Part shown: one piece after another, positions 1-64,000 of the stretch
How the letters are laid out: each line of letters opens with the position of its first letter
How positions within the stretch are numbered: the first letter of the stretch is position 1
Assembly (NCBI RefSeq): GCF_000214595.1
Contig: NZ_AFIG01000001.1
Coordinates: forward strand, 1,530,382 to 1,594,381
From: Methylophaga thalassica MP
Lineage (GTDB): Bacteria; Pseudomonadota; Gammaproteobacteria; Nitrosococcales; Methylophagaceae
Direction: 5' to 3'
Length of the DNA stretch: 64,000 nucleotides
Position numbers and translations under genes: made by a program
Notes under the pieces: generated by a model
What the model saw: the letters and a program-made list of their open reading frames with translations, nothing else
Database searches by the model: none
Told to the model about the DNA's origin: nothing

Positions 1-51
1 TCAGTGTCAGTCATTGGTAACGCCTTACGCCTACGTAGGCTGAAGTTATAA
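1..51 (+). CDS. C-terminal tail of a heavy-metal (probably copper) P-type ATPase, partial
   Basis: Frame 1 is open from the window edge and ends at a TAA at 49-51. It encodes 16 residues ending SVSVIGNALRLRRLKL. This closely resembles the extreme C-terminus of CopA-type Cu(I)-exporting P1B ATPases, where the last membrane helix runs into an N-A-L-R-L-R-R-type end. A terminator follows 34 bases later, which fits a gene end. Only the tail is present, so no catalytic motif can be checked and the metal is inferred from family resemblance alone. Confidence 0.55.
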   Translation, partial: SVSVIGNALRLRRLKL

Positions 52-84
52 GCTGATCAAATAGTTAAATTCGAACTCACTCCA

Positions 85-126
85 AGCAGAGTCAAAACAG
101 CATTCGTCTGTTGACTCTGCTTTTTT
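85..126 (+). terminator. Rho-independent terminator
   Basis: The 11-bp arms AGCAGAGTCAA (85-95) and TTGACTCTGCT (111-121) pair perfectly around a 15-base loop, and a run of six T follows. It terminates the ATPase gene at the window start and separates it from metY. Confidence 0.85.
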
Positions 127-237
127 ATCTCATGCACGACCAATTCTCTCTTACCGTGCTCTCTCATGTTAATCTCTCCAGTGTAGATAAGCTTAATAAC
201 AATAAAACAATACAACTCAGCACCTATGGAGAGAACT

Positions 238-1508
238 ATGCGATTAGAATCACTCGCCTTACATCACGGCTATGAATCTGAACCCACCACTAAGTCGGCT
301 GCGTTCCGATTTACCAGACAACTTCTTACACTTTTGATAATACTCAGCATGGTGCAGATCTATTTGATCTGAAAGTCCCCGGTAATATTTACACACGTAT
401 CATGAACCCAACCAATGACGTGCTGGAAAAACGTCTGGCTGAAATGGAAGGTGGTATTGCTGGTCTGGCGGTAGCATCCGGTATGTCAGCTATTACTTAT
501 GCCATTCAGGCTATCGCTGAAGCAGGTGACAACATTGTTAGCAGCACCCAGCTTTACGGCGGCAGCTACAATTTGTTCGCTCATACCTGCCCACGACAAG
601 GTATTACAGTGCGCATGGCATCGTTTGATGACTATGACAAAATCGAAAGCCTGATTGACGATAAAACCAAAGCCTTATTCTGTGAATCTATCGGTAACCC
701 TGCCGGTAATATTGTTGATATACAACGTTGGGCAGAGATTGCTCACCGACATGGTGTGCCATTAATTGTTGATAATACGGTCGCCACACCTTACCTATGT
801 CGTGTCTTTGACCATGGTGCGGATATCGTGGTGCATTCATTAACTAAATATATCGGCGGTCATGGCACAACGGTTGGCGGCATGATTGTCGATTCAGGCC
901 GCTTTGACTGGGTAGCCAATAAAGAACGTTTCCCGATGCTAAACGAACCGGATCCTTCCTACCATGGCGTGATCTACACGGAGGCGTTAGGACCTGCCGC
1001 CTATATTGGTCGTTGTCGTGTTATTCCTCTGCGTAATACGGGTTCAGCCTTGTCTCCTCACAGTGCATTTTTATTAATGCAAGGTCTGGAAACCTTAGGC
1101 TTGCGTATGGAACGTCACTGTGAGAATGCATTGAAAGTGGCTAACTATTTACAACAGCACCCTAAAGTGGAATGGGTGAACTACGCCGCCTTGGAGAATA
1201 GCCCCTATCACGAAGTCTGTCAGAAAATCACCAAAGGTCAGGCCTCAGGCATTCTCAGCTTCGGTATCACTGGTGGCAAAGAAGCGGGTGCACGCTTTAT
1301 TGATGCCTTGCAGATGATTTTACGCTTGGTCAATATTGGTGATGCAAAATCACTGGCCTGCCACCCCGCAACCACTACACATCGACAATTAAGTCCGGAA
1401 GAGCTGGCAACCGCAGGCGTATCAGAAGACTTAGTGCGGATTTCGGTGGGTATTGAGCATATTGACGACATTATTGCCGACATTGCTCAAGCACTGGAAA
1501 AAGCATAA
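238..1508 (+). pseudogene. metY: O-acetylhomoserine aminocarboxypropyltransferase (metY), broken by a one-base deletion near the N-terminus
   Basis: The family makes homocysteine from O-acetylhomoserine and sulfide with PLP. A good ribosome site (GGAGAG, about 228) precedes ATG 238, which opens MRLESLALHHGYESEPTTKSAA and then runs out of frame to a stop at about 370. The expected continuation (VPIYQTTSYTFDNTQHGADL...) is found one frame over from 303, without a stop, into the long frame that ends at 1508. A single missing G near 303 (GCG-GTT read as GCGTT) explains this. Restored, the protein would be about 423 residues, the normal MetY length. The PLP lysine lies in HSLTKYIGGHG, residue 149 counted from ATG 402. 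An internal start at 402 would lose about 55 residues, including part of the active-site N-terminal arm. A true pseudogene and a sequencing error cannot be told apart here. Confidence 0.85.
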
Positions 1509-1528
1509 ACACAGTCTTGATTGATCTA

Positions 1529-1558
1529 TCTCAACCTGATCTCACGGTCAGGTTGAGA
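1529..1558 (+). terminator. Possible terminator hairpin after metY
   Basis: TCTCAACCTGA (1529-1539) pairs with TCAGGTTGAGA (1548-1558), an 11-bp stem with an 8-base loop, 20 bases after the metY stop. The following bases are only moderately T-rich, so termination efficiency is uncertain. Confidence 0.55.
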
Positions 1559-1624
1559 AGATTCATTTCCTCTACCACCTCCCAAGACTTATAATGGCAC
1601 CTCTTCAAACTGAGTACGTTCTCC

Positions 1625-2542
1625 GTGTCATCACCCAATTCCCATCAAAAAACGGCTGAACGTTCACCTCAGAAACGTTTACACCCAAGAAATCATCATA
1701 ATCAGGGGTATGACTTTCCGAGCTTGATAGCGAGCCACCCAACATTAGCACCATTTGTTTTTAACAATGCTTTTGGCAATCTGTCTATCGACTATAGCCA
1801 TGCTGAAGCCGTCAAGCACTTAAATGCAGCTTTATTGACATACCATTATCAAATCCAAGGCTGGGATATCCCCGAAGGAGCTCTCTGCCCACCGATTCCA
1901 GGGCGTGTTGACTACATCCATCACATTGCCGATTTATTAGGCGTTTCAGACCAAAATAACAATATCCGCATGCTGGATATCGGTATTGGCGCCAGTGGCA
2001 TTTATTCACTGCTAGCCAGTCACTGTTATGGTTGGCAATGTGTGGGAAGTGATATCAATCAGACCTCACTGAATAATGTCGCTACCATACTCAATAAAAA
2101 CAAAACCTTAGAGAGGCTTGTAACACTTCGTCATCAGCCAAACCCACATCAGATATTTGAAGGCATTATCAATCAAGGTGAGATGTTCGATGTCAGCGTA
2201 TGTAACCCACCTTTCCATGCCTCTGCTGAGGAAGCATCAAAAGCGTATCAACAGAAACAACATAATTTGAAGCTGAAAACCAATACAAACTCACTGAATT
2301 TTGGTGGTTCAGCTGCAGAATTATGGTGCAATGGCGGTGAGAAATTGTTTCTCAAAAAGATGATTCGTGAGAGTCAGGTGTTTGCTGAACAATGTCGCTG
2401 GTTTACCAGCCTAGTGTCAAAAATTGAAAACCTGACCCCATCAATCAAGTTAATCAAAAAACTGGGCGCCTCAGACATAAAGCAAATAGACATGCATCAA
2501 GGTAACAAAATCACACGCATCCTGGCATGGACGTTTCAGTAA
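1625..2542 (+). CDS. rlmF: 23S rRNA (adenine-1618-N6)-methyltransferase RlmF
   Basis: 305 residues, the usual size of RlmF (YbiN), which methylates N6 of A1618 in 23S rRNA. The N-terminus has the family pattern LHPRNHHNQGYDFPSL. A SAM-binding loop LDIGIGASG is at residues 117-125, and the N6-adenine methyltransferase catalytic motif NPPF is at 194-197, followed by HASAEEA. The start is a GTG; no earlier in-frame start aligns better with the family. It stands alone, between the metY hairpin and a convergent diguanylate cyclase gene. Confidence 0.92.
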   Translation: MSSPNSHQKTAERSPQKRLHPRNHHNQGYDFPSLIASHPTLAPFVFNNAFGNLSIDYSHAEAVKHLNAALLTYHYQIQGWDIPEGALCPPIPGRVDYIHHIADLLGVSDQNNNIRMLDIGIGASGIYSLLASHCYGWQCVGSDINQTSLNNVATILNKNKTLERLVTLRHQPNPHQIFEGIINQGEMFDVSVCNPPFHASAEEASKAYQQKQHNLKLKTNTNSLNFGGSAAELWCNGGEKLFLKKMIRESQVFAEQCRWFTSLVSKIENLTPSIKLIKKLGASDIKQIDMHQGNKITRILAWTFQ

Positions 2543-2556
2543 ACGGCCAACTGTAG

Positions 2557-3438
2557 CTAACGAACCTTCACCAGGTTGCGGCCAGCGGTTTTCGCCTGGT
2601 ACATGGCCTCATCAACTTTGTTTATCGCATCGTCAACACTATAGGCAGGATCAAGGGATGTCACACCAATCGAGGCCGTAACCTGTAATGTGTTACCTTC
2701 TTTATCGTAAATAATTTGCTGTTGTGCAATCATGCTGCGAATGCGCTCGGCAACCCGTTCAGCTTGTTCTAATGTAGTATTAGGCATGCAAATCAGAAAT
2801 TCTTCGCCACCATAGCGATAAAGCTGATCGTAAGGTCGCAATACCTGCTGTAAACACGCTACTGTTTTAATTAATACGTCATCGCCCACGGAGTGACCAT
2901 AGTTATCATTCACCTGCTTAAAATGGTCCAGATCAAGCATAGCCAATGCACTGGGTTGCAGGCTTCGCTTTGCCATAGCATGTTCTTTATTTAACTCAGC
3001 CTGCATACCGGCTCGGGTCTGAGCCCCCGTTAAAGGATCTAAGTTTTGTACCAAGTTGGCGAATTCATGACGTAATGCTTGGAATTGTGTGCGCATTTTT
3101 TCCAGGTCATGGTTAAATTCATCAAACATAGTGACTGGTATCGCTTGTTCAGACACAACAAGTTCGATAAGTTGTTTAGCGCTTTTATGCATATTCTCAT
3201 GGGCATGCCCTAACGACACAAAGGTGGGATGGTCCTGAATCAGCTCGACATGAGATGTGTAGAACCACTCACCAAACTCACACAATTTATAAGCATCGTT
3301 TCTTAGATCTTTTTCATCAGGTGGCACGCGAGACACTAAGACTCGTAAAAGATCTTGGTACCATTTCTGATGACTTTCTATCGCTTTATCAATCTCATCA
3401 ATAACAAAGCGTAATTGTTGGTGAATCACCGCGGCCAT
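2557..3438 (-). CDS. dgcZ: Zinc-sensing diguanylate cyclase, DgcZ-like (CZB + GGDEF)
   Basis: 293 residues, matching E. coli DgcZ (YdeH) in length and layout. An N-terminal CZB zinc-binding helical domain (about 1-125) carries the four ligands at H23, C53, H80 and H84, the last two in an HAHENMH context. A GGDEF domain (about 133-293) makes c-di-GMP from two GTP; its signature is GGEEF at 210-214. An inhibitory I-site RPYD (201-204) sits the canonical five residues upstream, which predicts product feedback; as I recall it, E. coli DgcZ is degenerate there. In the family, zinc occupancy lowers cyclase activity. It is soluble and monocistronic. Confidence 0.9.
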   Translation of the reverse strand: MAAVIHQQLRFVIDEIDKAIESHQKWYQDLLRVLVSRVPPDEKDLRNDAYKLCEFGEWFYTSHVELIQDHPTFVSLGHAHENMHKSAKQLIELVVSEQAIPVTMFDEFNHDLEKMRTQFQALRHEFANLVQNLDPLTGAQTRAGMQAELNKEHAMAKRSLQPSALAMLDLDHFKQVNDNYGHSVGDDVLIKTVACLQQVLRPYDQLYRYGGEEFLICMPNTTLEQAERVAERIRSMIAQQQIIYDKEGNTLQVTASIGVTSLDPAYSVDDAINKVDEAMYQAKTAGRNLVKVR

Positions 3439-3536
3439 GCCTGCCCATCCAAATTGGAAATAAATATGGAGTCATCGATGTTTGACCCTCTTTTGACTAT
3501 TCCATATTAGTGTTTGCTAAACAAGCCTTATTTGAT

Positions 3537-4715
3537 TTATCCAATCATGACGCGTTTAATGCGTTCAGCCGCTGCTACCAGCAAAGACTCGTCTCGTGTA
3601 TATGCAAAACGGCAATGTGACTCTGCTTGATAATGACCAAAATCTAAGCCTGGTGTGATAGCCACACCAGCTTGTTTAAGCAGGAACTGAGATAAGGCCA
3701 TACTATCGGGTATCTGCTCACTCAGTAGTGCTGAACAATCTGCGTAAAGATAAAAAGCCCCCTGCGGTGTGACGGGTATGGAGAAGCCAATATCTTTTAA
3801 TAATGGCAGCAATGTATTGCGGCGTCGCTCGAAAGCCTGGCGACGCTGTTCCAGTATCGATAAAGTATCAGTCTGGAAAGCCGCCAGTGCAGCATATTGC
3901 GACATGGTAGCGGGTGCAAGAAACAAGTTCTGGGCTAACTTATCCATCACCTCTGTGTACCCTTCCGGCACCACTAACCAACCCAGGCGCCATCCAGTCA
4001 TGCCAAAGAATTTGGAAAAGCTGTTCACCACGAAGACTTGATCACTCACTGATAATGCAGTCGGGGCATGAAAACCATCGTAAGTGAGACCATGATAGAT
4101 TTCATCCACCACCAGATGCCCGGATTTTTTGGCTACCGCTGCTGCTAATCCACTAAGTTCTTGTTGAGTTAATACCGTACCGGTTGGGTTAGATGGCGAA
4201 GCGACTAAAGCCATCGCCGTGTTATCATCCCAATATTGTTCAATATGCTGAGCCGTAAGTTGATATTGGTGATTTGCATCAACAGGAATACTGTTGACGC
4301 GTCCTTCAACAAATCTGGCAAAGTGTTTATTGCAGGGATAACCGGGATCCGCCAACAAGACCTGCTTCTGTTTCTCGAGTAACGCCCCCATCACTAGAAG
4401 TAATGCACCAGACGCGCCTGGCGTAACAATAATACGCTCAGCGTTTACCTTTACCTGATACTGCTGTTCATACCAGCCAGCAATCGCTTCTCTTAATTCA
4501 GGTAAACCACATGCGGGTGTGTAATGTGTTTTGCCTTGCTTTAAGGCATTCATTCCAGCTTCGATAATCGGTTGAGGTGTTTCAAAATCAGGCTCACCGA
4601 CTTCCATATGAATGATATTCTGCCCCGCCGCTTCCAGCTGTTTAGCCTGAGCCAAAATATCCATAACATGGAAAGGAGAAATAGCGTTTGCGCGACTGGC
4701 GACTTTTTTGGTCAT
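3537..4715 (-). CDS. PLP-dependent class I/II aminotransferase
   Basis: 392 residues with fold-type I aminotransferase landmarks. These are NPTG (176-179) for the cofactor phosphate/substrate region, DEIYHGL (204-210) for the PLP pyridine contact, SFSK with the Schiff-base lysine K235, and TGWRLGW with R243. It belongs to the AspC/AlaT-like group with the typical N-terminal SRANAISPFHVMDI pattern. The amino donor and acceptor cannot be told from sequence. It is transcribed away from dksA, with 332 bases between them. Confidence 0.85.
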   Translation of the reverse strand: MTKKVASRANAISPFHVMDILAQAKQLEAAGQNIIHMEVGEPDFETPQPIIEAGMNALKQGKTHYTPACGLPELREAIAGWYEQQYQVKVNAERIIVTPGASGALLLVMGALLEKQKQVLLADPGYPCNKHFARFVEGRVNSIPVDANHQYQLTAQHIEQYWDDNTAMALVASPSNPTGTVLTQQELSGLAAAVAKKSGHLVVDEIYHGLTYDGFHAPTALSVSDQVFVVNSFSKFFGMTGWRLGWLVVPEGYTEVMDKLAQNLFLAPATMSQYAALAAFQTDTLSILEQRRQAFERRRNTLLPLLKDIGFSIPVTPQGAFYLYADCSALLSEQIPDSMALSQFLLKQAGVAITPGLDFGHYQAESHCRFAYTRDESLLVAAAERIKRVMIG

Positions 4716-5047
4716 GCCGTATCCGTTTGAGTTTTAAGGTGAAATAACAGGCGGCTAGTTTAACAAATCCAGATGCTTTAACAGCAGCTATTGAAAAGGC
4801 TTGCCAATGCACATACATAGGCGTACTAATCAACTGTTGAAAAAGATAGACAGGTGCGCGTTTCAGTGCCATGCTCTCTGGTTTTTAATCAGACTGATGT
4901 CGAAACGAACAGAAAAAGTAATAATTTTTTATTGTTTAATAATCAATTATCAGCACACCTGTAAATCGACGTTGATTTTAATTTTGCACAAGCTGGGCGC
5001 ATCTGGTATAGATTCGCCCTTGGTTTTAGAAAGTATGAGGTTTCAAG
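4716..5047. other. Intergenic region between aminotransferase and dksA
   Basis: 332 bases without a credible gene. The dksA promoter lies at its right end (4984-5012). The rest is AT-rich, and I see no RNA gene, strong hairpin or repeat in it. Confidence 0.6.
4984..5012 (+). promoter_or_regulatory. sigma-70 promoter of dksA
   Basis: TTGCAC (4984-4989), a 17-base spacer, then TATAGA (5007-5012). The bases after the -10 (TTCGCCC) form a fairly GC-rich discriminator, a feature associated with stringent control. It ends 35 bases before the dksA start codon. Confidence 0.7.
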
Positions 5048-5470
5048 ATGGAAAACACTCAAGTCGACACTAAGATTGCTCCTTATCAGGAGAAAGCAGG
5101 CGAAGAGTACATGAACGACGCTCAGATTGAGCATTTTCGCCATATTTTAGAAAACTGGAGAGCACAGCTTCGTGCTGAGGTCGACCGTACGGTTCATCAT
5201 ATGCAGGATGAAGCAGCCAACTTCCCTGACCCGAATGATCGTGCTACTCAGGAAGAAGAGTTCACGCTTGAACTTCGCACGCGTGACCGTGAACGTAAAT
5301 TAATCAAGAAGATTGATGAGTCGCTGGTTGATTTGGACAAAGGTGATTACGGTTATTGCGAATCTTGCGGTACTGAAATTGGCATTCGTCGTTTAGAAGC
5401 CCGTCCTACAGCAACGCTATGCATTGACTGTAAAACTCTGGACGAAATCAGAGAGAAAAACCGTATCTGA
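5048..5470 (+). CDS. dksA: RNA polymerase-binding transcription factor DksA
   Basis: 140 residues. DksA enters the RNA polymerase secondary channel and, with ppGpp, resets rRNA and amino-acid promoters. The long coiled coil (about 25-100) has the tip sequence DPNDRA with the key acidic residues D61 and D64 and A66. A four-cysteine zinc finger follows (C104, C107, C125, C128), so this is the zinc-containing paralogue. It has its own promoter upstream and a bidirectional terminator downstream. Confidence 0.97.
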
Positions 5471-5531
5471 TTCGTCTGATATTAAGGCGTTGTTCTAGGC
5501 ATCAGGATTGATGCTCCAAGACCTCATACGC

Positions 5532-5562
5532 AAAAAAAAGCCCCGTTAACCGGGGCTTTTTT
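5532..5562. terminator. Bidirectional terminator between dksA and tamB
   Basis: A GC-rich stem AGCCCCG/CGGGGCT with a TTAAC loop is flanked by eight A on the left and six T on the right. It can therefore stop dksA on the plus strand and tamB on the minus strand. Confidence 0.9.
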
Positions 5563-5566
5563 GTCT

Positions 5567-8500
5567 CTAGTCTTTTTTAGGTTCATAGGTATAAAGTAAA
5601 TCTACCCCACTTTCTGTGCCTGACTCGGCTTTTAACGACCATATTTTACTAAGTTGATAACGCAGCTCGACACTACTGACGGAATCGAACACACCAATAC
5701 CGTAACTCAGATAAAGTTTTGGTGATAAATACTTACCAATGGTCAGTGCTGCATTTTCCTTGCTGTCGCCAGTAATAGAAAACTCATCCAGACCAAAGGT
5801 ATTGGCAATATCATCTCCTATCATCGCCCCGTTTTGCAGGCCAATTCCTGTGGCCGCTGAAGCGAGTAAGGCGGCATCGGTTGCACTTGCTTGTTCTATG
5901 GGTTTCCCCAAAATTAAATACGATAAAATATTGTCCTGACTCATATCTGGGTCAGAGAACAACGTCGCCTGAGGTGAGCTGACATTACCTTCGATGTATA
6001 AACCAGCGGTGACCTCTTTTCCGTGCCTGACGGCTTTAATATCAAGTTCAGGGTTATCAATGGGACCAGAAAAGCGAATTTTGCCATTATCTACTTTTAA
6101 TAACTGACCATAAGCAACATAACTGCCGTCTTTAATCGTGATCTGACCATTCCCTAGCAATACATCATTAGGGTTACCAGATACATGTAAATCCCCTGTC
6201 AATCGTCCCTGGAAGCCCAATGCTTTTATCTGTACTTTATCGCCAAGGCTGACGGTTAAATCGACTTGCGTTTGTGATTCGGGCTGCTCTTCTGTGGTGT
6301 TATTTGAAATAACACGGACATCCGCACTCGGGCTCACTGATGAATTAAACCGGGTGGGTTCAATTAATGCTCTTGGAATAGCCACTTTACCGGTAACCTT
6401 GGTCAGCTCGGGGGTAACCAGAATCCTCATATCAGGTTCAGCAATGACTAATGCTTCGGGTGTATTCATCACTTCCAGTTGCTTACCACTGACGTTTGCA
6501 GTGAGTTCCCAACCGGTTTCATTTAAGGCATAGCTACCGGTAGCATTGAGCTTGCCTTCACCTGAATCAGCCGTTAATGTCAGGTCAACCTTATTCAGAT
6601 TACCGTTAATCTCAGCCTGAATATTCTTTAATAAAATGCCGGCATCAATAATACTGACCTCACCCTGTTCTAACTGTGCCTTACCTAAAATTTCAGGTTG
6701 AGCAATGGTGCCGCCGATATCGATATTAAGCTTAAACTTTCCCTTAAGCCCTTCTATCGCCGGATGCGTTAATTGCAGAGCAGCCAGGCTTTCAATATTG
6801 GTTCTTACTTCACCTGTTAAAGCTGCTTGGCTGGCATCAGCCATTAAGACATCGATACTTGCCGTTTCAACATGGGCGTTGATAGCGGACACACCATCGA
6901 TTTGCGGCTCCAGATTAAGTGTTGCTGTGGTATGTGTTTTATCTAATTGGTACTCAATAAAAGTATTCTTCAATACAATAGCTTGCTTCTGATTGAGCTC
7001 AGACTGATTCAGTTGAACAGAGGCATTTTCCAGCTGAATTTTGCCTTTCCCGGTTATTACATTATGGTTATCTCCTGCGAGTGCAAACTGCCCTTTAAGC
7101 TGGCCTTTTATTTGCTCTAACTCAGCAGAAAATTGTTCAAATAGACTCAATGGTAATTCTGCAAAGTCACCTGAGGTTTGCCATTGATCCTGAGAGTGAC
7201 TGGCTGTAATACATAAATTGCCTTTCTCAGACTGCCAGCAATGACGAGGAATATCTTGCTGTTTCGCATTCAGCATTAACTTGCCTTGTTGAGTCAGATG
7301 CCAAACACCTGCCTGGTCATTACCAAAGTCAAACTGGCGGAATTGTCCTGTCCAAGTGGATTGATTTAGCTGCCCATCAGCAGCGACATCAATATTTATC
7401 GCTTTCGATGCCAGGTTCAGTTGTATCTGATGTGATTGCTGTTTCCCCGTGACATCAAGATCAACCCGATCAATCAACAGCTCTGATAAGGTCAGTCCTG
7501 TGAGCGTAACGCGGCTATCAATATTGGCATTCGCTTGCAAAGTGAAGTCAATATCCCCATTAATAGCTTCGACTTTTGTCGTATCAAAAGCTAACGACTT
7601 TCCGTCAACATTGGCAAGAATACGTGGTTGCTCAAGACTGCCTGTCAAACTGCCTGAGCCATTAAGACGTCCTTTAAGGGTCGGGTAAAAATCTTGTAAG
7701 TCAGGTGAGTTCAGTGTCCAGTTAACGTTCATCTGATCTTGCTGAAGCTTTCCTTTCACTGAAAGTGTGGATTCTGCCGATCTCGCAGAAAAATGATCAA
7801 TCAACACATCGTTGGCCTTAGAGCTGAGTTTTACCTCAATAGCCAAAGGTTTCTGTCTTAAAGAACCTGATAATTTTAAAGTATCCAGTACCACATTCAG
7901 CTGATTATCTGTTTGACTGACGGTAAGTGGTGCCTGACCAGATAACGATCCAGGCCATTCTGGCAAAATAATGCCCGGATTAAATTGATTTACCGTCAAA
8001 TGACCATCCACTAGTGATTCACCAGCCCAGGCGAGTCTGCCCTGATAATCAATTTCGCCTTTACCTAATTGAATATGTAACTGACTTTGCTCAAAACCAA
8101 TATCTGTTTTGCCATCACCGTTGGCATTGATTGTCATCGCGACATCATTCACCGTTAGATCGGTTTCTGAGCGTAACGTCATTGTGTTGGTATTGCCTAA
8201 CAAGTTTAACTGGCCTTGTTTTATATAAACGGCCACTTCAGATAATGATGCTGGCAGTCTTAAATGCTGCCAATTTGCAGCGAGCTCATAATTTATCGGG
8301 CTTGATGACCAGTCAACTTGGCCGTGAGTAGTGATCTTACCGTCAAAGCCGTTAATATTCAGTTGCTTGAGCGAGGCGGATGTGTCATCACCCTGCAACT
8401 GAGCCGTCAGTGTTAAAGGTTCATTTTCATAGGTCACTACAGTGTTAATACTGGCCTGATAATCCTTTATTGACCCTGTAAGATTGACTTCTCCATGCTC

Positions 8501-9601
8501 GCTTTTGACTACAACCTTATCCCCTTGTAATGGCCACTGTAATTGCTGCCATACGGCCTTGAGATCAAAGGCTATTTCAGGGGTGTCCGTGTTGACCTTA
8601 CCTGATAGCGTGATTATTTTTTCGTTATCTGGCTGTGCTTTTGCTTGAATATGCCATTCAGCCATATCTTCACTGTCAGCATTCACATCAATATCGATAG
8701 CCGGTATATCCGTTCGTTTCACCGTCGCTTGCAGCGAACTTTTCAGCCTTGTCAGCGTACCTTCAGCGTGTAGCTTGACATTATCAAGCTGCAATTCCTG
8801 TTCAGGCACCAACTTACTGACATCAATGGCTTGTGCTGATGTTGTCAAAGTCCAGCTCAGAGAAGAGGTGAGATCATTAACGACCAGTGTTTGTTCTGAT
8901 TTGAGTGGTTGCTGAATCTCTTGAGTCAGTACAAGTTGCTGTTGGTTACCCGTTATTTGACCGTTTATCGTCAATTTTTCAGGAAAAACCTTCAACAAAT
9001 CGACATGGTAATTCAAACTAACAGCATGCTGCTCTGTTAAGCCAATACGACCATCAAGCTGGAACTGCACATCTTGCTGCGATAGAGATAAGGTCTGTAT
9101 CACCAGTTCATCAGATATCGTTTCCGCCTTGAGTTGAGCCTCTTCAACTAAGGTCGTTTTTGCTGAGGCATTATCTAACGTCACATCTCGGATGATAAGT
9201 TGGTCCAGCGTGATTCGAACTGGTAAGGCAATATCCGGTAAGTTAATCTCAGCATTTACATCACTGGCTTTGTCAACCTGCTCAACCGGGCTTATCGTTA
9301 TCCCCTGGACAGCTAATCGTTGGATATGTAAATGGCGCTTAACTAATTCAGCAGGCCTCCAACTAAATTGCAGTTGTTCAATAGCAATAGCTGTTGCCTG
9401 TTCTGGCTGATACTCAATATCTGACAAAACAAGCTCGCCAAATAATTCGCCTTTGGCTTCACCCACTTTTAAAGCCGGAACCATTTTGTTAACGATATTG
9501 AGTGTAGTATTCAGACCCGATTGGGTGGTGAGCAACCAGACCATCCCGGCAAGGAAAGCCACAAAGACAAACATGATGGCGAAAACAATTTTCTTGCGCA
9601 T
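5567..9601 (-). CDS. tamB: Translocation and assembly module subunit TamB
   Basis: 1344 residues, within the range of the long TamB/AsmA-like family. An N-terminal signal anchor (about 5-25) holds it in the inner membrane. The central region is a long beta-rich repetitive span that in the family forms a hydrophobic groove across the periplasm. The C-terminal DUF490 domain (roughly 1000-1344) includes the typical LSYLILGKP segment and a final set of barrel-like strands that contacts TamA. It lies 2 bases downstream of tamA, so the two are translationally linked. Known roles are autotransporter/outer-membrane protein assembly and phospholipid transport to the outer membrane. Confidence 0.93.
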   Translation of the reverse strand: MRKKIVFAIMFVFVAFLAGMVWLLTTQSGLNTTLNIVNKMVPALKVGEAKGELFGELVLSDIEYQPEQATAIAIEQLQFSWRPAELVKRHLHIQRLAVQGITISPVEQVDKASDVNAEINLPDIALPVRITLDQLIIRDVTLDNASAKTTLVEEAQLKAETISDELVIQTLSLSQQDVQFQLDGRIGLTEQHAVSLNYHVDLLKVFPEKLTINGQITGNQQQLVLTQEIQQPLKSEQTLVVNDLTSSLSWTLTTSAQAIDVSKLVPEQELQLDNVKLHAEGTLTRLKSSLQATVKRTDIPAIDIDVNADSEDMAEWHIQAKAQPDNEKIITLSGKVNTDTPEIAFDLKAVWQQLQWPLQGDKVVVKSEHGEVNLTGSIKDYQASINTVVTYENEPLTLTAQLQGDDTSASLKQLNINGFDGKITTHGQVDWSSSPINYELAANWQHLRLPASLSEVAVYIKQGQLNLLGNTNTMTLRSETDLTVNDVAMTINANGDGKTDIGFEQSQLHIQLGKGEIDYQGRLAWAGESLVDGHLTVNQFNPGIILPEWPGSLSGQAPLTVSQTDNQLNVVLDTLKLSGSLRQKPLAIEVKLSSKANDVLIDHFSARSAESTLSVKGKLQQDQMNVNWTLNSPDLQDFYPTLKGRLNGSGSLTGSLEQPRILANVDGKSLAFDTTKVEAINGDIDFTLQANANIDSRVTLTGLTLSELLIDRVDLDVTGKQQSHQIQLNLASKAINIDVAADGQLNQSTWTGQFRQFDFGNDQAGVWHLTQQGKLMLNAKQQDIPRHCWQSEKGNLCITASHSQDQWQTSGDFAELPLSLFEQFSAELEQIKGQLKGQFALAGDNHNVITGKGKIQLENASVQLNQSELNQKQAIVLKNTFIEYQLDKTHTTATLNLEPQIDGVSAINAHVETASIDVLMADASQAALTGEVRTNIESLAALQLTHPAIEGLKGKFKLNIDIGGTIAQPEILGKAQLEQGEVSIIDAGILLKNIQAEINGNLNKVDLTLTADSGEGKLNATGSYALNETGWELTANVSGKQLEVMNTPEALVIAEPDMRILVTPELTKVTGKVAIPRALIEPTRFNSSVSPSADVRVISNNTTEEQPESQTQVDLTVSLGDKVQIKALGFQGRLTGDLHVSGNPNDVLLGNGQITIKDGSYVAYGQLLKVDNGKIRFSGPIDNPELDIKAVRHGKEVTAGLYIEGNVSSPQATLFSDPDMSQDNILSYLILGKPIEQASATDAALLASAATGIGLQNGAMIGDDIANTFGLDEFSITGDSKENAALTIGKYLSPKLYLSYGIGVFDSVSSVELRYQLSKIWSLKAESGTESGVDLLYTYEPKKD

Positions 9602-9603
9602 GA

Positions 9604-11349
9604 TTATAAATCCGGCCCAATCACAATATGCAGAGCAATCGGTTCATCTTTCTCTGACAGGCCTTTCGCCAAATCAACCCGAATCAATCCTACTGGGGAG
9701 CGCCAGCGAATACCGACACCCACACTATATTCAATGGGATCACTAAAACTATTAAACGCATTCCCAAAATCAGAAAAAACAGCCGCCCCCCAATCCTTTA
9801 GAAACATATGCTCAAGTTCGACACTACCCACAGCCAGATAGCGTCCACCAACCACATCACCTTCTGAATTCTCAGGCCCCAGTGACTGGTAATCGAACCC
9901 TCTGATACTGTTGTCACCGCCAGTAAAGAAACGTAGAGAGCTGGGTAATCGTTCAAAGTCACTCACTTCGGTTGCCCCAATTGAGCCCCGGGTGATAAAG
10001 CGACTGTTCTCACCAAAAGCCTGAATCAGTTTGCCTCTGACCACAATCTGACCAAAGGTAATATCAGATAATAATGATTCAGATGCACCAGAGAGTGTCA
10101 GGGATAAACGCGCACCATGTTTTGTATAAATGGTATTGTCAGCCCAGGTACGGCTCCAGGATATGCCGGGAATAAGTAAAAAAGTTGACTCACTTTCATC
10201 GGAAATATCAAAATCTTCTTGTAAGAATTTAATTGAGCCGGTTTCATCCCAGCCCCATCTTTCACGTTTATAGTAGCTACCTACCGCAAAGGATTCACTT
10301 TCACTGGTGTCGGTATCTTGCTGTTTATATTCTGTATTGAAGCCAACGGTATTAATCGTTTCACTCCAGAATGGCATCACATAATCGGCACTTAGTGTAT
10401 TGGTGACTTGGGATAAACGTGCATCGGCTTGTAATCGGTGTCCACGTTTATTCACATAACGATTTTCCCAGCCAAGACTTAATCTTGCTCCAGTATCAGT
10501 GCCATAACCAAGACCAGCCGTATACAATTGTTTTGGTTTTTCTTCCAATGAGATATCGATGGGTACTTGCCCATCTTGTCTTTCAGCGCGCTGGGTACGA
10601 ACTGACACAGAATCAAAGTAACCACTATTACTGAGATTTTTTCTCAGTGTTAATGCTTTGTTATCCAAATAGGGTTCACCTTCCTTATAAGGTAATAACC
10701 TGTCTAATAATGGGTCGCCAACAACGGTATCCGGGAATAAGGTCTTACCAAAGCGATAACGCACACCAGAGTCATAATGCAGATAAACATTGGCGATATG
10801 ATTTGGTACATCGACTTCAACTGATGCTTGGGTCAACTTTCCATCAAAATAGCCCCGGCTCATAGCCAAGGTTAATATTGATTTTTTCGCGGCTTCGTAC
10901 TGTTGGTGATTGAGTTGCTGATCTTTTTGAAGTGGGAACGCTTTCTTTAGTTTTATAAACTCTGCATCCTCTGCAGCTTCGCCATTAAACGCGATGTCAA
11001 CCAATGCCAGCTTAACCGGTTCACCTAAATCGATGGTGTAAGTAGCTTGCCAATTGTCTTTATCGAGCGAGAGTTCACTGCTGATTTCTGGCTGGTAATA
11101 ACCAAAGACAGTTAACATCGTGCGTAATTCTTCAGGTGCCGATTTATGTAATTTTTCCAGATAACGTTTATTCAGGCGTTCACTTTCTTTTTGTTTTTCG
11201 ATAGAGAGCCCGTTGAGCAGGGTCTTTCCCATTGAAGCATCCACACCATTGATTTTTACAGTTAATTTAATGGGATCAGCAAGAAGTACTGAACTGAAGA
11301 ACAGTAAGAAAATAAAGAATAGTCTGTGAATAAAGGCTATTGCAGGCAA
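9604..11349 (-). CDS. tamA: Outer-membrane translocation and assembly module subunit TamA
   Basis: 581 residues, an Omp85-family barrel. It has a signal peptide (about 1-24, ending VLLA-DP), three POTRA-like segments (about 27-270), then a 16-strand BamA-type barrel (about 275-581) containing GDNSIRGF and ending with the strand HIVIGPDL. It works with TamB, whose gene follows directly. No promoter was pinned down in the 83 bases separating it from the araC-type gene upstream on the same strand. Confidence 0.93.
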   Translation of the reverse strand: MPAIAFIHRLFFIFLLFFSSVLLADPIKLTVKINGVDASMGKTLLNGLSIEKQKESERLNKRYLEKLHKSAPEELRTMLTVFGYYQPEISSELSLDKDNWQATYTIDLGEPVKLALVDIAFNGEAAEDAEFIKLKKAFPLQKDQQLNHQQYEAAKKSILTLAMSRGYFDGKLTQASVEVDVPNHIANVYLHYDSGVRYRFGKTLFPDTVVGDPLLDRLLPYKEGEPYLDNKALTLRKNLSNSGYFDSVSVRTQRAERQDGQVPIDISLEEKPKQLYTAGLGYGTDTGARLSLGWENRYVNKRGHRLQADARLSQVTNTLSADYVMPFWSETINTVGFNTEYKQQDTDTSESESFAVGSYYKRERWGWDETGSIKFLQEDFDISDESESTFLLIPGISWSRTWADNTIYTKHGARLSLTLSGASESLLSDITFGQIVVRGKLIQAFGENSRFITRGSIGATEVSDFERLPSSLRFFTGGDNSIRGFDYQSLGPENSEGDVVGGRYLAVGSVELEHMFLKDWGAAVFSDFGNAFNSFSDPIEYSVGVGIRWRSPVGLIRVDLAKGLSEKDEPIALHIVIGPDL

Positions 11350-11432
11350 AGTAATCTCGTGCTGGAAGTAAAAATGATGGACAACTATTATGACAGCAAT
11401 AATTGCTTGCCATTCACTAACAAAGAGGTGTT

Positions 11433-12353
11433 TTATTTATTTTGGATAAATTTTTGACGGTAAACACTTGGTGCGCAACCGAAGAAACCAGTGAATCGAC
11501 GACTAAAGTGGCTCAGGTCACTAAAACCAAAACTATAACAGGCATCGGTCACACTTTTGCCGGACTGAATTGCCTCAGCAGCGGCTTTTAAACGAATTTG
11601 TTGTTGAAACTCACCCGGCGTACAACCCAACTGCTTTTTAAACTCAACGTATAAACGGCTGCGACTCATACACGCTTTACGGCATAGCTGGTCAACATCC
11701 AGTGGATTGGCGATATTTTGCTCAAGATAGTGAATCGCTGCGGTGACACCTGTAGCATCTGGAGATTGTTGACAATAACTTAATAAAACATCACGTCCTT
11801 GTTCCCTGAGCAGTCTGATCACTAACTCTGTCACACTCAGATCCAACATAATTTCTTTGTCTGGATCGTTACGTGTATATAAGGAAACCATTTTTTCCAG
11901 CAAATACTGGGTATCACCTGTGTGATGCTTATGGATAATTTTAGGTTGATATTCCCATTCGTGATTCGGTGCATCCAGCACAATAAGATCACGCATTCGT
12001 TCGGACAACCGTTCAATTCTGTCTTTGGATATTTCAATGGTCAGACAGGTGGTTGGTGCAGTCTCATTGGCATCAGGAAAATCAATTTCTACGTGTTCAC
12101 CGGGCGGGACAACATAAGATTCATGCGGAAGAAAAAGTTCGCCATCGTTATTGTGCGGACTATGCATGACTTTGCGTCCACTCACCATGCCACAGTAGAG
12201 TAATTGTTGTGCTTCAAGGCCCACTCTGCTGGCTGCGCGATACGTGTCATAAATGCTCAGTTCTGACTCCGGGCCAGCGAACTGAACTTTATTTTCCGTC
12301 AATAATTGTCGTTTTTCACGCCGTTTTACCAGCGAGAGTTTCTCAATTTTCAT
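11433..12353 (-). CDS. AraC-family transcriptional activator, probably of the divergent aldehyde dehydrogenase
   Basis: 306 residues. The N-terminal half resembles the AraC_N-type ligand/dimer domain, with a segment around FLPHESYVVPPGEHVEIDF. The C-terminal 100 residues hold two helix-turn-helix motifs, the second in SVTDACYSFGFSDLSHFSRRF, with the usual family ending APSVYRQK. It is divergent from the aldehyde dehydrogenase gene across 154 bases that hold two TCAGTCAA direct repeats 21 bp apart. Control of the dehydrogenase is inferred from this arrangement. The inducer is unknown; an alcohol or aldehyde is a guess. Confidence 0.85.
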   Translation of the reverse strand: MKIEKLSLVKRREKRQLLTENKVQFAGPESELSIYDTYRAASRVGLEAQQLLYCGMVSGRKVMHSPHNNDGELFLPHESYVVPPGEHVEIDFPDANETAPTTCLTIEISKDRIERLSERMRDLIVLDAPNHEWEYQPKIIHKHHTGDTQYLLEKMVSLYTRNDPDKEIMLDLSVTELVIRLLREQGRDVLLSYCQQSPDATGVTAAIHYLEQNIANPLDVDQLCRKACMSRSRLYVEFKKQLGCTPGEFQQQIRLKAAAEAIQSGKSVTDACYSFGFSDLSHFSRRFTGFFGCAPSVYRQKFIQNK

Positions 12354-12404
12354 TAGGATATCTTATACCAAATTACAAAATATTTTTGGAATGGTTCTGG
12401 ACTC

Positions 12405-12433
12405 TCAGTCAAGTGATTGAGATTTTCAGTCAA
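12405..12433 (+). promoter_or_regulatory. Direct-repeat operator candidate for the AraC-type activator
   Basis: TCAGTCAA occurs at 12405-12412 and again at 12426-12433, exactly 21 bp (two helical turns) apart on the same strand. A third partial CAGTCA is at 12444-12449. Direct repeats spaced this way and ending just before the -35 are typical of AraC-family activator sites. The binding protein is inferred from position only. Confidence 0.55.
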
Positions 12434-12439
12434 ACACAC

Positions 12440-12468
12440 TTGCCAGTCATGGAATTATCCTGTATCTT
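12440..12468 (+). promoter_or_regulatory. Putative promoter of the aldehyde dehydrogenase gene
   Basis: TTGCCA (12440-12445), a 17-base spacer, then TATCTT (12463-12468). The imperfect -10 fits an activator-dependent promoter. It lies just downstream of the TCAGTCAA repeats. Confidence 0.5.
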
Positions 12469-12507
12469 TATGTTCATACTATAACCATAAGCAAAGAGAG
12501 AAAGACT

Positions 12508-14028
12508 ATGATCTATGCAAAACCCGGTACTGAAGGCGCTGTCGTCAGTTTTGAATCGCGTTATGAAAACTTTATTGGGGGCAAATGGGTTGCGCCCGTA
12601 AAAGGTCAATATTTTACGAATACCACACCTGTAACAGGTGAAGTCATCTGTGAGATTCCAGAATCGACTGCAGAAGATATTGATTTGGCATTAGATGCTG
12701 CGCATGCAGCGAAAGATGCCTGGGGAAAAACATCTGTTCAACAACGTTCCAACATTCTGTTAAAAATCGCCGATCGCATCGAAGAAAACCTTGAAATGCT
12801 GGCCGTGGCTGAAACTTGGGACAACGGCAAAGCAGTCCGTGAAACATTAAATGCCGATATTCCACTCGCCGCTGATCACTTCCGTTATTTTGCCGGCTGT
12901 ATTCGTGCTCAAGAAGGCACCATGGGGGAAATCGACGAAACTACCGTGGCCTATCACTTCCATGAACCACTGGGTGTAGTTGGTCAAATTATTCCCTGGA
13001 ACTTCCCATTGTTAATGGCTGCATGGAAACTGGCGCCAGCTTTAGCTGCTGGCAACTGCATCGTCATGAAACCAGCAGAATCAACCCCTGTTTCCATTCT
13101 TAAATTGATGGAAGTCATTGGTGATTTATTACCGCCAGGCGTACTGAATATCGTTAACGGTATGGGCCGCGTGGCTGGTGAAGCATTAGCCTCAAGCACA
13201 CGTATTGCCAAAATTGCCTTCACAGGTTCAACACCAGTTGGCTCGCATATCATGAAACGTGCAGCGGAAAACATTATCCCATCAACAACTGAATTAGGTG
13301 GTAAATCACCGAACATCTTCTTTGAAGATATTATGCAGCAAGAAGAAGACTACATTAATAAGTGTGCTGAAGGTTTAGTACTGGCCTTCTTTAACCAGGG
13401 TGAAGTCTGCACATGCCCATCTCGTGCTGTTATTCAAGAAAGCATCTATGACGATTTCATCAAGATTGTTATGGATCGTGCTAAGAAAATTAAGCGTGGT
13501 AATCCATTAGATACTGAAGTTCAGGTCGGTGCTCAGGCTTCACAAATGCAATTTGATAAGATTCTGAGCTATGTCGATATTGGTCGTCAGGAAGGCGCTG
13601 AAGTATTAATGGGTGGCGCTGTAGAGCAACTGGGTGCCGAATTTGAGAATGGCTACTACATTCAGCCTACCTTGATGAAAGGCCACAACAAGATGCGCAT
13701 CTTCCAGGAAGAAATCTTTGGCCCGGTCGTCTCTGTGACCACATTCAAAGATGAAGCAGAAGCACTAGAAATCGCTAACGATACAGAGTTTGGTCTTGGT
13801 GCAGGTTTATGGACCCGAGATATGAATCTGGCTTACCGCATGGGACGTGGCATCCAGGCGGGTCGTGTATGGACAAACTGCTACCACATGTACCCTGCTC
13901 ACGCGGCATTCGGTGGTTATAAAAAATCTGGCGTTGGTCGTGAAACCCACAAAATGGTGCTTGAGCATTATCAACAAACGAAAAACTTGTTGGTTAGCTA
14001 CAGCACCAGCCCGCTCGGTTTCTTCTAG
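12508..14028 (+). CDS. exaC: NAD-dependent (acet)aldehyde dehydrogenase, ExaC/AldB type
   Basis: 506 residues, the length of the ExaC/AldB/AcoD class. It oxidises acetaldehyde or similar short aldehydes to the acid. Key residues are N165 in PWNFP, the general base E262 in ELGGKSPN, and the catalytic cysteine C301 in [11 protein letters not shown]. The NAD-fold segment AFTGSTPVG is at about 238-246. An AraC-type regulator is divergent upstream, and acetyl-CoA synthetase follows after a terminator. Together they give aldehyde to acetate to acetyl-CoA. In a methylotroph it might instead serve other aldehydes; substrate is inferred from the class. Confidence 0.88.
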
Positions 14029-14047
14029 AAGCCTTACCACTCCCAAA

Positions 14048-14083
14048 AACTCTCCCTCGATAAATATTGAGGGAGAGTTTTTT
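14048..14083 (+). terminator. Rho-independent terminator after the aldehyde dehydrogenase gene
   Basis: The 11-bp arms AACTCTCCCTC (14048-14058) and GAGGGAGAGTT (14069-14079) pair perfectly and run into six T. It separates exaC from acsA, so acsA probably has its own promoter or depends on read-through. Confidence 0.88.
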
Positions 14084-14158
14084 ATGTCTGCTTAACACAC
14101 ATTGATAATCATTGTATTGTGTTAATTTAGCTAAAGAATACTTATAAAGGTGTCGCAT

Positions 14159-16123
14159 ATGGCTCAAGATAATATCGAATCAACCTTACATGAAGACCGT
14201 CAGTTTCCACCCAGTGAAGCCTTTCTAAAAACGGCATCATTACTTTCAGAACAACTTGATGCGTTATACAAAAAAGCGGAACAGGATCATGAAACCTTCT
14301 GGGCTGACATAGCACGACAGGAAATTGATTGGAAACAAGCTTTTACTCAAACACTGGACGACAGTAATGCACCTCATTACCGCTGGTTTGCCGATGGCAA
14401 ACTTAATGTCTCCTATAACTGCCTTGATCGTCAGCTTGAAAAAAATGCCGAAAAAACCGCGGTTATTTTTGAGGGAGAAAAAGGTGATGTAGAACATATC
14501 AGTTATCGCGAACTTCACCGTCGCGTGAGCATCTTTGCCAATGCATTGAAAGCACAAGGTATCGGTAAAGGTGACCGCGTCATTATCTACATGCCAATGA
14601 TCACCGAATCTGTTATCGCTATGCAGGCTTGCGCACGTATTGGCGCCATTCACTCCGTGGTGTTCGGTGGCTTTTCTGCGTCATCATTAAAAGACCGTAT
14701 CGAAGATACCCAAGCGAAATTGGTCATCACAGCGGATGGTGGTTTCCGTGGTGGTAAAACAGTTGAACTGAAAAAAACAGCCGATCAAGCCTTAGCATCA
14801 GGCTGTGACACTGTTGAAAAAGTCATTGTCTACCAAAGAACAAAACATGACGTTTCCATGCAAGCAGGCAGAGATATCTGGTGGTCTGATGCCACGGCAG
14901 ATCAGTCTGATGAATGTGAACCGGAATGGATGGATGCGGCAGATCCTTTATTTCTTCTCTACACGTCAGGTTCTACGGGTAAACCTAAAGGCATTCAACA
15001 TAGCTGTGGTGGTTACCTATTAAATGCGATCACCACGATGCGCTGGGTCTTTGATATCCAAGACTCTGATGTTTTCTGGTGTACGGCAGATGTAGGCTGG
15101 ATTACCGGCCACACCTATGTCGCCTATGGCCCGCTTGCCACCGGCGCCACACAGGTTATCTATGAAGGCGTACCGACAGTACCTGATTCCGGCCGTTTCT
15201 GGGATATCTGTCAACGTCATGGCGTCACTATTTTCTACACAGCCCCCACCGCTATTCGTGCATTAATGAAAGTCGGTGATGACATACCAAATAGTTACGA
15301 TCTATCTAAACTGCGACTATTAGGTACCGTGGGAGAACCTATCAATCCTGAAGCCTGGATGTGGTATTACAACGTTATTGGTCAGGGGCGCTGTCCGATT
15401 GTTGATACTTGGTGGCAAACGGAAACCGGCGCACATATGATTGCACCCGTTCCAGGCGTTACTCATGCAAAACCAGGCTCTTGTACTCGTCCTCTTCCAG
15501 GTATTGATGCTGCGATCGTTAATGACGATGGTGAAGAAATCACTACTGCCAATCAGGGTGGTTATCTCGTCATTCGTAAACCATGGCCATCGATGATTCA
15601 AACCATCTGGGGCGATGATCAACGTTATAAAGATACCTACTGGCCTTATTTTGGTGGTAAGTATTACTTAGCCGGTGATAGTGCCAGACGAGATGATAAT
15701 GGCTTTTTCTGGATCATGGGCCGTATTGATGACGTACTGAATGTATCTGGTCACCGCCTGGGTACCATGGAAATTGAATCTGCCCTTGTCGCTCATCCAC
15801 GTGTGGCGGAAGCTGCCGTAGTCGGTCGTCCACATGATGTAAAAGGTGAAGCCGTTTTTGCTTATGTTGTGTTAAAAGGTGATCGTCCCGAAGGTGGTGA
15901 AGACGAAGAGTTAACTAAAGAACTGCGTAATTGGGTTGGTGAACAAATTGGCCCTATCGCTAAACCAGATGATATTCGTTATTCAGATAATTTACCTAAG
16001 ACCCGCTCAGGTAAAATCATGCGTCGTTTACTTCGTACTATTGCCAAAGGTGAAGAAATCACGCAAGACACCTCCACTCTGGAAAATGAGTCTATCCTGT
16101 TACAACTGCAAGGTAAGGCTTGA
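14159..16123 (+). CDS. acs: Acetyl-CoA synthetase (AMP-forming)
   Basis: About 654 residues. It activates acetate to acetyl-CoA through acetyl-AMP. The adenylate-forming signature [11 protein letters not shown] is present, as is the C-terminal [11 protein letters not shown], whose lysine is the catalytic residue and the usual acetylation site. WWQTETG is the acetate-pocket tryptophan motif. I chose ATG 14159 because AAAGG ends 8 bases before it; the GTG at 14150 directly abuts that site and would leave no spacing. Its stop codon overlaps the hslR start (TGATG). Confidence 0.93.
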
Positions 16124-16524
16124 TGGCACAACAGGACTCTCGTTCTGAATCTCAGCGATTAGATAAATGGTTGTGGGCCGCGCGTTTTTATAAAACGCGT
16201 GGTCTCGCCGTTGAAGCCATCTCAGGTGGCAAAGTCCACGTCAATGGACAACGTGTTAAACCCAGTCGAACAGTTCGCATTGAAGACACGCTGACCATTT
16301 CCAAACCACCCTACGAATTTGAAGTGATTATTCAGGGGTTAAATCTGCAACGTCGCCCCGCTTCCGAAGCGGAACAGCTTTATGAAGAAACACCTCAAAG
16401 CCGTGATAAACGCGAATTATTGCGTGAACAAATAAAAAACGAACCGCTGGGTTTCCGACAACAGAAAGGTCGGCCCAGTAAACGTGATCGTCGTAATATC
16501 ATCAAATTTACCCGTGAGTCTTGA
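16123..16524 (+). CDS. hslR: Heat shock protein 15 (S4-domain ribosome rescue factor)
   Basis: 133 residues. Hsp15 binds free 50S subunits carrying nascent chains. The N-terminal S4 RNA-binding domain covers about 10-60, and a basic C-terminal tail is rich in R and K (GRPSKRDRRN). The ATG at 16123 overlaps the acsA stop and has AAGG four bases upstream; a TTG one codon earlier is unlikely. The coupling to acsA is translational. Confidence 0.9.
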   Translation: MAQQDSRSESQRLDKWLWAARFYKTRGLAVEAISGGKVHVNGQRVKPSRTVRIEDTLTISKPPYEFEVIIQGLNLQRRPASEAEQLYEETPQSRDKRELLREQIKNEPLGFRQQKGRPSKRDRRNIIKFTRES

Positions 16525-16529
16525 TAGTT

Positions 16530-16952
16530 ATGTCAGACCAAGACTTCATCCTTAGCTCGATTAAAAAAACACAGAAAGATGTCTTTAAATTAGCGATAGA
16601 AATGCAAAAAAGAGCCGCTGAAGTCGGGTTTGACTGGCCCAGTCCTGATGGCGTATTAGACAAAATCCATGAAGAAATTGATGAGCTAGGTCAGGAAATC
16701 AAACATCATTCTGACAAATCAGTGCTTTTAGCTGAACTAGGTGACATCTTATTTGCCTGCTGTAACCTGGCAAGACATTTGGATATTGATCCTGCAGAAG
16801 CACTCAACAGTAGCAACACCAAGTTTTACCGACGCTTTAATTATGTGGAAACAGCGGTTACAGCTCAGGGTAAACAATTTGAAGATTTTTCGCTGGAAGA
16901 GTTAGATAGTCTATGGAACTCAGCTAAACAATTAGAGCGATCTGAAGATTAA
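16530..16952 (+). CDS. MazG-like nucleoside triphosphate pyrophosphohydrolase
   Basis: 140 residues from ATG 16530, six bases after the hslR stop (TTG 16521 is the longer alternative). The all-alpha NTP pyrophosphatase metal site is visible as HEEIDELGQEI and AELGDILFA, followed by NLARHLDIDPAEAL and the ending KFYRRFNYVE typical of the MazG C-terminal domain. Full MazG has two such domains; this is a single-domain form. It probably hydrolyses aberrant or stress-related NTPs. It converges on moaA with a two-base gap. Confidence 0.85.
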   Translation: MSDQDFILSSIKKTQKDVFKLAIEMQKRAAEVGFDWPSPDGVLDKIHEEIDELGQEIKHHSDKSVLLAELGDILFACCNLARHLDIDPAEALNSSNTKFYRRFNYVETAVTAQGKQFEDFSLEELDSLWNSAKQLERSED

Positions 16953-16954
16953 CA

Positions 16955-17962
16955 CTAGCCGCCCGTAACGCTCATGTGCCGAAAAATAATTGGCTGAGCC
17001 TTGATATCAAAATCATGACCTTTCGGTTTAATGTCCATGGAATCAACAATCGCCTGTTTCAATGCCTGCATATCGCCAGGATACCGCCGTATGACGTCAC
17101 GTAAATCCATCGAGTGCTCCTGCCCCAAACACAGTAGCAAACGACCTTCTGTCGTCACCCTGACACGATTACAGCTATCACAGAAGTTATGACTGTGTGG
17201 TGAGATAAAACCAATTTTGCTTGTCGTGCCAGCTACCTGATAATAACGTGATGGACCGCCAGTAGAAGCGATACTGGCTTGTAAATCGAATACGGTTTTT
17301 AACGTGGCTAATACCTCATCGCTGGAACAATAACTTTCTTCACGAGCATGCGAGACATGGCCTAAAGGCATTTCTTCAATGTAGGAAATATCCAGATCGT
17401 TATCAATAGCAAACTGGGCTAAATCAATGATTTCATCTTCATTGCGCCCTTTCATGATGACCGCGTTTAATTTAATACGTTTGAAGTTGGCTTTTTTTGC
17501 TGCGGCGATGCCCGTCAGAACCGTGTCCAGATCACCAGTTCTTGTTAATGCCTTAAATTTTTCAGCATTTAAAGAGTCCAGACTGATATTGATACGATCT
17601 AAGCCCGAATCGGCTAAGGTCTGGGCATACTTTTCCAGCTTGGAGCCATTGGTGGTTAATGTCAGCTCTTTAAGCGAGGTCGAAGCTTTAAGCTGACCTA
17701 GTTCATTAAAGAGCCAATCCACATCACGTCTTACCAGCGGTTCACCACCGGTAATACGTACTTTTTCCACACCGAGTTCACAGAAAGCACGCAACAGAAA
17801 AACGATTTCTTCCAGGCTAAGTAATTGTTGCCGAGGCATGAAAGTCATTTCTTCATCCATGCAATACACACAACGAAAGTCACATCTATCCGTAATAGAC
17901 ATACGCACATACGTCACCTTACGTCCAAAGCGATCAATCAATTGTGTGGGTAATTTAGCCAT
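16955..17962 (-). CDS. moaA: GTP 3',8-cyclase MoaA (molybdenum cofactor synthesis)
   Basis: 335 residues. This radical-SAM enzyme converts GTP to 3',8-cyclo-7,8-dihydro-GTP, the first step of molybdopterin synthesis. The SAM cluster cysteines are C27, C31 and C34. The second [4Fe-4S] cluster that binds GTP uses C261, C264 and C278. The C-terminal double glycine (VTGG) needed for activity is intact. A DUF2892 gene lies 5 bases upstream on the same strand. Confidence 0.95.
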   Translation of the reverse strand: MAKLPTQLIDRFGRKVTYVRMSITDRCDFRCVYCMDEEMTFMPRQQLLSLEEIVFLLRAFCELGVEKVRITGGEPLVRRDVDWLFNELGQLKASTSLKELTLTTNGSKLEKYAQTLADSGLDRINISLDSLNAEKFKALTRTGDLDTVLTGIAAAKKANFKRIKLNAVIMKGRNEDEIIDLAQFAIDNDLDISYIEEMPLGHVSHAREESYCSSDEVLATLKTVFDLQASIASTGGPSRYYQVAGTTSKIGFISPHSHNFCDSCNRVRVTTEGRLLLCLGQEHSMDLRDVIRRYPGDMQALKQAIVDSMDIKPKGHDFDIKAQPIIFRHMSVTGG

Positions 17963-17967
17963 GCTGT

Positions 17968-18189
17968 TTATTTACTCTTTTTGCTCTCTTTATCGACCTG
18001 ACATGATGTTTGACATGTAGATAATCCAAACACCCCGTAAGCAAGACAACGACCAGTGAATGCGTTTATTAATAAACCAACTCCCAACAGCCACCACCAA
18101 TTACTGTCATAGATGGCGTAGGCTATTATAACTGTGCCGATAATAATTCGACACCAACGATCCCAATTAGCCAGATTTTTCTTCACCAT
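17968..18189 (-). CDS. DUF2892-family small membrane protein
   Basis: 73 residues. The N-terminal WDRWCRIIIGTVIIAYAI and the following WWWLLGVGLLINAFTGRC form two membrane helices in the DUF2892 (YgaP membrane-domain-like) pattern. A cysteine cluster near the end (C48, C58, C62) is in the context LSTCQTSCQ. The function of the family is poorly known; some members are fused to rhodanese. It is likely cotranscribed with moaA. Confidence 0.75.
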   Translation of the reverse strand: MVKKNLANWDRWCRIIIGTVIIAYAIYDSNWWWLLGVGLLINAFTGRCLAYGVFGLSTCQTSCQVDKESKKSK

Positions 18190-18200
18190 TCCACCATAAA

Positions 18201-18227
18201 AATAAACCCCGCAGTGCGGGGTTTATT
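18201..18227 (-). terminator. Terminator of the yccA-like gene
   Basis: AATAAACCCCGCA (18201-18213) pairs with TGCGGGGTTTATT (18215-18227), a 13-bp stem with a one-base centre that will open to a small loop. On the minus strand it is followed by TTTTTAT. It lies 28 bases past the 18255 stop. Confidence 0.8.
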
Positions 18228-18254
18228 AGAAAGTAAATGAACCAGATAGTTCAA

Positions 18255-18926
18255 TTAGTCATCGCCAGAGAAGGCACCAATTAATTGCAGCAAGCTGACA
18301 AACAAGTTGTAGATACTGACATACAGTGTGATGGTCGCCATGATGTAGTTGGTTTCACCACCATTAACGATTTGGCTTGTTTCGAAAAGAATCAGACCCG
18401 CCATCAATAATACAAACATCGCTGACACAGCTAGGGACAGACCTGGCATTTCAAAAAAGAACGCGGCTAAGCTGGCTAGAAAAGCAACCAGAATACCAAC
18501 GAATAAGAAGCCGCCCATAAAGCTAAAGTCTTTTTCACTTTTTACAGCATAAGCCGATAAAGCGATAAAGATAATGCCTGTACCACCAAGAGCTTGCATC
18601 ACAATTTGTGGGCCATTAGGTAAACCTAAATAGGCATTGACAATCGGACCTAGCGTTAAGCCCATAAAACCTGTCAGAGCAAAAACAGACACAATGCCCC
18701 AAGCACTGTTACGAAGTTTAGTTGTTAAGAAAAGTAACCCAAAATACCCAACCAGTGTAATAATGATGCCAGGATGTGGCAGGTTGAGTGCCATTGATAC
18801 TCCAGCAGTCATAGCACTAAATAATAGTGTCATGGCTAATAAACTATACGTATTACGTAAAAGTTTATTGGTTTGAACCGCAGACTGCTGCGAACGAACA
18901 ACAGTTGATTCAGCGTTATAATTCAT
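18255..18926 (-). CDS. Bax inhibitor-1/YccA family membrane protein
   Basis: 223 residues with seven hydrophobic helices. The family pattern includes NKLLRNTYSLLAMTLLFSA at the start of helix 1 and conserved acidic residues near the C-terminus (LFETSQI, FSGDD). E. coli YccA interacts with the FtsH protease and protects SecY; BI-1 homologues behave as calcium leak channels. GGAG precedes the start by about 7 bases. It is monocistronic, ended by a strong hairpin. Confidence 0.9.
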   Translation of the reverse strand: MNYNAESTVVRSQQSAVQTNKLLRNTYSLLAMTLLFSAMTAGVSMALNLPHPGIIITLVGYFGLLFLTTKLRNSAWGIVSVFALTGFMGLTLGPIVNAYLGLPNGPQIVMQALGGTGIIFIALSAYAVKSEKDFSFMGGFLFVGILVAFLASLAAFFFEMPGLSLAVSAMFVLLMAGLILFETSQIVNGGETNYIMATITLYVSIYNLFVSLLQLIGAFSGDD

Positions 18927-19045
18927 CAGTTTTCTCCGTGTTTTTTCCAGTTGATGAAAAGCTTATAATAATGACACCTATCCTACTCGATAAGTTCTAA
19001 ATGGCAATAGATATTATCTATCTACAAATAATTTTATTTTTACGG

Positions 19046-19074
19046 TTGTGTTACCGAACCATTATCTGTATTAT
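19046..19074 (+). promoter_or_regulatory. Promoter of tRNA-Ser(UGA)
   Basis: TTGTGT (19046-19051), 17 bases, then TATTAT (19069-19074). A pyrimidine- and GC-containing discriminator (TTCGCC) follows, with the tRNA start 11 bases further on. Confidence 0.65.
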
Positions 19075-19085
19075 TTCGCCTCTCT

Positions 19086-19175
19086 GGAGAGTTGACAGAG
19101 CGGTTGAATGTACCGGTCTTGAAAACCGGCGTGGTTTAACGACCACCCAGGGTTCGAATCCCTGACTCTCCGCCA
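19086..19175 (+). tRNA. tRNA-Ser(UGA)
   Basis: 90 bases including an encoded CCA. The acceptor GGAGAGT pairs with ACTCTCC, the anticodon loop is CTTGAAA (anticodon UGA), there is a long class II variable arm, and the T-arm is GGTTCGAATCC. It decodes UCA and related serine codons. Confidence 0.97.
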
Positions 19176-19181
19176 TACATT

Positions 19182-19209
19182 AAAAGCCCCTTTTCGAAGG
19201 GGCTTTTTT
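19182..19209 (+). terminator. Terminator after tRNA-Ser(UGA)
   Basis: AAAAGCCCCTT (from 19182) pairs with AAGGGGCTTTT around a short TTCG-type loop, then T run. It directly follows the tRNA. Confidence 0.88.
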
Positions 19210-19362
19210 GTTTCAGCTCAATGCTTTCAGGAATCCACTCTAATTTAGTATGGATGGTTTTCCCGGGATAGAGCCTCCGGCCTTAACTTTTAGCTGTCCA
19301 GCAATAGAAACTGCCTTTAAATCTTCAAAATTAAAGCTTATCTCCTACTTATTATGCTAAAC

Positions 19363-19376
19363 CTGATATAGATCAG
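19363..19376 (+). promoter_or_regulatory. FNR/CRP-like palindrome upstream of the phosphorylase cluster
   Basis: CTGATATAGATCAG is a perfect 5-4-5 inverted repeat matching the TGAT-N4-ATCA core of FNR/Anr/Dnr boxes, with outer C/G where FNR has T/A. It lies 77 bases before the start codon of the phosphorylase gene. The regulator is inferred. Confidence 0.4.
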
Positions 19377-19452
19377 TTATACAAACAAATCAGATTGACC
19401 GACTCTGTTACGAACAATTAAGCTTGAACTAAGTTACTAGCTCGAGTCCAGT

Positions 19453-20988
19453 ATGATTGATACATCGGAACTACCCACTTCCATCCCCTCCCTGAAATTA
19501 AAGTGTGTCGCTATCGATACCTACAAAGAAAACGTCGCTTATTTACATCGGAACTGTGGACTTTATCGTAGCGAAGGCTTTCAGGCGTTGAGTAAAATAG
19601 AAATCCACACGGCTAATAGCACTCAGCCTGTTATCGCTGTTCTCAACGTCGTTGATGATGCTTCTATTACTAATATCGATGAATTAGGTCTAAGTGAGCA
19701 AGTCTATGAACAATTAGGCATCCCGGAAGGCTCAGAAGTCTTTATTAATCATGCTACCCCGCCTGAGTCACTGAAATCTGTTCATAAAAAAATAGCCGGT
19801 GAAAAACTCGATTATCAGCAGTATTTACATATTATTCAGGACATCGTGAATAACCGTTATTCGAAAATCGAAACAGCGGCGTTTATCGTAGGTTGTGCTG
19901 AAACTGGCATGGAGCGAGATGAAATATTACATCTGACTCATGCCATGGTGGATACCGGTGAACGCATCGACTGGGGCGAAGATCTGGTCTGTGATAAACA
20001 CTGTATTGGTGGTATCCCTGGCAATCGTACCACCATGTTACTCGTTCCCATTATTGCTGCTCACGGCATGTTGATGCCTAAAACATCCAGCCGGGCGATC
20101 ACTTCACCTGCTGGTACCGCAGATACCATGGAAGTCTTAGCCAACGTCGATCTGTCTCTGCGACGTTTGCATGAAATCGTTAGTCAACAACGTGCCTTCC
20201 TGGCATGGGGCGGTACGGCAAAACTTGCGCCGGCTGATGATGTGTTGATTTCCGTTGAACGCCCGCTATCTATGGACTCAACCGGGCAAATGATCGCCTC
20301 GATACTTTCTAAGAAAATTGCTGCAGGCGCCACACATTTACTGATTGATATACCGATTGGGCCTTCAGCAAAAGTACATACCCATATGGAAGCGCTTAAG
20401 TTACGCAAACTGTTTGAGTATGTCGGTGACAATATGGGATTGCATTTAGAAGTGGTCATCACCGATGGCAGCCAACCAATAGGTAGAGGCATCGGTCCTG
20501 TTTTAGAAACGCAGGATGTGATGAAAATTCTTGGGAATGAACCTAACGCCCCCATCGATTTAAAAGAGAAAGCCTTACAGTTGGCCGGCAGAATTATCGA
20601 ATTTGATCCCGATGTCAGAGGCGGTCAAGGTTACGCTGTTGCCAGAGATATTCTTGAATCAGGCCGAGCACTCACAAAAATGAATGCCATTATCAATGCT
20701 CAGGGACGCAACAACACCCCCATACAGGTTGGCAAGCTCCAGTGTGATATTTGTGCACAAGACACAGGCATCGTAAAAGCGATTGATAATCTGAAAATTG
20801 CTTCCATTGCACGCTTGGCCGGTGCACCGATGGATAAAGGCGCAGGGATTTATTTACATAAAAAAGTCGGAGATAAAGTCAAAAAAGGTGAGGTATTATT
20901 TACCATTTATGCCGAGTTTAATGCTGATTTTACCTTTGCCAAAAATGCCGCACTCCTCGACAACAGCTACCAGATTGATAAACTATGA
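19453..20988 (+). CDS. Thymidine phosphorylase family protein of the archaeal AMP-phosphorylase type
   Basis: 511 residues, longer than classical DeoA (about 440) because of an N-terminal domain of about 90 residues, as in archaeal AMP phosphorylases. The glycosyltransferase 3 core is clear: [14 protein letters not shown] (phosphate-binding), [13 protein letters not shown], and [14 protein letters not shown]. The C-terminal PYNP-type domain ends around [19 protein letters not shown]. Likely reactions are phosphorolysis of AMP or nucleosides to base plus ribose-1,5-bisphosphate or (deoxy)ribose-1-phosphate. Its stop overlaps the next start (ATGA), coupling it to a PRPP synthetase. Confidence 0.82.
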
Positions 20989-21881
20989 GCACAAAACTTC
21001 CCCTGCTAATTAGCTTTTCAGACTATCAGCAACAGGCTAAAGTCCTGGCTATGGTATGTGGAATACCATACGAAACCATTCAACTTCATCACTTTCCGGA
21101 TGGTGAAAGCCAGTTAATCTTACCGGTCGACTTACCTGAAACAGTGATTGTTTGCAGAAGCCTCAACGACCCCAACAGTAAATTGATTGAATTGATGCTA
21201 ACGGCACAATCATTACGCCAGAATGGTGTAGAACGCATTATTCTGGTGGCACCTTATCTTTGCTATATGCGACAAGATAAAGCCTTTCATCCGGGAGAAG
21301 TCGTCAGTCAAACCATTATTGGTCGATTCCTGGCCGGTTTATTTGATGCTGTGATTACAGTAGACACGCATTTGCATCGCATCTCTGAACTACGCGAAGC
21401 CATTCCTATAGAAAATGCTGTTAATATCAATGCTACTCAGCCGATGGCAAACTTTATCGAGACCCGTTTTAACAATCCACTGTTATTAGGGCCTGATGGC
21501 GAATCAGAGCAATGGGTAAAAGACATAGCGACACATTTTGGCTTTGATTATGCCGTAGCACAGAAACAACGTTTGGGTGATCATAAAGTGCTTGTCACTT
21601 TGCCTGAACGCGCCTATTCCGGACGCGATATTATTATTGTTGATGATGTGGCCAGTACCGGGAAAACACTGTTGGAAGCAGCTAAACAGCTGATGCCATA
21701 TCAACCGGCCTCAGTCAGTATTCTGGTCAGTCATGCCTTGTTTATGGATGATGCAATAGAACAACTGAATGCGGCAGGCATCCAACATATCTATAGTTGT
21801 GACAGTATTCCACATCCGACCAATACAGTGAGCTTAGCCAATTTGCTCGCCAACGCTTTACAGGACGTCTTGCGCCACTAG
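20985..21881 (+). CDS. Ribose-phosphate pyrophosphokinase (PRPP synthetase-like)
   Basis: 298 residues, shorter than housekeeping Prs (about 315) and divergent from it. The PRPP-binding loop [13 protein letters not shown] (about 214-226) and the ATP flexible-loop region [15 protein letters not shown] (about 89-103) are present, with VDTHLH for the metal/ribose-phosphate site. It makes PRPP from ribose-5-phosphate and ATP, or acts on a related pentose phosphate. The four-base overlap with the phosphorylase suggests the two share a nucleotide-salvage path. This is probably not the main prs gene of the cell. Confidence 0.82.
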
Positions 21882-21914
21882 CTTCAACACACCACATAAA
21901 TGGAGGGTTAGAAA

Positions 21915-24548
21915 TTGACATCGTTATTCCAAAAAGCCACGGACGATTTTTCCCTTCAGCCTGTTGATGACACTTTCCGTTTATTAAATGTTGATAGTAA
22001 AAATGGCCTGTCTGAAACCGATGTGCGGCAACGACAGATAGATTACGGTCTGAATCAAATCATCAATCAGGAAGAATCCACACTGCAGCGGATTTTGAAA
22101 CGCTTCTGGGGCCCTATTCCCTGGATGATTGAAATTGCCGCCATATTATCTGCAGTCGTTGGTAAGTGGGAAGACTTCATCATTATCAGCGTCCTACTTC
22201 TTATCAATGCCGGGCTCGACTTTTTCCAGGAACATCGTGCCCTTAATGCCCTCAATGCCTTAAAAAGCCAGCTAGATACACAAGTGCGCGTATTACGTGA
22301 TGGCAAGTTTCAATCAGTTCGCTCACAAGAACTCGTACCCGGCGATATTATTCGTCTGCGAATGGGAGATTTAGTCCCTGCTGATGTGCAATTAGTCACG
22401 GGTGACTATTTATCTATAGATGAATCATCACTGACTGGCGAATCCTTACCTGTCAGCAAAAGAAGTACCGATGTTGCCTATGCCAACACCATCATTCGAC
22501 AAGGTGAAATGGATGCCATTGTGGTCAATACCGGCCAGCAAACACGATTTAATAATGTTGTCAGTTTAGTTGCTTCGGCCTCCGAGAATGAACACAGCCA
22601 CTTTCAAAAGATGGTGTTACAAATTGGTCACTTCTTGATTCTGTTATCTCTGGCAATGGTGACATTGATTGTTATCACAGGCTTATCGCGCCATGAAGAT
22701 ATGCTTGAATTGGCCCGCTTTGCCTTGGTGTTATTAGTCGCTGCAATTCCGGTTGCTTTACCGGCCGTTTTGTCTGTCACCATGGCTGTGGGTGCTTATA
22801 AATTGGCAAAACACAAAGCCATTGTCACCAAATTAACCGCTATTGAAGAGCTGGCTGGCGTCGATATTTTTTGTTCCGATAAAACAGGCACGCTGACCAA
22901 AAATGAAATGCAGGTAATGGACATTCTGCCATTCAATGGCACCCGTGAGGCAGCACTTATGCGAGCGGCCGTTTTAGCATCACGCTCAGAAAATACCGAC
23001 CCCATCGAAATTCCATTATTTCGCTACATCAAAGATAATTTTGCCGACAGTGACTGGTCACAATGGCAACAAACCCACTTCACTTCATTTGACCCAAGCC
23101 GAAAATTTACCTCAGCATCGGTCAATAAAGCTGACGAAAAAATGGAGGTGTTTAAAGGTGCACCACAAGTGATTATGGCCATGGTCACTAACCTTACCGA
23201 TAACGATATCACGTCACTCAATCAACAAATTAATCTTCTTGCCAGTAAAGGTTATCGCACATTAGCTGTGGCTCAACAGCGTGAGAATCAACCACATGAG
23301 TTCCTTGGCCTCATTCCGCTCATCGATCCGCCCCGGGATGACTCAAAGCAAGTGATTGATGAAATGCGAGAGCGAGGTGTCGAAGTAAAAATGATCACTG
23401 GCGATAATATCGCTATCGCTCGTGAAATTGGTCATATGCTTGGGTTAAACAAACGTGCGGTTCAGTCCAAACAAATCACCGGCAAGTCTGGACAGGAAAT
23501 TAAAGAGCTCGCATCCGGTCTGGCTCAGGCGATATATAAACGACTCAATCCGGACGTGTCATTCAAACAGGCAAAACAGTTTGCTGATGAGGTAATGACC
23601 GATCTGGAAAGTATTTACGATACCAGCTTATTAGAAACAGAGTTTATTCACACACACGAGTCTGCTCTGCTCGACATGCTGGAATCCATCGAAATTTTTG
23701 CCGAGGTCTTGCCAGAAGATAAATACATGATCGTCGAAGCTTTACAAAAATCAGATCATATTGTTGGCATGACGGGTGATGGCGTGAATGATGCGCCGGC
23801 ACTGAGAAAAGCAGATTGCGGTTTTGCCGTATCCAATGCCACAGATGCAGCAAGAGCAGCAGCAGATATTATTCTCACCGCACCGGGCCTATCCGTCATT
23901 AATCAGGCCATAGAACAGGCACGCTTTACCTTTGAACGCATGAAAAGCTACGCGACATTCCGTATCGCAGAAACGATTCGTATCATTTTGTTCATGACCT
24001 TGAGCATTCTGATATTCGAGTTTTACCCTATCACTGCCTTAATGATTATTTTATTGGCACTGCTCAATGATCTGCCTATTCTGACCATCGCTTACGATAA
24101 TACCTATCAGTCGCCCACACCGGTGAGGTGGAATATGCATCAATTATTTATTATTTCATCTGTGCTTGGTCTTGCTGGTGTTTGTGCGTCTTTTTTACTG
24201 TATTTATTCCTGCGCGAACAGAATTTAGATAACGATACAATACAAACCCTTATCTTTCTGAAACTGCTTATTGCTGGTCACAGTACGATTTTTGTCACAC
24301 GCAATAATGGTTGGTTCTGGCAAAAGCCGTGGCCATCTCCCCTATTATTAGCCGCGACATTAGGCACTGAAATTATCGGTACCTTGATGGCAGTCAACGG
24401 CATCTTTATTACCGCTGTAAGTTGGCAATATGCCGGATTTATGTGGTTATATGCCTTAGTCTGGTTTGTTATCGATAATGCCATCAAAATCGGTATTCAA
24501 CACTCGCTATTTAATCACTCCCCAACTAAAACAAAACTCACTGCATGA
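21915..24548 (+). CDS. P3A-type proton-efflux P-type ATPase
   Basis: 877 residues. The phosphorylated aspartate is D322 in CSDKTGTLTKNE, TGES is at about 174-177 in the actuator domain, and TGDGVNDAP is the hinge motif. The membrane motif IPVALPAVLSVTMAVGA is that of plasma-membrane H+-ATPases rather than calcium or metal pumps. About ten helices are visible. A stretch of about 60 residues in the P-domain (around 530-590) lengthens it. The start is TTG 21915, supported by GGAGGG 7 bases before; no better start exists nearby. It lies 33 bases after the PRPP synthetase gene. Confidence 0.88.
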   Translation: MTSLFQKATDDFSLQPVDDTFRLLNVDSKNGLSETDVRQRQIDYGLNQIINQEESTLQRILKRFWGPIPWMIEIAAILSAVVGKWEDFIIISVLLLINAGLDFFQEHRALNALNALKSQLDTQVRVLRDGKFQSVRSQELVPGDIIRLRMGDLVPADVQLVTGDYLSIDESSLTGESLPVSKRSTDVAYANTIIRQGEMDAIVVNTGQQTRFNNVVSLVASASENEHSHFQKMVLQIGHFLILLSLAMVTLIVITGLSRHEDMLELARFALVLLVAAIPVALPAVLSVTMAVGAYKLAKHKAIVTKLTAIEELAGVDIFCSDKTGTLTKNEMQVMDILPFNGTREAALMRAAVLASRSENTDPIEIPLFRYIKDNFADSDWSQWQQTHFTSFDPSRKFTSASVNKADEKMEVFKGAPQVIMAMVTNLTDNDITSLNQQINLLASKGYRTLAVAQQRENQPHEFLGLIPLIDPPRDDSKQVIDEMRERGVEVKMITGDNIAIAREIGHMLGLNKRAVQSKQITGKSGQEIKELASGLAQAIYKRLNPDVSFKQAKQFADEVMTDLESIYDTSLLETEFIHTHESALLDMLESIEIFAEVLPEDKYMIVEALQKSDHIVGMTGDGVNDAPALRKADCGFAVSNATDAARAAADIILTAPGLSVINQAIEQARFTFERMKSYATFRIAETIRIILFMTLSILIFEFYPITALMIILLALLNDLPILTIAYDNTYQSPTPVRWNMHQLFIISSVLGLAGVCASFLLYLFLREQNLDNDTIQTLIFLKLLIAGHSTIFVTRNNGWFWQKPWPSPLLLAATLGTEIIGTLMAVNGIFITAVSWQYAGFMWLYALVWFVIDNAIKIGIQHSLFNHSPTKTKLTA

Positions 24549-25348
24549 ATATTATTCGTAAATGGCGCACACTCAGAGTACTAAAACACTATCCGATACC
24601 CTTTGATTTGTGGCTTGCAGTCACTAAGCATTTACCCCTTATACAGGCAAGATCCGTATCCGAACGTGCCCGCATACGTTTGTTGGCCACACTGTTTATT
24701 CATAAAAAGACATTTACCGGGGCTGCAGGGTTAACGGTCACACCAGAAATGGCCGTCACTGTTGCTGCCCAGGCCTGTGTAGCTATCTTGCATTTAGGAC
24801 TCAATACTTACGATGGTTGGATAGAAGTCATTCTCTACCCGGGCGCATTTCAGATTAAACGCGATGTGACAGATGAAAATGGCGTCGTTCATAGACAAAC
24901 ACAGGGCTTAAGTGGCGAGTCATGGTCACGGGGTCCCGTCATTTTTTCCTGGCAAGACATCAAACATGACAGTCAGCAACCCTACCGAGGTCATCATGTT
25001 GTTATTCATGAATTCGCTCATAAATTAGATATGTTGTCTGGTCGGGCTAATGGTATGCCGCCATTACACCCGGATATGTCGTTACCGGAATGGACTGAGA
25101 CATTAACTGCTGCCTGGCAGGGTTTATTACGTGACTTGGCGGCACATAAACACACCTATCTGGATCCTTATGCTGCGACTAATCCGGCTGAATTTTTTGC
25201 GGTATTAAGTGAATACTTTTTTACTATGCCAGAAGCGTTGAAACAACATAATGCCCTTTTATTTAAGCAGTTAGAGGCTTATTACCGACAATCACCACCC
25301 GATTTAGAAGAATTTCATAATAGACAGCATGCATCAGCTAATGAATGA
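24545..25348 (+). CDS. mtfA: M90-family zinc peptidase, MtfA-like
   Basis: 267 residues. The HExxH zinc motif is H155-E156-F-A-H159, with a downstream glutamate region (DPYAATNPAEFFAVLSEYFF) typical of the MtfA/YeeI family. In E. coli MtfA titrates the glucose repressor Mlc and has aminopeptidase activity. No such partner can be assigned here. The start overlaps the ATPase stop by four bases (ATGA), so it belongs to the phosphorylase-ATPase cluster. Confidence 0.88.
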   Translation: MNIIRKWRTLRVLKHYPIPFDLWLAVTKHLPLIQARSVSERARIRLLATLFIHKKTFTGAAGLTVTPEMAVTVAAQACVAILHLGLNTYDGWIEVILYPGAFQIKRDVTDENGVVHRQTQGLSGESWSRGPVIFSWQDIKHDSQQPYRGHHVVIHEFAHKLDMLSGRANGMPPLHPDMSLPEWTETLTAAWQGLLRDLAAHKHTYLDPYAATNPAEFFAVLSEYFFTMPEALKQHNALLFKQLEAYYRQSPPDLEEFHNRQHASANE

Positions 25349-25410
25349 ATAACAGAAACTGTTTCTAAAAGCGCTAGTCGTATATTTAACATGCTGACAA
25401 GGACGATGTT

Positions 25411-25824
25411 ATGCAAGAAATTATTGGAACACTACTGTTAATGGCCGTTAACTTTAGTCAGTATGATATGCCAGAACAACACCCCTTAATTGAAGCCGTT
25501 AATCATCAGCAGTTAATAGATACTTTATGTGAGGGTAAAGAATGTAATGCTCTGGCTTATTATGACGATAAAAAAAATACGATTTTTTATGATGATAAGC
25601 TGACTAAAGATAGCATGATTGCTCAAGGATATATCGTTCATGAAATGGTGCATTTCCTTCAATATCAGCATGATGCCGTTATTGAAGAGCCAGACTGCAA
25701 ACAACGAATGCTACTCGAACGTGAAGCCTACCAGGTTCAGCAACGTTTTTTACGTTCTCATCACATAATGACCTATGATGTGGATATGGCCATTCGTTTA
25801 TTAAGTGGCGTTTGCAGTCGCTGA
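25411..25824 (+). CDS. Small protein of unknown family with an HExxH motif
   Basis: 137 residues. The start is a single hydrophobic stretch (about 4-15) that could be a weak signal sequence. H77-E78-M-V-H81 followed by HFLQYQ and a later LEREAYQVQ (acidic residues 103/105) looks like a minimal zinc-peptidase helix pair. Cysteines at 40, 45, 96 and 135 could form disulfides if exported. I do not recognise a named family with certainty. It follows mtfA by 62 bases, so read-through from that cluster is possible. Confidence 0.6.
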   Translation: MQEIIGTLLLMAVNFSQYDMPEQHPLIEAVNHQQLIDTLCEGKECNALAYYDDKKNTIFYDDKLTKDSMIAQGYIVHEMVHFLQYQHDAVIEEPDCKQRMLLEREAYQVQQRFLRSHHIMTYDVDMAIRLLSGVCSR

Positions 25825-25971
25825 TAATGAGATGACAGTTGTTATAAACAATTTGATAGGGATATACTCGGCTTTTTAAGAAATTAACCCTGTTATTTAT
25901 AAATTGTATTAACTCCATACCAACGAGTTAATCGCTCATGTTTAAATAACGTTTTTCTACTCCAGTTACGG

Positions 25972-26367
25972 ATGTCTATGTTTTCTAACAAACGGCTCTA
26001 TTTATTAGGCATAGTCAGTATCAGCCTGGTGAGCATAGTTACCAGCACAGAAGCGTCGTTAGATTTGTTAGCAGGTGTCGAGGCCGGTATTGATACCGAC
26101 ACGGCGATGACAACACATGACCTGCAACAAACACAGAAAATTCTGTCGACAGAAACCATTGGTAAAAGCCACTTTTGGAAAAATGAAGTGACTGGCACAG
26201 CTTATGAAATCATCATTGATCATCATTACTCGTATGGTCACTACCCATGTCTGGCCTATGATCTTGTCATCAAAAAAGACGATCAAACTGAGACAAAATC
26301 ATTGGATGCCTGCAAAAACAGCAATGGCCAATGGATATCCATCACCTCAGGTGCTACAGCCCTCTAA
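25972..26367 (+). CDS. Predicted exported protein, RT0821/Lpp0805-like surface protein
   Basis: 131 residues. A signal peptide (about 1-28, MSMFSNKRLYLLGIV...TEA) is followed by a short mature domain with WKNEVTGTAYEI and YPCLAYDLVI. This pattern recalls the C-terminal domain of the RT0821/Lpp0805 and 17-kDa surface antigen families (W-x-N-x-x-T-G...C-x-x-Y). No glycine zipper is present. The function is unknown. Its stop overlaps the convergent cmoB end by four bases. Confidence 0.6.
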   Translation: MSMFSNKRLYLLGIVSISLVSIVTSTEASLDLLAGVEAGIDTDTAMTTHDLQQTQKILSTETIGKSHFWKNEVTGTAYEIIIDHHYSYGHYPCLAYDLVIKKDDQTETKSLDACKNSNGQWISITSGATAL

Positions 26368-27332
26368 GGTGCTTTAGCGATAAATACACCACGTTTGGGA
26401 GCCTGATACCCTTCTATTGTTTTTGTAAGATCATTCGGGTCAAGAAAGTCTTTCAGTGACTCAAATGTCATCCATTCAGTGCTTCGTTGCTCATCGAGTG
26501 ACGTGACATTTTCATCGACGCAACGCACCTCTTTAAAACCGCATTTTTTTAACCACACCATCATGGTCTCGCTACTGGGGATGAACCAGACATTTCGCAT
26601 CTTGGCATAACGTGACTCTGGAATCAGACTCATGCCCTCAGGGCCATCAATAATCAGCGTTTCCAACACCAACTCACCACCCGGCTTCAGGCAATCACGT
26701 AACTCCATAAGATGAGTTAACGGGGAGCGCCGGTGATATAACACCCCCATGGAAAATACGGTATCAAACCAGGCCAGTTTTTCCGGCATATGCTCTATAC
26801 CGATAGGAACAACGAAGTGTTTATTATTGGCGATATAACGTTGCATGACATGATATTGCATGGTGAAAACCAGCGTTGGATCAATGCCCATGACAAACTC
26901 AGCCCCCTCGCCTAACATTCTCCAGCCGTGATAACCATTGCCACCACCCACATCTAATACGCGTCGGCCAGCTAATGGACTGATATGCGGTAATACCCTG
27001 TCCCATTTCCAGTCAGATCGCCACTCCGTATTAATGTGAATATCAAAAAACTGATAAGGACCTTTACGCCAGGGATGAAACGCTTTCAAACAAGTTTTCA
27101 GCTCGTCAACATCAACGCCATTCAAATCTTTTTGCTGACCGATTCTGACTTCTGACTGTAACTCGACCTGACTGGGCGTGATCATCGGTAATGCTGCAAG
27201 TGCGTCTTGCCATAAAGGCATTTTGCCGTGCGTTTCTTCAGCTAATTTCTGATTGATTTGTTGTTCTAATGTCTGACGCCAACCCTGTAATCCAGCGGCA
27301 TCGAGATATTCATATAAAGGCTGGTATATCAC
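26364..27332 (-). CDS. cmoB: tRNA U34 carboxymethyltransferase CmoB
   Basis: 322 residues, the standard CmoB length. It transfers a carboxymethyl group from carboxy-SAM to 5-hydroxyuridine-34 to give cmo5U in tRNAs. The SAM-fold motif VLDVGGGNGYHGWRM and the family string MGVLYHRRSPLTHL are clear, as is the N-terminal WRKGPYQFF. It overlaps the end of cmoA by four bases and is the third gene of tsaB-cmoA-cmoB. Confidence 0.95.
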   Translation of the reverse strand: MIYQPLYEYLDAAGLQGWRQTLEQQINQKLAEETHGKMPLWQDALAALPMITPSQVELQSEVRIGQQKDLNGVDVDELKTCLKAFHPWRKGPYQFFDIHINTEWRSDWKWDRVLPHISPLAGRRVLDVGGGNGYHGWRMLGEGAEFVMGIDPTLVFTMQYHVMQRYIANNKHFVVPIGIEHMPEKLAWFDTVFSMGVLYHRRSPLTHLMELRDCLKPGGELVLETLIIDGPEGMSLIPESRYAKMRNVWFIPSSETMMVWLKKCGFKEVRCVDENVTSLDEQRSTEWMTFESLKDFLDPNDLTKTIEGYQAPKRGVFIAKAP

Positions 27333-28063
27333 TTTATGGCAACCATCGAGACAAAGTTAAAACATTGATACCATTTTTCAGTAAAACCAAATCCGGCAGC
27401 ACGTAAACGCTGCTGATGTTGTTCTAGTGACTCAGGTATTAACACATTTTCAAGGGCTGTTCTTTTCTGACTAATTTCCATATCGCTATACCCATTCGCC
27501 CGCTTGAAATCATGATGGGCATCAATATGAAACTGGTTAATGTTGGTATCAGCAAATGCCAATTTCTCTGACAGAATTAATATGCCACCGGGTTTTAAAC
27601 CCTTATAAATTTGATTGATTAATGTCTGGCGTTGCGCCAATGGAATAAACTGTAAGGTGAAATTCATTACCACTACGGAAGCATTTTCAATGACCGTATC
27701 AGCGATATCTTCACAAACCAGTTGAACACCAATATCAGAGGCCTTGTCGGCCAGCAATATGTGATGTGCTTTTTCAATCATGGCAGGCGAGTTATCAACG
27801 GCAATAATCTGGCAATTCTGTTTTTTTATCCGCTGCCGCATCGATAAAGTCACGGCACCAAGTGAACAGCCCAAATCATAACAATGGCTATTATCTACAG
27901 CATACTTTGCCGCAAGAATGCCGATGTTAGATATCAGTGTTGCATAGCCAGGTACCGAACGCTGAATCATATCAGGGAAGACATCGACCACTTTTTCATC
28001 AAAACGGAAATCCACCATTTGTTCTAATGGTGCAGCGTAGATAGTGTCTTGCTTTTTCACCAT
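27329..28063 (-). CDS. cmoA: Carboxy-S-adenosyl-L-methionine synthase CmoA
   Basis: 244 residues. CmoA makes carboxy-SAM from SAM and prephenate, the donor used by CmoB encoded next. The SAM fold shows YDLGCSLGAVTLSMR and FTLQFIP. I chose ATG at 28063 (minus strand), which overlaps the tsaB stop as TGATG and has AGGTGA about 7 bases upstream. A GTG one codon earlier is less likely. Confidence 0.94.
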   Translation of the reverse strand: MVKKQDTIYAAPLEQMVDFRFDEKVVDVFPDMIQRSVPGYATLISNIGILAAKYAVDNSHCYDLGCSLGAVTLSMRQRIKKQNCQIIAVDNSPAMIEKAHHILLADKASDIGVQLVCEDIADTVIENASVVVMNFTLQFIPLAQRQTLINQIYKGLKPGGILILSEKLAFADTNINQFHIDAHHDFKRANGYSDMEISQKRTALENVLIPESLEQHQQRLRAAGFGFTEKWYQCFNFVSMVAIK

Positions 28064-28746
28064 CACTGTTCACCTTTTTTCTTGGCGACATTATCGCGAA
28101 GGTAAACGGGCATAGCCTGTTCCGCAGCTAAAGTATGACCATTTTCAATCTGCTTTACAGCCAGTTTTGCAATGGCAGCAGCTGTCGGTAACAGCTGATT
28201 ATCCATGCCATGAATTTGACCGGAGAACTTTGTTGTCATAGACGTTTCATACTCTTTCCAACCGCTACCGGCAGCAAAAAAAGATGAATCATTGTCCAAG
28301 CAAATCAGCTCAGGCAAACATACTCTTTCCTCTCCTGTTAACTCAGCCAGACCATCAACAGATTGATATGTAGCGCTGTAGACTTCCTGCATACGTGCAT
28401 CCATTGCCACGGCAATATAATTAGCACCATGTTCATCAATTGCACGCTGCGCGACGGCGGCTAAGGTTGAAACGGGTACGACTGGCAATTTAGACGCAAA
28501 AGCAATTCCCTGAGCGACACTGACACCAACGCGAACGCCGGTAAATGAACCAGGCCCGCGGCCAAAAGCAATACAATCCATATCAGCAAGGCCACAATCC
28601 GCCTGGGACAAAATCTCATCCAGCATACCTAGTATTTTTTCTGAATGACCTCGTTGAGTTAGAAGCGATTGTTCAAACAGTTCACCATTTTTTAAGATGG
28701 CGACAGAACACATTTCTGTGCAGGTATCGAGTGCGAGAATATTCAT
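28063..28746 (-). CDS. tsaB: tRNA threonylcarbamoyladenosine biosynthesis protein TsaB
   Basis: 227 residues, an ASKHA-fold dimerisation partner of TsaD in making t6A37 of ANN-decoding tRNAs. The N-terminal ILALDTCTEMCSVAIL and the segment FGRGPGSFTGVRVGVSVAQG are the family hallmarks. The C-terminal AMPVYLRDNVAKKKG is also typical. It is the first gene of a three-gene tRNA-modification operon with overlapping stops and starts. Confidence 0.94.
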   Translation of the reverse strand: MNILALDTCTEMCSVAILKNGELFEQSLLTQRGHSEKILGMLDEILSQADCGLADMDCIAFGRGPGSFTGVRVGVSVAQGIAFASKLPVVPVSTLAAVAQRAIDEHGANYIAVAMDARMQEVYSATYQSVDGLAELTGEERVCLPELICLDNDSSFFAAGSGWKEYETSMTTKFSGQIHGMDNQLLPTAAAIAKLAVKQIENGHTLAAEQAMPVYLRDNVAKKKGEQ

Positions 28747-28824
28747 AGGTGCTTAATTAGCCGGTCATTTGAGTGTCACAATCGCGCATTATAATGCATA
28801 CAATCAGATTCAACGGAGTAAATC

Positions 28825-28944
28825 ATGGCTTTATTCATTGATGCGATTTATGTATTACGCGAAATTGGCAAACTGATATTTGTCATCGTCACCTCCCCGT
28901 TTGCCTTTGTTGCTGGCTTGTTGACGCTTATCGGAAGCAACTAG
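28825..28944 (+). CDS. Small membrane protein (39 residues)
   Basis: ATG 28825 to TAG 28944 encodes 39 residues: a short amphipathic start (MALFIDAIYVLREIGK) and one hydrophobic helix (LIFVIVTSPFAFVAGLLTL). GGAG lies 6 bases upstream of the ATG, a well-placed ribosome site. It is divergent from tsaB and 62 bases ahead of the next plus-strand gene. I do not recognise a family. The case for it being real rests on the ribosome site and helix pattern. Confidence 0.6.
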   Translation: MALFIDAIYVLREIGKLIFVIVTSPFAFVAGLLTLIGSN

Positions 28945-29006
28945 AATTTTCATTCAATTCAATCTGTTATAGCATAGCTATTGTCAAACTTTTCTGGAGG
29001 TTGGCA

Positions 29007-29246
29007 ATGGCTATACAACATTTACAAGCATTGGAATTGGCCGCACAAGGCGATTGGAACGGTGCTCACAGACTCATTCAAAACTATGAAGATAGTTTTG
29101 CCTGCATGATTCATGGTTATCTTCATTATGTTGAAGGCGACAAAGGAAATGCTGCTTACTGGTACCAACGCGCGGGACGTTCTGTACCAGCAAGCAGCTT
29201 ATCTGAAGAATTTGACAGGCTTTATAACCTCGCCAAACAAATCTGA
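29007..29246 (+). CDS. Small TPR/Sel1-like protein of unknown function
   Basis: 79 residues from ATG 29007, with TGGAGG six bases upstream; the TTG at 29001 touches that site and is rejected. The sequence reads as two to three amphipathic helices in a tetratricopeptide-like pattern (ALELAAQGDWNGAHRLIQ, YLHYVEGDKGNAAYWYQRAG). Such short proteins are found next to housekeeping genes in many proteobacteria without an assigned role. It probably binds a partner protein. Confidence 0.7.
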   Translation: MAIQHLQALELAAQGDWNGAHRLIQNYEDSFACMIHGYLHYVEGDKGNAAYWYQRAGRSVPASSLSEEFDRLYNLAKQI

Positions 29247-29247
29247 C

Positions 29248-29820
29248 TTATTGTTTAATGCCTTCAATCGACAAAGTTAAATACACTACCTGTGATGATG
29301 GACCTAACATATCAACATTAATGCCGTAGTCAGAAATAGTAAATTCAGTTTCACCAACAAAACCGGCACGGTAACCACCCCATGGATCGGCGCCTTCTCC
29401 TACTTTTTGGACAGGGAAGCTCAATTCATGGGTCACGCCGTGTAAGGTAAAGTCACCCGTGACCATTAAACTGCCATCATCCTGCTGTTTAAATGAAGTA
29501 GATTTGAAGCTGGCCTTAGGAAATTTATCCGTTTCCAGAAAGCGTTCACGTAGATGTTTATCACGCTCGGCAAAGTTAGTATCAACACTGGTCACATCAA
29601 TATCTACATCCACTTTTGATGCTTCCGGTTTTTCTGCATCATAAGAAAACGTGCCAGAAAAATCATTAAAACGTCCACTCATCCAGCTGTAGCCTAAATG
29701 CTGAATACGGAAATCAATAAAAGCGTGGGCTTTTTCAGTATCAATCACATAATCTGCCGCATAAGCAGGCATTATCGCTGACAATCCTAATAGTGATGTT
29801 GCTAAAAGCGTCTGTCTCAT
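29248..29820 (-). CDS. YceI-family periplasmic lipid-binding protein
   Basis: 190 residues: a signal peptide (1-21, ending PAYA) and a lipocalin-like YceI domain. Family motifs include YVIDTEKAHAFIDFRIQHLG, FDAxxP-like SYDAEKPEAS and LRERFLETDKFPKASFKST. Members bind polyisoprenoids such as ubiquinone-like lipids. The cytochrome b561 gene lies 15 bases upstream on the same strand, the usual pairing, pointing to a respiratory quinone or redox-stress role. Confidence 0.9.
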   Translation of the reverse strand: MRQTLLATSLLGLSAIMPAYAADYVIDTEKAHAFIDFRIQHLGYSWMSGRFNDFSGTFSYDAEKPEASKVDVDIDVTSVDTNFAERDKHLRERFLETDKFPKASFKSTSFKQQDDGSLMVTGDFTLHGVTHELSFPVQKVGEGADPWGGYRAGFVGETEFTISDYGINVDMLGPSSQVVYLTLSIEGIKQ

Positions 29821-29835
29821 TTTTTTCTCCTGGTT

Positions 29836-30381
29836 TTATTTGATGCCAAGCATCTGCTTGAGCGTTGAGTCTCTATCGATAAAGTGATGTTTAATTGCAG
29901 CCAGAGCATGGACTGTTGCCATCGCAATCAGAAAATACGCAGCCCATAAATGAATTGCCCCCGCCGGATCTACCCAAGCGGGTTTGTTTGAAATGATTGC
30001 GGGAATCGTGAACCAATCAAAAACAGAGAGGCCATCACCTTTAGCTGTGACCATGACATAGCCACTGATAACAATAATCAACGCCACGATATTCATGGCT
30101 TGATGTGTAATTTTTGCAACGAGATGTTGCCAATAAGGAATAGAGGAAATGGCAGCAGGAGGCTGACGAAACAGGCTCCAAGCCCAGCGCGAAACAATCA
30201 GTATGGCCGTTACAACGCCAATACCTTTATGCCACCAGGGAGCCTGATAATACCAATCATCGTAGTAACCAAGATCGACCATCCACAGGCCAGATGCAAA
30301 CAGGCCAATAATAAAAACTGCGACTAGCCAATGAAGAAAAATCGATAAAAAGTCATAACGAGAACTCTGCTTCGATTTCAT
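29836..30381 (-). CDS. Cytochrome b561 family membrane protein
   Basis: 181 residues with four membrane helices. Histidines typical of the two b-heme sites are H17 (in FLHWLVA), H51 (PWWHKGIG), H94 (KITHQAMN) and H143/H158 (AIHLWAAY, ATVHALAA). It probably moves electrons between quinol and a periplasmic acceptor. It is the first gene of the pair with yceI, and a perfect palindrome lies 33 bases upstream of the start. Confidence 0.9.
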   Translation of the reverse strand: MKSKQSSRYDFLSIFLHWLVAVFIIGLFASGLWMVDLGYYDDWYYQAPWWHKGIGVVTAILIVSRWAWSLFRQPPAAISSIPYWQHLVAKITHQAMNIVALIIVISGYVMVTAKGDGLSVFDWFTIPAIISNKPAWVDPAGAIHLWAAYFLIAMATVHALAAIKHHFIDRDSTLKQMLGIK

Positions 30382-30413
30382 TAATGTCCCTATTAAAAAT
30401 TGGTGATAGGCAC

Positions 30414-30429
30414 ATTGACCACGGTCAAT
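30414..30429. promoter_or_regulatory. Palindromic operator candidate upstream of cytochrome b561-yceI
   Basis: ATTGACC (30414-30420) and GGTCAAT (30423-30429) are perfect inverted 7-mers separated by AC. The site sits 33 bases upstream of the cytochrome gene start, in an AT-rich 80-base gap. The binding regulator is unknown. Confidence 0.45.
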
Positions 30430-30461
30430 TAAAAATGTTTCTCAAATAATAATATTTTTTA

Positions 30462-32630
30462 TTAGCGCTGACGTCTTTTGGCTTTGACTTTGGTTTTTCC
30501 CGGTCTTGTATGCTGAGTGCGAAAACTTTGTACATTTTTTGCCTTACGCGTAACACGGCGGCCTTCACCATTTTCTCCGGTGCCAGCAGGCTGCCAACTG
30601 GGGATCAAATGTTTTTTGCCATTACCGATCAAATCTGCACGCCCCATGTTTTTTAATGCTTCACGTAACATTGGCCAGTTTTCAGGATCGTGATAACGAA
30701 GAAAAGCTTTGTGCAATCGACGCACTTTCAACCCTTTCGGGACTTCAATATCACCACCGTTACGTCTTACTTTATGCAAGGTGTTCTTGCCCGAGTGATA
30801 CATGGCCGCAGCGGCTGACATTGGCGAAGGTAAATAGGCCTGAACCTGATCGGCTCTAAAACCATTGCGTTTCAACCAAAGTGCCAGATTCATCATATCC
30901 TTATCCGTTGTGCCTGGATGTGCAGCGATAAAATATGGAATCAAATACTGCTCTTTACCTGCTTCTTTCGAATATTTATCAAACATCTGTTTGAATTTAT
31001 CGTAAGTGCCGATGCCGGGTTTCATCATTTGTTGCAGCGGACCTTCTTCAGTATGCTCCGGTGCAATTTTGAGATAGCCGCCCACATGATGCGTCACCAA
31101 CTCTTTGACATACTCTGGTGATAAAACCGCCAGGTCATATCGCAAACCTGAAGCAATCAAAATCTTTTTAATGCCGGGTAATGATCTGGCGCGCTTGTAT
31201 AGACTAATCAAAGGCGTGTGATCAGTATTCAGATTTTTACACACGCCCGGGAATACACACGACAAACGACGACAACTAGCCTCAATTTGAGGATCATTAC
31301 AGGCTAGACGATACATATTGGCCGTTGGACCACCCAAATCAGAAATCACACCGGTAAAACCGGGTGTTGTATCACGGATCGCTTCTACTTCTCTGATGAT
31401 GGAGTCTTCAGAACGACTCTGAATAATACGTCCTTCATGTTCGGTAATAGAACAGAATGTACAGCCACCAAAACAGCCGCGCATGATGTTGACGGAAAAA
31501 CGGATCATATCGTAGGCGGGAATGGTCATCTTGCCATAACCACTATGCGGTACACGGCTATAAGGTAAATCAAACACAGCATCCATTTCGGCTGTGGTTA
31601 ACGGTATCGGCGGTGGGTTTAACCAGACATCCTGATTGCCATGTTGCTGTACTAGAGCCAGCGCGTTACCGGGGTTGGTTTCCAGATGCAAAATACGTGA
31701 AGTATGGGCATAGGTAACCGGATCATCTTTCACTGCATTGTAGGCAGGCAACCGTATTACAGTACGTTCAGCATTTCGCGGTGAAACCCGATGAATTTTA
31801 ATAACATTGGTATTTTCAGCCGGTTTATTTTGTTCTGTTTTGGCTTTTTCATCTGCACAACTTTCTTCAGTTTGCATCTGATAAGGATCAATAGGCGGAT
31901 TGAGTTTCCCCGGAGTATCCACCAAAGTAGAATCTTTCTCCCACCAGCCCGGACGCTGTTCATGCTTTTTGGTATAGGCGGTGCCACGAATGTCGGTCAA
32001 ATCACTGACAGGTTCACCTGCAGCGAGACGATGAGCAATTTCCACCACTTGTCTTTCGCCATTGCCGTAAACCAAAAGATCAGCTTTAGAATCCATAATG
32101 ACACTGCGGCGGACTTTCTCAGACCAGTAGTCATAATGGGCAATACGGCGCAAGCTGGCTTCAATACCACCGATAATCACGGGCACGCCTTTGTAGGCTT
32201 CCTGACAACGTTGGCTGTAAACCACGACGCTTCTATCAGGTCGTTTTCCGCCTGAACCACCTGCGGTGTATGCATCATTACTGCGTATCTTACGGTCAGA
32301 AGTATAACGGTTGACCATAGAATCCATATTACCGCCAGTGACGCCAAAGAACAGATTCGGTTTACCTAGTTTGGTGAAATCGTCGGTGCCGGTCCAATCG
32401 GGCTGAGAAATAATACCAACGCGAAAACCATGTGATTCTAATAAACGCCCTATCAGCGCCATACCAAAACTCGGATGGTCTACATAGGCGTCACCCGTCA
32501 CAATGATAATGTCACAAGAGTCCCAGCCCAGCGCATCCATTTCCTCTCGGGTCATAGGTAATTCGGGCGCGATACCAAAACGGTGTGCCCAGAATTTACG
32601 GTAGGAAAACAGATCAGGCGCGGATTGCAT
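30462..32630 (-). CDS. ygiQ: YgiQ-family radical SAM protein
   Basis: 722 residues, full length for YgiQ (UPF0313). An N-terminal B12-binding-like region (about 35-230) is followed by a radical-SAM core with cluster cysteines C386, C390 and C393 ([11 protein letters not shown]). The family strings [14 protein letters not shown] and FIAAHPGTT are present. The C-terminus is strongly basic. The chemical role of the family has not been settled to my knowledge. It is monocistronic. Confidence 0.93.
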
Positions 32631-32710
32631 GTGGACCCCAGAAGAATAAAAGCGATAAACGTTGATATTCTAGCAAATTCAGATGCATATCCGACAATTT
32701 TAATCAGGTT

Positions 32711-33268
32711 TTATTCCATGATTTTGACTTCTGTGCCCACGCCGACAAACTTCAATATCTCATCAATTTCTTTATTTCTGAGCGCAATACAGCCTTGAGT
32801 CCAGTTCGCCATCTGATGAATCTCAAGTTTGTCTTTGGTTTCAACACCAATGCCATGAATACCGATCACACCACCGAGCGCAGTATTTTGTGGCGGAATA
32901 CCACCAAAAATATGCGCATCAAGAATTCTGCGATATTGCGATTTTTTAATATGTCCGGCTTTCAAACCATTGATCGCATCCCTGACACTGGGATAGTCAA
33001 GTTGTAAAAACAAATGGAATCGGTCACTGTCTTTAATATCAACGATATGATAAATACCCATTGGCGTGCGCCGATCGCCTTCCATCTGTTTTGCTTTTCT
33101 GCCACCACTACCTATTGCGGCATGATATGAACGAATGACTTTATCGTTTTTTTCAATCAGTAATTTGTTTTCAGATCGTTTAATCACAATCTTGTATGCA
33201 TCATCAGCCCAGCTCACTTGTTGATATAAAAACAGAGTCAACAATACCGGCAAAACCCACTTGTTCAT
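32711..33268 (-). CDS. L,D-transpeptidase (YkuD domain), exported
   Basis: 185 residues from the ATG at 33268. That start gives a clean signal peptide (MNKWVLPVLLTLFLYQQVSWA) and has AGAGG a few bases upstream; the longer reading from 33310 would bury the signal. The YkuD catalytic pair is H138 in GIHGIG and C160 in WTQGCIAL (the usual SxGC reads TQGC here). It forms or remodels 3-3 peptidoglycan cross-links or anchors proteins to murein in the periplasm. It is close to, but not overlapping, the spermidine-synthase-like gene. Confidence 0.88.
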   Translation of the reverse strand: MNKWVLPVLLTLFLYQQVSWADDAYKIVIKRSENKLLIEKNDKVIRSYHAAIGSGGRKAKQMEGDRRTPMGIYHIVDIKDSDRFHLFLQLDYPSVRDAINGLKAGHIKKSQYRRILDAHIFGGIPPQNTALGGVIGIHGIGVETKDKLEIHQMANWTQGCIALRNKEIDEILKFVGVGTEVKIME

Positions 33269-33322
33269 GAAACCTCTATACGCTAATGACTGACTGATAA
33301 CCCCTCTCACACAAAGCCAATA

Positions 33323-34132
33323 TTAAATCGCGAATAAACGATGAATAAAGTTTCGGTTTTGTCTGATGAGATTTTGTAATGATCGTGGTAAGTTAATTTG
33401 ATACACCATTTCTAAACTATTGACTTGCTGGCGCAATTTTTTCAGATACGCATTTTCCACATTAAACTTGGTGGCTAAAGCAATGACATTGCCCTTATTC
33501 TCAACCGGCAGAATCATAGCACGCTGTTGAAAGCTCTCATTAATTCTTTCCATGGTTGAGTTAAACAAGGCACGTTCACTTCCCCACAGATTAATACTTA
33601 ACACACCATTGTCTGTCAGAATGCCTGAACAGGCATCAAAAAAAGCCTGAACGCCAACACTGGCTGCCATGCCATTTTGATCATAGGCATCAACCAGAAT
33701 CAGATCATAGCTAAAATCCGTTTGATAAAAACATTGATTGACATAAAGATAACCATCACCAAGGTTGATATTTAAGTTGGGGTTATCGACCGGGACCTGA
33801 AAAAATGACTGTGCCACTTCCACCACATCCTGACGATACTCAACTACATCAACATAGCAATCCGGAAAATGATGCAACAGGAACTTCACCAACGAGCCTC
33901 CACCCAGACCAATCACCAACACCCTTTGTGGATTAGGATTGAGTAATAAACACCCCATCATGGCCTGAGTGTAACTAAGCTCCAGATAATGCGGTTGATT
34001 AAGTCGCATGGAACTCTGTCTGGGAAAAGTACCGAAATGTAATGATCGTGTATTACCACTATCAACCACTTCAATTAAACCATCATCAGAAACTGCTTGA
34101 TGGATAAGGTTTCCATCACCGTAAATTCGCAT
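33323..34132 (-). CDS. Spermidine synthase-like methyltransferase-fold protein
   Basis: 269 residues from ATG 34132, which overlaps the preceding stop (TGATG). The nucleotide-fold motif VLVIGLGGGSLVKFLLHHFP and acidic VDVVEYRQDVVEVA match the SpeE family. The catalytic-loop region DLILVDAYD is present. The N-terminal beta domain is short and lacks the full polyamine gate, so a true putrescine aminopropyltransferase activity is uncertain. It is coupled to a DUF3530 gene. Confidence 0.75.
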   Translation of the reverse strand: MRIYGDGNLIHQAVSDDGLIEVVDSGNTRSLHFGTFPRQSSMRLNQPHYLELSYTQAMMGCLLLNPNPQRVLVIGLGGGSLVKFLLHHFPDCYVDVVEYRQDVVEVAQSFFQVPVDNPNLNINLGDGYLYVNQCFYQTDFSYDLILVDAYDQNGMAASVGVQAFFDACSGILTDNGVLSINLWGSERALFNSTMERINESFQQRAMILPVENKGNVIALATKFNVENAYLKKLRQQVNSLEMVYQINLPRSLQNLIRQNRNFIHRLFAI

Positions 34133-35118
34133 CACGTATCGTCCTTGGCGATAAAATGTTTGTGCAACCAGCCACGGACAATACCAAGCACATTGGTCTC
34201 TACGCCATAAAAGTTTGGACTGGTCGTCACAATTCTTCGTTGTTCATAGTTCATCGCCTGAGCTTTTATCATTTCAGCCCGACGTTGAATAGCATTAGTA
34301 TTTTGTCGAGCAGGAAAGTCTGAAATCAAATCAAGAATGGCTTTCACTTTAATGGGTTCGACTTGATTCATACTGGCATCAATCCAAATAATGCCCACCT
34401 CGCCATTGGCCATAGAAAAGCTGTCATTGACCCACTCAACCGCCTCACCAAAGCCTATAAGAATAGTGGGGCCAGTCTCCTGCTTTTCAGCTAGATAACT
34501 TATCGCAGCTGCAATGCGAGCTTCATTTGTCACGACATAAGGAGCTTGCTCTGCGTCCTCTTTTTTCTCATCCCCTTCCGCTGCCGGAGTCTCAGTGCCG
34601 GATTCGGATGGTGCTGCTGCGTTTTCATCAGCAGGCTGTTGCTGTGTCGTGTCTTCAGTAGTCGGCTCCGTCGCTGTTGTTTCTGCAGAATCCGTCTCTG
34701 GCTTTTTATCCGCATCTGAAGGTACAAGATAAATATTCGGTGTCAGCTCATAATGCATCGCCACTGTCATCGTAGACCAGCCGGCTTTAGTCAATCCGAT
34801 TCTGAGTGTATGAATAACACCGTCACTATCAATATCCTGACCGCGGCCAGGCAGAATCAAGACTTTACCAGCGACTTTACCCAGACTATCCGGCATATAT
34901 GTCGCCGCTATTGGTTGCTCACTGACAGTTAGTGATACATACCCCTCAACATTCCCCTGCTCACGCAGCATAATCGGAGAATTTTCTTCGGTGACCGTTT
35001 CCTTTTCATCACCTTGGCTAGGCTCTTCTGCATCATCCGCAGCATAGGCCAGTAGCAGATAACTTCCCATCGTCAGCAAAGCGATAAATTTCAGCAGTTT
35101 TCGCAAGTCCAACTCCAT
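34132..35118 (-). CDS. DUF3530 family exported protein (alpha/beta-hydrolase-like)
   Basis: 328 residues: a signal peptide (about 1-26, ending AYA), the family segment VLILPGRGQDIDSDGVIHTL (about 86-105), and a C-terminal fold segment with GPTILIGFGEA. A highly acidic, T/E/P/A-rich linker (about 134-192) splits the two halves. DUF3530 proteins are thought to be periplasmic with an alpha/beta hydrolase-like fold, and the activity is unknown. It is first in the pair with the SpeE-like gene. Confidence 0.8.
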   Translation of the reverse strand: MELDLRKLLKFIALLTMGSYLLLAYAADDAEEPSQGDEKETVTEENSPIMLREQGNVEGYVSLTVSEQPIAATYMPDSLGKVAGKVLILPGRGQDIDSDGVIHTLRIGLTKAGWSTMTVAMHYELTPNIYLVPSDADKKPETDSAETTATEPTTEDTTQQQPADENAAAPSESGTETPAAEGDEKKEDAEQAPYVVTNEARIAAAISYLAEKQETGPTILIGFGEAVEWVNDSFSMANGEVGIIWIDASMNQVEPIKVKAILDLISDFPARQNTNAIQRRAEMIKAQAMNYEQRRIVTTSPNFYGVETNVLGIVRGWLHKHFIAKDDT

Positions 35119-35182
35119 CTCATGATTTCTCGCTCCAGTATAATCTCAGCCTATTGATTTCAAAAGCTGAAAAAAGAAAGCC

Positions 35183-35198
35183 GATACGGTAAAGTATC
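35183..35198. promoter_or_regulatory. Small inverted repeat in the DUF3530/rpe divergent region
   Basis: GATAC (35183-35187) and GTATC (35194-35198) are inverted around six bases, midway between the divergent genes. It could be an operator, but five-base arms are weak evidence. Confidence 0.2.
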
Positions 35199-35243
35199 AG
35201 GTTTACATGCACGTTTTTATTATTCGATTTAAGAGAGACAATC

Positions 35244-35936
35244 ATGGCTGAATTCAAAATTGCCCCTTCAATCCTGTCTGCTGACTTTGCTCGTCTGGGT
35301 GAAGAAGTAGATAACGTTCTTGCTTCAGGTGCTGATATTGTGCACTTTGACGTAATGGATAACCACTATGTACCGAACCTGACTATTGGTCCATTAGTGT
35401 GTGATGCATTACGGAAACATGGTGTCACCCATGAAATCGACGTACATTTGATGGTGAAACCCGTCGACCGCATCATCCCTGACTTTGCTCAAGCTGGCGC
35501 CACCTTCATCACATTCCACCCGGAAGCCTCAGAACATATTGATCGTAGTCTGCAATTAGTGAAAAGCGAAGGCTGTAAAACCGGTTTGGTATTCAACCCG
35601 GCGACGCCTCTTTCACTGGCTGAACATGTTTTAGACAAAGTTGACCGTATTCTGCTGATGTCAGTTAACCCCGGCTTTGGTGGTCAGAAATTCATTCCAC
35701 ACACACTGGAAAAACTACGCCAAGCACGCAAAATGATCGATGAAAGCGGTTACGATATTGACTTAGAAATCGACGGTGGCGTTAACGTCAACAATATCCG
35801 TGAAATTGCTGAAGCAGGTGCGCGTACTTTTGTTGCAGGTTCTGCAGTATTTGGTGCGGCAAAAGACAGCGACCCTAACCGTTATGAAACAGTGATTGCA
35901 GCACTGCGTGAGGAATTAGCTAAAGCTAACGTCTAA
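35244..35936 (+). CDS. rpe: Ribulose-phosphate 3-epimerase
   Basis: 230 residues, a TIM barrel interconverting ribulose-5-phosphate and xylulose-5-phosphate. [14 protein letters not shown] opens the barrel. [17 protein letters not shown] holds the metal histidine/aspartate, and [14 protein letters not shown] and EIDGGVN carry the phosphate and catalytic residues. It leads the run rpe-gph-trpE-trpG-trpD-trpC. It serves the pentose phosphate pathway and, if the host is a methylotroph, the ribulose-monophosphate cycle. Confidence 0.97.
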
Positions 35937-35940
35937 TTTA

Positions 35941-36639
35941 ATGAAGTTAGATTTACCTGAGGTTGTCTTTATTGACCTTGATGGCACGCTGGTTGACAGC
36001 GTGCCGGATCTAACTCATGCAACCAATCACATGCTCAGCAGTTTAGGATTAGCCAAAGCCAGCGAAAATGATGTCAGAAGTTGGGTAGGTAATGGTATTC
36101 CCCGGCTTGTTGAGCGAGCATTAACAGGTGACATGGAACAAAAAGCAGATGTCGGGCTATTTGAAAAAGCATTACCGCTGTTTTTAGATTATTATCAACA
36201 GTTCCCATGTGAAAAAAGCCAAGTCTACCCTGATGTATTTAAAGGGCTGAATTGGCTTAAAGATAAGCAGATTAAATTAGCATGTGTCACTAACAAGGAC
36301 GAAACATTTACTCTGCCATTGCTTGAAAAGCTTGGTCTGAAAGATTATTTTGACCTTGTGGTATGTGGTGACACAACACCACATAAAAAACCACATCCAG
36401 CACCATTGCTGTATGGTGTTGATTACTTTCGGATTACCCCCGAAAAGGCATTAATGATCGGTGATTCCGTCAATGATGTAAAAGCAGCCAATGCTGCAGG
36501 ATTTGCCATTATATGCGTGAGCTACGGTTACAATCATGGTCAGCCAATTTCTGCAGCTGCACCCGATACCGTAATAGATACTTTTGCAGAGCTGGAAAGC
36601 TTATTTTTAGAAAGAAGCAATGAAACAGTCAGAATTTGA
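35941..36639 (+). CDS. gph: Phosphoglycolate phosphatase (HAD family)
   Basis: 232 residues. The HAD nucleophile is in [11 protein letters not shown], the third motif is VTNKD, and motif IV is MIGDSVNDV. It removes phosphate from 2-phosphoglycolate. It starts 4 bases after rpe and overlaps trpE by 20 bases, the arrangement seen in Pseudomonas and other gammaproteobacteria. Confidence 0.93.
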
Positions 36640-38116
36640 TCAACTTGCCACAGAAGGCTACAACCGCATCCCTCTCTCACGGGAAGTTTTAGCAGACTTA
36701 GATACACCATTAAGTGCTTATCTCAAATTGGCTGATGCGCCCTACTCCTACCTGTTTGAATCTGTTCAAGGTGGTGAAAAATGGGGTCGTTATTCGATGA
36801 TTGGTCTGCCTTGCCGCACCATTGTCCGTGTTCGTGATAAGGACATTGTGGTAGAACAGGATGGGCAAGTTATTGAAACAGCACAAGCAAACGACCCTCT
36901 GGCGTGGATAGAACAATTCCAAACGCGTTATCGAGTGGCTGAAACCGATTCACTACCAAAATTTAATGGTGGTCTGGTTGGCTATTTCGGCTACGACACT
37001 GTACGTTACGTTGAATCCCGACTGAATAAAGCCCCTGAGTCTGACCCACTCGAATGCCCTGATATTTTGTTGATGGTATCGGATGAGTTAGTCGTTTTTG
37101 ATAACCTCAGTGGTCGTCTGTATTTAATCGTTCATGCGGATCCAAACACAGAAAATGCTTATCGTATCGCGCAACAGCGACTGGATGAATTAACTCAGAC
37201 GCTGCGCCAAACGGCGATGAACTTCCAACAGAATAAAGTTCACAAACAGGTCAACGAAGAAGACTTTCAATCAGGCTTTACCCAGCAAGGGTTTACTGAT
37301 GCTGTTGAAAAGGCGAAGCAATACATTAACGATGGCGACATCATGCAAGTAGTTTTATCTCAGCGCCTGACCATTCCTTATAGTGCACCACCGATTGATC
37401 TATACCGGGCGTTACGGACATTAAACCCTTCCCCATACATGTTCTACATGCATCTTGATGACTTTTATGTAGTCGGTTCATCACCAGAAATTTTAGTGCG
37501 CATGGAAGATCAGGAAGTCACTGTCCGTCCGATTGCCGGCACTCGTCCTCGTGGCAAAAATGAAGAAGAAGATATTGCGCTAGAGCAGGATTTGTTATCT
37601 GATCCCAAGGAGCTGGCTGAACATCTGATGCTGATTGATTTAGGCCGAAACGATGTTGGCCGAGTTAGCAAAACAGGTACAGTTGAACTGACTGATAAGA
37701 TGGTGATTGAACGTTATTCTCACGTTATGCATATCGTCTCAAACGTCACCGGCCAGGTATTAGATGATATGTCAGCCATAGATGCGCTAAGAGCCACCTT
37801 CCCTGCGGGGACTGTCAGTGGTGCACCTAAAGTGCGGGCAATGGAAATTATTGATGAATTAGAACCAGTAAAACGTGGCGTTTATGCCGGTGCGGTTGGT
37901 TATTTATCCTGGTCAGGCAATATGGATACCGCGATTGCCATACGCACAGCCGTCATAAAAAATGATCTGCTTCATATCCAAGCTGGTGCAGGTATTGTGT
38001 ATGACTCAGTACCTGAAATGGAATGGAAAGAAACGATGAATAAAGCTCGTGCGATCTTTCGTGCTGTAGCCATGGCGGAAGCAGGATTGGAAGCCAATCC
38101 TCATGCAGAAAGCTAA
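36620..38116 (+). CDS. trpE: Anthranilate synthase component I
   Basis: 498 residues. It converts chorismate with ammonia from TrpG to anthranilate. The feedback (tryptophan) site region with [17 protein letters not shown]-like spacing is near 42-60, and the chorismate-binding core includes PIAGTRPRG and [18 protein letters not shown]. The gene starts inside the end of gph, so translation is probably coupled. No leader peptide or attenuator is visible ahead of it. Confidence 0.96.
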
Positions 38117-38131
38117 CCTAGGAATAGATAC

Positions 38132-38710
38132 ATGCTGTTAATGATTGATAATTATGACTCTTTTACCTATAACCTCGTGCAATATTTTGCTGAGCTGGGT
38201 GAAGAAGTGGCTGTTCATCGTAACGATAAAATCACTATTGCTGAAATTGAAGCAATGAATCCAGACAAAATTGTGTTGTCACCAGGACCTTGCACCCCAA
38301 ATGAAGCGGGGATTTCCATGGAGGTGATCAAACACTTTGCGGGGAAAAAACCCATGCTGGGCGTATGTCTGGGTCATCAGGCAATTGGTCAAGTGTTCGG
38401 TGGCGAAGTCATTCATGCCAGCCAGATAATGCATGGAAAAACGTCTAAGGTCTATCACAACAACACCAGCGTGTTTAAAGGGCTTAATAACCCACTGGAA
38501 GCAACACGTTATCATTCATTAGTTGTGAGTAAATATAATTTGCCGGATTGTTTCAATATTACCGCCTGGACTCAGACTGACGACGGTGAGCTGGATGAGA
38601 TCATGGGAATTGAGCATAAAACGCTTCCTATTGAAGGCGTGCAGTTTCACCCTGAATCTATCCTGACCGAGCAAGGTCATGAATTATTGAATAATTTCCT
38701 GCAAAGATAA
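38132..38710 (+). CDS. trpG: Anthranilate synthase component II (glutamine amidotransferase)
   Basis: 192 residues. The class I amidotransferase nucleophile lies in [11 protein letters not shown], and the histidine-glutamate pair lies in QFHPES. The N-terminus [16 protein letters not shown] is diagnostic. It supplies ammonia to TrpE. It sits 15 bases after trpE and 9 before trpD. Confidence 0.96.
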
Positions 38711-38719
38711 GGCCTTTTG

Positions 38720-39733
38720 ATGGATATACAGGCAGCCATTAAACAGCTCATCCAGCGCCATGATTTCAGTCATGATGAAATGTCGGATGTGATGAATCAA
38801 ATCATGACAGGTAATGCGACACCAGCACAGATTGGTGGCTTTTTGATTGGCCTGCAAATGAAAGGTGAAACCGTCACCGAAATTGCGGCGGCGGCTGAGG
38901 TCATGCGAAGCCTGGCAACACCCGTTCATATCACCGGCGAACATGTTGTCGATACCTGTGGCACAGGGGGTGATGGTGCCAGTACATTTAACGTTTCAAC
39001 AGCGAGTGCTTTTGTTGCTGCTGCAGCGGGCTGTCAGGTTGCCAAACATGGAAATCGTTCCATCAGTAGCAGTTCGGGTAGTGCAGATGTTCTTGAAGCT
39101 GCGGGGGTTAACTTAGAGCTTAGTCCGGAACAGGTAAAACACTGTATAGAAACAGTGGGTGTTGGTTTCATGTTTGCACAAAAACACCATGGCGCCATGA
39201 AACATGCGATTGGACCGCGTCGTGAGATGGGCGTCAGAACCATTTTCAACCTGCTAGGTCCACTCACAAACCCCGCTCAGGCTGCCCATCAGGTGTTAGG
39301 TGTGTTTGATAAAAAGTGGGTTAAACCGATGGCTGAAGTGTTACAAAAACTTGGCAGCCAACATGTGTTAGTGGTGCATGCTGAAGATGGTCTTGATGAA
39401 ATCAGTATTGGTGCTGAAACCCATATTGCTGAGCTAAAGAATGGTACGGTGACCACCTACACCATTAAGCCTGAAGATTTTGGTATGCAACAGCATTCTA
39501 TTGAATCGCTAACGGTCAGCAATGCACAGGATAGTTTGGCTCTGATTAAAGAAGTCTTCGAAGGCAAACCCGGCCCAGCACGTGATATTGTGGTCTTGAA
39601 TGCCGGTGCCGCCATTTATGTGGCGGACATCTCCCCTTCCCTTGAAGAAGGTATCCATCTAGCGGCACGAGTTATTGACTCGGGTGCCGCCACGCAAAAA
39701 TTAAATGCCCTAATTGTTACAAGCCGAACTTAA
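38720..39733 (+). CDS. trpD: Anthranilate phosphoribosyltransferase
   Basis: 337 residues. It joins anthranilate to PRPP. The PRPP-binding motif is DTCGTGGDG, and [15 protein letters not shown] and GPLTNPA are further family motifs. ATG 38720 is preferred over the TTG one codon upstream. Confidence 0.96.
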
Positions 39734-39736
39734 ATT

Positions 39737-40537
39737 ATGTCTGAAAATACACCCGATATTTTGCTAAAAATCCTGCAACGAAAACAGCAGGAAATCGCTG
39801 AACGTTCTGCAAAAATTCCATTAGCTATCATGCAACAATTAGCCGAACAGGCTAACCCGGTTCGTGGCTTTGTGGAATCTATCAGCAAAAAAATTCTTAA
39901 TGACGAGCCTGCAGTCATTGCTGAAGTAAAAAAAGCTTCGCCAAGTAAAGGGCTGCTCAGAGAGAATTTTATTCCTGAAGATATCGCTGTCAGCTATGAA
40001 AAAGGCGGTGCAGCCTGCTTATCCGTGTTGACGGATCGTGATTTTTTTCAGGGACATGAAGTTTTTTTACAAGAAGCGCGTAATGCTTGCTCACTGCCAG
40101 TGATTCGTAAGGACTTCATTATTGATCCTTATCAGGTATTTGAAGCCAGAGCGATCAGTGCTGACTGTATTTTATTAATTGTCGCCGCACTGAATGACAA
40201 TCAATTAGAAACGCTCAGCCAGTTGGCCATCCAGTTAGGTATGGATGTACTGGTAGAAGTGCATGATCTTGAAGAACTGGAACGTGCGTTAGTGTTGAAT
40301 CTACCTTTAATCGGTATCAACAACCGTGATCTTCGAACATTTGATACATCGCTGGATACGACCCTATCTCTACTGCAACGTATTCCACAAGGCCATATCG
40401 TCATCACCGAGAGTGGCATTCATACCCGTGATGACGTGAAATTAATGCGTGACAATGACGTAAATGGTTTCCTGGTAGGTGAAGCCTTTATGCGTGCTGA
40501 TGATCCAGGTGCTGAATTAGCCAAGCTTTTTTACTAA
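39737..40537 (+). CDS. trpC: Indole-3-glycerol phosphate synthase
   Basis: 266 residues, a monofunctional TrpC (no fused TrpF). Motifs: [42 protein letters not shown], and the phosphate loop region ITESGI...GFLVGEAFM. It starts 3 bases after trpD. Its 3' end overlaps the convergent crp-like gene by 21 bases, so the trp transcript must end inside that gene. Confidence 0.96.
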
Positions 40538-41203
40538 AGGTTTTTTATGACGATGTTCTTCATCATAGACGATCATCGTCTTACCCTTGGCCCATAACAA
40601 GCCATTGTCTTGTAACTCTTTGAGGACACGACCAACCATTTCACGTGAACATCCCACCATGCGGCTGATTTCCTGACGTGTGACTTTAATCTGCATACCA
40701 TCAGGATGACGCATAGCATCTGGCTGAGCGGCTAACTCGTGCAAAGCAGCCTCAACCCTTCCTGCTACGTCAAGAAATGCCATATCAGTGGCTTTACGAG
40801 TTGTCGATAACAGACGTTTTGCCAATTGTTCTGCAATGGTAAACAACAGTGTTGGATAGCATTCTTTCAACTGTGTTTTTGAGAGATTCATGATCTGCTG
40901 GTAGGAAATCTCTTCAGTGCGCACATCGGTTCTGGCGCGCACCGTCACCATACGTTCACCGACATCTGAGAACATGCCTATCTCACCAATAAAGTCGCCC
41001 TGATTCAGGTAAGCAACGATAAGCTCCTCGCCTTCCTCATTTTCCATGCACACACTCACCGAACCTTCACGAATATAATAGAGCGTATGTGTCGGATCAC
41101 CTGGACGAACAATGATATTCTTCGCCGGATAAGTTTTTGTGTGACAGCAGCGGAAAAACTCTGCTAATCCCTGTTCAATGGCCTTGTGTCTGTGATAGTC
41201 CAT
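40517..41203 (-). CDS. Crp/Vfr-like transcriptional regulator with altered cAMP pocket
   Basis: 228 residues. The cyclic-nucleotide domain covers about 15-125, the dimer helix 115-145, and the winged helix ends with the recognition helix [14 protein letters not shown] (185-198), nearly identical to Vfr/Crp, so DNA specificity should be Crp-like. In the pocket E74 and R84 are kept, but the serine after the arginine in Crp/Vfr (R-S) is M85 here; T134/T135 are present. That may weaken cAMP binding or change the ligand, as in the Clp branch. A basic 10-residue tail extends the C-terminus. The OsmC gene is divergent, an order also seen at E. coli crp-yhfA. Confidence 0.88.
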
Positions 41204-41320
41204 TTATTCATCCAAAAATGAGTCTGCGGGCAATAATACAGCATAAACGGGTATAATCCCTCAGCGATTTGATAAATATGTCAAATTTAAAGTGACTTAT
41301 CAACTTTAGGAAACATTTTA

Positions 41321-41740
41321 ATGAAAGCACGAGTGAAATGGGTCGAAGATGTTTTGTTTCTCGGCGAATCTGGAACAGGCCATACGGTAGTAATGGATGG
41401 ACCTGAAGAAGCAGGCGGACATGGTACCGGCATGCGTCCGATGGAATTATTACTGATGGGTATGGCTGGATGTACAGCCTTTGATGTCATCGAAATTTTG
41501 AAAAAGTCTCAACAAGATATTCGTGACTGTGTGATTGAGGCGAATGGCGAAAGAAGCGAAGAAGCGCCTAAGGTTTACACCCATATCCATATTCATTACA
41601 AAATCACTGGTAAAAATGTAAAAGCCAACTTTGTTGAGCGTGCTATCAAAATGTCGACTGAGAAATATTGCTCAGCCACCATTATGTTGGCAAAAACAGC
41701 GACGGTGACACATGATTACGAAATCATTGAAGTTGAATAA
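41321..41740 (+). CDS. OsmC family protein, YhfA-like
   Basis: 139 residues. The two cysteines of the peroxidase-type active site are C51 (MAGCTAFDV) and C117 (KYCSATIML). It belongs to the YhfA subgroup by its neighbourhood with a crp-like gene and by GMRPMELLLMGMAGC. It is expected to reduce organic peroxides with a thiol partner. A TATAAT element is at 41252-41257 in the gap upstream, with no good -35. Confidence 0.88.
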   Translation: MKARVKWVEDVLFLGESGTGHTVVMDGPEEAGGHGTGMRPMELLLMGMAGCTAFDVIEILKKSQQDIRDCVIEANGERSEEAPKVYTHIHIHYKITGKNVKANFVERAIKMSTEKYCSATIMLAKTATVTHDYEIIEVE

Positions 41741-41760
41741 TCAAAAATTAAGAGTCACTC

Positions 41761-42168
41761 ATGTCTGAAAACAAACTTGTACGACCAGGTAAAACCGGTG
41801 GCATGCGTCATATTGCTCTGTTTGTCGATGACCTTGCCGCTTGTGAATTTTTTTATACCGAATTACTTGGCATGCATGTCGAATGGAGGCCAGATGAGCA
41901 AAATGTGTATCTGAGTTCAGGTAATGACAATCTCGCATTACATCAGGCAGCAGAGCCACCCGCACCATCACACCAGCAAAAGCTGGATCATATCGGCTTT
42001 ATTATTCCTAGCATGGACGAAGTTGATGCCTGGTTCGATTTTCTCAGTGCAAATAATGTCGAAATTCGTAACCCGCCACGTACGCACAGAGACGGTGCCA
42101 GAAGCTTTTATTGTTATGATCCGAGCGGTACTGTCGTGCAAATTATTTACCACCCACCCATCTCATAA
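41761..42168 (+). CDS. VOC superfamily (glyoxalase/bleomycin resistance-like) protein
   Basis: 135 residues in the paired beta-alpha-beta-beta-beta layout. Metal-site candidates are H17 (MRHIALFVDD), H60 (LALHQA), H73 (LDHIGFII) and a late acidic residue near YDPSGTVVQIIYH. The substrate cannot be told. It follows the OsmC gene by 20 bases, suggesting a shared detoxification role. Confidence 0.82.
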   Translation: MSENKLVRPGKTGGMRHIALFVDDLAACEFFYTELLGMHVEWRPDEQNVYLSSGNDNLALHQAAEPPAPSHQQKLDHIGFIIPSMDEVDAWFDFLSANNVEIRNPPRTHRDGARSFYCYDPSGTVVQIIYHPPIS

Positions 42169-42170
42169 AA

Positions 42171-42452
42171 ATGAAAACCTATATATACAAAAGCCTTAAA
42201 AAAGAAGAGTTATATCTGTATATCACCAAAAAAGATGATTTTTCAGAGGTACCTCAAGAACTCTATAACTCAATGGGCAGAGAGCCTCAGTTTGTCATGG
42301 AGCTCGAATTATCTCCGGAAAAACCGCTTGCTCGTGAAAATGTCGTTACCGTTATCAAAAATCTGGAAACACAGGGCTTCCATGTTCAAATGCCACCTCG
42401 TCCAGAAAAACTAGGGGATTTTGTTAACCAGAAAAAGCAGCACCTTCACTAA
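42171..42452 (+). CDS. YcgL domain-containing protein
   Basis: 93 residues, the standard YcgL size. It matches the family from [15 protein letters not shown] through [16 protein letters not shown] and the ending [12 protein letters not shown]-like segment. Structures of the family show a small alpha/beta fold, and no function is assigned. It starts 2 bases after the VOC gene and converges with mutS, overlapping its end by four bases. Confidence 0.9.
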
Positions 42453-45007
42453 TTTCTGGCTAATTGGCTAAGCTCATACAGCATATCTAATGCCTGTTTT
42501 AGGCTTAGTTCATCCGGGCTGATTGCCCGCAGTTTTTTCTCAAGTTCTGAAGGCTCAGTATGCTGAGTAAATAAATCCTGCTGAGGCTGTTCGGCTAAGG
42601 TTTCAACTGAATAATGTGTCTGCTCAAGCTGCTTTAATTTTGCTTTGGCGGCATCAATCACATCGGCTGGCACACCAGCAAGCTGAGCAACTTGCAATCC
42701 ATAACTCTGACTGGCAGCGCCCTCTTTCAGTTGATGAAGAAAAACAATTTTATCGCCATGTTCAATGGCATCAAGATGCACATTTCTAGCCTGTTCAAAT
42801 AACTCGGGTAGCTGTGTCATTTCAAAATAATGGGTTGCGAATAAGGTATAGGCACCGATATCACGAATCAGTTTTTCTGCACATGACCAAGCCAGCGCCA
42901 ACCCATCAAAAGTACTAGTCCCGCGCCCGATTTCATCCATCAACACCAAACTATGCTTTGTGGCATTGTTCAGAATATTCGCCGCTTCATTCATCTCAAC
43001 CATAAACGTTGAACGCCCGGAAGCCAGATCATCAGACGCACCGATGCGGGTAAAAACCTGGTCCACAGGTCCGATAATCGCCTTAGTTGCTGGGACGTAA
43101 CTTCCCATATGCGCCATTAAGACAATCAACGCTGTCTGTCGCATATAGGTCGACTTCCCGCCCATATTCGGCCCGGTAATAATTAATGTGGACTGCTCAG
43201 CCGTTAATTTCAGATCATTGGCGCAAAAAGGATGATCGTGACAGACTTCAACCACCGGATGTCGGCCTGCCTCGATATAAAGGCCGCTTTCATTCACAAA
43301 TTGTGGCGCAACATAATCTAGCGTTTCAGCCCGCTCAGCCAAATTAGCTAAAACATCCAGCTCTGCCAAAGACATGGAACATTGTGATAAAGCGGATAAC
43401 TCAGGCTCAACCTTATCAAATAACTCCTCATACAGTGCTTTTTCTAATGCCAGTGCTTTTTCGTTAGCACTCAGTACTTGCTCTTCAAATTGCTTTAGCT
43501 CTGGCGTGATATAACGCTCAGCATTTTTTAATGTCTGGCGACGGACATATTCATTGGGTAATTCAATATCATGAGCTCTGCTCAACTCGATAAAATAACC
43601 ATGCACTTTGTTATAACCGACTTTAAGCGTATTTACGCCCGTTCGCAGACGTTCTTGTCGCTCAAGTTCATCTAAAAAACCACTGGCGTTTTTATGTAAA
43701 TCACGCAGGCGATCCAATTCAGCGTGGTAACCGGCTTTTATAACGCCACCATCACGAATTAAAACAGGTGGTTCATCAATCATTGCCTGCTGCAATAACG
43801 CAAATAATTCACTAAAAGTGCCGAGTTGACGATCCAATTGTCTGAGATGGGTACTTTGCTTGGATTTTAATAAGCGACGTAAATCAGGCAAGGTTTCTAA
43901 AAGACGCCTGATATGCATAAAGTCTCTTGGTCTGGCCGTGCGTAAAGCCATACGTGACAAAATACGCTCAATATCCCCCAATGACCTCATTAGAGCGTGA
44001 CAGTCACTGAAACTGTGATGATCCAAAAATTCCTGAATCACTTGCTGTCTATCAACTAATACCTTCTGATCACGAATGGGACGCATCAACCAGCGTCTCA
44101 ATAAACGTGCGCCCATTGGGGTTGCTGTTTTATCCAGTACCGAGATAAGACTATTCTCAAGTCCACCCGACAGATTACGCTCAAGCTCAAGGTTTTTACG
44201 TGATTGAGGATCGAGTCGGATACTGTCTTTTGAATACTCGACCGTTAGCTGACGCAAATGAGGCAAAGCTGTTCGATGTGTTTCCTGCGCATAGTTCACC
44301 AGACAGCCAGCAGCACGGATTGCGATATCCAGTCCATCACAACCAAATCCTTTTAGATCAGTTGTATTGAACTGTTTACATAATCTTGTTTTAGCTGCCT
44401 TCAACTCAAAATGCCAGTCAGGTAGCTTACGGAGTTGTTTTTCAAACGCATCAAAACCGGCGGTTAATGTTTCACTCAATAAGATTTCTGCCGGTTGTAA
44501 TCTGGCCAGTTCAGCTTTTAGCAAATCAGCATTATCTAATTCACTGATCATAAATCGACCACTGCTGATTTCTGCATAAGCCAGTCCATAACAGCCTTTT
44601 TCTTCACAGACGGCTAACAGCAAATTCTCATTACGACTATCTAACAGCGCTTCTTCTGTCAGTGTTCCTGGGGTGAGAACCCGAACCACCTGACGCTCAA
44701 CCGGGCCCTTACTTGTCGCCGGGTCCCCTATTTGTTCACAAATAGCAACCGATTCACCTAATTTGATAAGCCGGGATAAATAGTTATCCGCAGCATGATA
44801 TGGCACTCCAGCCATAGGAATCGGCGCACCATTACTGCTACCACGCGCGGTTAGTGTGATATCAAGCAATTCAGCGGCTTTATGAGCATCATCAAAAAAT
44901 AACTCGTAAAAGTCGCCCATGCGATAGAACAGCAAAAAGTCCGGATGTTCTGCTTTGATGCGCAGATACTGCTGCATCATTGGAGTATGATTTTGTCTTT
45001 GAGTCAT
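42449..45007 (-). CDS. mutS: DNA mismatch repair protein MutS
   Basis: 852 residues. The mismatch-reading phenylalanine motif near the N-terminus ([10 protein letters not shown]) is present. The ATPase Walker A is [13 protein letters not shown], followed by the MutS signature [12 protein letters not shown], and the C-terminal helices support dimerisation. It is divergent from pncC with only 16 bases between them, so both promoters must overlap the genes or be very compact. Confidence 0.97.
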
Positions 45008-45023
45008 TTTAATAGTTTATATC

Positions 45024-45524
45024 ATGCAAAATATTTCTGACGCATCACTGCAAGCAAAAATCATTCAAGTCGCTGAAACCTTAAATAAAAACCATTTCAT
45101 GCTAACAACAGCGGAATCCTGCACCGGTGGCTGGGTAGCGAAATGTTGTACTGATCTCGCTGGCAGTTCAAGCTGGTTTGAACGTGGTTTTGTCACCTAC
45201 AGCAATCAGGCAAAACAAGATCAACTAGGCGTTCAATTAACCTCACTGCAACAATTTGGCGCGGTGAGTCAGACCGTTGCCGAAGAAATGGCACTGGGTG
45301 CACTTAACAATTCATGTGCTGATATCAGTGTGGCATTAACAGGTATCGCAGGTCCCGATGGCGGCACAGAAACCAAACCTGTTGGTACTGTCTGGATAGG
45401 CTGGGCCCGAAAGTCTGACAAGGTTGTCAGCCAGCTTTTTCAGTTTGAAGGTGATAGAGAAAGCATCAGACGACAAGCTGTATTGAACGCCTTATCCGGA
45501 ATCATTAAAAACGCTAGAGACTGA
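45024..45524 (+). CDS. pncC: CinA-family nicotinamide-nucleotide amidohydrolase
   Basis: 166 residues, the stand-alone C-terminal CinA domain. The family motif [12 protein letters not shown] carries the catalytic serine, with [23 protein letters not shown] later. It deamidates NMN to nicotinate mononucleotide in NAD recycling. It precedes recA by 56 bases, the common gammaproteobacterial order. Confidence 0.93.
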
Positions 45525-45580
45525 CTGCTTTCTATGGGATAATCGAAGGATTTATTAAAAACAGCTTCAGAGGTAGTGCA

Positions 45581-46621
45581 ATGGATGACGATAAGAAAAA
45601 AGCGCTAGGCGCCGCGCTTGGTCAAATTGAGAAGCAATTTGGTAAAGGCTCAGTAATGCGCCTTGGTGATAATGCCGCAGCTCGTGACGTATCAGCCGTA
45701 TCTTCTGGTTCTATCGGATTAGACATTGCATTAGGAATAGGCGGATTGCCTCGTGGGAGGATTGTTGAAATTTACGGTCCTGAATCTTCAGGTAAAACCA
45801 CTTTAACACTGCATGCTATCGCTGAAATGCAAAAGCTAGGTGGAACAGCTGCTTTTGTCGACGCTGAACATGCTCTGGATCCTGTTTATGCTGAGAAGCT
45901 AGGTGTCAATATTGATGACTTGCTGGTATCTCAACCCGATACAGGCGAACAAGCGTTGGAAATCACCGATATGTTAGTCCGTTCAGGCGCTGTGGATATC
46001 GTTGTTGTTGACTCCGTTGCCGCACTCACACCGAAAGCCGAAATTGAAGGCGATATGGGTGACAGCCACATGGGGCTTCAGGCTCGCTTAATGTCACAAG
46101 CCTTACGTAAGTTGACCGCCAACATTAAACGTTCAAACACTCTGGTCATATTCATCAACCAAATTCGTATGAAAATTGGTGTGATGTTCGGTAACCCTGA
46201 GACCACCACAGGTGGTAATGCACTTAAATTCTATGCCTCTGTGCGTTTAGATATCAGACGCATTGGCGCAATCAAAAAAGGTGACGAAATTCTGGGCAAT
46301 GAAACCCGTGTCAAAGTCGTCAAAAATAAAGTGGCTCCACCATTTAAACAAGTTGAATTCGACATCATGTACGGTGAAGGCATCTCACGTGAAGGTGAAT
46401 TGATTGATTTGGGTGTTCAACAAAATATTGTTGAAAAATCAGGTGCTTGGTATAGCTACAACGGCACACGTATTGGTCAGGGTAAAGACAATGTTCGTGG
46501 TTACTTAAAAGAAAACCCTGAAATGTCTGCTGAAATTGAAAGTAAAATACGTGAAACCATGCTGCCTAAAAAAACAGCCAAAAAAGATGACAGTGCTGTT
46601 GAGGACGATGTCGAGGCGTGA
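45581..46621 (+). CDS. recA: Recombinase RecA
   Basis: 346 residues. Walker A is [10 protein letters not shown], and the DNA-binding loops include the conserved [26 protein letters not shown] stretch (quoted here only by name of its core NPETTTGG). The C-terminus is acidic as usual. No canonical LexA box (CTGT-N8-ACAG) is visible in the 56 bases upstream or in the end of pncC. The recX start overlaps its stop. Confidence 0.98.
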
Positions 46622-47067
46622 AGCAATCAGCCAGTGCACGAGCCATAAGCTATTTAGCCAACCGCGAACATAGTGCTCATGAATTGGCACACAAGCTAGA
46701 CAAAGCAGGTTTTGACGTAGAAGAAATTGACGACGTTATTCAACAGTTAAAAGAAGCTGGCCTGCAAAGTGATGTCCGGTTTGCTGAGAGTTTTATCCGA
46801 TCCCGAGCCAATCGGGGTTATGGTGCTGTCCGCATCAGTATGGAATTGAAAGAACGTGGTGTTGCTGCCGACATCATCAAAGAATGTATGAACCAGGCAG
46901 AAATAGATTGGTTTACGCTTGCCGCAGAAGTGCGTTGCAAGCGTTTTGGCGAGGAAATGCCCGATGATTATAAAAGCAAAGCAAAACAACAGCGCTTTTT
47001 ACAATATCGCGGTTTTACTCATGAACAAATAACGGAAAGTTTTAATTTAACCGACGATGAAAAGTAG
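46618..47067 (+). CDS. recX: Regulatory protein RecX
   Basis: 149 residues with three-helix repeats, e.g. [15 protein letters not shown] and [20 protein letters not shown]. RecX inhibits RecA filament growth. The start is a GTG overlapping the recA TGA (GTGA). Its 3' end overlaps alaS by 11 bases. Confidence 0.93.
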
Positions 47068-49660
47068 CGCAGATATTCGCAAGTTGTTTCTCGACTTTTT
47101 CGCAAGTAAAGGTCATGAAGTCGTAGCAAGCAGTCCCCTTGTTCCTGCTAATGACCCCACCCTTCTTTTCACCAATGCTGGTATGGTGCAATTTAAGGAG
47201 ACATTCTTAGGTCAAGAAACCCGTAAGTACACTCGCGCCGTGACGACACAACGTTGCGTACGTGCAGGTGGTAAACACAATGACTTAGAAAATGTCGGTT
47301 ATACCGCTCGCCACCATACATTCTTTGAAATGCTGGGTAACTTCAGTTTTGGTGATTACTTCAAACGTGAAGCCATTCAATACGCCTGGGAATTTTTGAC
47401 AGAAACATTAGCTCTTCCTGCTGAAAAACTATGGATCACGGTTTTTGAAGAAGATGATGAAGCGGCTGATATCTGGTTAAATGAAATTGGTGTGTCTGCT
47501 GAACGTTTTTCGCGAATCGGCGCAAAAGATAATTTCTGGTCAATGGGCGATACCGGACCATGCGGCCCCTGCTCTGAAATTTTCTATGATCATGGTGGAG
47601 ATGTCGCTGGTGGTCCACCAGGTACACCTGAAGAAGATGGCGACCGATATATTGAAATCTGGAATCTGGTCTTCATGCAATTCAACCGTTCAGCAGATGG
47701 TACCTTAACACCACTGCCTAAGCCTTCTGTTGACACAGGCATGGGGCTCGAACGTCTGGCTGCAGTATTGCAACACGTACATAACAACTACGAAATCGAC
47801 CTGTTCCAACATCTGATCCAAGCGATTCAGAAACTCTCTGGTACCGAAGATCACACCAACTTCTCATTACGTGTCATTGCGGATCATATTCGCTCATGTT
47901 CATTCATGATTACTGATGGTGTCTACCCTTCTAATGAAGGTCGTGGTTATGTTTTACGTCGTATCATTCGCCGCGCCATTCGTCATGGTCATAAATTGGG
48001 TTTAAAAGACAACTTCTTTTATAAGCTTGTACAACCACTAGTTGATGAGATGGGTGAAGCTTTCCCTGAACTTGCTCAATCTCAGGAACTGGTTGAAAAA
48101 GCCCTGCAACAAGAAGAAACACGTTTTGCCGATACGTTGGATAATGGCTTAAAAATTCTGGATCAAGCCATTGAAGATATGGGCGATAAAGAGATCCCTG
48201 GTGAGACCGTTTTCTTACTTTACGACACTTATGGCTTCCCTATCGATCTGACCGCTGATATTGCACGTGAGCGCGGTCTGACTATTGATATCGCCGGATT
48301 TGAGCGTGCGATGGAAGCACAACGTAATCGTGCCCGCAGCGCGAGTCAGTTCTCTGGTGGTTTATCTGACCAGATTACCATTGACAGTAGCACAGAATTT
48401 TGTGGCTATGACCTCACTCAGCATGACAGTACTATCTTAGCCATCATCGTCAATGGTGAGCATGTTGATAGCATTTCTGAAGGTCAGGAAGGTTTAATCG
48501 TATTAGATAAAACACCGTTCTACGCCGAGTCAGGTGGTCAGGTAGGTGATCACGGTGAAATTAATGCGGATAATGCCAGCTTCACTGTTTCCGATACACG
48601 TAAACAATCTCAAGCGTTTACCCATATTGGTCGTTGCGAGCATGGCCGTTTTCAAGTTGGTCAACGTGTCACAGCACAGATCGATGAAAATAATCGTCTG
48701 GCAACGGCATTGAATCATTCTGCTACGCATCTATTACACGCAGCATTACGTAAAGTTCTGGGTGAGCATGTTATGCAAAAAGGCTCACTGGTGAATCCTC
48801 AACGTTTACGTTTTGACTTTTCACATTTTGAGCCAGTCACTCCAGCCCAACTTCGTGAAATCGAACGTTTAGTTAATCAACAAATTCGTCTCAACCACCC
48901 TGTTGAAACACGTTTAATGGCCATTGAAGAAGCCAAGAAAAGCGGCGCAATGGCATTGTTCGGTGAGAAATATGATGATGAAGTTCGTGTGTTAAGCATG
49001 AGTGATTTCTCTATCGAGTTATGCGGTGGCACGCATGTTAAGCAAACCGGTGATATCGGTATGTTAAAAATCACCTCAGAAGCTGGTATTGCATCAGGTG
49101 TCCGTCGTATCGAAGCGGTCACCGGTGAAAAAGCGATTGATTACATCGAACAAATGGAAACCACGCTGGCAGACGTATCAGACTTACTGAAAGCCAAACC
49201 CGCCAATGTGCAGGATAAAGCATCTCAGCTGGTTCAGCGTCAACGCGAGTTAGAAAAAGAACTGGAAGCATTGAAAGCGAAATTAGCCAGCAGCGCAGGT
49301 AATGATCTGGCTGACTCTGCAACAGAAATCAATGGCATTAAAGTACTCGCTTCAACCCTTGAGGGAGCGGATGGAAAATCGCTCAGAGATGCTGTTGATC
49401 AGTTAAAAAATAAGCTGGGCACAGCGGTAATTGCTCTAACAGCTGTCAATGATGAAAAAATTACAATTATTGCTGGCGTAACCAAGGATATTACCGATAA
49501 AATCCGCGCCGGAGATCTGGTTGGCCATATAGCTAGTCAGGTTGGAGGTAAAGGTGGCGGCCGTCCTGATATGGCTCAAGGCGGCGGTAATGAACCCCAG
49601 AATTTGGCAGCAGCGTTAGCATCTGTTCCAGACTGGGTCACTTCGAAGCTGGAAAACTAA
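47057..49660 (+). CDS. alaS: Alanyl-tRNA synthetase
   Basis: 867 residues, full length. The class II core is at the N-terminus ([26 protein letters not shown]). The editing domain holds HSATHLLH and CGGTHV zinc motifs, and the C-terminal oligomerisation domain with [12 protein letters not shown] is intact. It starts within the end of recX. It is followed by lysC after 2 bases. Confidence 0.97.
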
Positions 49661-49662
49661 GC

Positions 49663-50886
49663 ATGTCTTTAATCGTTCAAAAATATGGTGGAACATCCGT
49701 CGGCTCTGCTGATCGCATTCGCGAAGTAGCGAAAAAGATCATTGATTATCGTAATCAAGGCCATGATTTAGTGGTCGTCGTCTCAGCAATGAGTGGCGAG
49801 ACTAATCGCTTAATCGATTTGGCTAAACAATTAACCGACAATCCGCGTGGTCGTGAGTTAGATGTTTTACTGTCAACGGGTGAACAAGTCACGATTGCCC
49901 TGCTCAGTATGACGATTGCTCAAATGGGTATGTCTGCCGTTTCCTACACTGGAAGTCAGGTTCGTATATTGACGGACAATGCACATAACAAAGCCAGGAT
50001 TATGGAGATTGATGACAACAAAATTCGGCATGATCTTAGCCAAGGCAAAGTTGTAGTCGTAGCTGGTTTTCAAGGCTGTGATGAGAATGGCAACATTACC
50101 ACACTAGGTCGTGGTGGCAGTGATACAACGGCAGTAGCTCTGGCTGCGGCACTAAAAGCCGATGAATGCCAAATCTATACCGATGTCGACGGCGTTTATA
50201 CAACCGATCCCCGTGTTGTACCTGAAGCACGTCGCTTAGATTCTATTACCTTCGAAGAAATGCTGGAAATGGCCAGCTTAGGTGCAAAAGTATTGCAAAT
50301 TCGCTCTGTTGAGTTTGCGAGTAAATATAACGTCCCATTACGTGTCCTCTCCTCGTTTACAGAAGGTGGTGGCACATTAATAGCGGCTGAGGACCCATCA
50401 ATGGAACAAGCTTTAATTTCAGGTATTGCGTTTAATCGTGATGAAGCCAAACTGACTATTCTCGGTGTACCTGATCACCCTGGCATTGCTTCACAAATTC
50501 TCGGACCAATCGCGGCAGAGAATATCGAAGTTGACATGATCATCCAAAACACCGGTCATGATTCAACGACAGACTTTACATTTACCGTTCATCGCAACGA
50601 CTATCAAGCAGCCTTGGCGATTCTCAAGAGAACAGCAGAAGAGCTCGGTGCAAGAGAAGTTAACGGTGACGAAAAAATTGCAAAAATCTCGGTAGTCGGT
50701 GTAGGTATGCGCTCTCACGCGGGGATTGCAAGCACAATGTTTGGCTCCCTGGCGAAAGAAAACATCAACATCAGTATGATTTCTACTTCTGAAATTAAAA
50801 TTTCAGTCGTTATTGATGAAAAATACCTGGAGCTTGGTGTCAGGACCTTACATAAAGCGTTTAATCTGGAGCAAACACCCTCTTAA
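49663..50886 (+). CDS. lysC: Aspartate kinase
   Basis: 407 residues, a monofunctional kinase. KYGGTSVGSADRI opens the kinase domain, with TTLGRGGSDTTAVALAAAL and DVDGVYTTDPR following. Two ACT domains in the last 140 residues (LTILGVPDHPGIAS..., ISVVGVGMRSHAGIAS...) give lysine/threonine feedback. It is first in the lysine, methionine and threonine branch. It follows alaS and precedes csrA, as in Pseudomonas. Confidence 0.96.
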   Translation: MSLIVQKYGGTSVGSADRIREVAKKIIDYRNQGHDLVVVVSAMSGETNRLIDLAKQLTDNPRGRELDVLLSTGEQVTIALLSMTIAQMGMSAVSYTGSQVRILTDNAHNKARIMEIDDNKIRHDLSQGKVVVVAGFQGCDENGNITTLGRGGSDTTAVALAAALKADECQIYTDVDGVYTTDPRVVPEARRLDSITFEEMLEMASLGAKVLQIRSVEFASKYNVPLRVLSSFTEGGGTLIAAEDPSMEQALISGIAFNRDEAKLTILGVPDHPGIASQILGPIAAENIEVDMIIQNTGHDSTTDFTFTVHRNDYQAALAILKRTAEELGAREVNGDEKIAKISVVGVGMRSHAGIASTMFGSLAKENINISMISTSEIKISVVIDEKYLELGVRTLHKAFNLEQTPS

Positions 50887-51127
50887 TTTCTAAATGCTTG
50901 AGTCATTTCATTTTTTTGACATCATTTTATCGCGATCACCTCATGTTCCTGATAAAATATTCATTGGACGGGGGATAAATCTCGTTTTTTTATAGTCCAT
51001 GAATAAAGGGGCAAAAAAGACCCCTCAAGCTGAATAGGACAAAAAGGCACGAGGCCTACTCAATTGAAAGGAGTCATGATAATTCTCCTAGTAACCTCGG
51101 CCAACTTTGAGAGTAAAGGGGAAAAAC
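50887..51127 (+). promoter_or_regulatory. csrA leader region with repeated GGA motifs
   Basis: A 241-base gap. GGA triplets, the core CsrA-binding element, occur at 50966, 50973, 51037, 51070 and within the ribosome site at 51120. A short hairpin AGGGG/CCCCT (51007-51025) lies between, and AGGAG at 51069 can pair with CTCCT at 51085-51089. This fits autorepression of csrA by its own product, as known for E. coli csrA. I could not define a convincing -35/-10 pair. Confidence 0.45.
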
Positions 51128-51313
51128 ATGTTAATACTCACACGCCGTGTTGGCGAATCACTCATCATCGGTGACGATGTTGTTGTAAACGTACTTGGTG
51201 TTAAAGGTAATCAGGTAAGAATTGGTGTCGACGCTCCTAAAGACGTCACAGTGCACCGTGAAGAAATTTATGATCGCATTCAGGCTGAAAAAGATCAGCC
51301 AAATGTGGGTTAA
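51128..51313 (+). CDS. csrA: Carbon storage regulator CsrA
   Basis: 61 residues. The family start [17 protein letters not shown] and the RNA-binding region [10 protein letters not shown] (with R44-type arginine) are intact. It binds GGA in mRNA leaders to control translation of carbon, motility and biofilm genes. I chose ATG 51128, with AAAGGGG just upstream; an in-frame ATG-containing extension to 51107 adds seven residues not seen in the family. Two tRNA genes follow, as in Pseudomonas. Confidence 0.96.
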
Positions 51314-51347
51314 ATTTACAATTATCACTAGCCAAATCGTTATCTTC

Positions 51348-51356
51348 TGATATACT
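51348..51356 (+). promoter_or_regulatory. Extended -10 promoter of tRNA-Ser(GCU)
   Basis: TGATATACT is an extended -10 (TG-n-TATACT) with a GC-rich discriminator AGGCGGC, 13 bases before the tRNA. There is no good -35, which the extended -10 can compensate. Confidence 0.6.
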
Positions 51357-51369
51357 AGGCGGCTTTGAT

Positions 51370-51459
51370 GGAGAGCTGGCCGAGAGGCTGAAGGCGCGCC
51401 CCTGCTAAGGGCGTATAGGTTTACCCCTATCGAGGGTTCGAATCCCTCGCTCTCCGCCA
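51370..51459 (+). tRNA. tRNA-Ser(GCU)
   Basis: 90 bases with encoded CCA. Acceptor GGAGAGC pairs with GCTCTCC; the anticodon loop CTGCTAA gives GCU; there is a long variable arm (GTATAGGTTTACCCCTATC region) and T-arm GGTTCGAATCC. Confidence 0.97.
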
Positions 51460-51468
51460 TAAATTTTA

Positions 51469-51497
51469 TTGATGGCATCCTTGGATGCTTGTATAAT
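51469..51497 (+). promoter_or_regulatory. Promoter of the first tRNA-Arg
   Basis: TTGATG (51469-51474), 17 bases, consensus TATAAT (51492-51497), then a GC-rich discriminator before the tRNA at 51509. Confidence 0.75.
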
Positions 51498-51508
51498 AAG
51501 CGGCTTTA

Positions 51509-51585
51509 GCGCCCGTAGCTCAGCTGGATAGAGTACCTGGCTACGAACCAGGCGGTCGCACGTTCGAATCGTGCCGGGCGCGCCA
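51509..51585 (+). tRNA. tRNA-Arg(ACG), copy 1
   Basis: 77 bases with encoded CCA. Acceptor GCGCCCG pairs with CGGGCGC; the anticodon loop CTACGAA gives ACG (read as ICG after deamination). T-arm CGTTCGAATCG. Confidence 0.97.
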
Positions 51586-51601
51586 TTTAAAGTACATAAT
51601 C

Positions 51602-51635
51602 AAGCAGTCACCGAGAAATCGGGACTGCTTTTTTA
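51602..51635 (+). terminator. Terminator between the two tRNA-Arg genes
   Basis: AAGCAGTC/GACTGCTT outer stem with an inner CCGA-GAAA-TCGG hairpin, followed by six T. It cuts the second tRNA-Arg off from the first promoter. Confidence 0.8.
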
Positions 51636-51661
51636 TTTCAATAATAGATTTCAGATAGATA

Positions 51662-51738
51662 GCGCCCGTAGCTCAGCTGGATAGAGTACCTGGCTACGAA
51701 CCAGGCGGTCGCACGTTCGAATCGTGCCGGGCGCGCCA
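51662..51738 (+). tRNA. tRNA-Arg(ACG), copy 2, serving as integration site
   Basis: Identical over all 77 bases to copy 1. It lies behind the terminator, and I see no strong promoter in the 26 bases between them. Its 3' half plus 7 following bases are duplicated exactly at 53547-53598, marking it as the attachment site of the downstream insertion. Confidence 0.95.
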
Positions 51739-51745
51739 TCTGTCT
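51694..51745 (+). repeat. attL-like direct repeat (inside intact tRNA-Arg copy 2)
   Basis: 52 bases from CTACGAACC in the anticodon arm through CCA and TCTGTCT. They are identical to 53547-53598; the flanking bases on both sides differ. Confidence 0.85.
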
Positions 51746-51836
51746 TGTGTAGTCGAAAATATACCATATCAATCGACACAAACTATCTGCATAGAATGTT
51801 AAGTGTTCAGACGAAAAATCTACATTTCACTCCATC

Positions 51837-52301
51837 TTAATATCTAATCAGCCTTCCAACTCCTGCAAAAACACTTCCATCAACAACAGCATCCAAAAGT
51901 GCCTCATCATCACTTTTAGCCTTCTCAACTAAGTCACTCATAGATTCACTAAAATCGAAATAGAACGCATTTGATGAAGTACATTCATAAAGAGAGAGAA
52001 ATAAAGATTTCTCTTCCGTGGTAAGTTCATCTTCATTCAGCGGGTCAGCTTTATCATTCAAATATTCGAATATCATTTTATTAGGATCCTCCGCTTTTGA
52101 AGCGTCATTAATTACTGTGTCTAGACCTGATATTATTAAGATTGCAATTGTTACAAATATGACCAAAGAAAAGAGTATTGAAGAAGCTCTTCGACTTTTC
52201 TTCTTTTCACGCGCAATATCAGCAATCTCATCTATTTCAGTATTAAGGAAACGAGCATAGAACTTTTTTACACTTGAATGATTTGGACTAGACATTTTCA
52301 T
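51837..52301 (-). CDS. Island protein A: single-span membrane protein of unknown function
   Basis: 154 residues. A basic cytoplasmic N-terminus (REKKKSRRAS, 31-40) leads into one membrane helix (about 41-60, ILFSLVIFVTIAILIISGL), then an acidic soluble C-terminal domain of about 90 residues, probably outside the cytoplasm by the positive-inside rule. No family is recognised. It is divergent from the HEPN-like gene with 46 bases between them. Base composition is AT-richer than the neighbouring core genes. It could be a membrane effector or sensor; that is a guess. Confidence 0.65.
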   Translation of the reverse strand: MKMSSPNHSSVKKFYARFLNTEIDEIADIAREKKKSRRASSILFSLVIFVTIAILIISGLDTVINDASKAEDPNKMIFEYLNDKADPLNEDELTTEEKSLFLSLYECTSSNAFYFDFSESMSDLVEKAKSDDEALLDAVVDGSVFAGVGRLIRY

Positions 52302-52347
52302 GTAACCTAAATACTTTTAGTTCTCTCATCGGTTAGGTGATATAGAA

Positions 52348-53355
52348 ATGATTTTTAGAAGATTCGCTATTCTAGAATTAAATGGAAAAATAAACCTCTC
52401 AAAAATTGCTTCAGAAATAAAGGTTTCTCAACATGAAAGCGTATTCAGATTAGTTCATTCACAGGATGATGAGTCTCTTACATTAATACTCCACTCCGAT
52501 ATTATTCTTCCCATTGAAGAAAATGTATATCCCTCAATAAACTATTTCAGCTCCGTTAATAGTAAGGTCGAAAAACGAATTGAAATTGCAGCAGCATTAA
52601 TTTCAGTATCTCTCAATGCATCCAAAAAACTTCGTTCATCGTTTCCTTGTTTTGCACTCAAAGCAGAAAATAGTCAGGATAGAGAATTCTTAGATGGACT
52701 TGACGATAATGACACCTCAAACTTATTCTCAGAAAAAATATTCCTCAAATCCGCCTACCTGCCATTAAATGAACAAACCAGTCCAATTTACCTGGACAGA
52801 ATTGATGGCGTCATATCTTTCTCAGAAGTACTCAGTTCGAACACAGCTATTTCACAATTTAAAGAATTAATTAGGTTCTTTGAAATAGCTTTTGGAGCTA
52901 CATTCATTAGCTGCATAAAAAAAATATTTAAGACTATAGAATCTAGCGGGCTAGGATACACACAGAATGAAATTCGTAACTGGTACAAATTAAGAGGTGG
53001 TGCAATTCATGGAGATAGAAGTAAAAGTGATTTAGTCTACGAAAGCGAAGTCATGCATGTAGTTGAAAGAATCATACAGGCTGCAATCATTGTTCTAATC
53101 AGAAAAAAAAACTGGCATAAGAATGATGGAGAGCTACGAAATGAGTGGATACCACCCTTTAGAACTGATAATGAAGGGAAATCAATAGGTACGACTAATG
53201 AAGAAATATTTGTTGATATGAGAGAATCATCCGACGTTTTTGGTTCATGGCTTTTGCATGGAATTAAAGGAATCCATTTTGACCCCACGAAAGATAATTG
53301 GTGGGTACCAGGCAAAGATGAGGTGCCCACTGATTTGGGATCAAATATTGTATAA
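52348..53355 (+). CDS. Island protein B: HEPN-like (Apea-type) domain protein of unknown function
   Basis: 335 residues. Residues 170-252 form a helical domain with WYKLRGGAIHGDR, giving an R216-x4-H221 motif like the R-x4-6-H catalytic motif of HEPN ribonucleases and the Apea-like HEPN group, then a long helix VMHVVERIIQAAIIVLI. The N-terminal 160 residues and the last 80 (ending GSNIV) are unassigned. No signal or membrane segment is seen. HEPN proteins are often toxins or defence nucleases, but many are inactive scaffolds, so the role is inference. It is the largest gene of the tRNA-Arg island. Confidence 0.7.
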   Translation: MIFRRFAILELNGKINLSKIASEIKVSQHESVFRLVHSQDDESLTLILHSDIILPIEENVYPSINYFSSVNSKVEKRIEIAAALISVSLNASKKLRSSFPCFALKAENSQDREFLDGLDDNDTSNLFSEKIFLKSAYLPLNEQTSPIYLDRIDGVISFSEVLSSNTAISQFKELIRFFEIAFGATFISCIKKIFKTIESSGLGYTQNEIRNWYKLRGGAIHGDRSKSDLVYESEVMHVVERIIQAAIIVLIRKKNWHKNDGELRNEWIPPFRTDNEGKSIGTTNEEIFVDMRESSDVFGSWLLHGIKGIHFDPTKDNWWVPGKDEVPTDLGSNIV

Positions 53356-53872
53356 AAAGCGCGAGATAGGGTAGATTGCCAAAATATCTGTTTTTTCAGC
53401 CTATTTTTAATTATTAGTGAACCCAAAAATGATTATATTCATGACTAAATGAAACTATTTCTAGTAAAGGTGAGGCTAAATATAAAAGTTTGGCTAGAAC
53501 TGCAGGCAACTGTTTTAATTAAACACTTAACCAATCTAAAAGCCAACTACGAACCAGGCGGTCGCACGTTCGAATCGTGCCGGGCGCGCCATCTGTCTCT
53601 CCACTACCCCTTCCCCACAATCATCAATCATAATCATTTATGATGGCTTGTTTCAGTCATCTGTTCTGAAAAACTATCTTCTGATGAGATTCACTCTATT
53701 AATAAGCGTGAGTTAGAAATATCATTTTTTTAACTCACAGAAATAATCAACCAATAAAAATAAAGGTACTTCTGCTAACTATAGCCTAGGCACCTCTATT
53801 ATTTGACTATCGAATGGTGAGCCGATCAGATGAAGCTATCGAGCTATCTTGACGCAACCTGCAAGAAAAGAA
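53356..53872. other. Intergenic region holding the right end of the island
   Basis: 517 bases without a believable gene. The only recognisable feature is the tRNA-Arg fragment at 53547-53598. A 64-codon open frame at 53449-53643 runs through that fragment and is rejected as coding. Confidence 0.6.
53547..53598 (+). repeat. attR-like direct repeat (tRNA-Arg 3' fragment)
   Basis: An exact copy of 51694-51745. It lacks the acceptor 5' half and D-arm, so it is not a functional tRNA. The preceding bases (AAAGCCAA) are unrelated to tRNA-Arg. Confidence 0.85.
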
Positions 53873-54448
53873 TTATCTATCCGGATTGATCAGGATTTTT
53901 ATATCATCCATCACGACATCAGATGAAAATTGAATAGCAAATTCAGGATGAATCGCATTCTTTATTTTCTCGGCTATCGATTGCGACTGATAACTCTGTT
54001 CTACTGTAAAACGTATTAAAGGCACTCTGGCAACTCGCAAGACATTGTCTAGAAAATCATCACGCAGTCGTCTCGCAGGCTTTTCATGTGAACTATCGTC
54101 AAGTTCTATCGCACATAAAATATCGGCTGTTTTCGTGTCAGTCAGAACAAAATCAACGTGCTTGGACTGAATTTTGTTAAAGGCTTTTTGCCACTCAGAT
54201 TTAGACTTCGTTTGCTTTACGGTCACGATATCAGCCAGTCGCACTTTAGAAGAAATATCATACTGTCCATCGACGGCAAGTTTCAGGCTATGTTGGAATG
54301 AGAGTTCTGCCGGAGTGAGTAATGATGGTTGTTTACTGTAGGGATATTCTGTTGTCTTTTCTGTTTTATCCTTGTCATCCTTCATCAAGGCGAGAAGCAG
54401 AACAGCCACTAATATGACAATAAACAATCCAATAAAAACAAATGACAT
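53873..54448 (-). CDS. DUF2726 domain protein with an N-terminal membrane anchor
   Basis: 191 residues. A membrane helix at 3-23 is followed by a charged linker and the DUF2726 domain (about 40-170): SLLTPAELSFQHSL, KVRLADIV, HVDFVLTDTKTADILCAIELDDSSH and PLIRF. The domain is a restriction-endonuclease-like fold with D...E-x-D residues (D98, E114, D116 region). Topoisomerase-linked and cytoplasmic roles have been suggested for the family, and the exact function is unknown. Confidence 0.82.
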   Translation of the reverse strand: MSFVFIGLFIVILVAVLLLALMKDDKDKTEKTTEYPYSKQPSLLTPAELSFQHSLKLAVDGQYDISSKVRLADIVTVKQTKSKSEWQKAFNKIQSKHVDFVLTDTKTADILCAIELDDSSHEKPARRLRDDFLDNVLRVARVPLIRFTVEQSYQSQSIAEKIKNAIHPEFAIQFSSDVVMDDIKILINPDR

Positions 54449-54568
54449 CTTAATATTCCAGCTGAAAAGCTGATCTTAGAATAGATGCTCATCGCTCAGC
54501 AATGAATAAAGACATTATTCTATAATTATTTAATAACCATTTGTTTTAAATAAGAATAATTAACTGAT

Positions 54569-54600
54569 GACGTTAATATCCATATCCGGATATTAACGTC
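54569..54600. repeat. Long perfect inverted repeat between DUF2726 and chemoreceptor genes
   Basis: GACGTTAATATCC (54569-54581) and GGATATTAACGTC (54588-54600) are perfect 13-bp arms with a 6-base centre. There is no T run on the minus strand side expected of a chemoreceptor-gene terminator, so it may be a protein-binding site or a weak terminator. Confidence 0.5.
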
Positions 54601-54664
54601 TTATTCCAAGCCGCGACAGCAATTAAATGCATGTGTATACAAAGTCGCTATCAAAAATGCTCTT

Positions 54665-56365
54665 TTACGATACTTTAAACTGCCTGACCATACTGGTGAG
54701 CTTTTCACTTAATTGCGCAATTTCCTGGCTCGCCTGTGATACCTGCTCAGATCCTTCGGCTGTGTTTTCTGACACCTGTTGAATATTATGCACATTGCTA
54801 TTAATTTCGTTGACCACATGACTTTGCTGCTCGGCTGCGGTCGCAATCAAGGTATTCATCTCAGTGATTGAGCTAACCGAATTGGTAATTTCTTTTAATG
54901 AATTGGTGGCATCTACCGCTTTTGACACAAGCCCTTCAATACTCTTCTGATTCAGTGCCATCGAGTTAACAGCATTATCGGATCCTTGCTGCAAAGTAAG
55001 GATCAGGTCTTCAATCTCTTTGGTTGAGTCTTGTGTTTTTTGTGCTAAGGAACGCACTTCATCAGCCACAACAGCAAAACCTCGTCCCTGATCGCCTGCA
55101 CGAGCGGCCTCAATAGCTGCATTTAAAGCAAGTAAGTTTGTTTGTTCAGCAATGCTTTTAATTACATCAAGTACGGTACCGATGTTTTCACTATCTGATT
55201 TCAGAGTTTTAATGACAGAGGTTGAAGTATTAATTTCTGCTGCAAGGTTATTAATTGAGGCAACAATTTCCTCAACAACTTTACGACCAGACTCCGAGTC
55301 TTTATCGCCTTTAATAGCCGCTTCAGAGGCCTTTTCAGCACTAATCGCAACTTCTTGTACGGTTGCTGTCATCTCGGTGATAGCCGATGCGACGTGCACC
55401 GTTTCATTTTTTTGTTTAGCAATATTCTTATTGGTTGAAATACTCACCACTGAGGTTTCTTCCGCTGCAGTCGATAATTGCTCCGATGCTTGAGTAATAC
55501 TGATGACCAAACTCTGAAGTTTTTCGACAAAACGATTAAATGTTTTCCCCATCGCACCTACTTCATCAGCGCTGTCAAAATTCATCCGTTTTGTTAAATC
55601 ATTATCCTGAGCCATTGAGGTAAGAACAGCCATCACGCCTTTGATGGGTGTAACGATGTTACTAATAATAATTTTTGAGATGAAAATACCAATTATTAGT
55701 GAAGCCACTGCCATTGCAATCAGGCTAAATAAACTGGAGCGCTGCACATTCTGAACATTTTTTACTGACCGGTTTGTAATATTATCAATGCTCGCTTGCA
55801 TGGCTTGTAAGCTTTCAAATAATTTTGCTTCGATATCCTGTAGCTGTGCCTGCTCATCCTTTGATAGATAACCACCGCCCGACATACTTCCACCGCGTTT
55901 GATAATCTGAATCGCACTATCAACGTATTTCTGATAATTAGCCTGCTGCTCAACTACTTTAGCTGTATTTTCGTCCAGACTAAGCACATCCGCGTGTAAA
56001 TCAGCATCAAGTACCTTGCCTTTCGATTTATCCAGAATAGTGACGATGTCTTGCATCGCTTGATTGGTTTGTGCAGTGATATTTTCTATGCTGGTGAAAT
56101 GCTCTTTGATGATGTTTCTTCTCGCCCCTGATTTGGCATCAATCATCAACTGCTGTAATTCAGCCGCTTTTTTTAATTGAAGCTGACTCGCTTCAGACAC
56201 ATTTTTTTCAAGTGGCAGTGACATCTCATGAATAACAGAAAATTCCTCTGAAATATTATTCATTTTGAAGATAGCAAAAGCAGAGATGATCACTTGGGTT
56301 ATGCCAAGAATAATAACCACACTGAAAATCTTTTTCCCGATAGGAAGGTTCTTAATAAACTGCAT
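54665..56365 (-). CDS. Methyl-accepting chemotaxis protein
   Basis: 566 residues from the ATG at 56365, chosen because GGAG lies 7 bases upstream; the TTG at 56386 has no ribosome site. Helix 1 is at about 11-30, then a periplasmic four-helix-bundle domain (about 31-205), helix 2 (about 208-230), HAMP (about 230-283) and the signalling domain. Its tip sequence [18 protein letters not shown] and [13 protein letters not shown] match all receptors that contact CheA/CheW. No C-terminal CheR-tethering pentapeptide is seen. The ligand is unknown. No che genes are in the window. Confidence 0.93.
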
Positions 56366-56630
56366 TCCAGCTCCAGCCTCAGTCAAATTTAATCGTTAAT
56401 TATGTCAACCATGAATATTTCATAGTCTATGCAGAGAGTATATCGGCTGAATTTTTTGATAATTAAAATTTTTAATTGCCAACCGCTGATAAACAAGAAC
56501 ATAGCAGTCAATATACTGAAGGCTTCACCTTAAGTTTTTCTTAACGAAATCGATGCAAACTGGCGTTCACCGATCATTTCACTGCATCAACTAGCGATGA
56601 GTGATTCTGCTGATAACTGATGGACGCCCC

Positions 56631-58670
56631 ATGCAAAAAAACGATAACAACAGTCTTTTTTCTGATCTTTATTTTATTTTTAGTTCAGCATTTATTTTGA
56701 TGCTATTACAGACGCTATTGAGAGCAATTCTGTTGTGGCGAAACAATGATCTCAGTGCCGCCATTCCCAACCATGATCTCATTCAAGCTTTTATCACCGG
56801 GCTCCGCTTTGACTTAATCGTCACTGTTTATATACTGCTGCCCTTAATCATTGGTTTGCTATTTAAAAAAGGGTTAAACAACCGTAAAGCCTACACGCTC
56901 TGGCTTACCTTTGTGTCCAGTGTGATGATCTTTCTCGCCATTGTAGAGCTCGACTTCTATCATGAATTTCATACACGACTAAACAGCCTGGTATTTGAAT
57001 ATATGAAGGAAGATCCGGCAACGGTGTTGAGCATGATTTGGTATGGCTTTCCTGTTGTCACTTATCTCATCATCATTGGTTTACTTATCACAGCATTGTT
57101 TTTTATCTTTACGCTAAACAGCCGAATTAACCAAACTAAATCTACAGATAAAACTCGATACAGCTTAAGAATGACAGCATTCTTTGTGGTCTTGCTGATA
57201 TCTGTTGTTGCTGCGCGTGGCACATTACGTCAGGGACCACCACTTCGTTGGGGTGATGCCTTCCAGAGTCATTATCTTTTTGCCAATCATTTAGGTTTAA
57301 ACGGTGTTTATACATTAGCTAAAGCGGTCATTGGTACTAAAAAAGGTGACAACAAATGGCTCAAGAAAATGCCAATAGCTGAAGCCGACAATACTGTGGA
57401 ACAGATGGTTTTAACGCCATCGGATACACAACTAGACCCAGACTACTCGCCTGTCTTACGTACTTACCATGCCCGTACAGTTGAAAGCAAAAAGCCATTA
57501 AATGTTGTGTTCATTCTGATGGAAAGTTTTAGTGGTGAATATGTTGGTGCCTTGGGCCATGACGAAGCTATTACTCCAGAGTTCGACAAACTCGCCAAAC
57601 AAGGCCTGTTATTTAATCGCTTTTTTTCTAATGGCACACATACTCACCAGGGCATGTTTGCTTCATTAGCCTGTTTTCCTAACCTGCCGCACTATGAGTA
57701 TTTGATGCAACAACCTGAAGGCAGTAACCATTTTTCAGGTTTGATACAAATGACCGCCGACCGAGACTATCAAAGCATGTATGTTTATAACGGTGATTTT
57801 GCCTGGGATAACCAAAAAGGCTTTTTTGGTGCCCAGGGTATGCAACGTTTTATTGGCAGACATGACTTTGTGAATCCTGTTTTCTCCGATCCTACGTGGG
57901 GTGTATCGGATCAGGATATGTTCGACCGGGCTGCCGAAGAGTTACAAAAAATGCCTAACGATAAGCCGTTTTTTGCCTTTTTACAGACTTTATCCAATCA
58001 TACGCCATATGCCTTACCTACCCCACTGCCTGTTGCAAAAGTCACTGGACATGGTGAATTGAATGAGCATCTAACAGCGATGCGTTATGCCGACTGGGCA
58101 TTAGGTCAGTTTTTTAAAAAAGTGGCCAAATCAGATTATTTTGACAACACATTATTTGTTTTAGTGGGTGATCATGGCTTTAGCACACCCAATCAAGTCA
58201 CCGATATTGATATGCTCAAATTCCATGTGCCGCTATTAGTGCTTGGTCCAAATGTTGTTAAAAACTATGGACACAGTAATTCAACAGTTGGTGCTCAAGT
58301 GGATATCGCACCGACTGTAGCTGGTTTACTGGGTGGAGATACTACTTATAGCTGCTGGGGCCGTGATTTACTGAATATTCATGACGCCGGATTTGCCGTG
58401 ATCAAACCATCTGGTTCAGATCCGACTACAGCCATCATTGATGATAATAAAGTACTGGTTAAATCAACCGATAATTCCGCCTCGTTGTATCAATATCAGC
58501 TATTACCTATAGCATCAGCTAGTGAAATATATGACACGGCAGATACGGAAAAACTGGATCACCGTTTAGACGCCTATATTGAGTCTGCCACATCGACTTT
58601 ATTACAAGGTAAAGCTGGAGTAAAAACACCAAATAAGGGCATGGCACTGAATGACCAATCCAGCGAATAA
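56631..58670 (+). CDS. LTA synthase-family (alkaline-phosphatase superfamily) membrane transferase
   Basis: About 679 residues from ATG 56631 (a GTG at 56601 would add ten residues). Five membrane helices occupy the first 210 residues. A periplasmic sulfatase-fold domain (about 280-620) has the metal/nucleophile region VFILMESFSGEY, the candidate catalytic threonine in SNGTHTHQG, and GDHGFS near the end. Such enzymes transfer phosphoglycerol or phosphoethanolamine, in Gram-negatives to glucans or lipids (MdoB-like). The donor and acceptor are unknown. It is monocistronic. Confidence 0.85.
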   Translation: MQKNDNNSLFSDLYFIFSSAFILMLLQTLLRAILLWRNNDLSAAIPNHDLIQAFITGLRFDLIVTVYILLPLIIGLLFKKGLNNRKAYTLWLTFVSSVMIFLAIVELDFYHEFHTRLNSLVFEYMKEDPATVLSMIWYGFPVVTYLIIIGLLITALFFIFTLNSRINQTKSTDKTRYSLRMTAFFVVLLISVVAARGTLRQGPPLRWGDAFQSHYLFANHLGLNGVYTLAKAVIGTKKGDNKWLKKMPIAEADNTVEQMVLTPSDTQLDPDYSPVLRTYHARTVESKKPLNVVFILMESFSGEYVGALGHDEAITPEFDKLAKQGLLFNRFFSNGTHTHQGMFASLACFPNLPHYEYLMQQPEGSNHFSGLIQMTADRDYQSMYVYNGDFAWDNQKGFFGAQGMQRFIGRHDFVNPVFSDPTWGVSDQDMFDRAAEELQKMPNDKPFFAFLQTLSNHTPYALPTPLPVAKVTGHGELNEHLTAMRYADWALGQFFKKVAKSDYFDNTLFVLVGDHGFSTPNQVTDIDMLKFHVPLLVLGPNVVKNYGHSNSTVGAQVDIAPTVAGLLGGDTTYSCWGRDLLNIHDAGFAVIKPSGSDPTTAIIDDNKVLVKSTDNSASLYQYQLLPIASASEIYDTADTEKLDHRLDAYIESATSTLLQGKAGVKTPNKGMALNDQSSE

Positions 58671-58735
58671 TTGCCAATTTCCTTATATTTAGTTATGTTG
58701 TGCGCTAGTTATTTGCAAAAAGGCTCAATCATAAT

Positions 58736-59035
58736 ATGAACATAAGATTCCTGATTATCCCATTGTTGGTGACAACATTTGCAGCTCATGCTGATAGTTC
58801 TACATTAGATGCAGCGGTAGGTGGCGGTATTGGTGGTGCTGTAGGCGCTGCCGTTGGCAATGAAGTCGGTGGACGTGAAGGAGCAATGATAGGTGGTGCC
58901 ATTGGTGCAGCCACGGGTGTAGCCGTCAATACTGATGAATCAGCAGGTCACGGTGAACATCATGAAAAACATTATCATGATGATCATAAAGGTCATTTCT
59001 GTCCTCCTGGTCAGGCCAAAAAAGGCAACTGTTAG
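58736..59035 (+). CDS. Exported glycine-zipper protein with a histidine-rich tail
   Basis: 99 residues: a signal peptide (1-19, ending AHA), a glycine-zipper hydrophobic hairpin (about 26-64, GGGIGGAVGAAVGNEVGG repeats), then a tail with many H, D and K residues (HGEHHEKHYHDDHKGH) and the ending CPPGQAKKGNC. The zipper suggests an outer-membrane or oligomeric role, and the tail could bind metal ions. The function is unknown. A bidirectional terminator follows. Confidence 0.75.
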   Translation: MNIRFLIIPLLVTTFAAHADSSTLDAAVGGGIGGAVGAAVGNEVGGREGAMIGGAIGAATGVAVNTDESAGHGEHHEKHYHDDHKGHFCPPGQAKKGNC

Positions 59036-59042
59036 CTCCCTC

Positions 59043-59072
59043 AAAAAAGCCGTCATTTCTGACGGCTTTTTT
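59043..59072. terminator. Bidirectional terminator
   Basis: AAAAAAGCCGTCA (59043-59055) pairs with TGACGGCTTTTTT (59060-59072) around a TTTC loop. It serves the glycine-zipper gene on one strand and allophanate hydrolase on the other. Confidence 0.9.
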
Positions 59073-59079
59073 ATATGCC

Positions 59080-60879
59080 TTATTTATTTAGCAAATACTC
59101 ACGCCATGACCCGAAAGCGGTAATATCCATCGCATCATCTAAACCATAAGATTCACAAATAAAGCCTGTAACCCAACGGCCGTCTGTCACTTCTAACTTA
59201 CCTAAGCCCAAAGGCGCGGCAATACCTGCCAGAAATGAGCCCAGCGTTGCCGTTGGTATCGACCAGAGCTCAATCTCAATAGCTGTTCCTTGTTTATCTC
59301 TTACTAAGCCAGGCCGCATTGGCGGGCCGCCAGCTAGGGCATAAAGCTTATAGGCATTGGCCGTCACCGTTTTCTCTAAAAAGACGCCGCCACGTTCTGT
59401 TAATTGATAATTCAGCGGCTGGCCTTGTAAATGCGCACCACACACCGCCAGTGTAATACGATCACCAGTGCCAGCTATCGGTGCAGAAGAATCCGGGCAT
59501 TCAAGCTCTATTGCACCCAGAGGTAATCGCAGTGATTGCTGCATCAAATTGGCATAGGTTAATAATCTGGCATCACTGAACGCACGGGAAAACAAGGTCA
59601 CACCAAAGGGTAAGCCCGAAGTAATGAACCCGGTCGGAACCGCTATCGCACTGCAATCAAGCAAGTTCATAAAGTTGGTGTAATGACCCAGATTACTATT
59701 GAGTTTTATGGGATCAGCCTGAACTTGTTCAATGGTATAGGTTGTTCCGGCAGTAGGCGTGAGAATAAAGTCATAACACGCAAGCACCTCCCTCACCTGC
59801 TGCCGACATGCTTGTAATTTATATTCTGCTTTAAACAGGTCATCTGCACGTGCCTCTTCCTGCGTCGCCAGGATATCCTGAATCACCTGCAACATAGCGT
59901 GTCTGTCGACACCTTCTGTTGCCATACGCCGTTCAGCGACCCAGGGGCCTTCATAAAGCAGTCTGGCTGCCGTAAAAAACGGTTCGAAATCGATAATATG
60001 CTTTTTACCGCCCAGATTTTCCAGGTGTTTCACCGATTTCTCAAACTGCTCGGCGTATTCAGTATTACCAAAAAAGTTAAGTTGCTCTGCTTGTGGGACC
60101 GCAAAATTAAAGCTGATATCGCCTACTTTGCCGTAATTACCTTTATTGGTATCCACATTCGGTCTGGCAAAGGCATCATTGGCATCAAACTCAGCGGCGA
60201 CATTAAATACGGTATTAGCGTCATCTGTGGTCAAACTGAAAATAGACACACAATCCAGGCTACGACACGCAGGCACGACACCATCGGTACTTAATAAGCC
60301 TCGGGTCGGTTTTAACCCTATCAAATTATTAAATGCGGCTGGTACCCGACCTGAACCAGCGGTATCGGTACCTAATGAGAAACTGACTAAACCTAATGCC
60401 ACTGCTACTGCGGAACCCGAGCTGGAGCCACCTGAAATATAGTCTTTATCAAAACTGTTATGGCAAGGCCCCCACTTTTCAGGTGAACGCACGCCGACTA
60501 AGCCAGTGGCAAATTGATCCAGATTGGTTTTACCCAGTGGAATGGCACCGGCATCAATTAATTGCTGAACAACAAAGGCAGATTTGTCCGGTGTATACGC
60601 ATACGCCTCGCATCCCGCCGTCACAGGAAATCCCGCTAATTCGATATTATCTTTGATGGCAAAAGGAATCCCATATAACGGTTTGTCTGCCATATTGCTG
60701 TCATCTAAGGCATCCAGATAAGGCTGAAGCTGTTCGAGACTGAATAATTCAATCCAGATATTGTGATCAAGGTATTGCTCACAACGCTCCAGAGCATCTT
60801 TAATCACTTGTTTGGGTGTCAGCGTGCCTTCTTTATAGGCCTGTTGCAGAGCGGCAATCGTCATATTTTGTTGTGTCAT
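59080..60879 (-). CDS. atzF: Allophanate hydrolase
   Basis: 599 residues, the AtzF/DUR1-amidase type. The amidase-signature triad is K76 (FAIKDN), cis-serine S152 (GGSSSGSA) and nucleophile S176 (DTAGSGR). A C-terminal domain (about 470-599) with GGPPMRPGLVR follows, as in complete allophanate hydrolases. It splits allophanate to ammonia and CO2, the second half of ATP-dependent urea use. Its ATG overlaps the urea carboxylase stop (TAATG). Confidence 0.95.
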   Translation of the reverse strand: MTQQNMTIAALQQAYKEGTLTPKQVIKDALERCEQYLDHNIWIELFSLEQLQPYLDALDDSNMADKPLYGIPFAIKDNIELAGFPVTAGCEAYAYTPDKSAFVVQQLIDAGAIPLGKTNLDQFATGLVGVRSPEKWGPCHNSFDKDYISGGSSSGSAVAVALGLVSFSLGTDTAGSGRVPAAFNNLIGLKPTRGLLSTDGVVPACRSLDCVSIFSLTTDDANTVFNVAAEFDANDAFARPNVDTNKGNYGKVGDISFNFAVPQAEQLNFFGNTEYAEQFEKSVKHLENLGGKKHIIDFEPFFTAARLLYEGPWVAERRMATEGVDRHAMLQVIQDILATQEEARADDLFKAEYKLQACRQQVREVLACYDFILTPTAGTTYTIEQVQADPIKLNSNLGHYTNFMNLLDCSAIAVPTGFITSGLPFGVTLFSRAFSDARLLTYANLMQQSLRLPLGAIELECPDSSAPIAGTGDRITLAVCGAHLQGQPLNYQLTERGGVFLEKTVTANAYKLYALAGGPPMRPGLVRDKQGTAIEIELWSIPTATLGSFLAGIAAPLGLGKLEVTDGRWVTGFICESYGLDDAMDITAFGSWREYLLNK

Positions 60880-63800
60880 TATTCAACCTCCAGTACTAAT
60901 AAACGATCGCCCATCCCTACCTGTGAGCCGGGTTTTCTGGAGAGAGAACTGACTTTGCCGGCTTGTGGTGCGGTCACCAGGATTTCCATTTTCATCGCTT
61001 CTAAAATCATTAAGGTGTCGCCTTCTTTCACGTCTTGTCCCTCTTCCACTTCAATTTTCCAGATACTGCAATTTAATGGACTATCCACCGAAATAGCATT
61101 GTCAGCCAATGGCAATAAGGCTTCATCGACCTCCGCTTGCTGATCACCGCTATCAAAATGTAATAAACCATCACGCTTCCAGCGTTCTAATTCTTCGTTG
61201 AACGCCTGCTGGCGTGTCGCGGTGAAGGCATCAATTTCTGCCTGATGTTTTTCTATAAACGTGTTGTAGTCTTTTAAATTGAAACGGGTTTCTTCAATCT
61301 TTAATTCATAGTTACCATGAATAAAATCACGACGAATCTGCATTAACTCATCATGACTGACTTCATAAAAGCGAATTTGGTCAAAAAAGCGTAATAACCA
61401 GGGCTGCGTGAACTCTTTGGTTTTCTCGTAACGATTCCACATTTGCAGAGTCCGTCCGATAAACTGATAACCACCCGGCCCTTCCATGCCATACACACAT
61501 AAATAAGAGCCACCGATACCGACCGAGTTTTCCGCCGTCCAGGTTCTGGCCGGGTTATATTTCGTCGTCACCAGACGGTGTCTTGGATCCATCGGCGTCG
61601 CTACGGGGGCCCCCAGATACACATCACCCAGTCCCATCACCAGATAACTGGCATCAAACACGATTTTTTTGACGTCATCCACGGAATCAAGCCCATTGAT
61701 TCGACGGATAAACTCAATATTGTCAGGACACCAAGGGGCATTTTGTCTGACCGATTGCATATACTTTTCACTGGCCAGACGACAAGCTTCGTCATCCCAG
61801 GAGATCGGGATATGCACAATCCGGGTGGGCAAATCTAAGTCATCCACATGCTGAATATCTTTTTCTGCCTGCTTTAACACGGCCATCAACTCATCGAGTG
61901 ATAACACCATGCTGTCATAATGAACCTGTAGCGAACGGATACCTGGCGTCAGTTCTAAAATGCCCGTCACCGCCTGTTCCTGTAACCACAGCATTAAGGC
62001 ATGCACTTTAAACCGAAGATTGATATCTAAAGTTTGCTCACCAAACTCCACCAATAGATAGTGATCACCTGCCAGTCGATAGGTAATATCCATGCCAGTT
62101 GAAGTATCTTTGCTGATAGCATGCACAGGTGTATCGATAGCTGCAGTCTCTACTGACACAGCTTGTTGACTGAGGCCATCAATCGCCTGGTTTTGTGCAC
62201 GTTCTAAGGCATTCGCTGTTTCAATCGATACCGGCACAAATCGCACCGTATCACCGGCTTTTAACTGTCCTACCTTCCATAAATCTGCCGTGATAACGGT
62301 TGCCGGACAAACAAAACCACCCAGCGAGGGGCCATCTGGGCCCAGAATAATCGGCATATCCCCAGTGAAATCGATTGAACCGACCGCGTAAGCGTTATCG
62401 TGAATATTAGACGGATGTAAGCCAGCTTCACCGCCGTCGGTTCTCGCCCACTCTGGTCTTGGGCCAATCAAACGCACACCAGTACGACTGGAGTTGTAGT
62501 GTATTTTCCAGTCCGTATTAAAGAACATCTCAATATCACTATCAGTGAAAAAATCCGGTGCGCCATGCGGCCCATACACCACATGAATGTCCCAGTGATG
62601 TTGAATTTCAGGCTGAGAATCCAGGGCTAGTGTGGCTGTATCAGAAACCGGTTGTTCAGGCAGGATATGTAATACATCACCCGTTTTCAGCGTCCGCCCT
62701 ACATGACCACCAAATTGGCCTAAAGTGAACGTAGAACGTGAACCTAAATATTCCGGACATTGAATACCACCAGCCACTAATAGATAGGCTCTGGCGCCAG
62801 CACCTTTGACCTGTCCTAATTTCAGCTTGTCACCGGCTTTTACTGAAATAACTTGCCATGCGGATTGTGGTTCGCCATTTAACTCAATGCTCAGTTCGGC
62901 ACCCGTCACCACAATGCTGGTTGCGACATTAAAACTCAGCTCAGGACCAGACAAAGTGATCTCCAGCCCCGCGCAGGATTCATCATTAGCTAATAAACGA
63001 TTGCCAAGACGGAAAGACAAACTGTCGAATGGACCTGATGGTGGAACACCGATATCCCAGTAGCCGACACGTGCAGGGTAATCCTGAATGGTTGTCATCG
63101 TGCCTGGAGACAAGATATTGATAGTCGAAGGCTGGTAAACAAAACTATCCAGATAACGTGTAGTGACCGCAGCGTTTAAAAACGCCTCATCTTGTAAAAT
63201 CTGACCTACATAATCAGCATTGGTCTCAATGCCATAGACCTGCAGTTCATCTAAGGCAGCCAATAATTTCTGATGGGCCAGTTCACGGCTATCAGCATGG
63301 CTGATAATTTTCGCCAGCATCGGATCATAAAATGGTGAAACTTCAATACCGGCTTTCACCCAGTAATCGACACGAATCGCGTCACTCTTAGGCCAAATGA
63401 CTTCTGTCAGTAAGCCCGAAGATGGTTGGAACTGTTTATGCGGATCTTCAGCATAGAGTCTGACCTGAATCGCATGGCCTTTTGGCTCAGGCGCAGTGGC
63501 AGGTAACTGCGATTCTTTAGCACCGACTTCCACCATCCAGCGAACCAGATCCACACCATAGACTTCTTCCGTAACCCCATGCTCAACCTGCAAACGGGTA
63601 TTCACTTCCAGGAAGTAAAACTGTTGATTATCGGCGTCATAGACAAACTCCACCGTGCCGGCACTGCGATAGTGAATCGCTGACATTAATCTGACCGCCA
63701 CTTCCTGCATATCAGCACGGACATCGTCAGGAATATTCGGTGCTGGTGCTTCTTCAATCACTTTCTGATTACGACGCTGGCTGGAACAGTCCCGATCCCC

Positions 63801-64000
63801 CAGAGCTAACACATGACCTTCACCATCACCCATCACCTGTACTTCGATATGACGAGCACGGGTGATAAATTTCTCCAGAAAGACCCCATCATTGGAAAAG
63901 TTATTGGCACTCAGGTTTTTCACAGAGTTAAACGCCTGACGCAGTGAAGCTTCATCATCACAGCGGTTCATACCGATACCGCCGCCGCCAGCTGTGGATT
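60879..64000 (-). CDS. uca: Urea carboxylase, partial (N-terminus beyond the window)
   Basis: The frame is open to the window end (about 1040 residues present) and reads STAGGGGIGMNRC just before the first in-window methionine. Visible domains in order: the rest of the biotin-carboxylase ATP-grasp (HIEVQVMGDGEGHVLALGDRDCS, FLEVNTRLQVEH), biotin-carboxylase C-terminal, the KipA-like then KipI-like carboxyltransferase domains (AHS2/AHS1), and a biotinyl domain with lysine in LEAMKME, 36 residues from the end. It carboxylates urea to allophanate with ATP, feeding the coupled atzF. The true start and any UCA-associated genes lie to the right. Confidence 0.95.
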   Translation of the reverse strand, partial: STAGGGGIGMNRCDDEASLRQAFNSVKNLSANNFSNDGVFLEKFITRARHIEVQVMGDGEGHVLALGDRDCSSQRRNQKVIEEAPAPNIPDDVRADMQEVAVRLMSAIHYRSAGTVEFVYDADNQQFYFLEVNTRLQVEHGVTEEVYGVDLVRWMVEVGAKESQLPATAPEPKGHAIQVRLYAEDPHKQFQPSSGLLTEVIWPKSDAIRVDYWVKAGIEVSPFYDPMLAKIISHADSRELAHQKLLAALDELQVYGIETNADYVGQILQDEAFLNAAVTTRYLDSFVYQPSTINILSPGTMTTIQDYPARVGYWDIGVPPSGPFDSLSFRLGNRLLANDESCAGLEITLSGPELSFNVATSIVVTGAELSIELNGEPQSAWQVISVKAGDKLKLGQVKGAGARAYLLVAGGIQCPEYLGSRSTFTLGQFGGHVGRTLKTGDVLHILPEQPVSDTATLALDSQPEIQHHWDIHVVYGPHGAPDFFTDSDIEMFFNTDWKIHYNSSRTGVRLIGPRPEWARTDGGEAGLHPSNIHDNAYAVGSIDFTGDMPIILGPDGPSLGGFVCPATVITADLWKVGQLKAGDTVRFVPVSIETANALERAQNQAIDGLSQQAVSVETAAIDTPVHAISKDTSTGMDITYRLAGDHYLLVEFGEQTLDINLRFKVHALMLWLQEQAVTGILELTPGIRSLQVHYDSMVLSLDELMAVLKQAEKDIQHVDDLDLPTRIVHIPISWDDEACRLASEKYMQSVRQNAPWCPDNIEFIRRINGLDSVDDVKKIVFDASYLVMGLGDVYLGAPVATPMDPRHRLVTTKYNPARTWTAENSVGIGGSYLCVYGMEGPGGYQFIGRTLQMWNRYEKTKEFTQPWLLRFFDQIRFYEVSHDELMQIRRDFIHGNYELKIEETRFNLKDYNTFIEKHQAEIDAFTATRQQAFNEELERWKRDGLLHFDSGDQQAEVDEALLPLADNAISVDSPLNCSIWKIEVEEGQDVKEGDTLMILEAMKMEILVTAPQAGKVSSLSRKPGSQVGMGDRLLVLEVE

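Follow-up and report, generated by a model that had tools for sequence, protein, structure and literature searches.

The island that occupies a tRNA-Arg(ACG) gene of Methylophaga thalassica MP, at positions 51694 to 53598 of the window (by which we mean the whole 64,000-nucleotide stretch analysed), is very probably non-autonomous and derived by deletion from a small integrative element, one whose insertion site in this bacterial family is the 3' end of this tRNA gene. Below, G000 is the genome that holds the window, other G-numbers denote the genomes compared with it, and L-numbers denote fetched loci.

The host gene identified by ARAGORN (51662..51738, plus strand) is the second of two tandem tRNA-Arg(ACG) copies, the identical first copy lying at 51509-51585, and a tRNA-Ser gene together with this pair stands upstream of the island. 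The first-pass annotation had described an exact 52-bp repeat, composed of the 3' part of the second tRNA-Arg plus 7 flanking bases, recurring about 1.85 kb away, and a maximal repeat search confirmed it. The repeat is exact and maximal at 52 bp, with a left copy, attL, at 51694..51745 and a right copy, attR, at 53547..53598 (both plus strand; 1853 bp from start to start), its first 45 bp being the 3' part of tRNA-Arg(ACG) number 2 and its last 7 bp flank. All remaining repeats of at least 40 bp in the window come from the tandem tRNA-Arg copies at 51509-51585 and 51662-51738. The same annotation was also right that the DNA between the repeats is AT-richer and holds two divergent genes: G+C is 34.3% in 51746-53543 vs 43.6% in the window, only 1 of 1245 same-length sliding segments in the window is as low or lower, and two divergent ORFs (51837-52301, minus; 52348-53355, plus) fill the island. 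The tandem tRNA-Arg pair (window 51509-51738) is also present in G095, G013, G008, G022, G006, G030 and G028, and most other examined loci have a single copy.

An empty site, which had been suggested as something to look for in related strains, exists in G095, a genome of the same species. There the 52 bp are present once at the site and both flanks are kept; the two stretches of the window matched by G095 share the 52 bp, the joined flanks align as one 2152-bp match at 96.4% identity, and the interior DNA of the island has no match in G095. Other cargos at the same site, also suggested at the outset, are seen in relatives, including the close relative G013. On the far side of the island, homology to G013, G008 and G022 resumes at a DUF2726 gene (window 53873-54448), and the DNA between the tRNA and this gene differs from the window in each of these three genomes.

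Directly inside attL lies a 3' stub of a tyrosine-integrase gene (51746..51871, minus strand) carrying in-frame stops, with a protein-level match over 51770-51871, about codons 295-329. In G017 the first gene directly after the same tRNA-Arg is a full 354-aa tyrosine integrase (Pfam Phage_integrase, 4.5e-35), and in the DNA alignment of the left ends this gene ends where the window stub lies. The left 126 bp of the island match the 3' end of the integrase gene (72.5% DNA identity to G017), and tblastn aligns the stub with the G017 integrase at 57% identity with 2 stops (E 2.7e-4). A stub of the same type lies beside the same tRNA copy in G013, and the window stub, which starts at 51871, has one of its two in-frame stops placed as in G013. 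Since the G013 stub extends further into the integrase gene, the deletions in G000 and G013 differ. Being short (35 codons, E 2.7e-4 alone), the window stub draws most of its support from G013 and from the DNA alignments. The island had initially been described as integrase-less; none of the ten places in G000 that match the integrase family lies within it, but an integrase 3' stub, which that first description had no means of seeing, is present.

The element integrase and its remnants recur at this tRNA in the family. A tblastn search with the G017 integrase covered 57 loci plus the window region, 58 sequences in all, of which 16 gave matches, comprising 3 to a different integrase (~26%), 7 full or long genes and 6 stubs only, the window and G013 included. 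Two extra integrase stubs lie behind the second repeat in G017 and G059, and a DNA search with the left end of the island found it in 4 of 56 other family genomes. An integrase with 75% identity or more to that of G017 is present in 7 of 57 family genomes, G017 included; among these, G063, G070 and G060 have in-frame stops (near the very C-terminus in G070 and G060), and the genes of G004 and G064 are partial. Integrases of 42-45% identity pass E 1e-60 in three further family genomes. Neither G000 (best-scoring match 29%; none at E 1e-60) nor, at E 1e-60, G095 showed a close relative of the element integrase, and the search of viral contigs gave 53 relatives at 27-56% identity. A second integrase type, ~26% identical, lies at the same tRNA-Arg in L075, L078 and L112 (G032, G018 and G058).

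Next to the stub, ORF1 (51837..52301, minus strand; 154 aa) is a shortened homologue of a 254-aa gene in the integrase-bearing element of G059 (BLASTP, 40% identity, E 5e-31, in a single comparison). Read from the tRNA, the G059 element consists of the integrase, a 450-aa gene with weak similarity to replication-initiation and endonuclease families, the 254-aa gene, a TPR gene and a protein kinase. Formally the BLASTP alignment runs to the last residue of ORF1; on our reading the dense identity appears to stop near 51870, beside the stub start, the last 11 residues aligning weakly. The final codons of ORF1 overlie the integrase stub out of frame, and the exact deletion point in ORF1 is a matter of judgement. 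The integrase 3' stub and the shortened ORF1 that remain show that the island once had an integrase. Three weak profile matches of ORF1 were set aside: PADLOC RTas1465 (0.015; PADLOC gives no cut-off), and Pfam AA_permease_2 (0.067) and NCBIfam SLATT_1 (0.021), both below the curated cut-off.

The other end of the island carries a conserved non-coding right arm (53404..53546, plus strand), 79% identical over 132 bp to G004 and with arm matches in six other genomes. With window 53440-53598 as query, matches run past the repeat into the arm in G004, G059, G025, G031, G078 and G003 at 74-81% identity (repeat included), and with the arm alone five of these six genomes match at 72-83%, G003 falling under the cut. 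Aligned by eye, the arms contain a common block and CTAAA-like repeats, seen also in G017, G063 and G075, and these repeats are possible integrase arm sites. A second arm type appears in the alignment for G058, G032 and G021. By its right arm, and by the integrase sequence (as a stub) beside attL, we assign the window island to a family of tRNA-Arg elements.

To place the island among its relatives we examined tRNA-Arg(ACG) loci with at least part of the 3' end in 49 of 57 family genomes, its own included; left out of the 49 were G001, G024, G026, G065, G071, G074, G077 and G066, whose fetched locus was another tRNA-Arg. A second partial tRNA repeat on the same contig bounds an island in 9 of the 49 (G000, G017, G025, G031, G059, G061, G063, G075 and G078), a count made with the G031 tRNA cut by a contig end and with contig breaks hiding further repeat-bounded islands. 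Judged by repeat positions, these nine islands span roughly 0.8 to 7.9 kb. G017 and G059 have a full integrase of the same type and G063 has one with an in-frame stop. In the other six no integrase of this type lies inside the repeats, although a 213-aa ORF in G078 belongs to the same Pfam family. The elements of G017, G059 and G063 are like the window island in site, integrase type and right arm, and that of G059 shares the ORF1 homologue; unlike it, they keep the integrase gene (with the in-frame stop in G063) and are 6-8 kb long. The G017 locus (L046, oriented 970-11200) is a tandem: after an element with a full integrase come a second repeat, another integrase stub, this one with a stop, and a KAP NTPase of 1141 aa. 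In L037 and L038 (G008 and G022, about 1200-7000) some 5.8 kb follow the same tRNA-Arg without a second repeat, with ORFs that we read as metE-like, LysR-like and reductase-like, and L036:2171-2217 is a Guanidine-II riboswitch.

The cargo that we scanned was chosen, so the survey is not an unbiased sample, and within it several tRNA-Arg elements of the family carry genes that are, by sequence, defence-like or of toxin-antitoxin type. In G013 a reverse transcriptase stands beside the stub, and the right repeat is no longer recognisable; the protein matches group II-like and defence RT models below the NCBIfam cut-offs, and no Rfam intron family was called at the locus. The cargo in G059 is a kinase plus a TPR protein; in G017 it is an AAA ATPase and, past the second stub, the KAP NTPase; in G078 an OLD or Gabija-like pair plus a UvrD-like ORF; in G061 an HNH protein resembling type IV restriction enzymes; in G031 a ParDE pair; and in G063 a PADLOC candidate protein. 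The G025 island has an 84-aa ORF only, a 741-aa protein of G004 gave no Pfam match and no clear family, and a 290-aa protein of G063 likewise has no clear family. As for the expectation that minimal islands of this kind often carry defence genes, defence-like cargo is present in several siblings; for the cargo gene of the window a defence role would be by association.

That gene (52348..53355, plus strand) is intact, encodes a 335-aa protein with an R-x4-H motif (R216, H221) and is our proposed defence gene. Searches of Pfam, PADLOC, PHROGs and NCBIfam assign the protein to no family, and by sequence it has no relative in PDB. A homologue was found in 1 of 94 other genomes (0 of the 55 other family genomes among them) and, in a class-wide sample, in 1 of 368 other genomes, again G082; genome_contigs gave one homologue, in a place consistent with the same genome. 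In G082 it is a lone gene between ORFs that we read as rpoH-like and bioD-like. No relatives were found in viral contigs (pattern search), plasmid records or phage records. Both R216 and H221 are invariant between the protein and its one homologue, evidence that is weak because two sequences can share such a pair by chance. An identity as HEPN RNase, first assumed from this motif, is unsupported by the Pfam profiles, which gave no match for either protein, or by hhalign, which returned a probability of 0.2% against HEPN_Apea proteins (shallow alignments, no positive control, HEPN_Apea only; the comparison set, retrieved through PF18739, had four members, of which one had matched under the family cut-off). 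The motif is shared with the HEPN RNase families (PMC3710099), in which the residue after R is typically polar, whereas it is glycine in the window protein and histidine in its relative. A HEPN RNase identity is possible. Structure models from one and from two sequences had mean pLDDT of 36 and 31, too poor for searching. By analogy with the cargo of sibling islands, we put the chance that the protein acts in phage defence, possibly as an RNase, at about even. A narrow literature search for defence cargo in integrase remnants returned eukaryote work only, from which we claim no absence from print; what is new here is the cargo protein, not the island type.

Several other origins for such an island were weighed against integrase loss. 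The tandem tRNA-Arg genes, here and in some relatives, might suggest a decayed tRNA duplication without any mobile element, the refuting alternative that the first-pass annotation had named. It does not fit: the third copy comprises just the 3' part and runs on its inner side into the conserved right arm, and G095 lacks the whole segment, having one repeat copy at the empty site. We give this reading almost no credence. That annotation had otherwise left the choice between a satellite-like element and a cassette left after integrase loss, and the evidence favours the latter, through the stub with its stops and the shortened element gene. A phage satellite or mobilisable element relying from the start on a helper's integrase, with none of its own, would agree with the small size of the island and with two ORFs that match no integrase or packaging family, but the stub and the shortened ORF1 demonstrate a past integrase and the cargo is unmatched in phage or plasmid records and in viral contigs (pattern search); we regard it as highly improbable.

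More serious, though still unlikely in our view, is a non-autonomous cassette that remains mobile, its ends held by selection for an integrase acting in trans and its cargo exchanged between cassettes. The right end (arm and repeat) is 74-81% identical in six other genomes from two genera, six of the nine repeat-bounded islands lack the element's own integrase type, the G000 and G013 stubs share a stop and yet are followed by different cargo, and tandem arrangements occur in G017 and G059. Against this, neither G000 nor G095 has a close relative of the integrase, and the stub identity between G000 and G013 (~80%) comes fairly close to the identity of the flanks (84-91%), which fits plain inheritance. 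We would likewise bet against the wider proposal that the tRNA-Arg islands with a dead or missing integrase are a living non-autonomous family, served by an integrase in trans and swapping defence cargo between species, with the 335-aa protein as a new single-gene defence factor.

Under the preferred reading, a deletion derivative, a small integrative element would have inserted at the tRNA-Arg(ACG) 3' end. With the G059 gene order taken as the intact model, which is a model and not an ancestor, a single internal deletion would then have eliminated the bulk of the integrase gene together with the replication-like gene and the end of ORF1, joining a point in ORF1 near 51870 to the stub start and dropping the genes between, with the 335-aa gene as the retained payload. 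Since both attachment sites are kept, the remnant could still leave precisely, by recombination between the 52-bp repeats or through a related integrase in trans. The stub probably predates the split of the G000 and G013 species, because the G013 stub, beside the same tRNA copy, shares one of the stops, and G095 would have lost the island later. Stub identity between G000 and G013 (~80%) lies near that of the left flank (91%, tRNAs included) and the right flank (84%), which fits inheritance from a common ancestor followed by precise loss in G095. Loss in G095 fits better than gain in G000 but is unproven, the polarity not being firm because the family search gave one other genome of the species (G095) alone; the island may instead have arrived independently in G000 and G013.

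The island offers a worked example of an integrative element decaying to its attachment ends and one cargo gene, for which relatives that have an integrase, intermediate forms and the empty site provide the comparison. The tRNA-Arg site appears to be a hotspot with turnover of defence-like and toxin-antitoxin genes, and the very rare, uncharacterised 335-aa protein is a candidate worth testing against phages.

Finally, two known systems resemble this one. Cis-mobilizable elements (CIMEs) have lost their integration genes, keep attL and attR and occur in tandem with other elements at a single site (PMC5704250). The window island, also without integration genes and with both attachment sites, can be called CIME-like, its integrase being reduced to a 3' stub with stops. 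CIMEs are, however, defined there as decayed conjugative or mobilisable elements (PMC5704250), whereas the intact relatives of the window island show no conjugation gene or relaxase among the element genes scanned (part of the ORFs), the extra gene being weakly replication-like. The islands at ssrA in Dehalococcoides share one hotspot and direct repeats, 16 with and 15 without integration genes (PMC3146451). The tRNA-Arg islands are alike in hotspot, direct repeats and forms with and without integration genes, and differ in that a serine recombinase and a tmRNA gene are involved there, and a tyrosine integrase and tRNA-Arg here.
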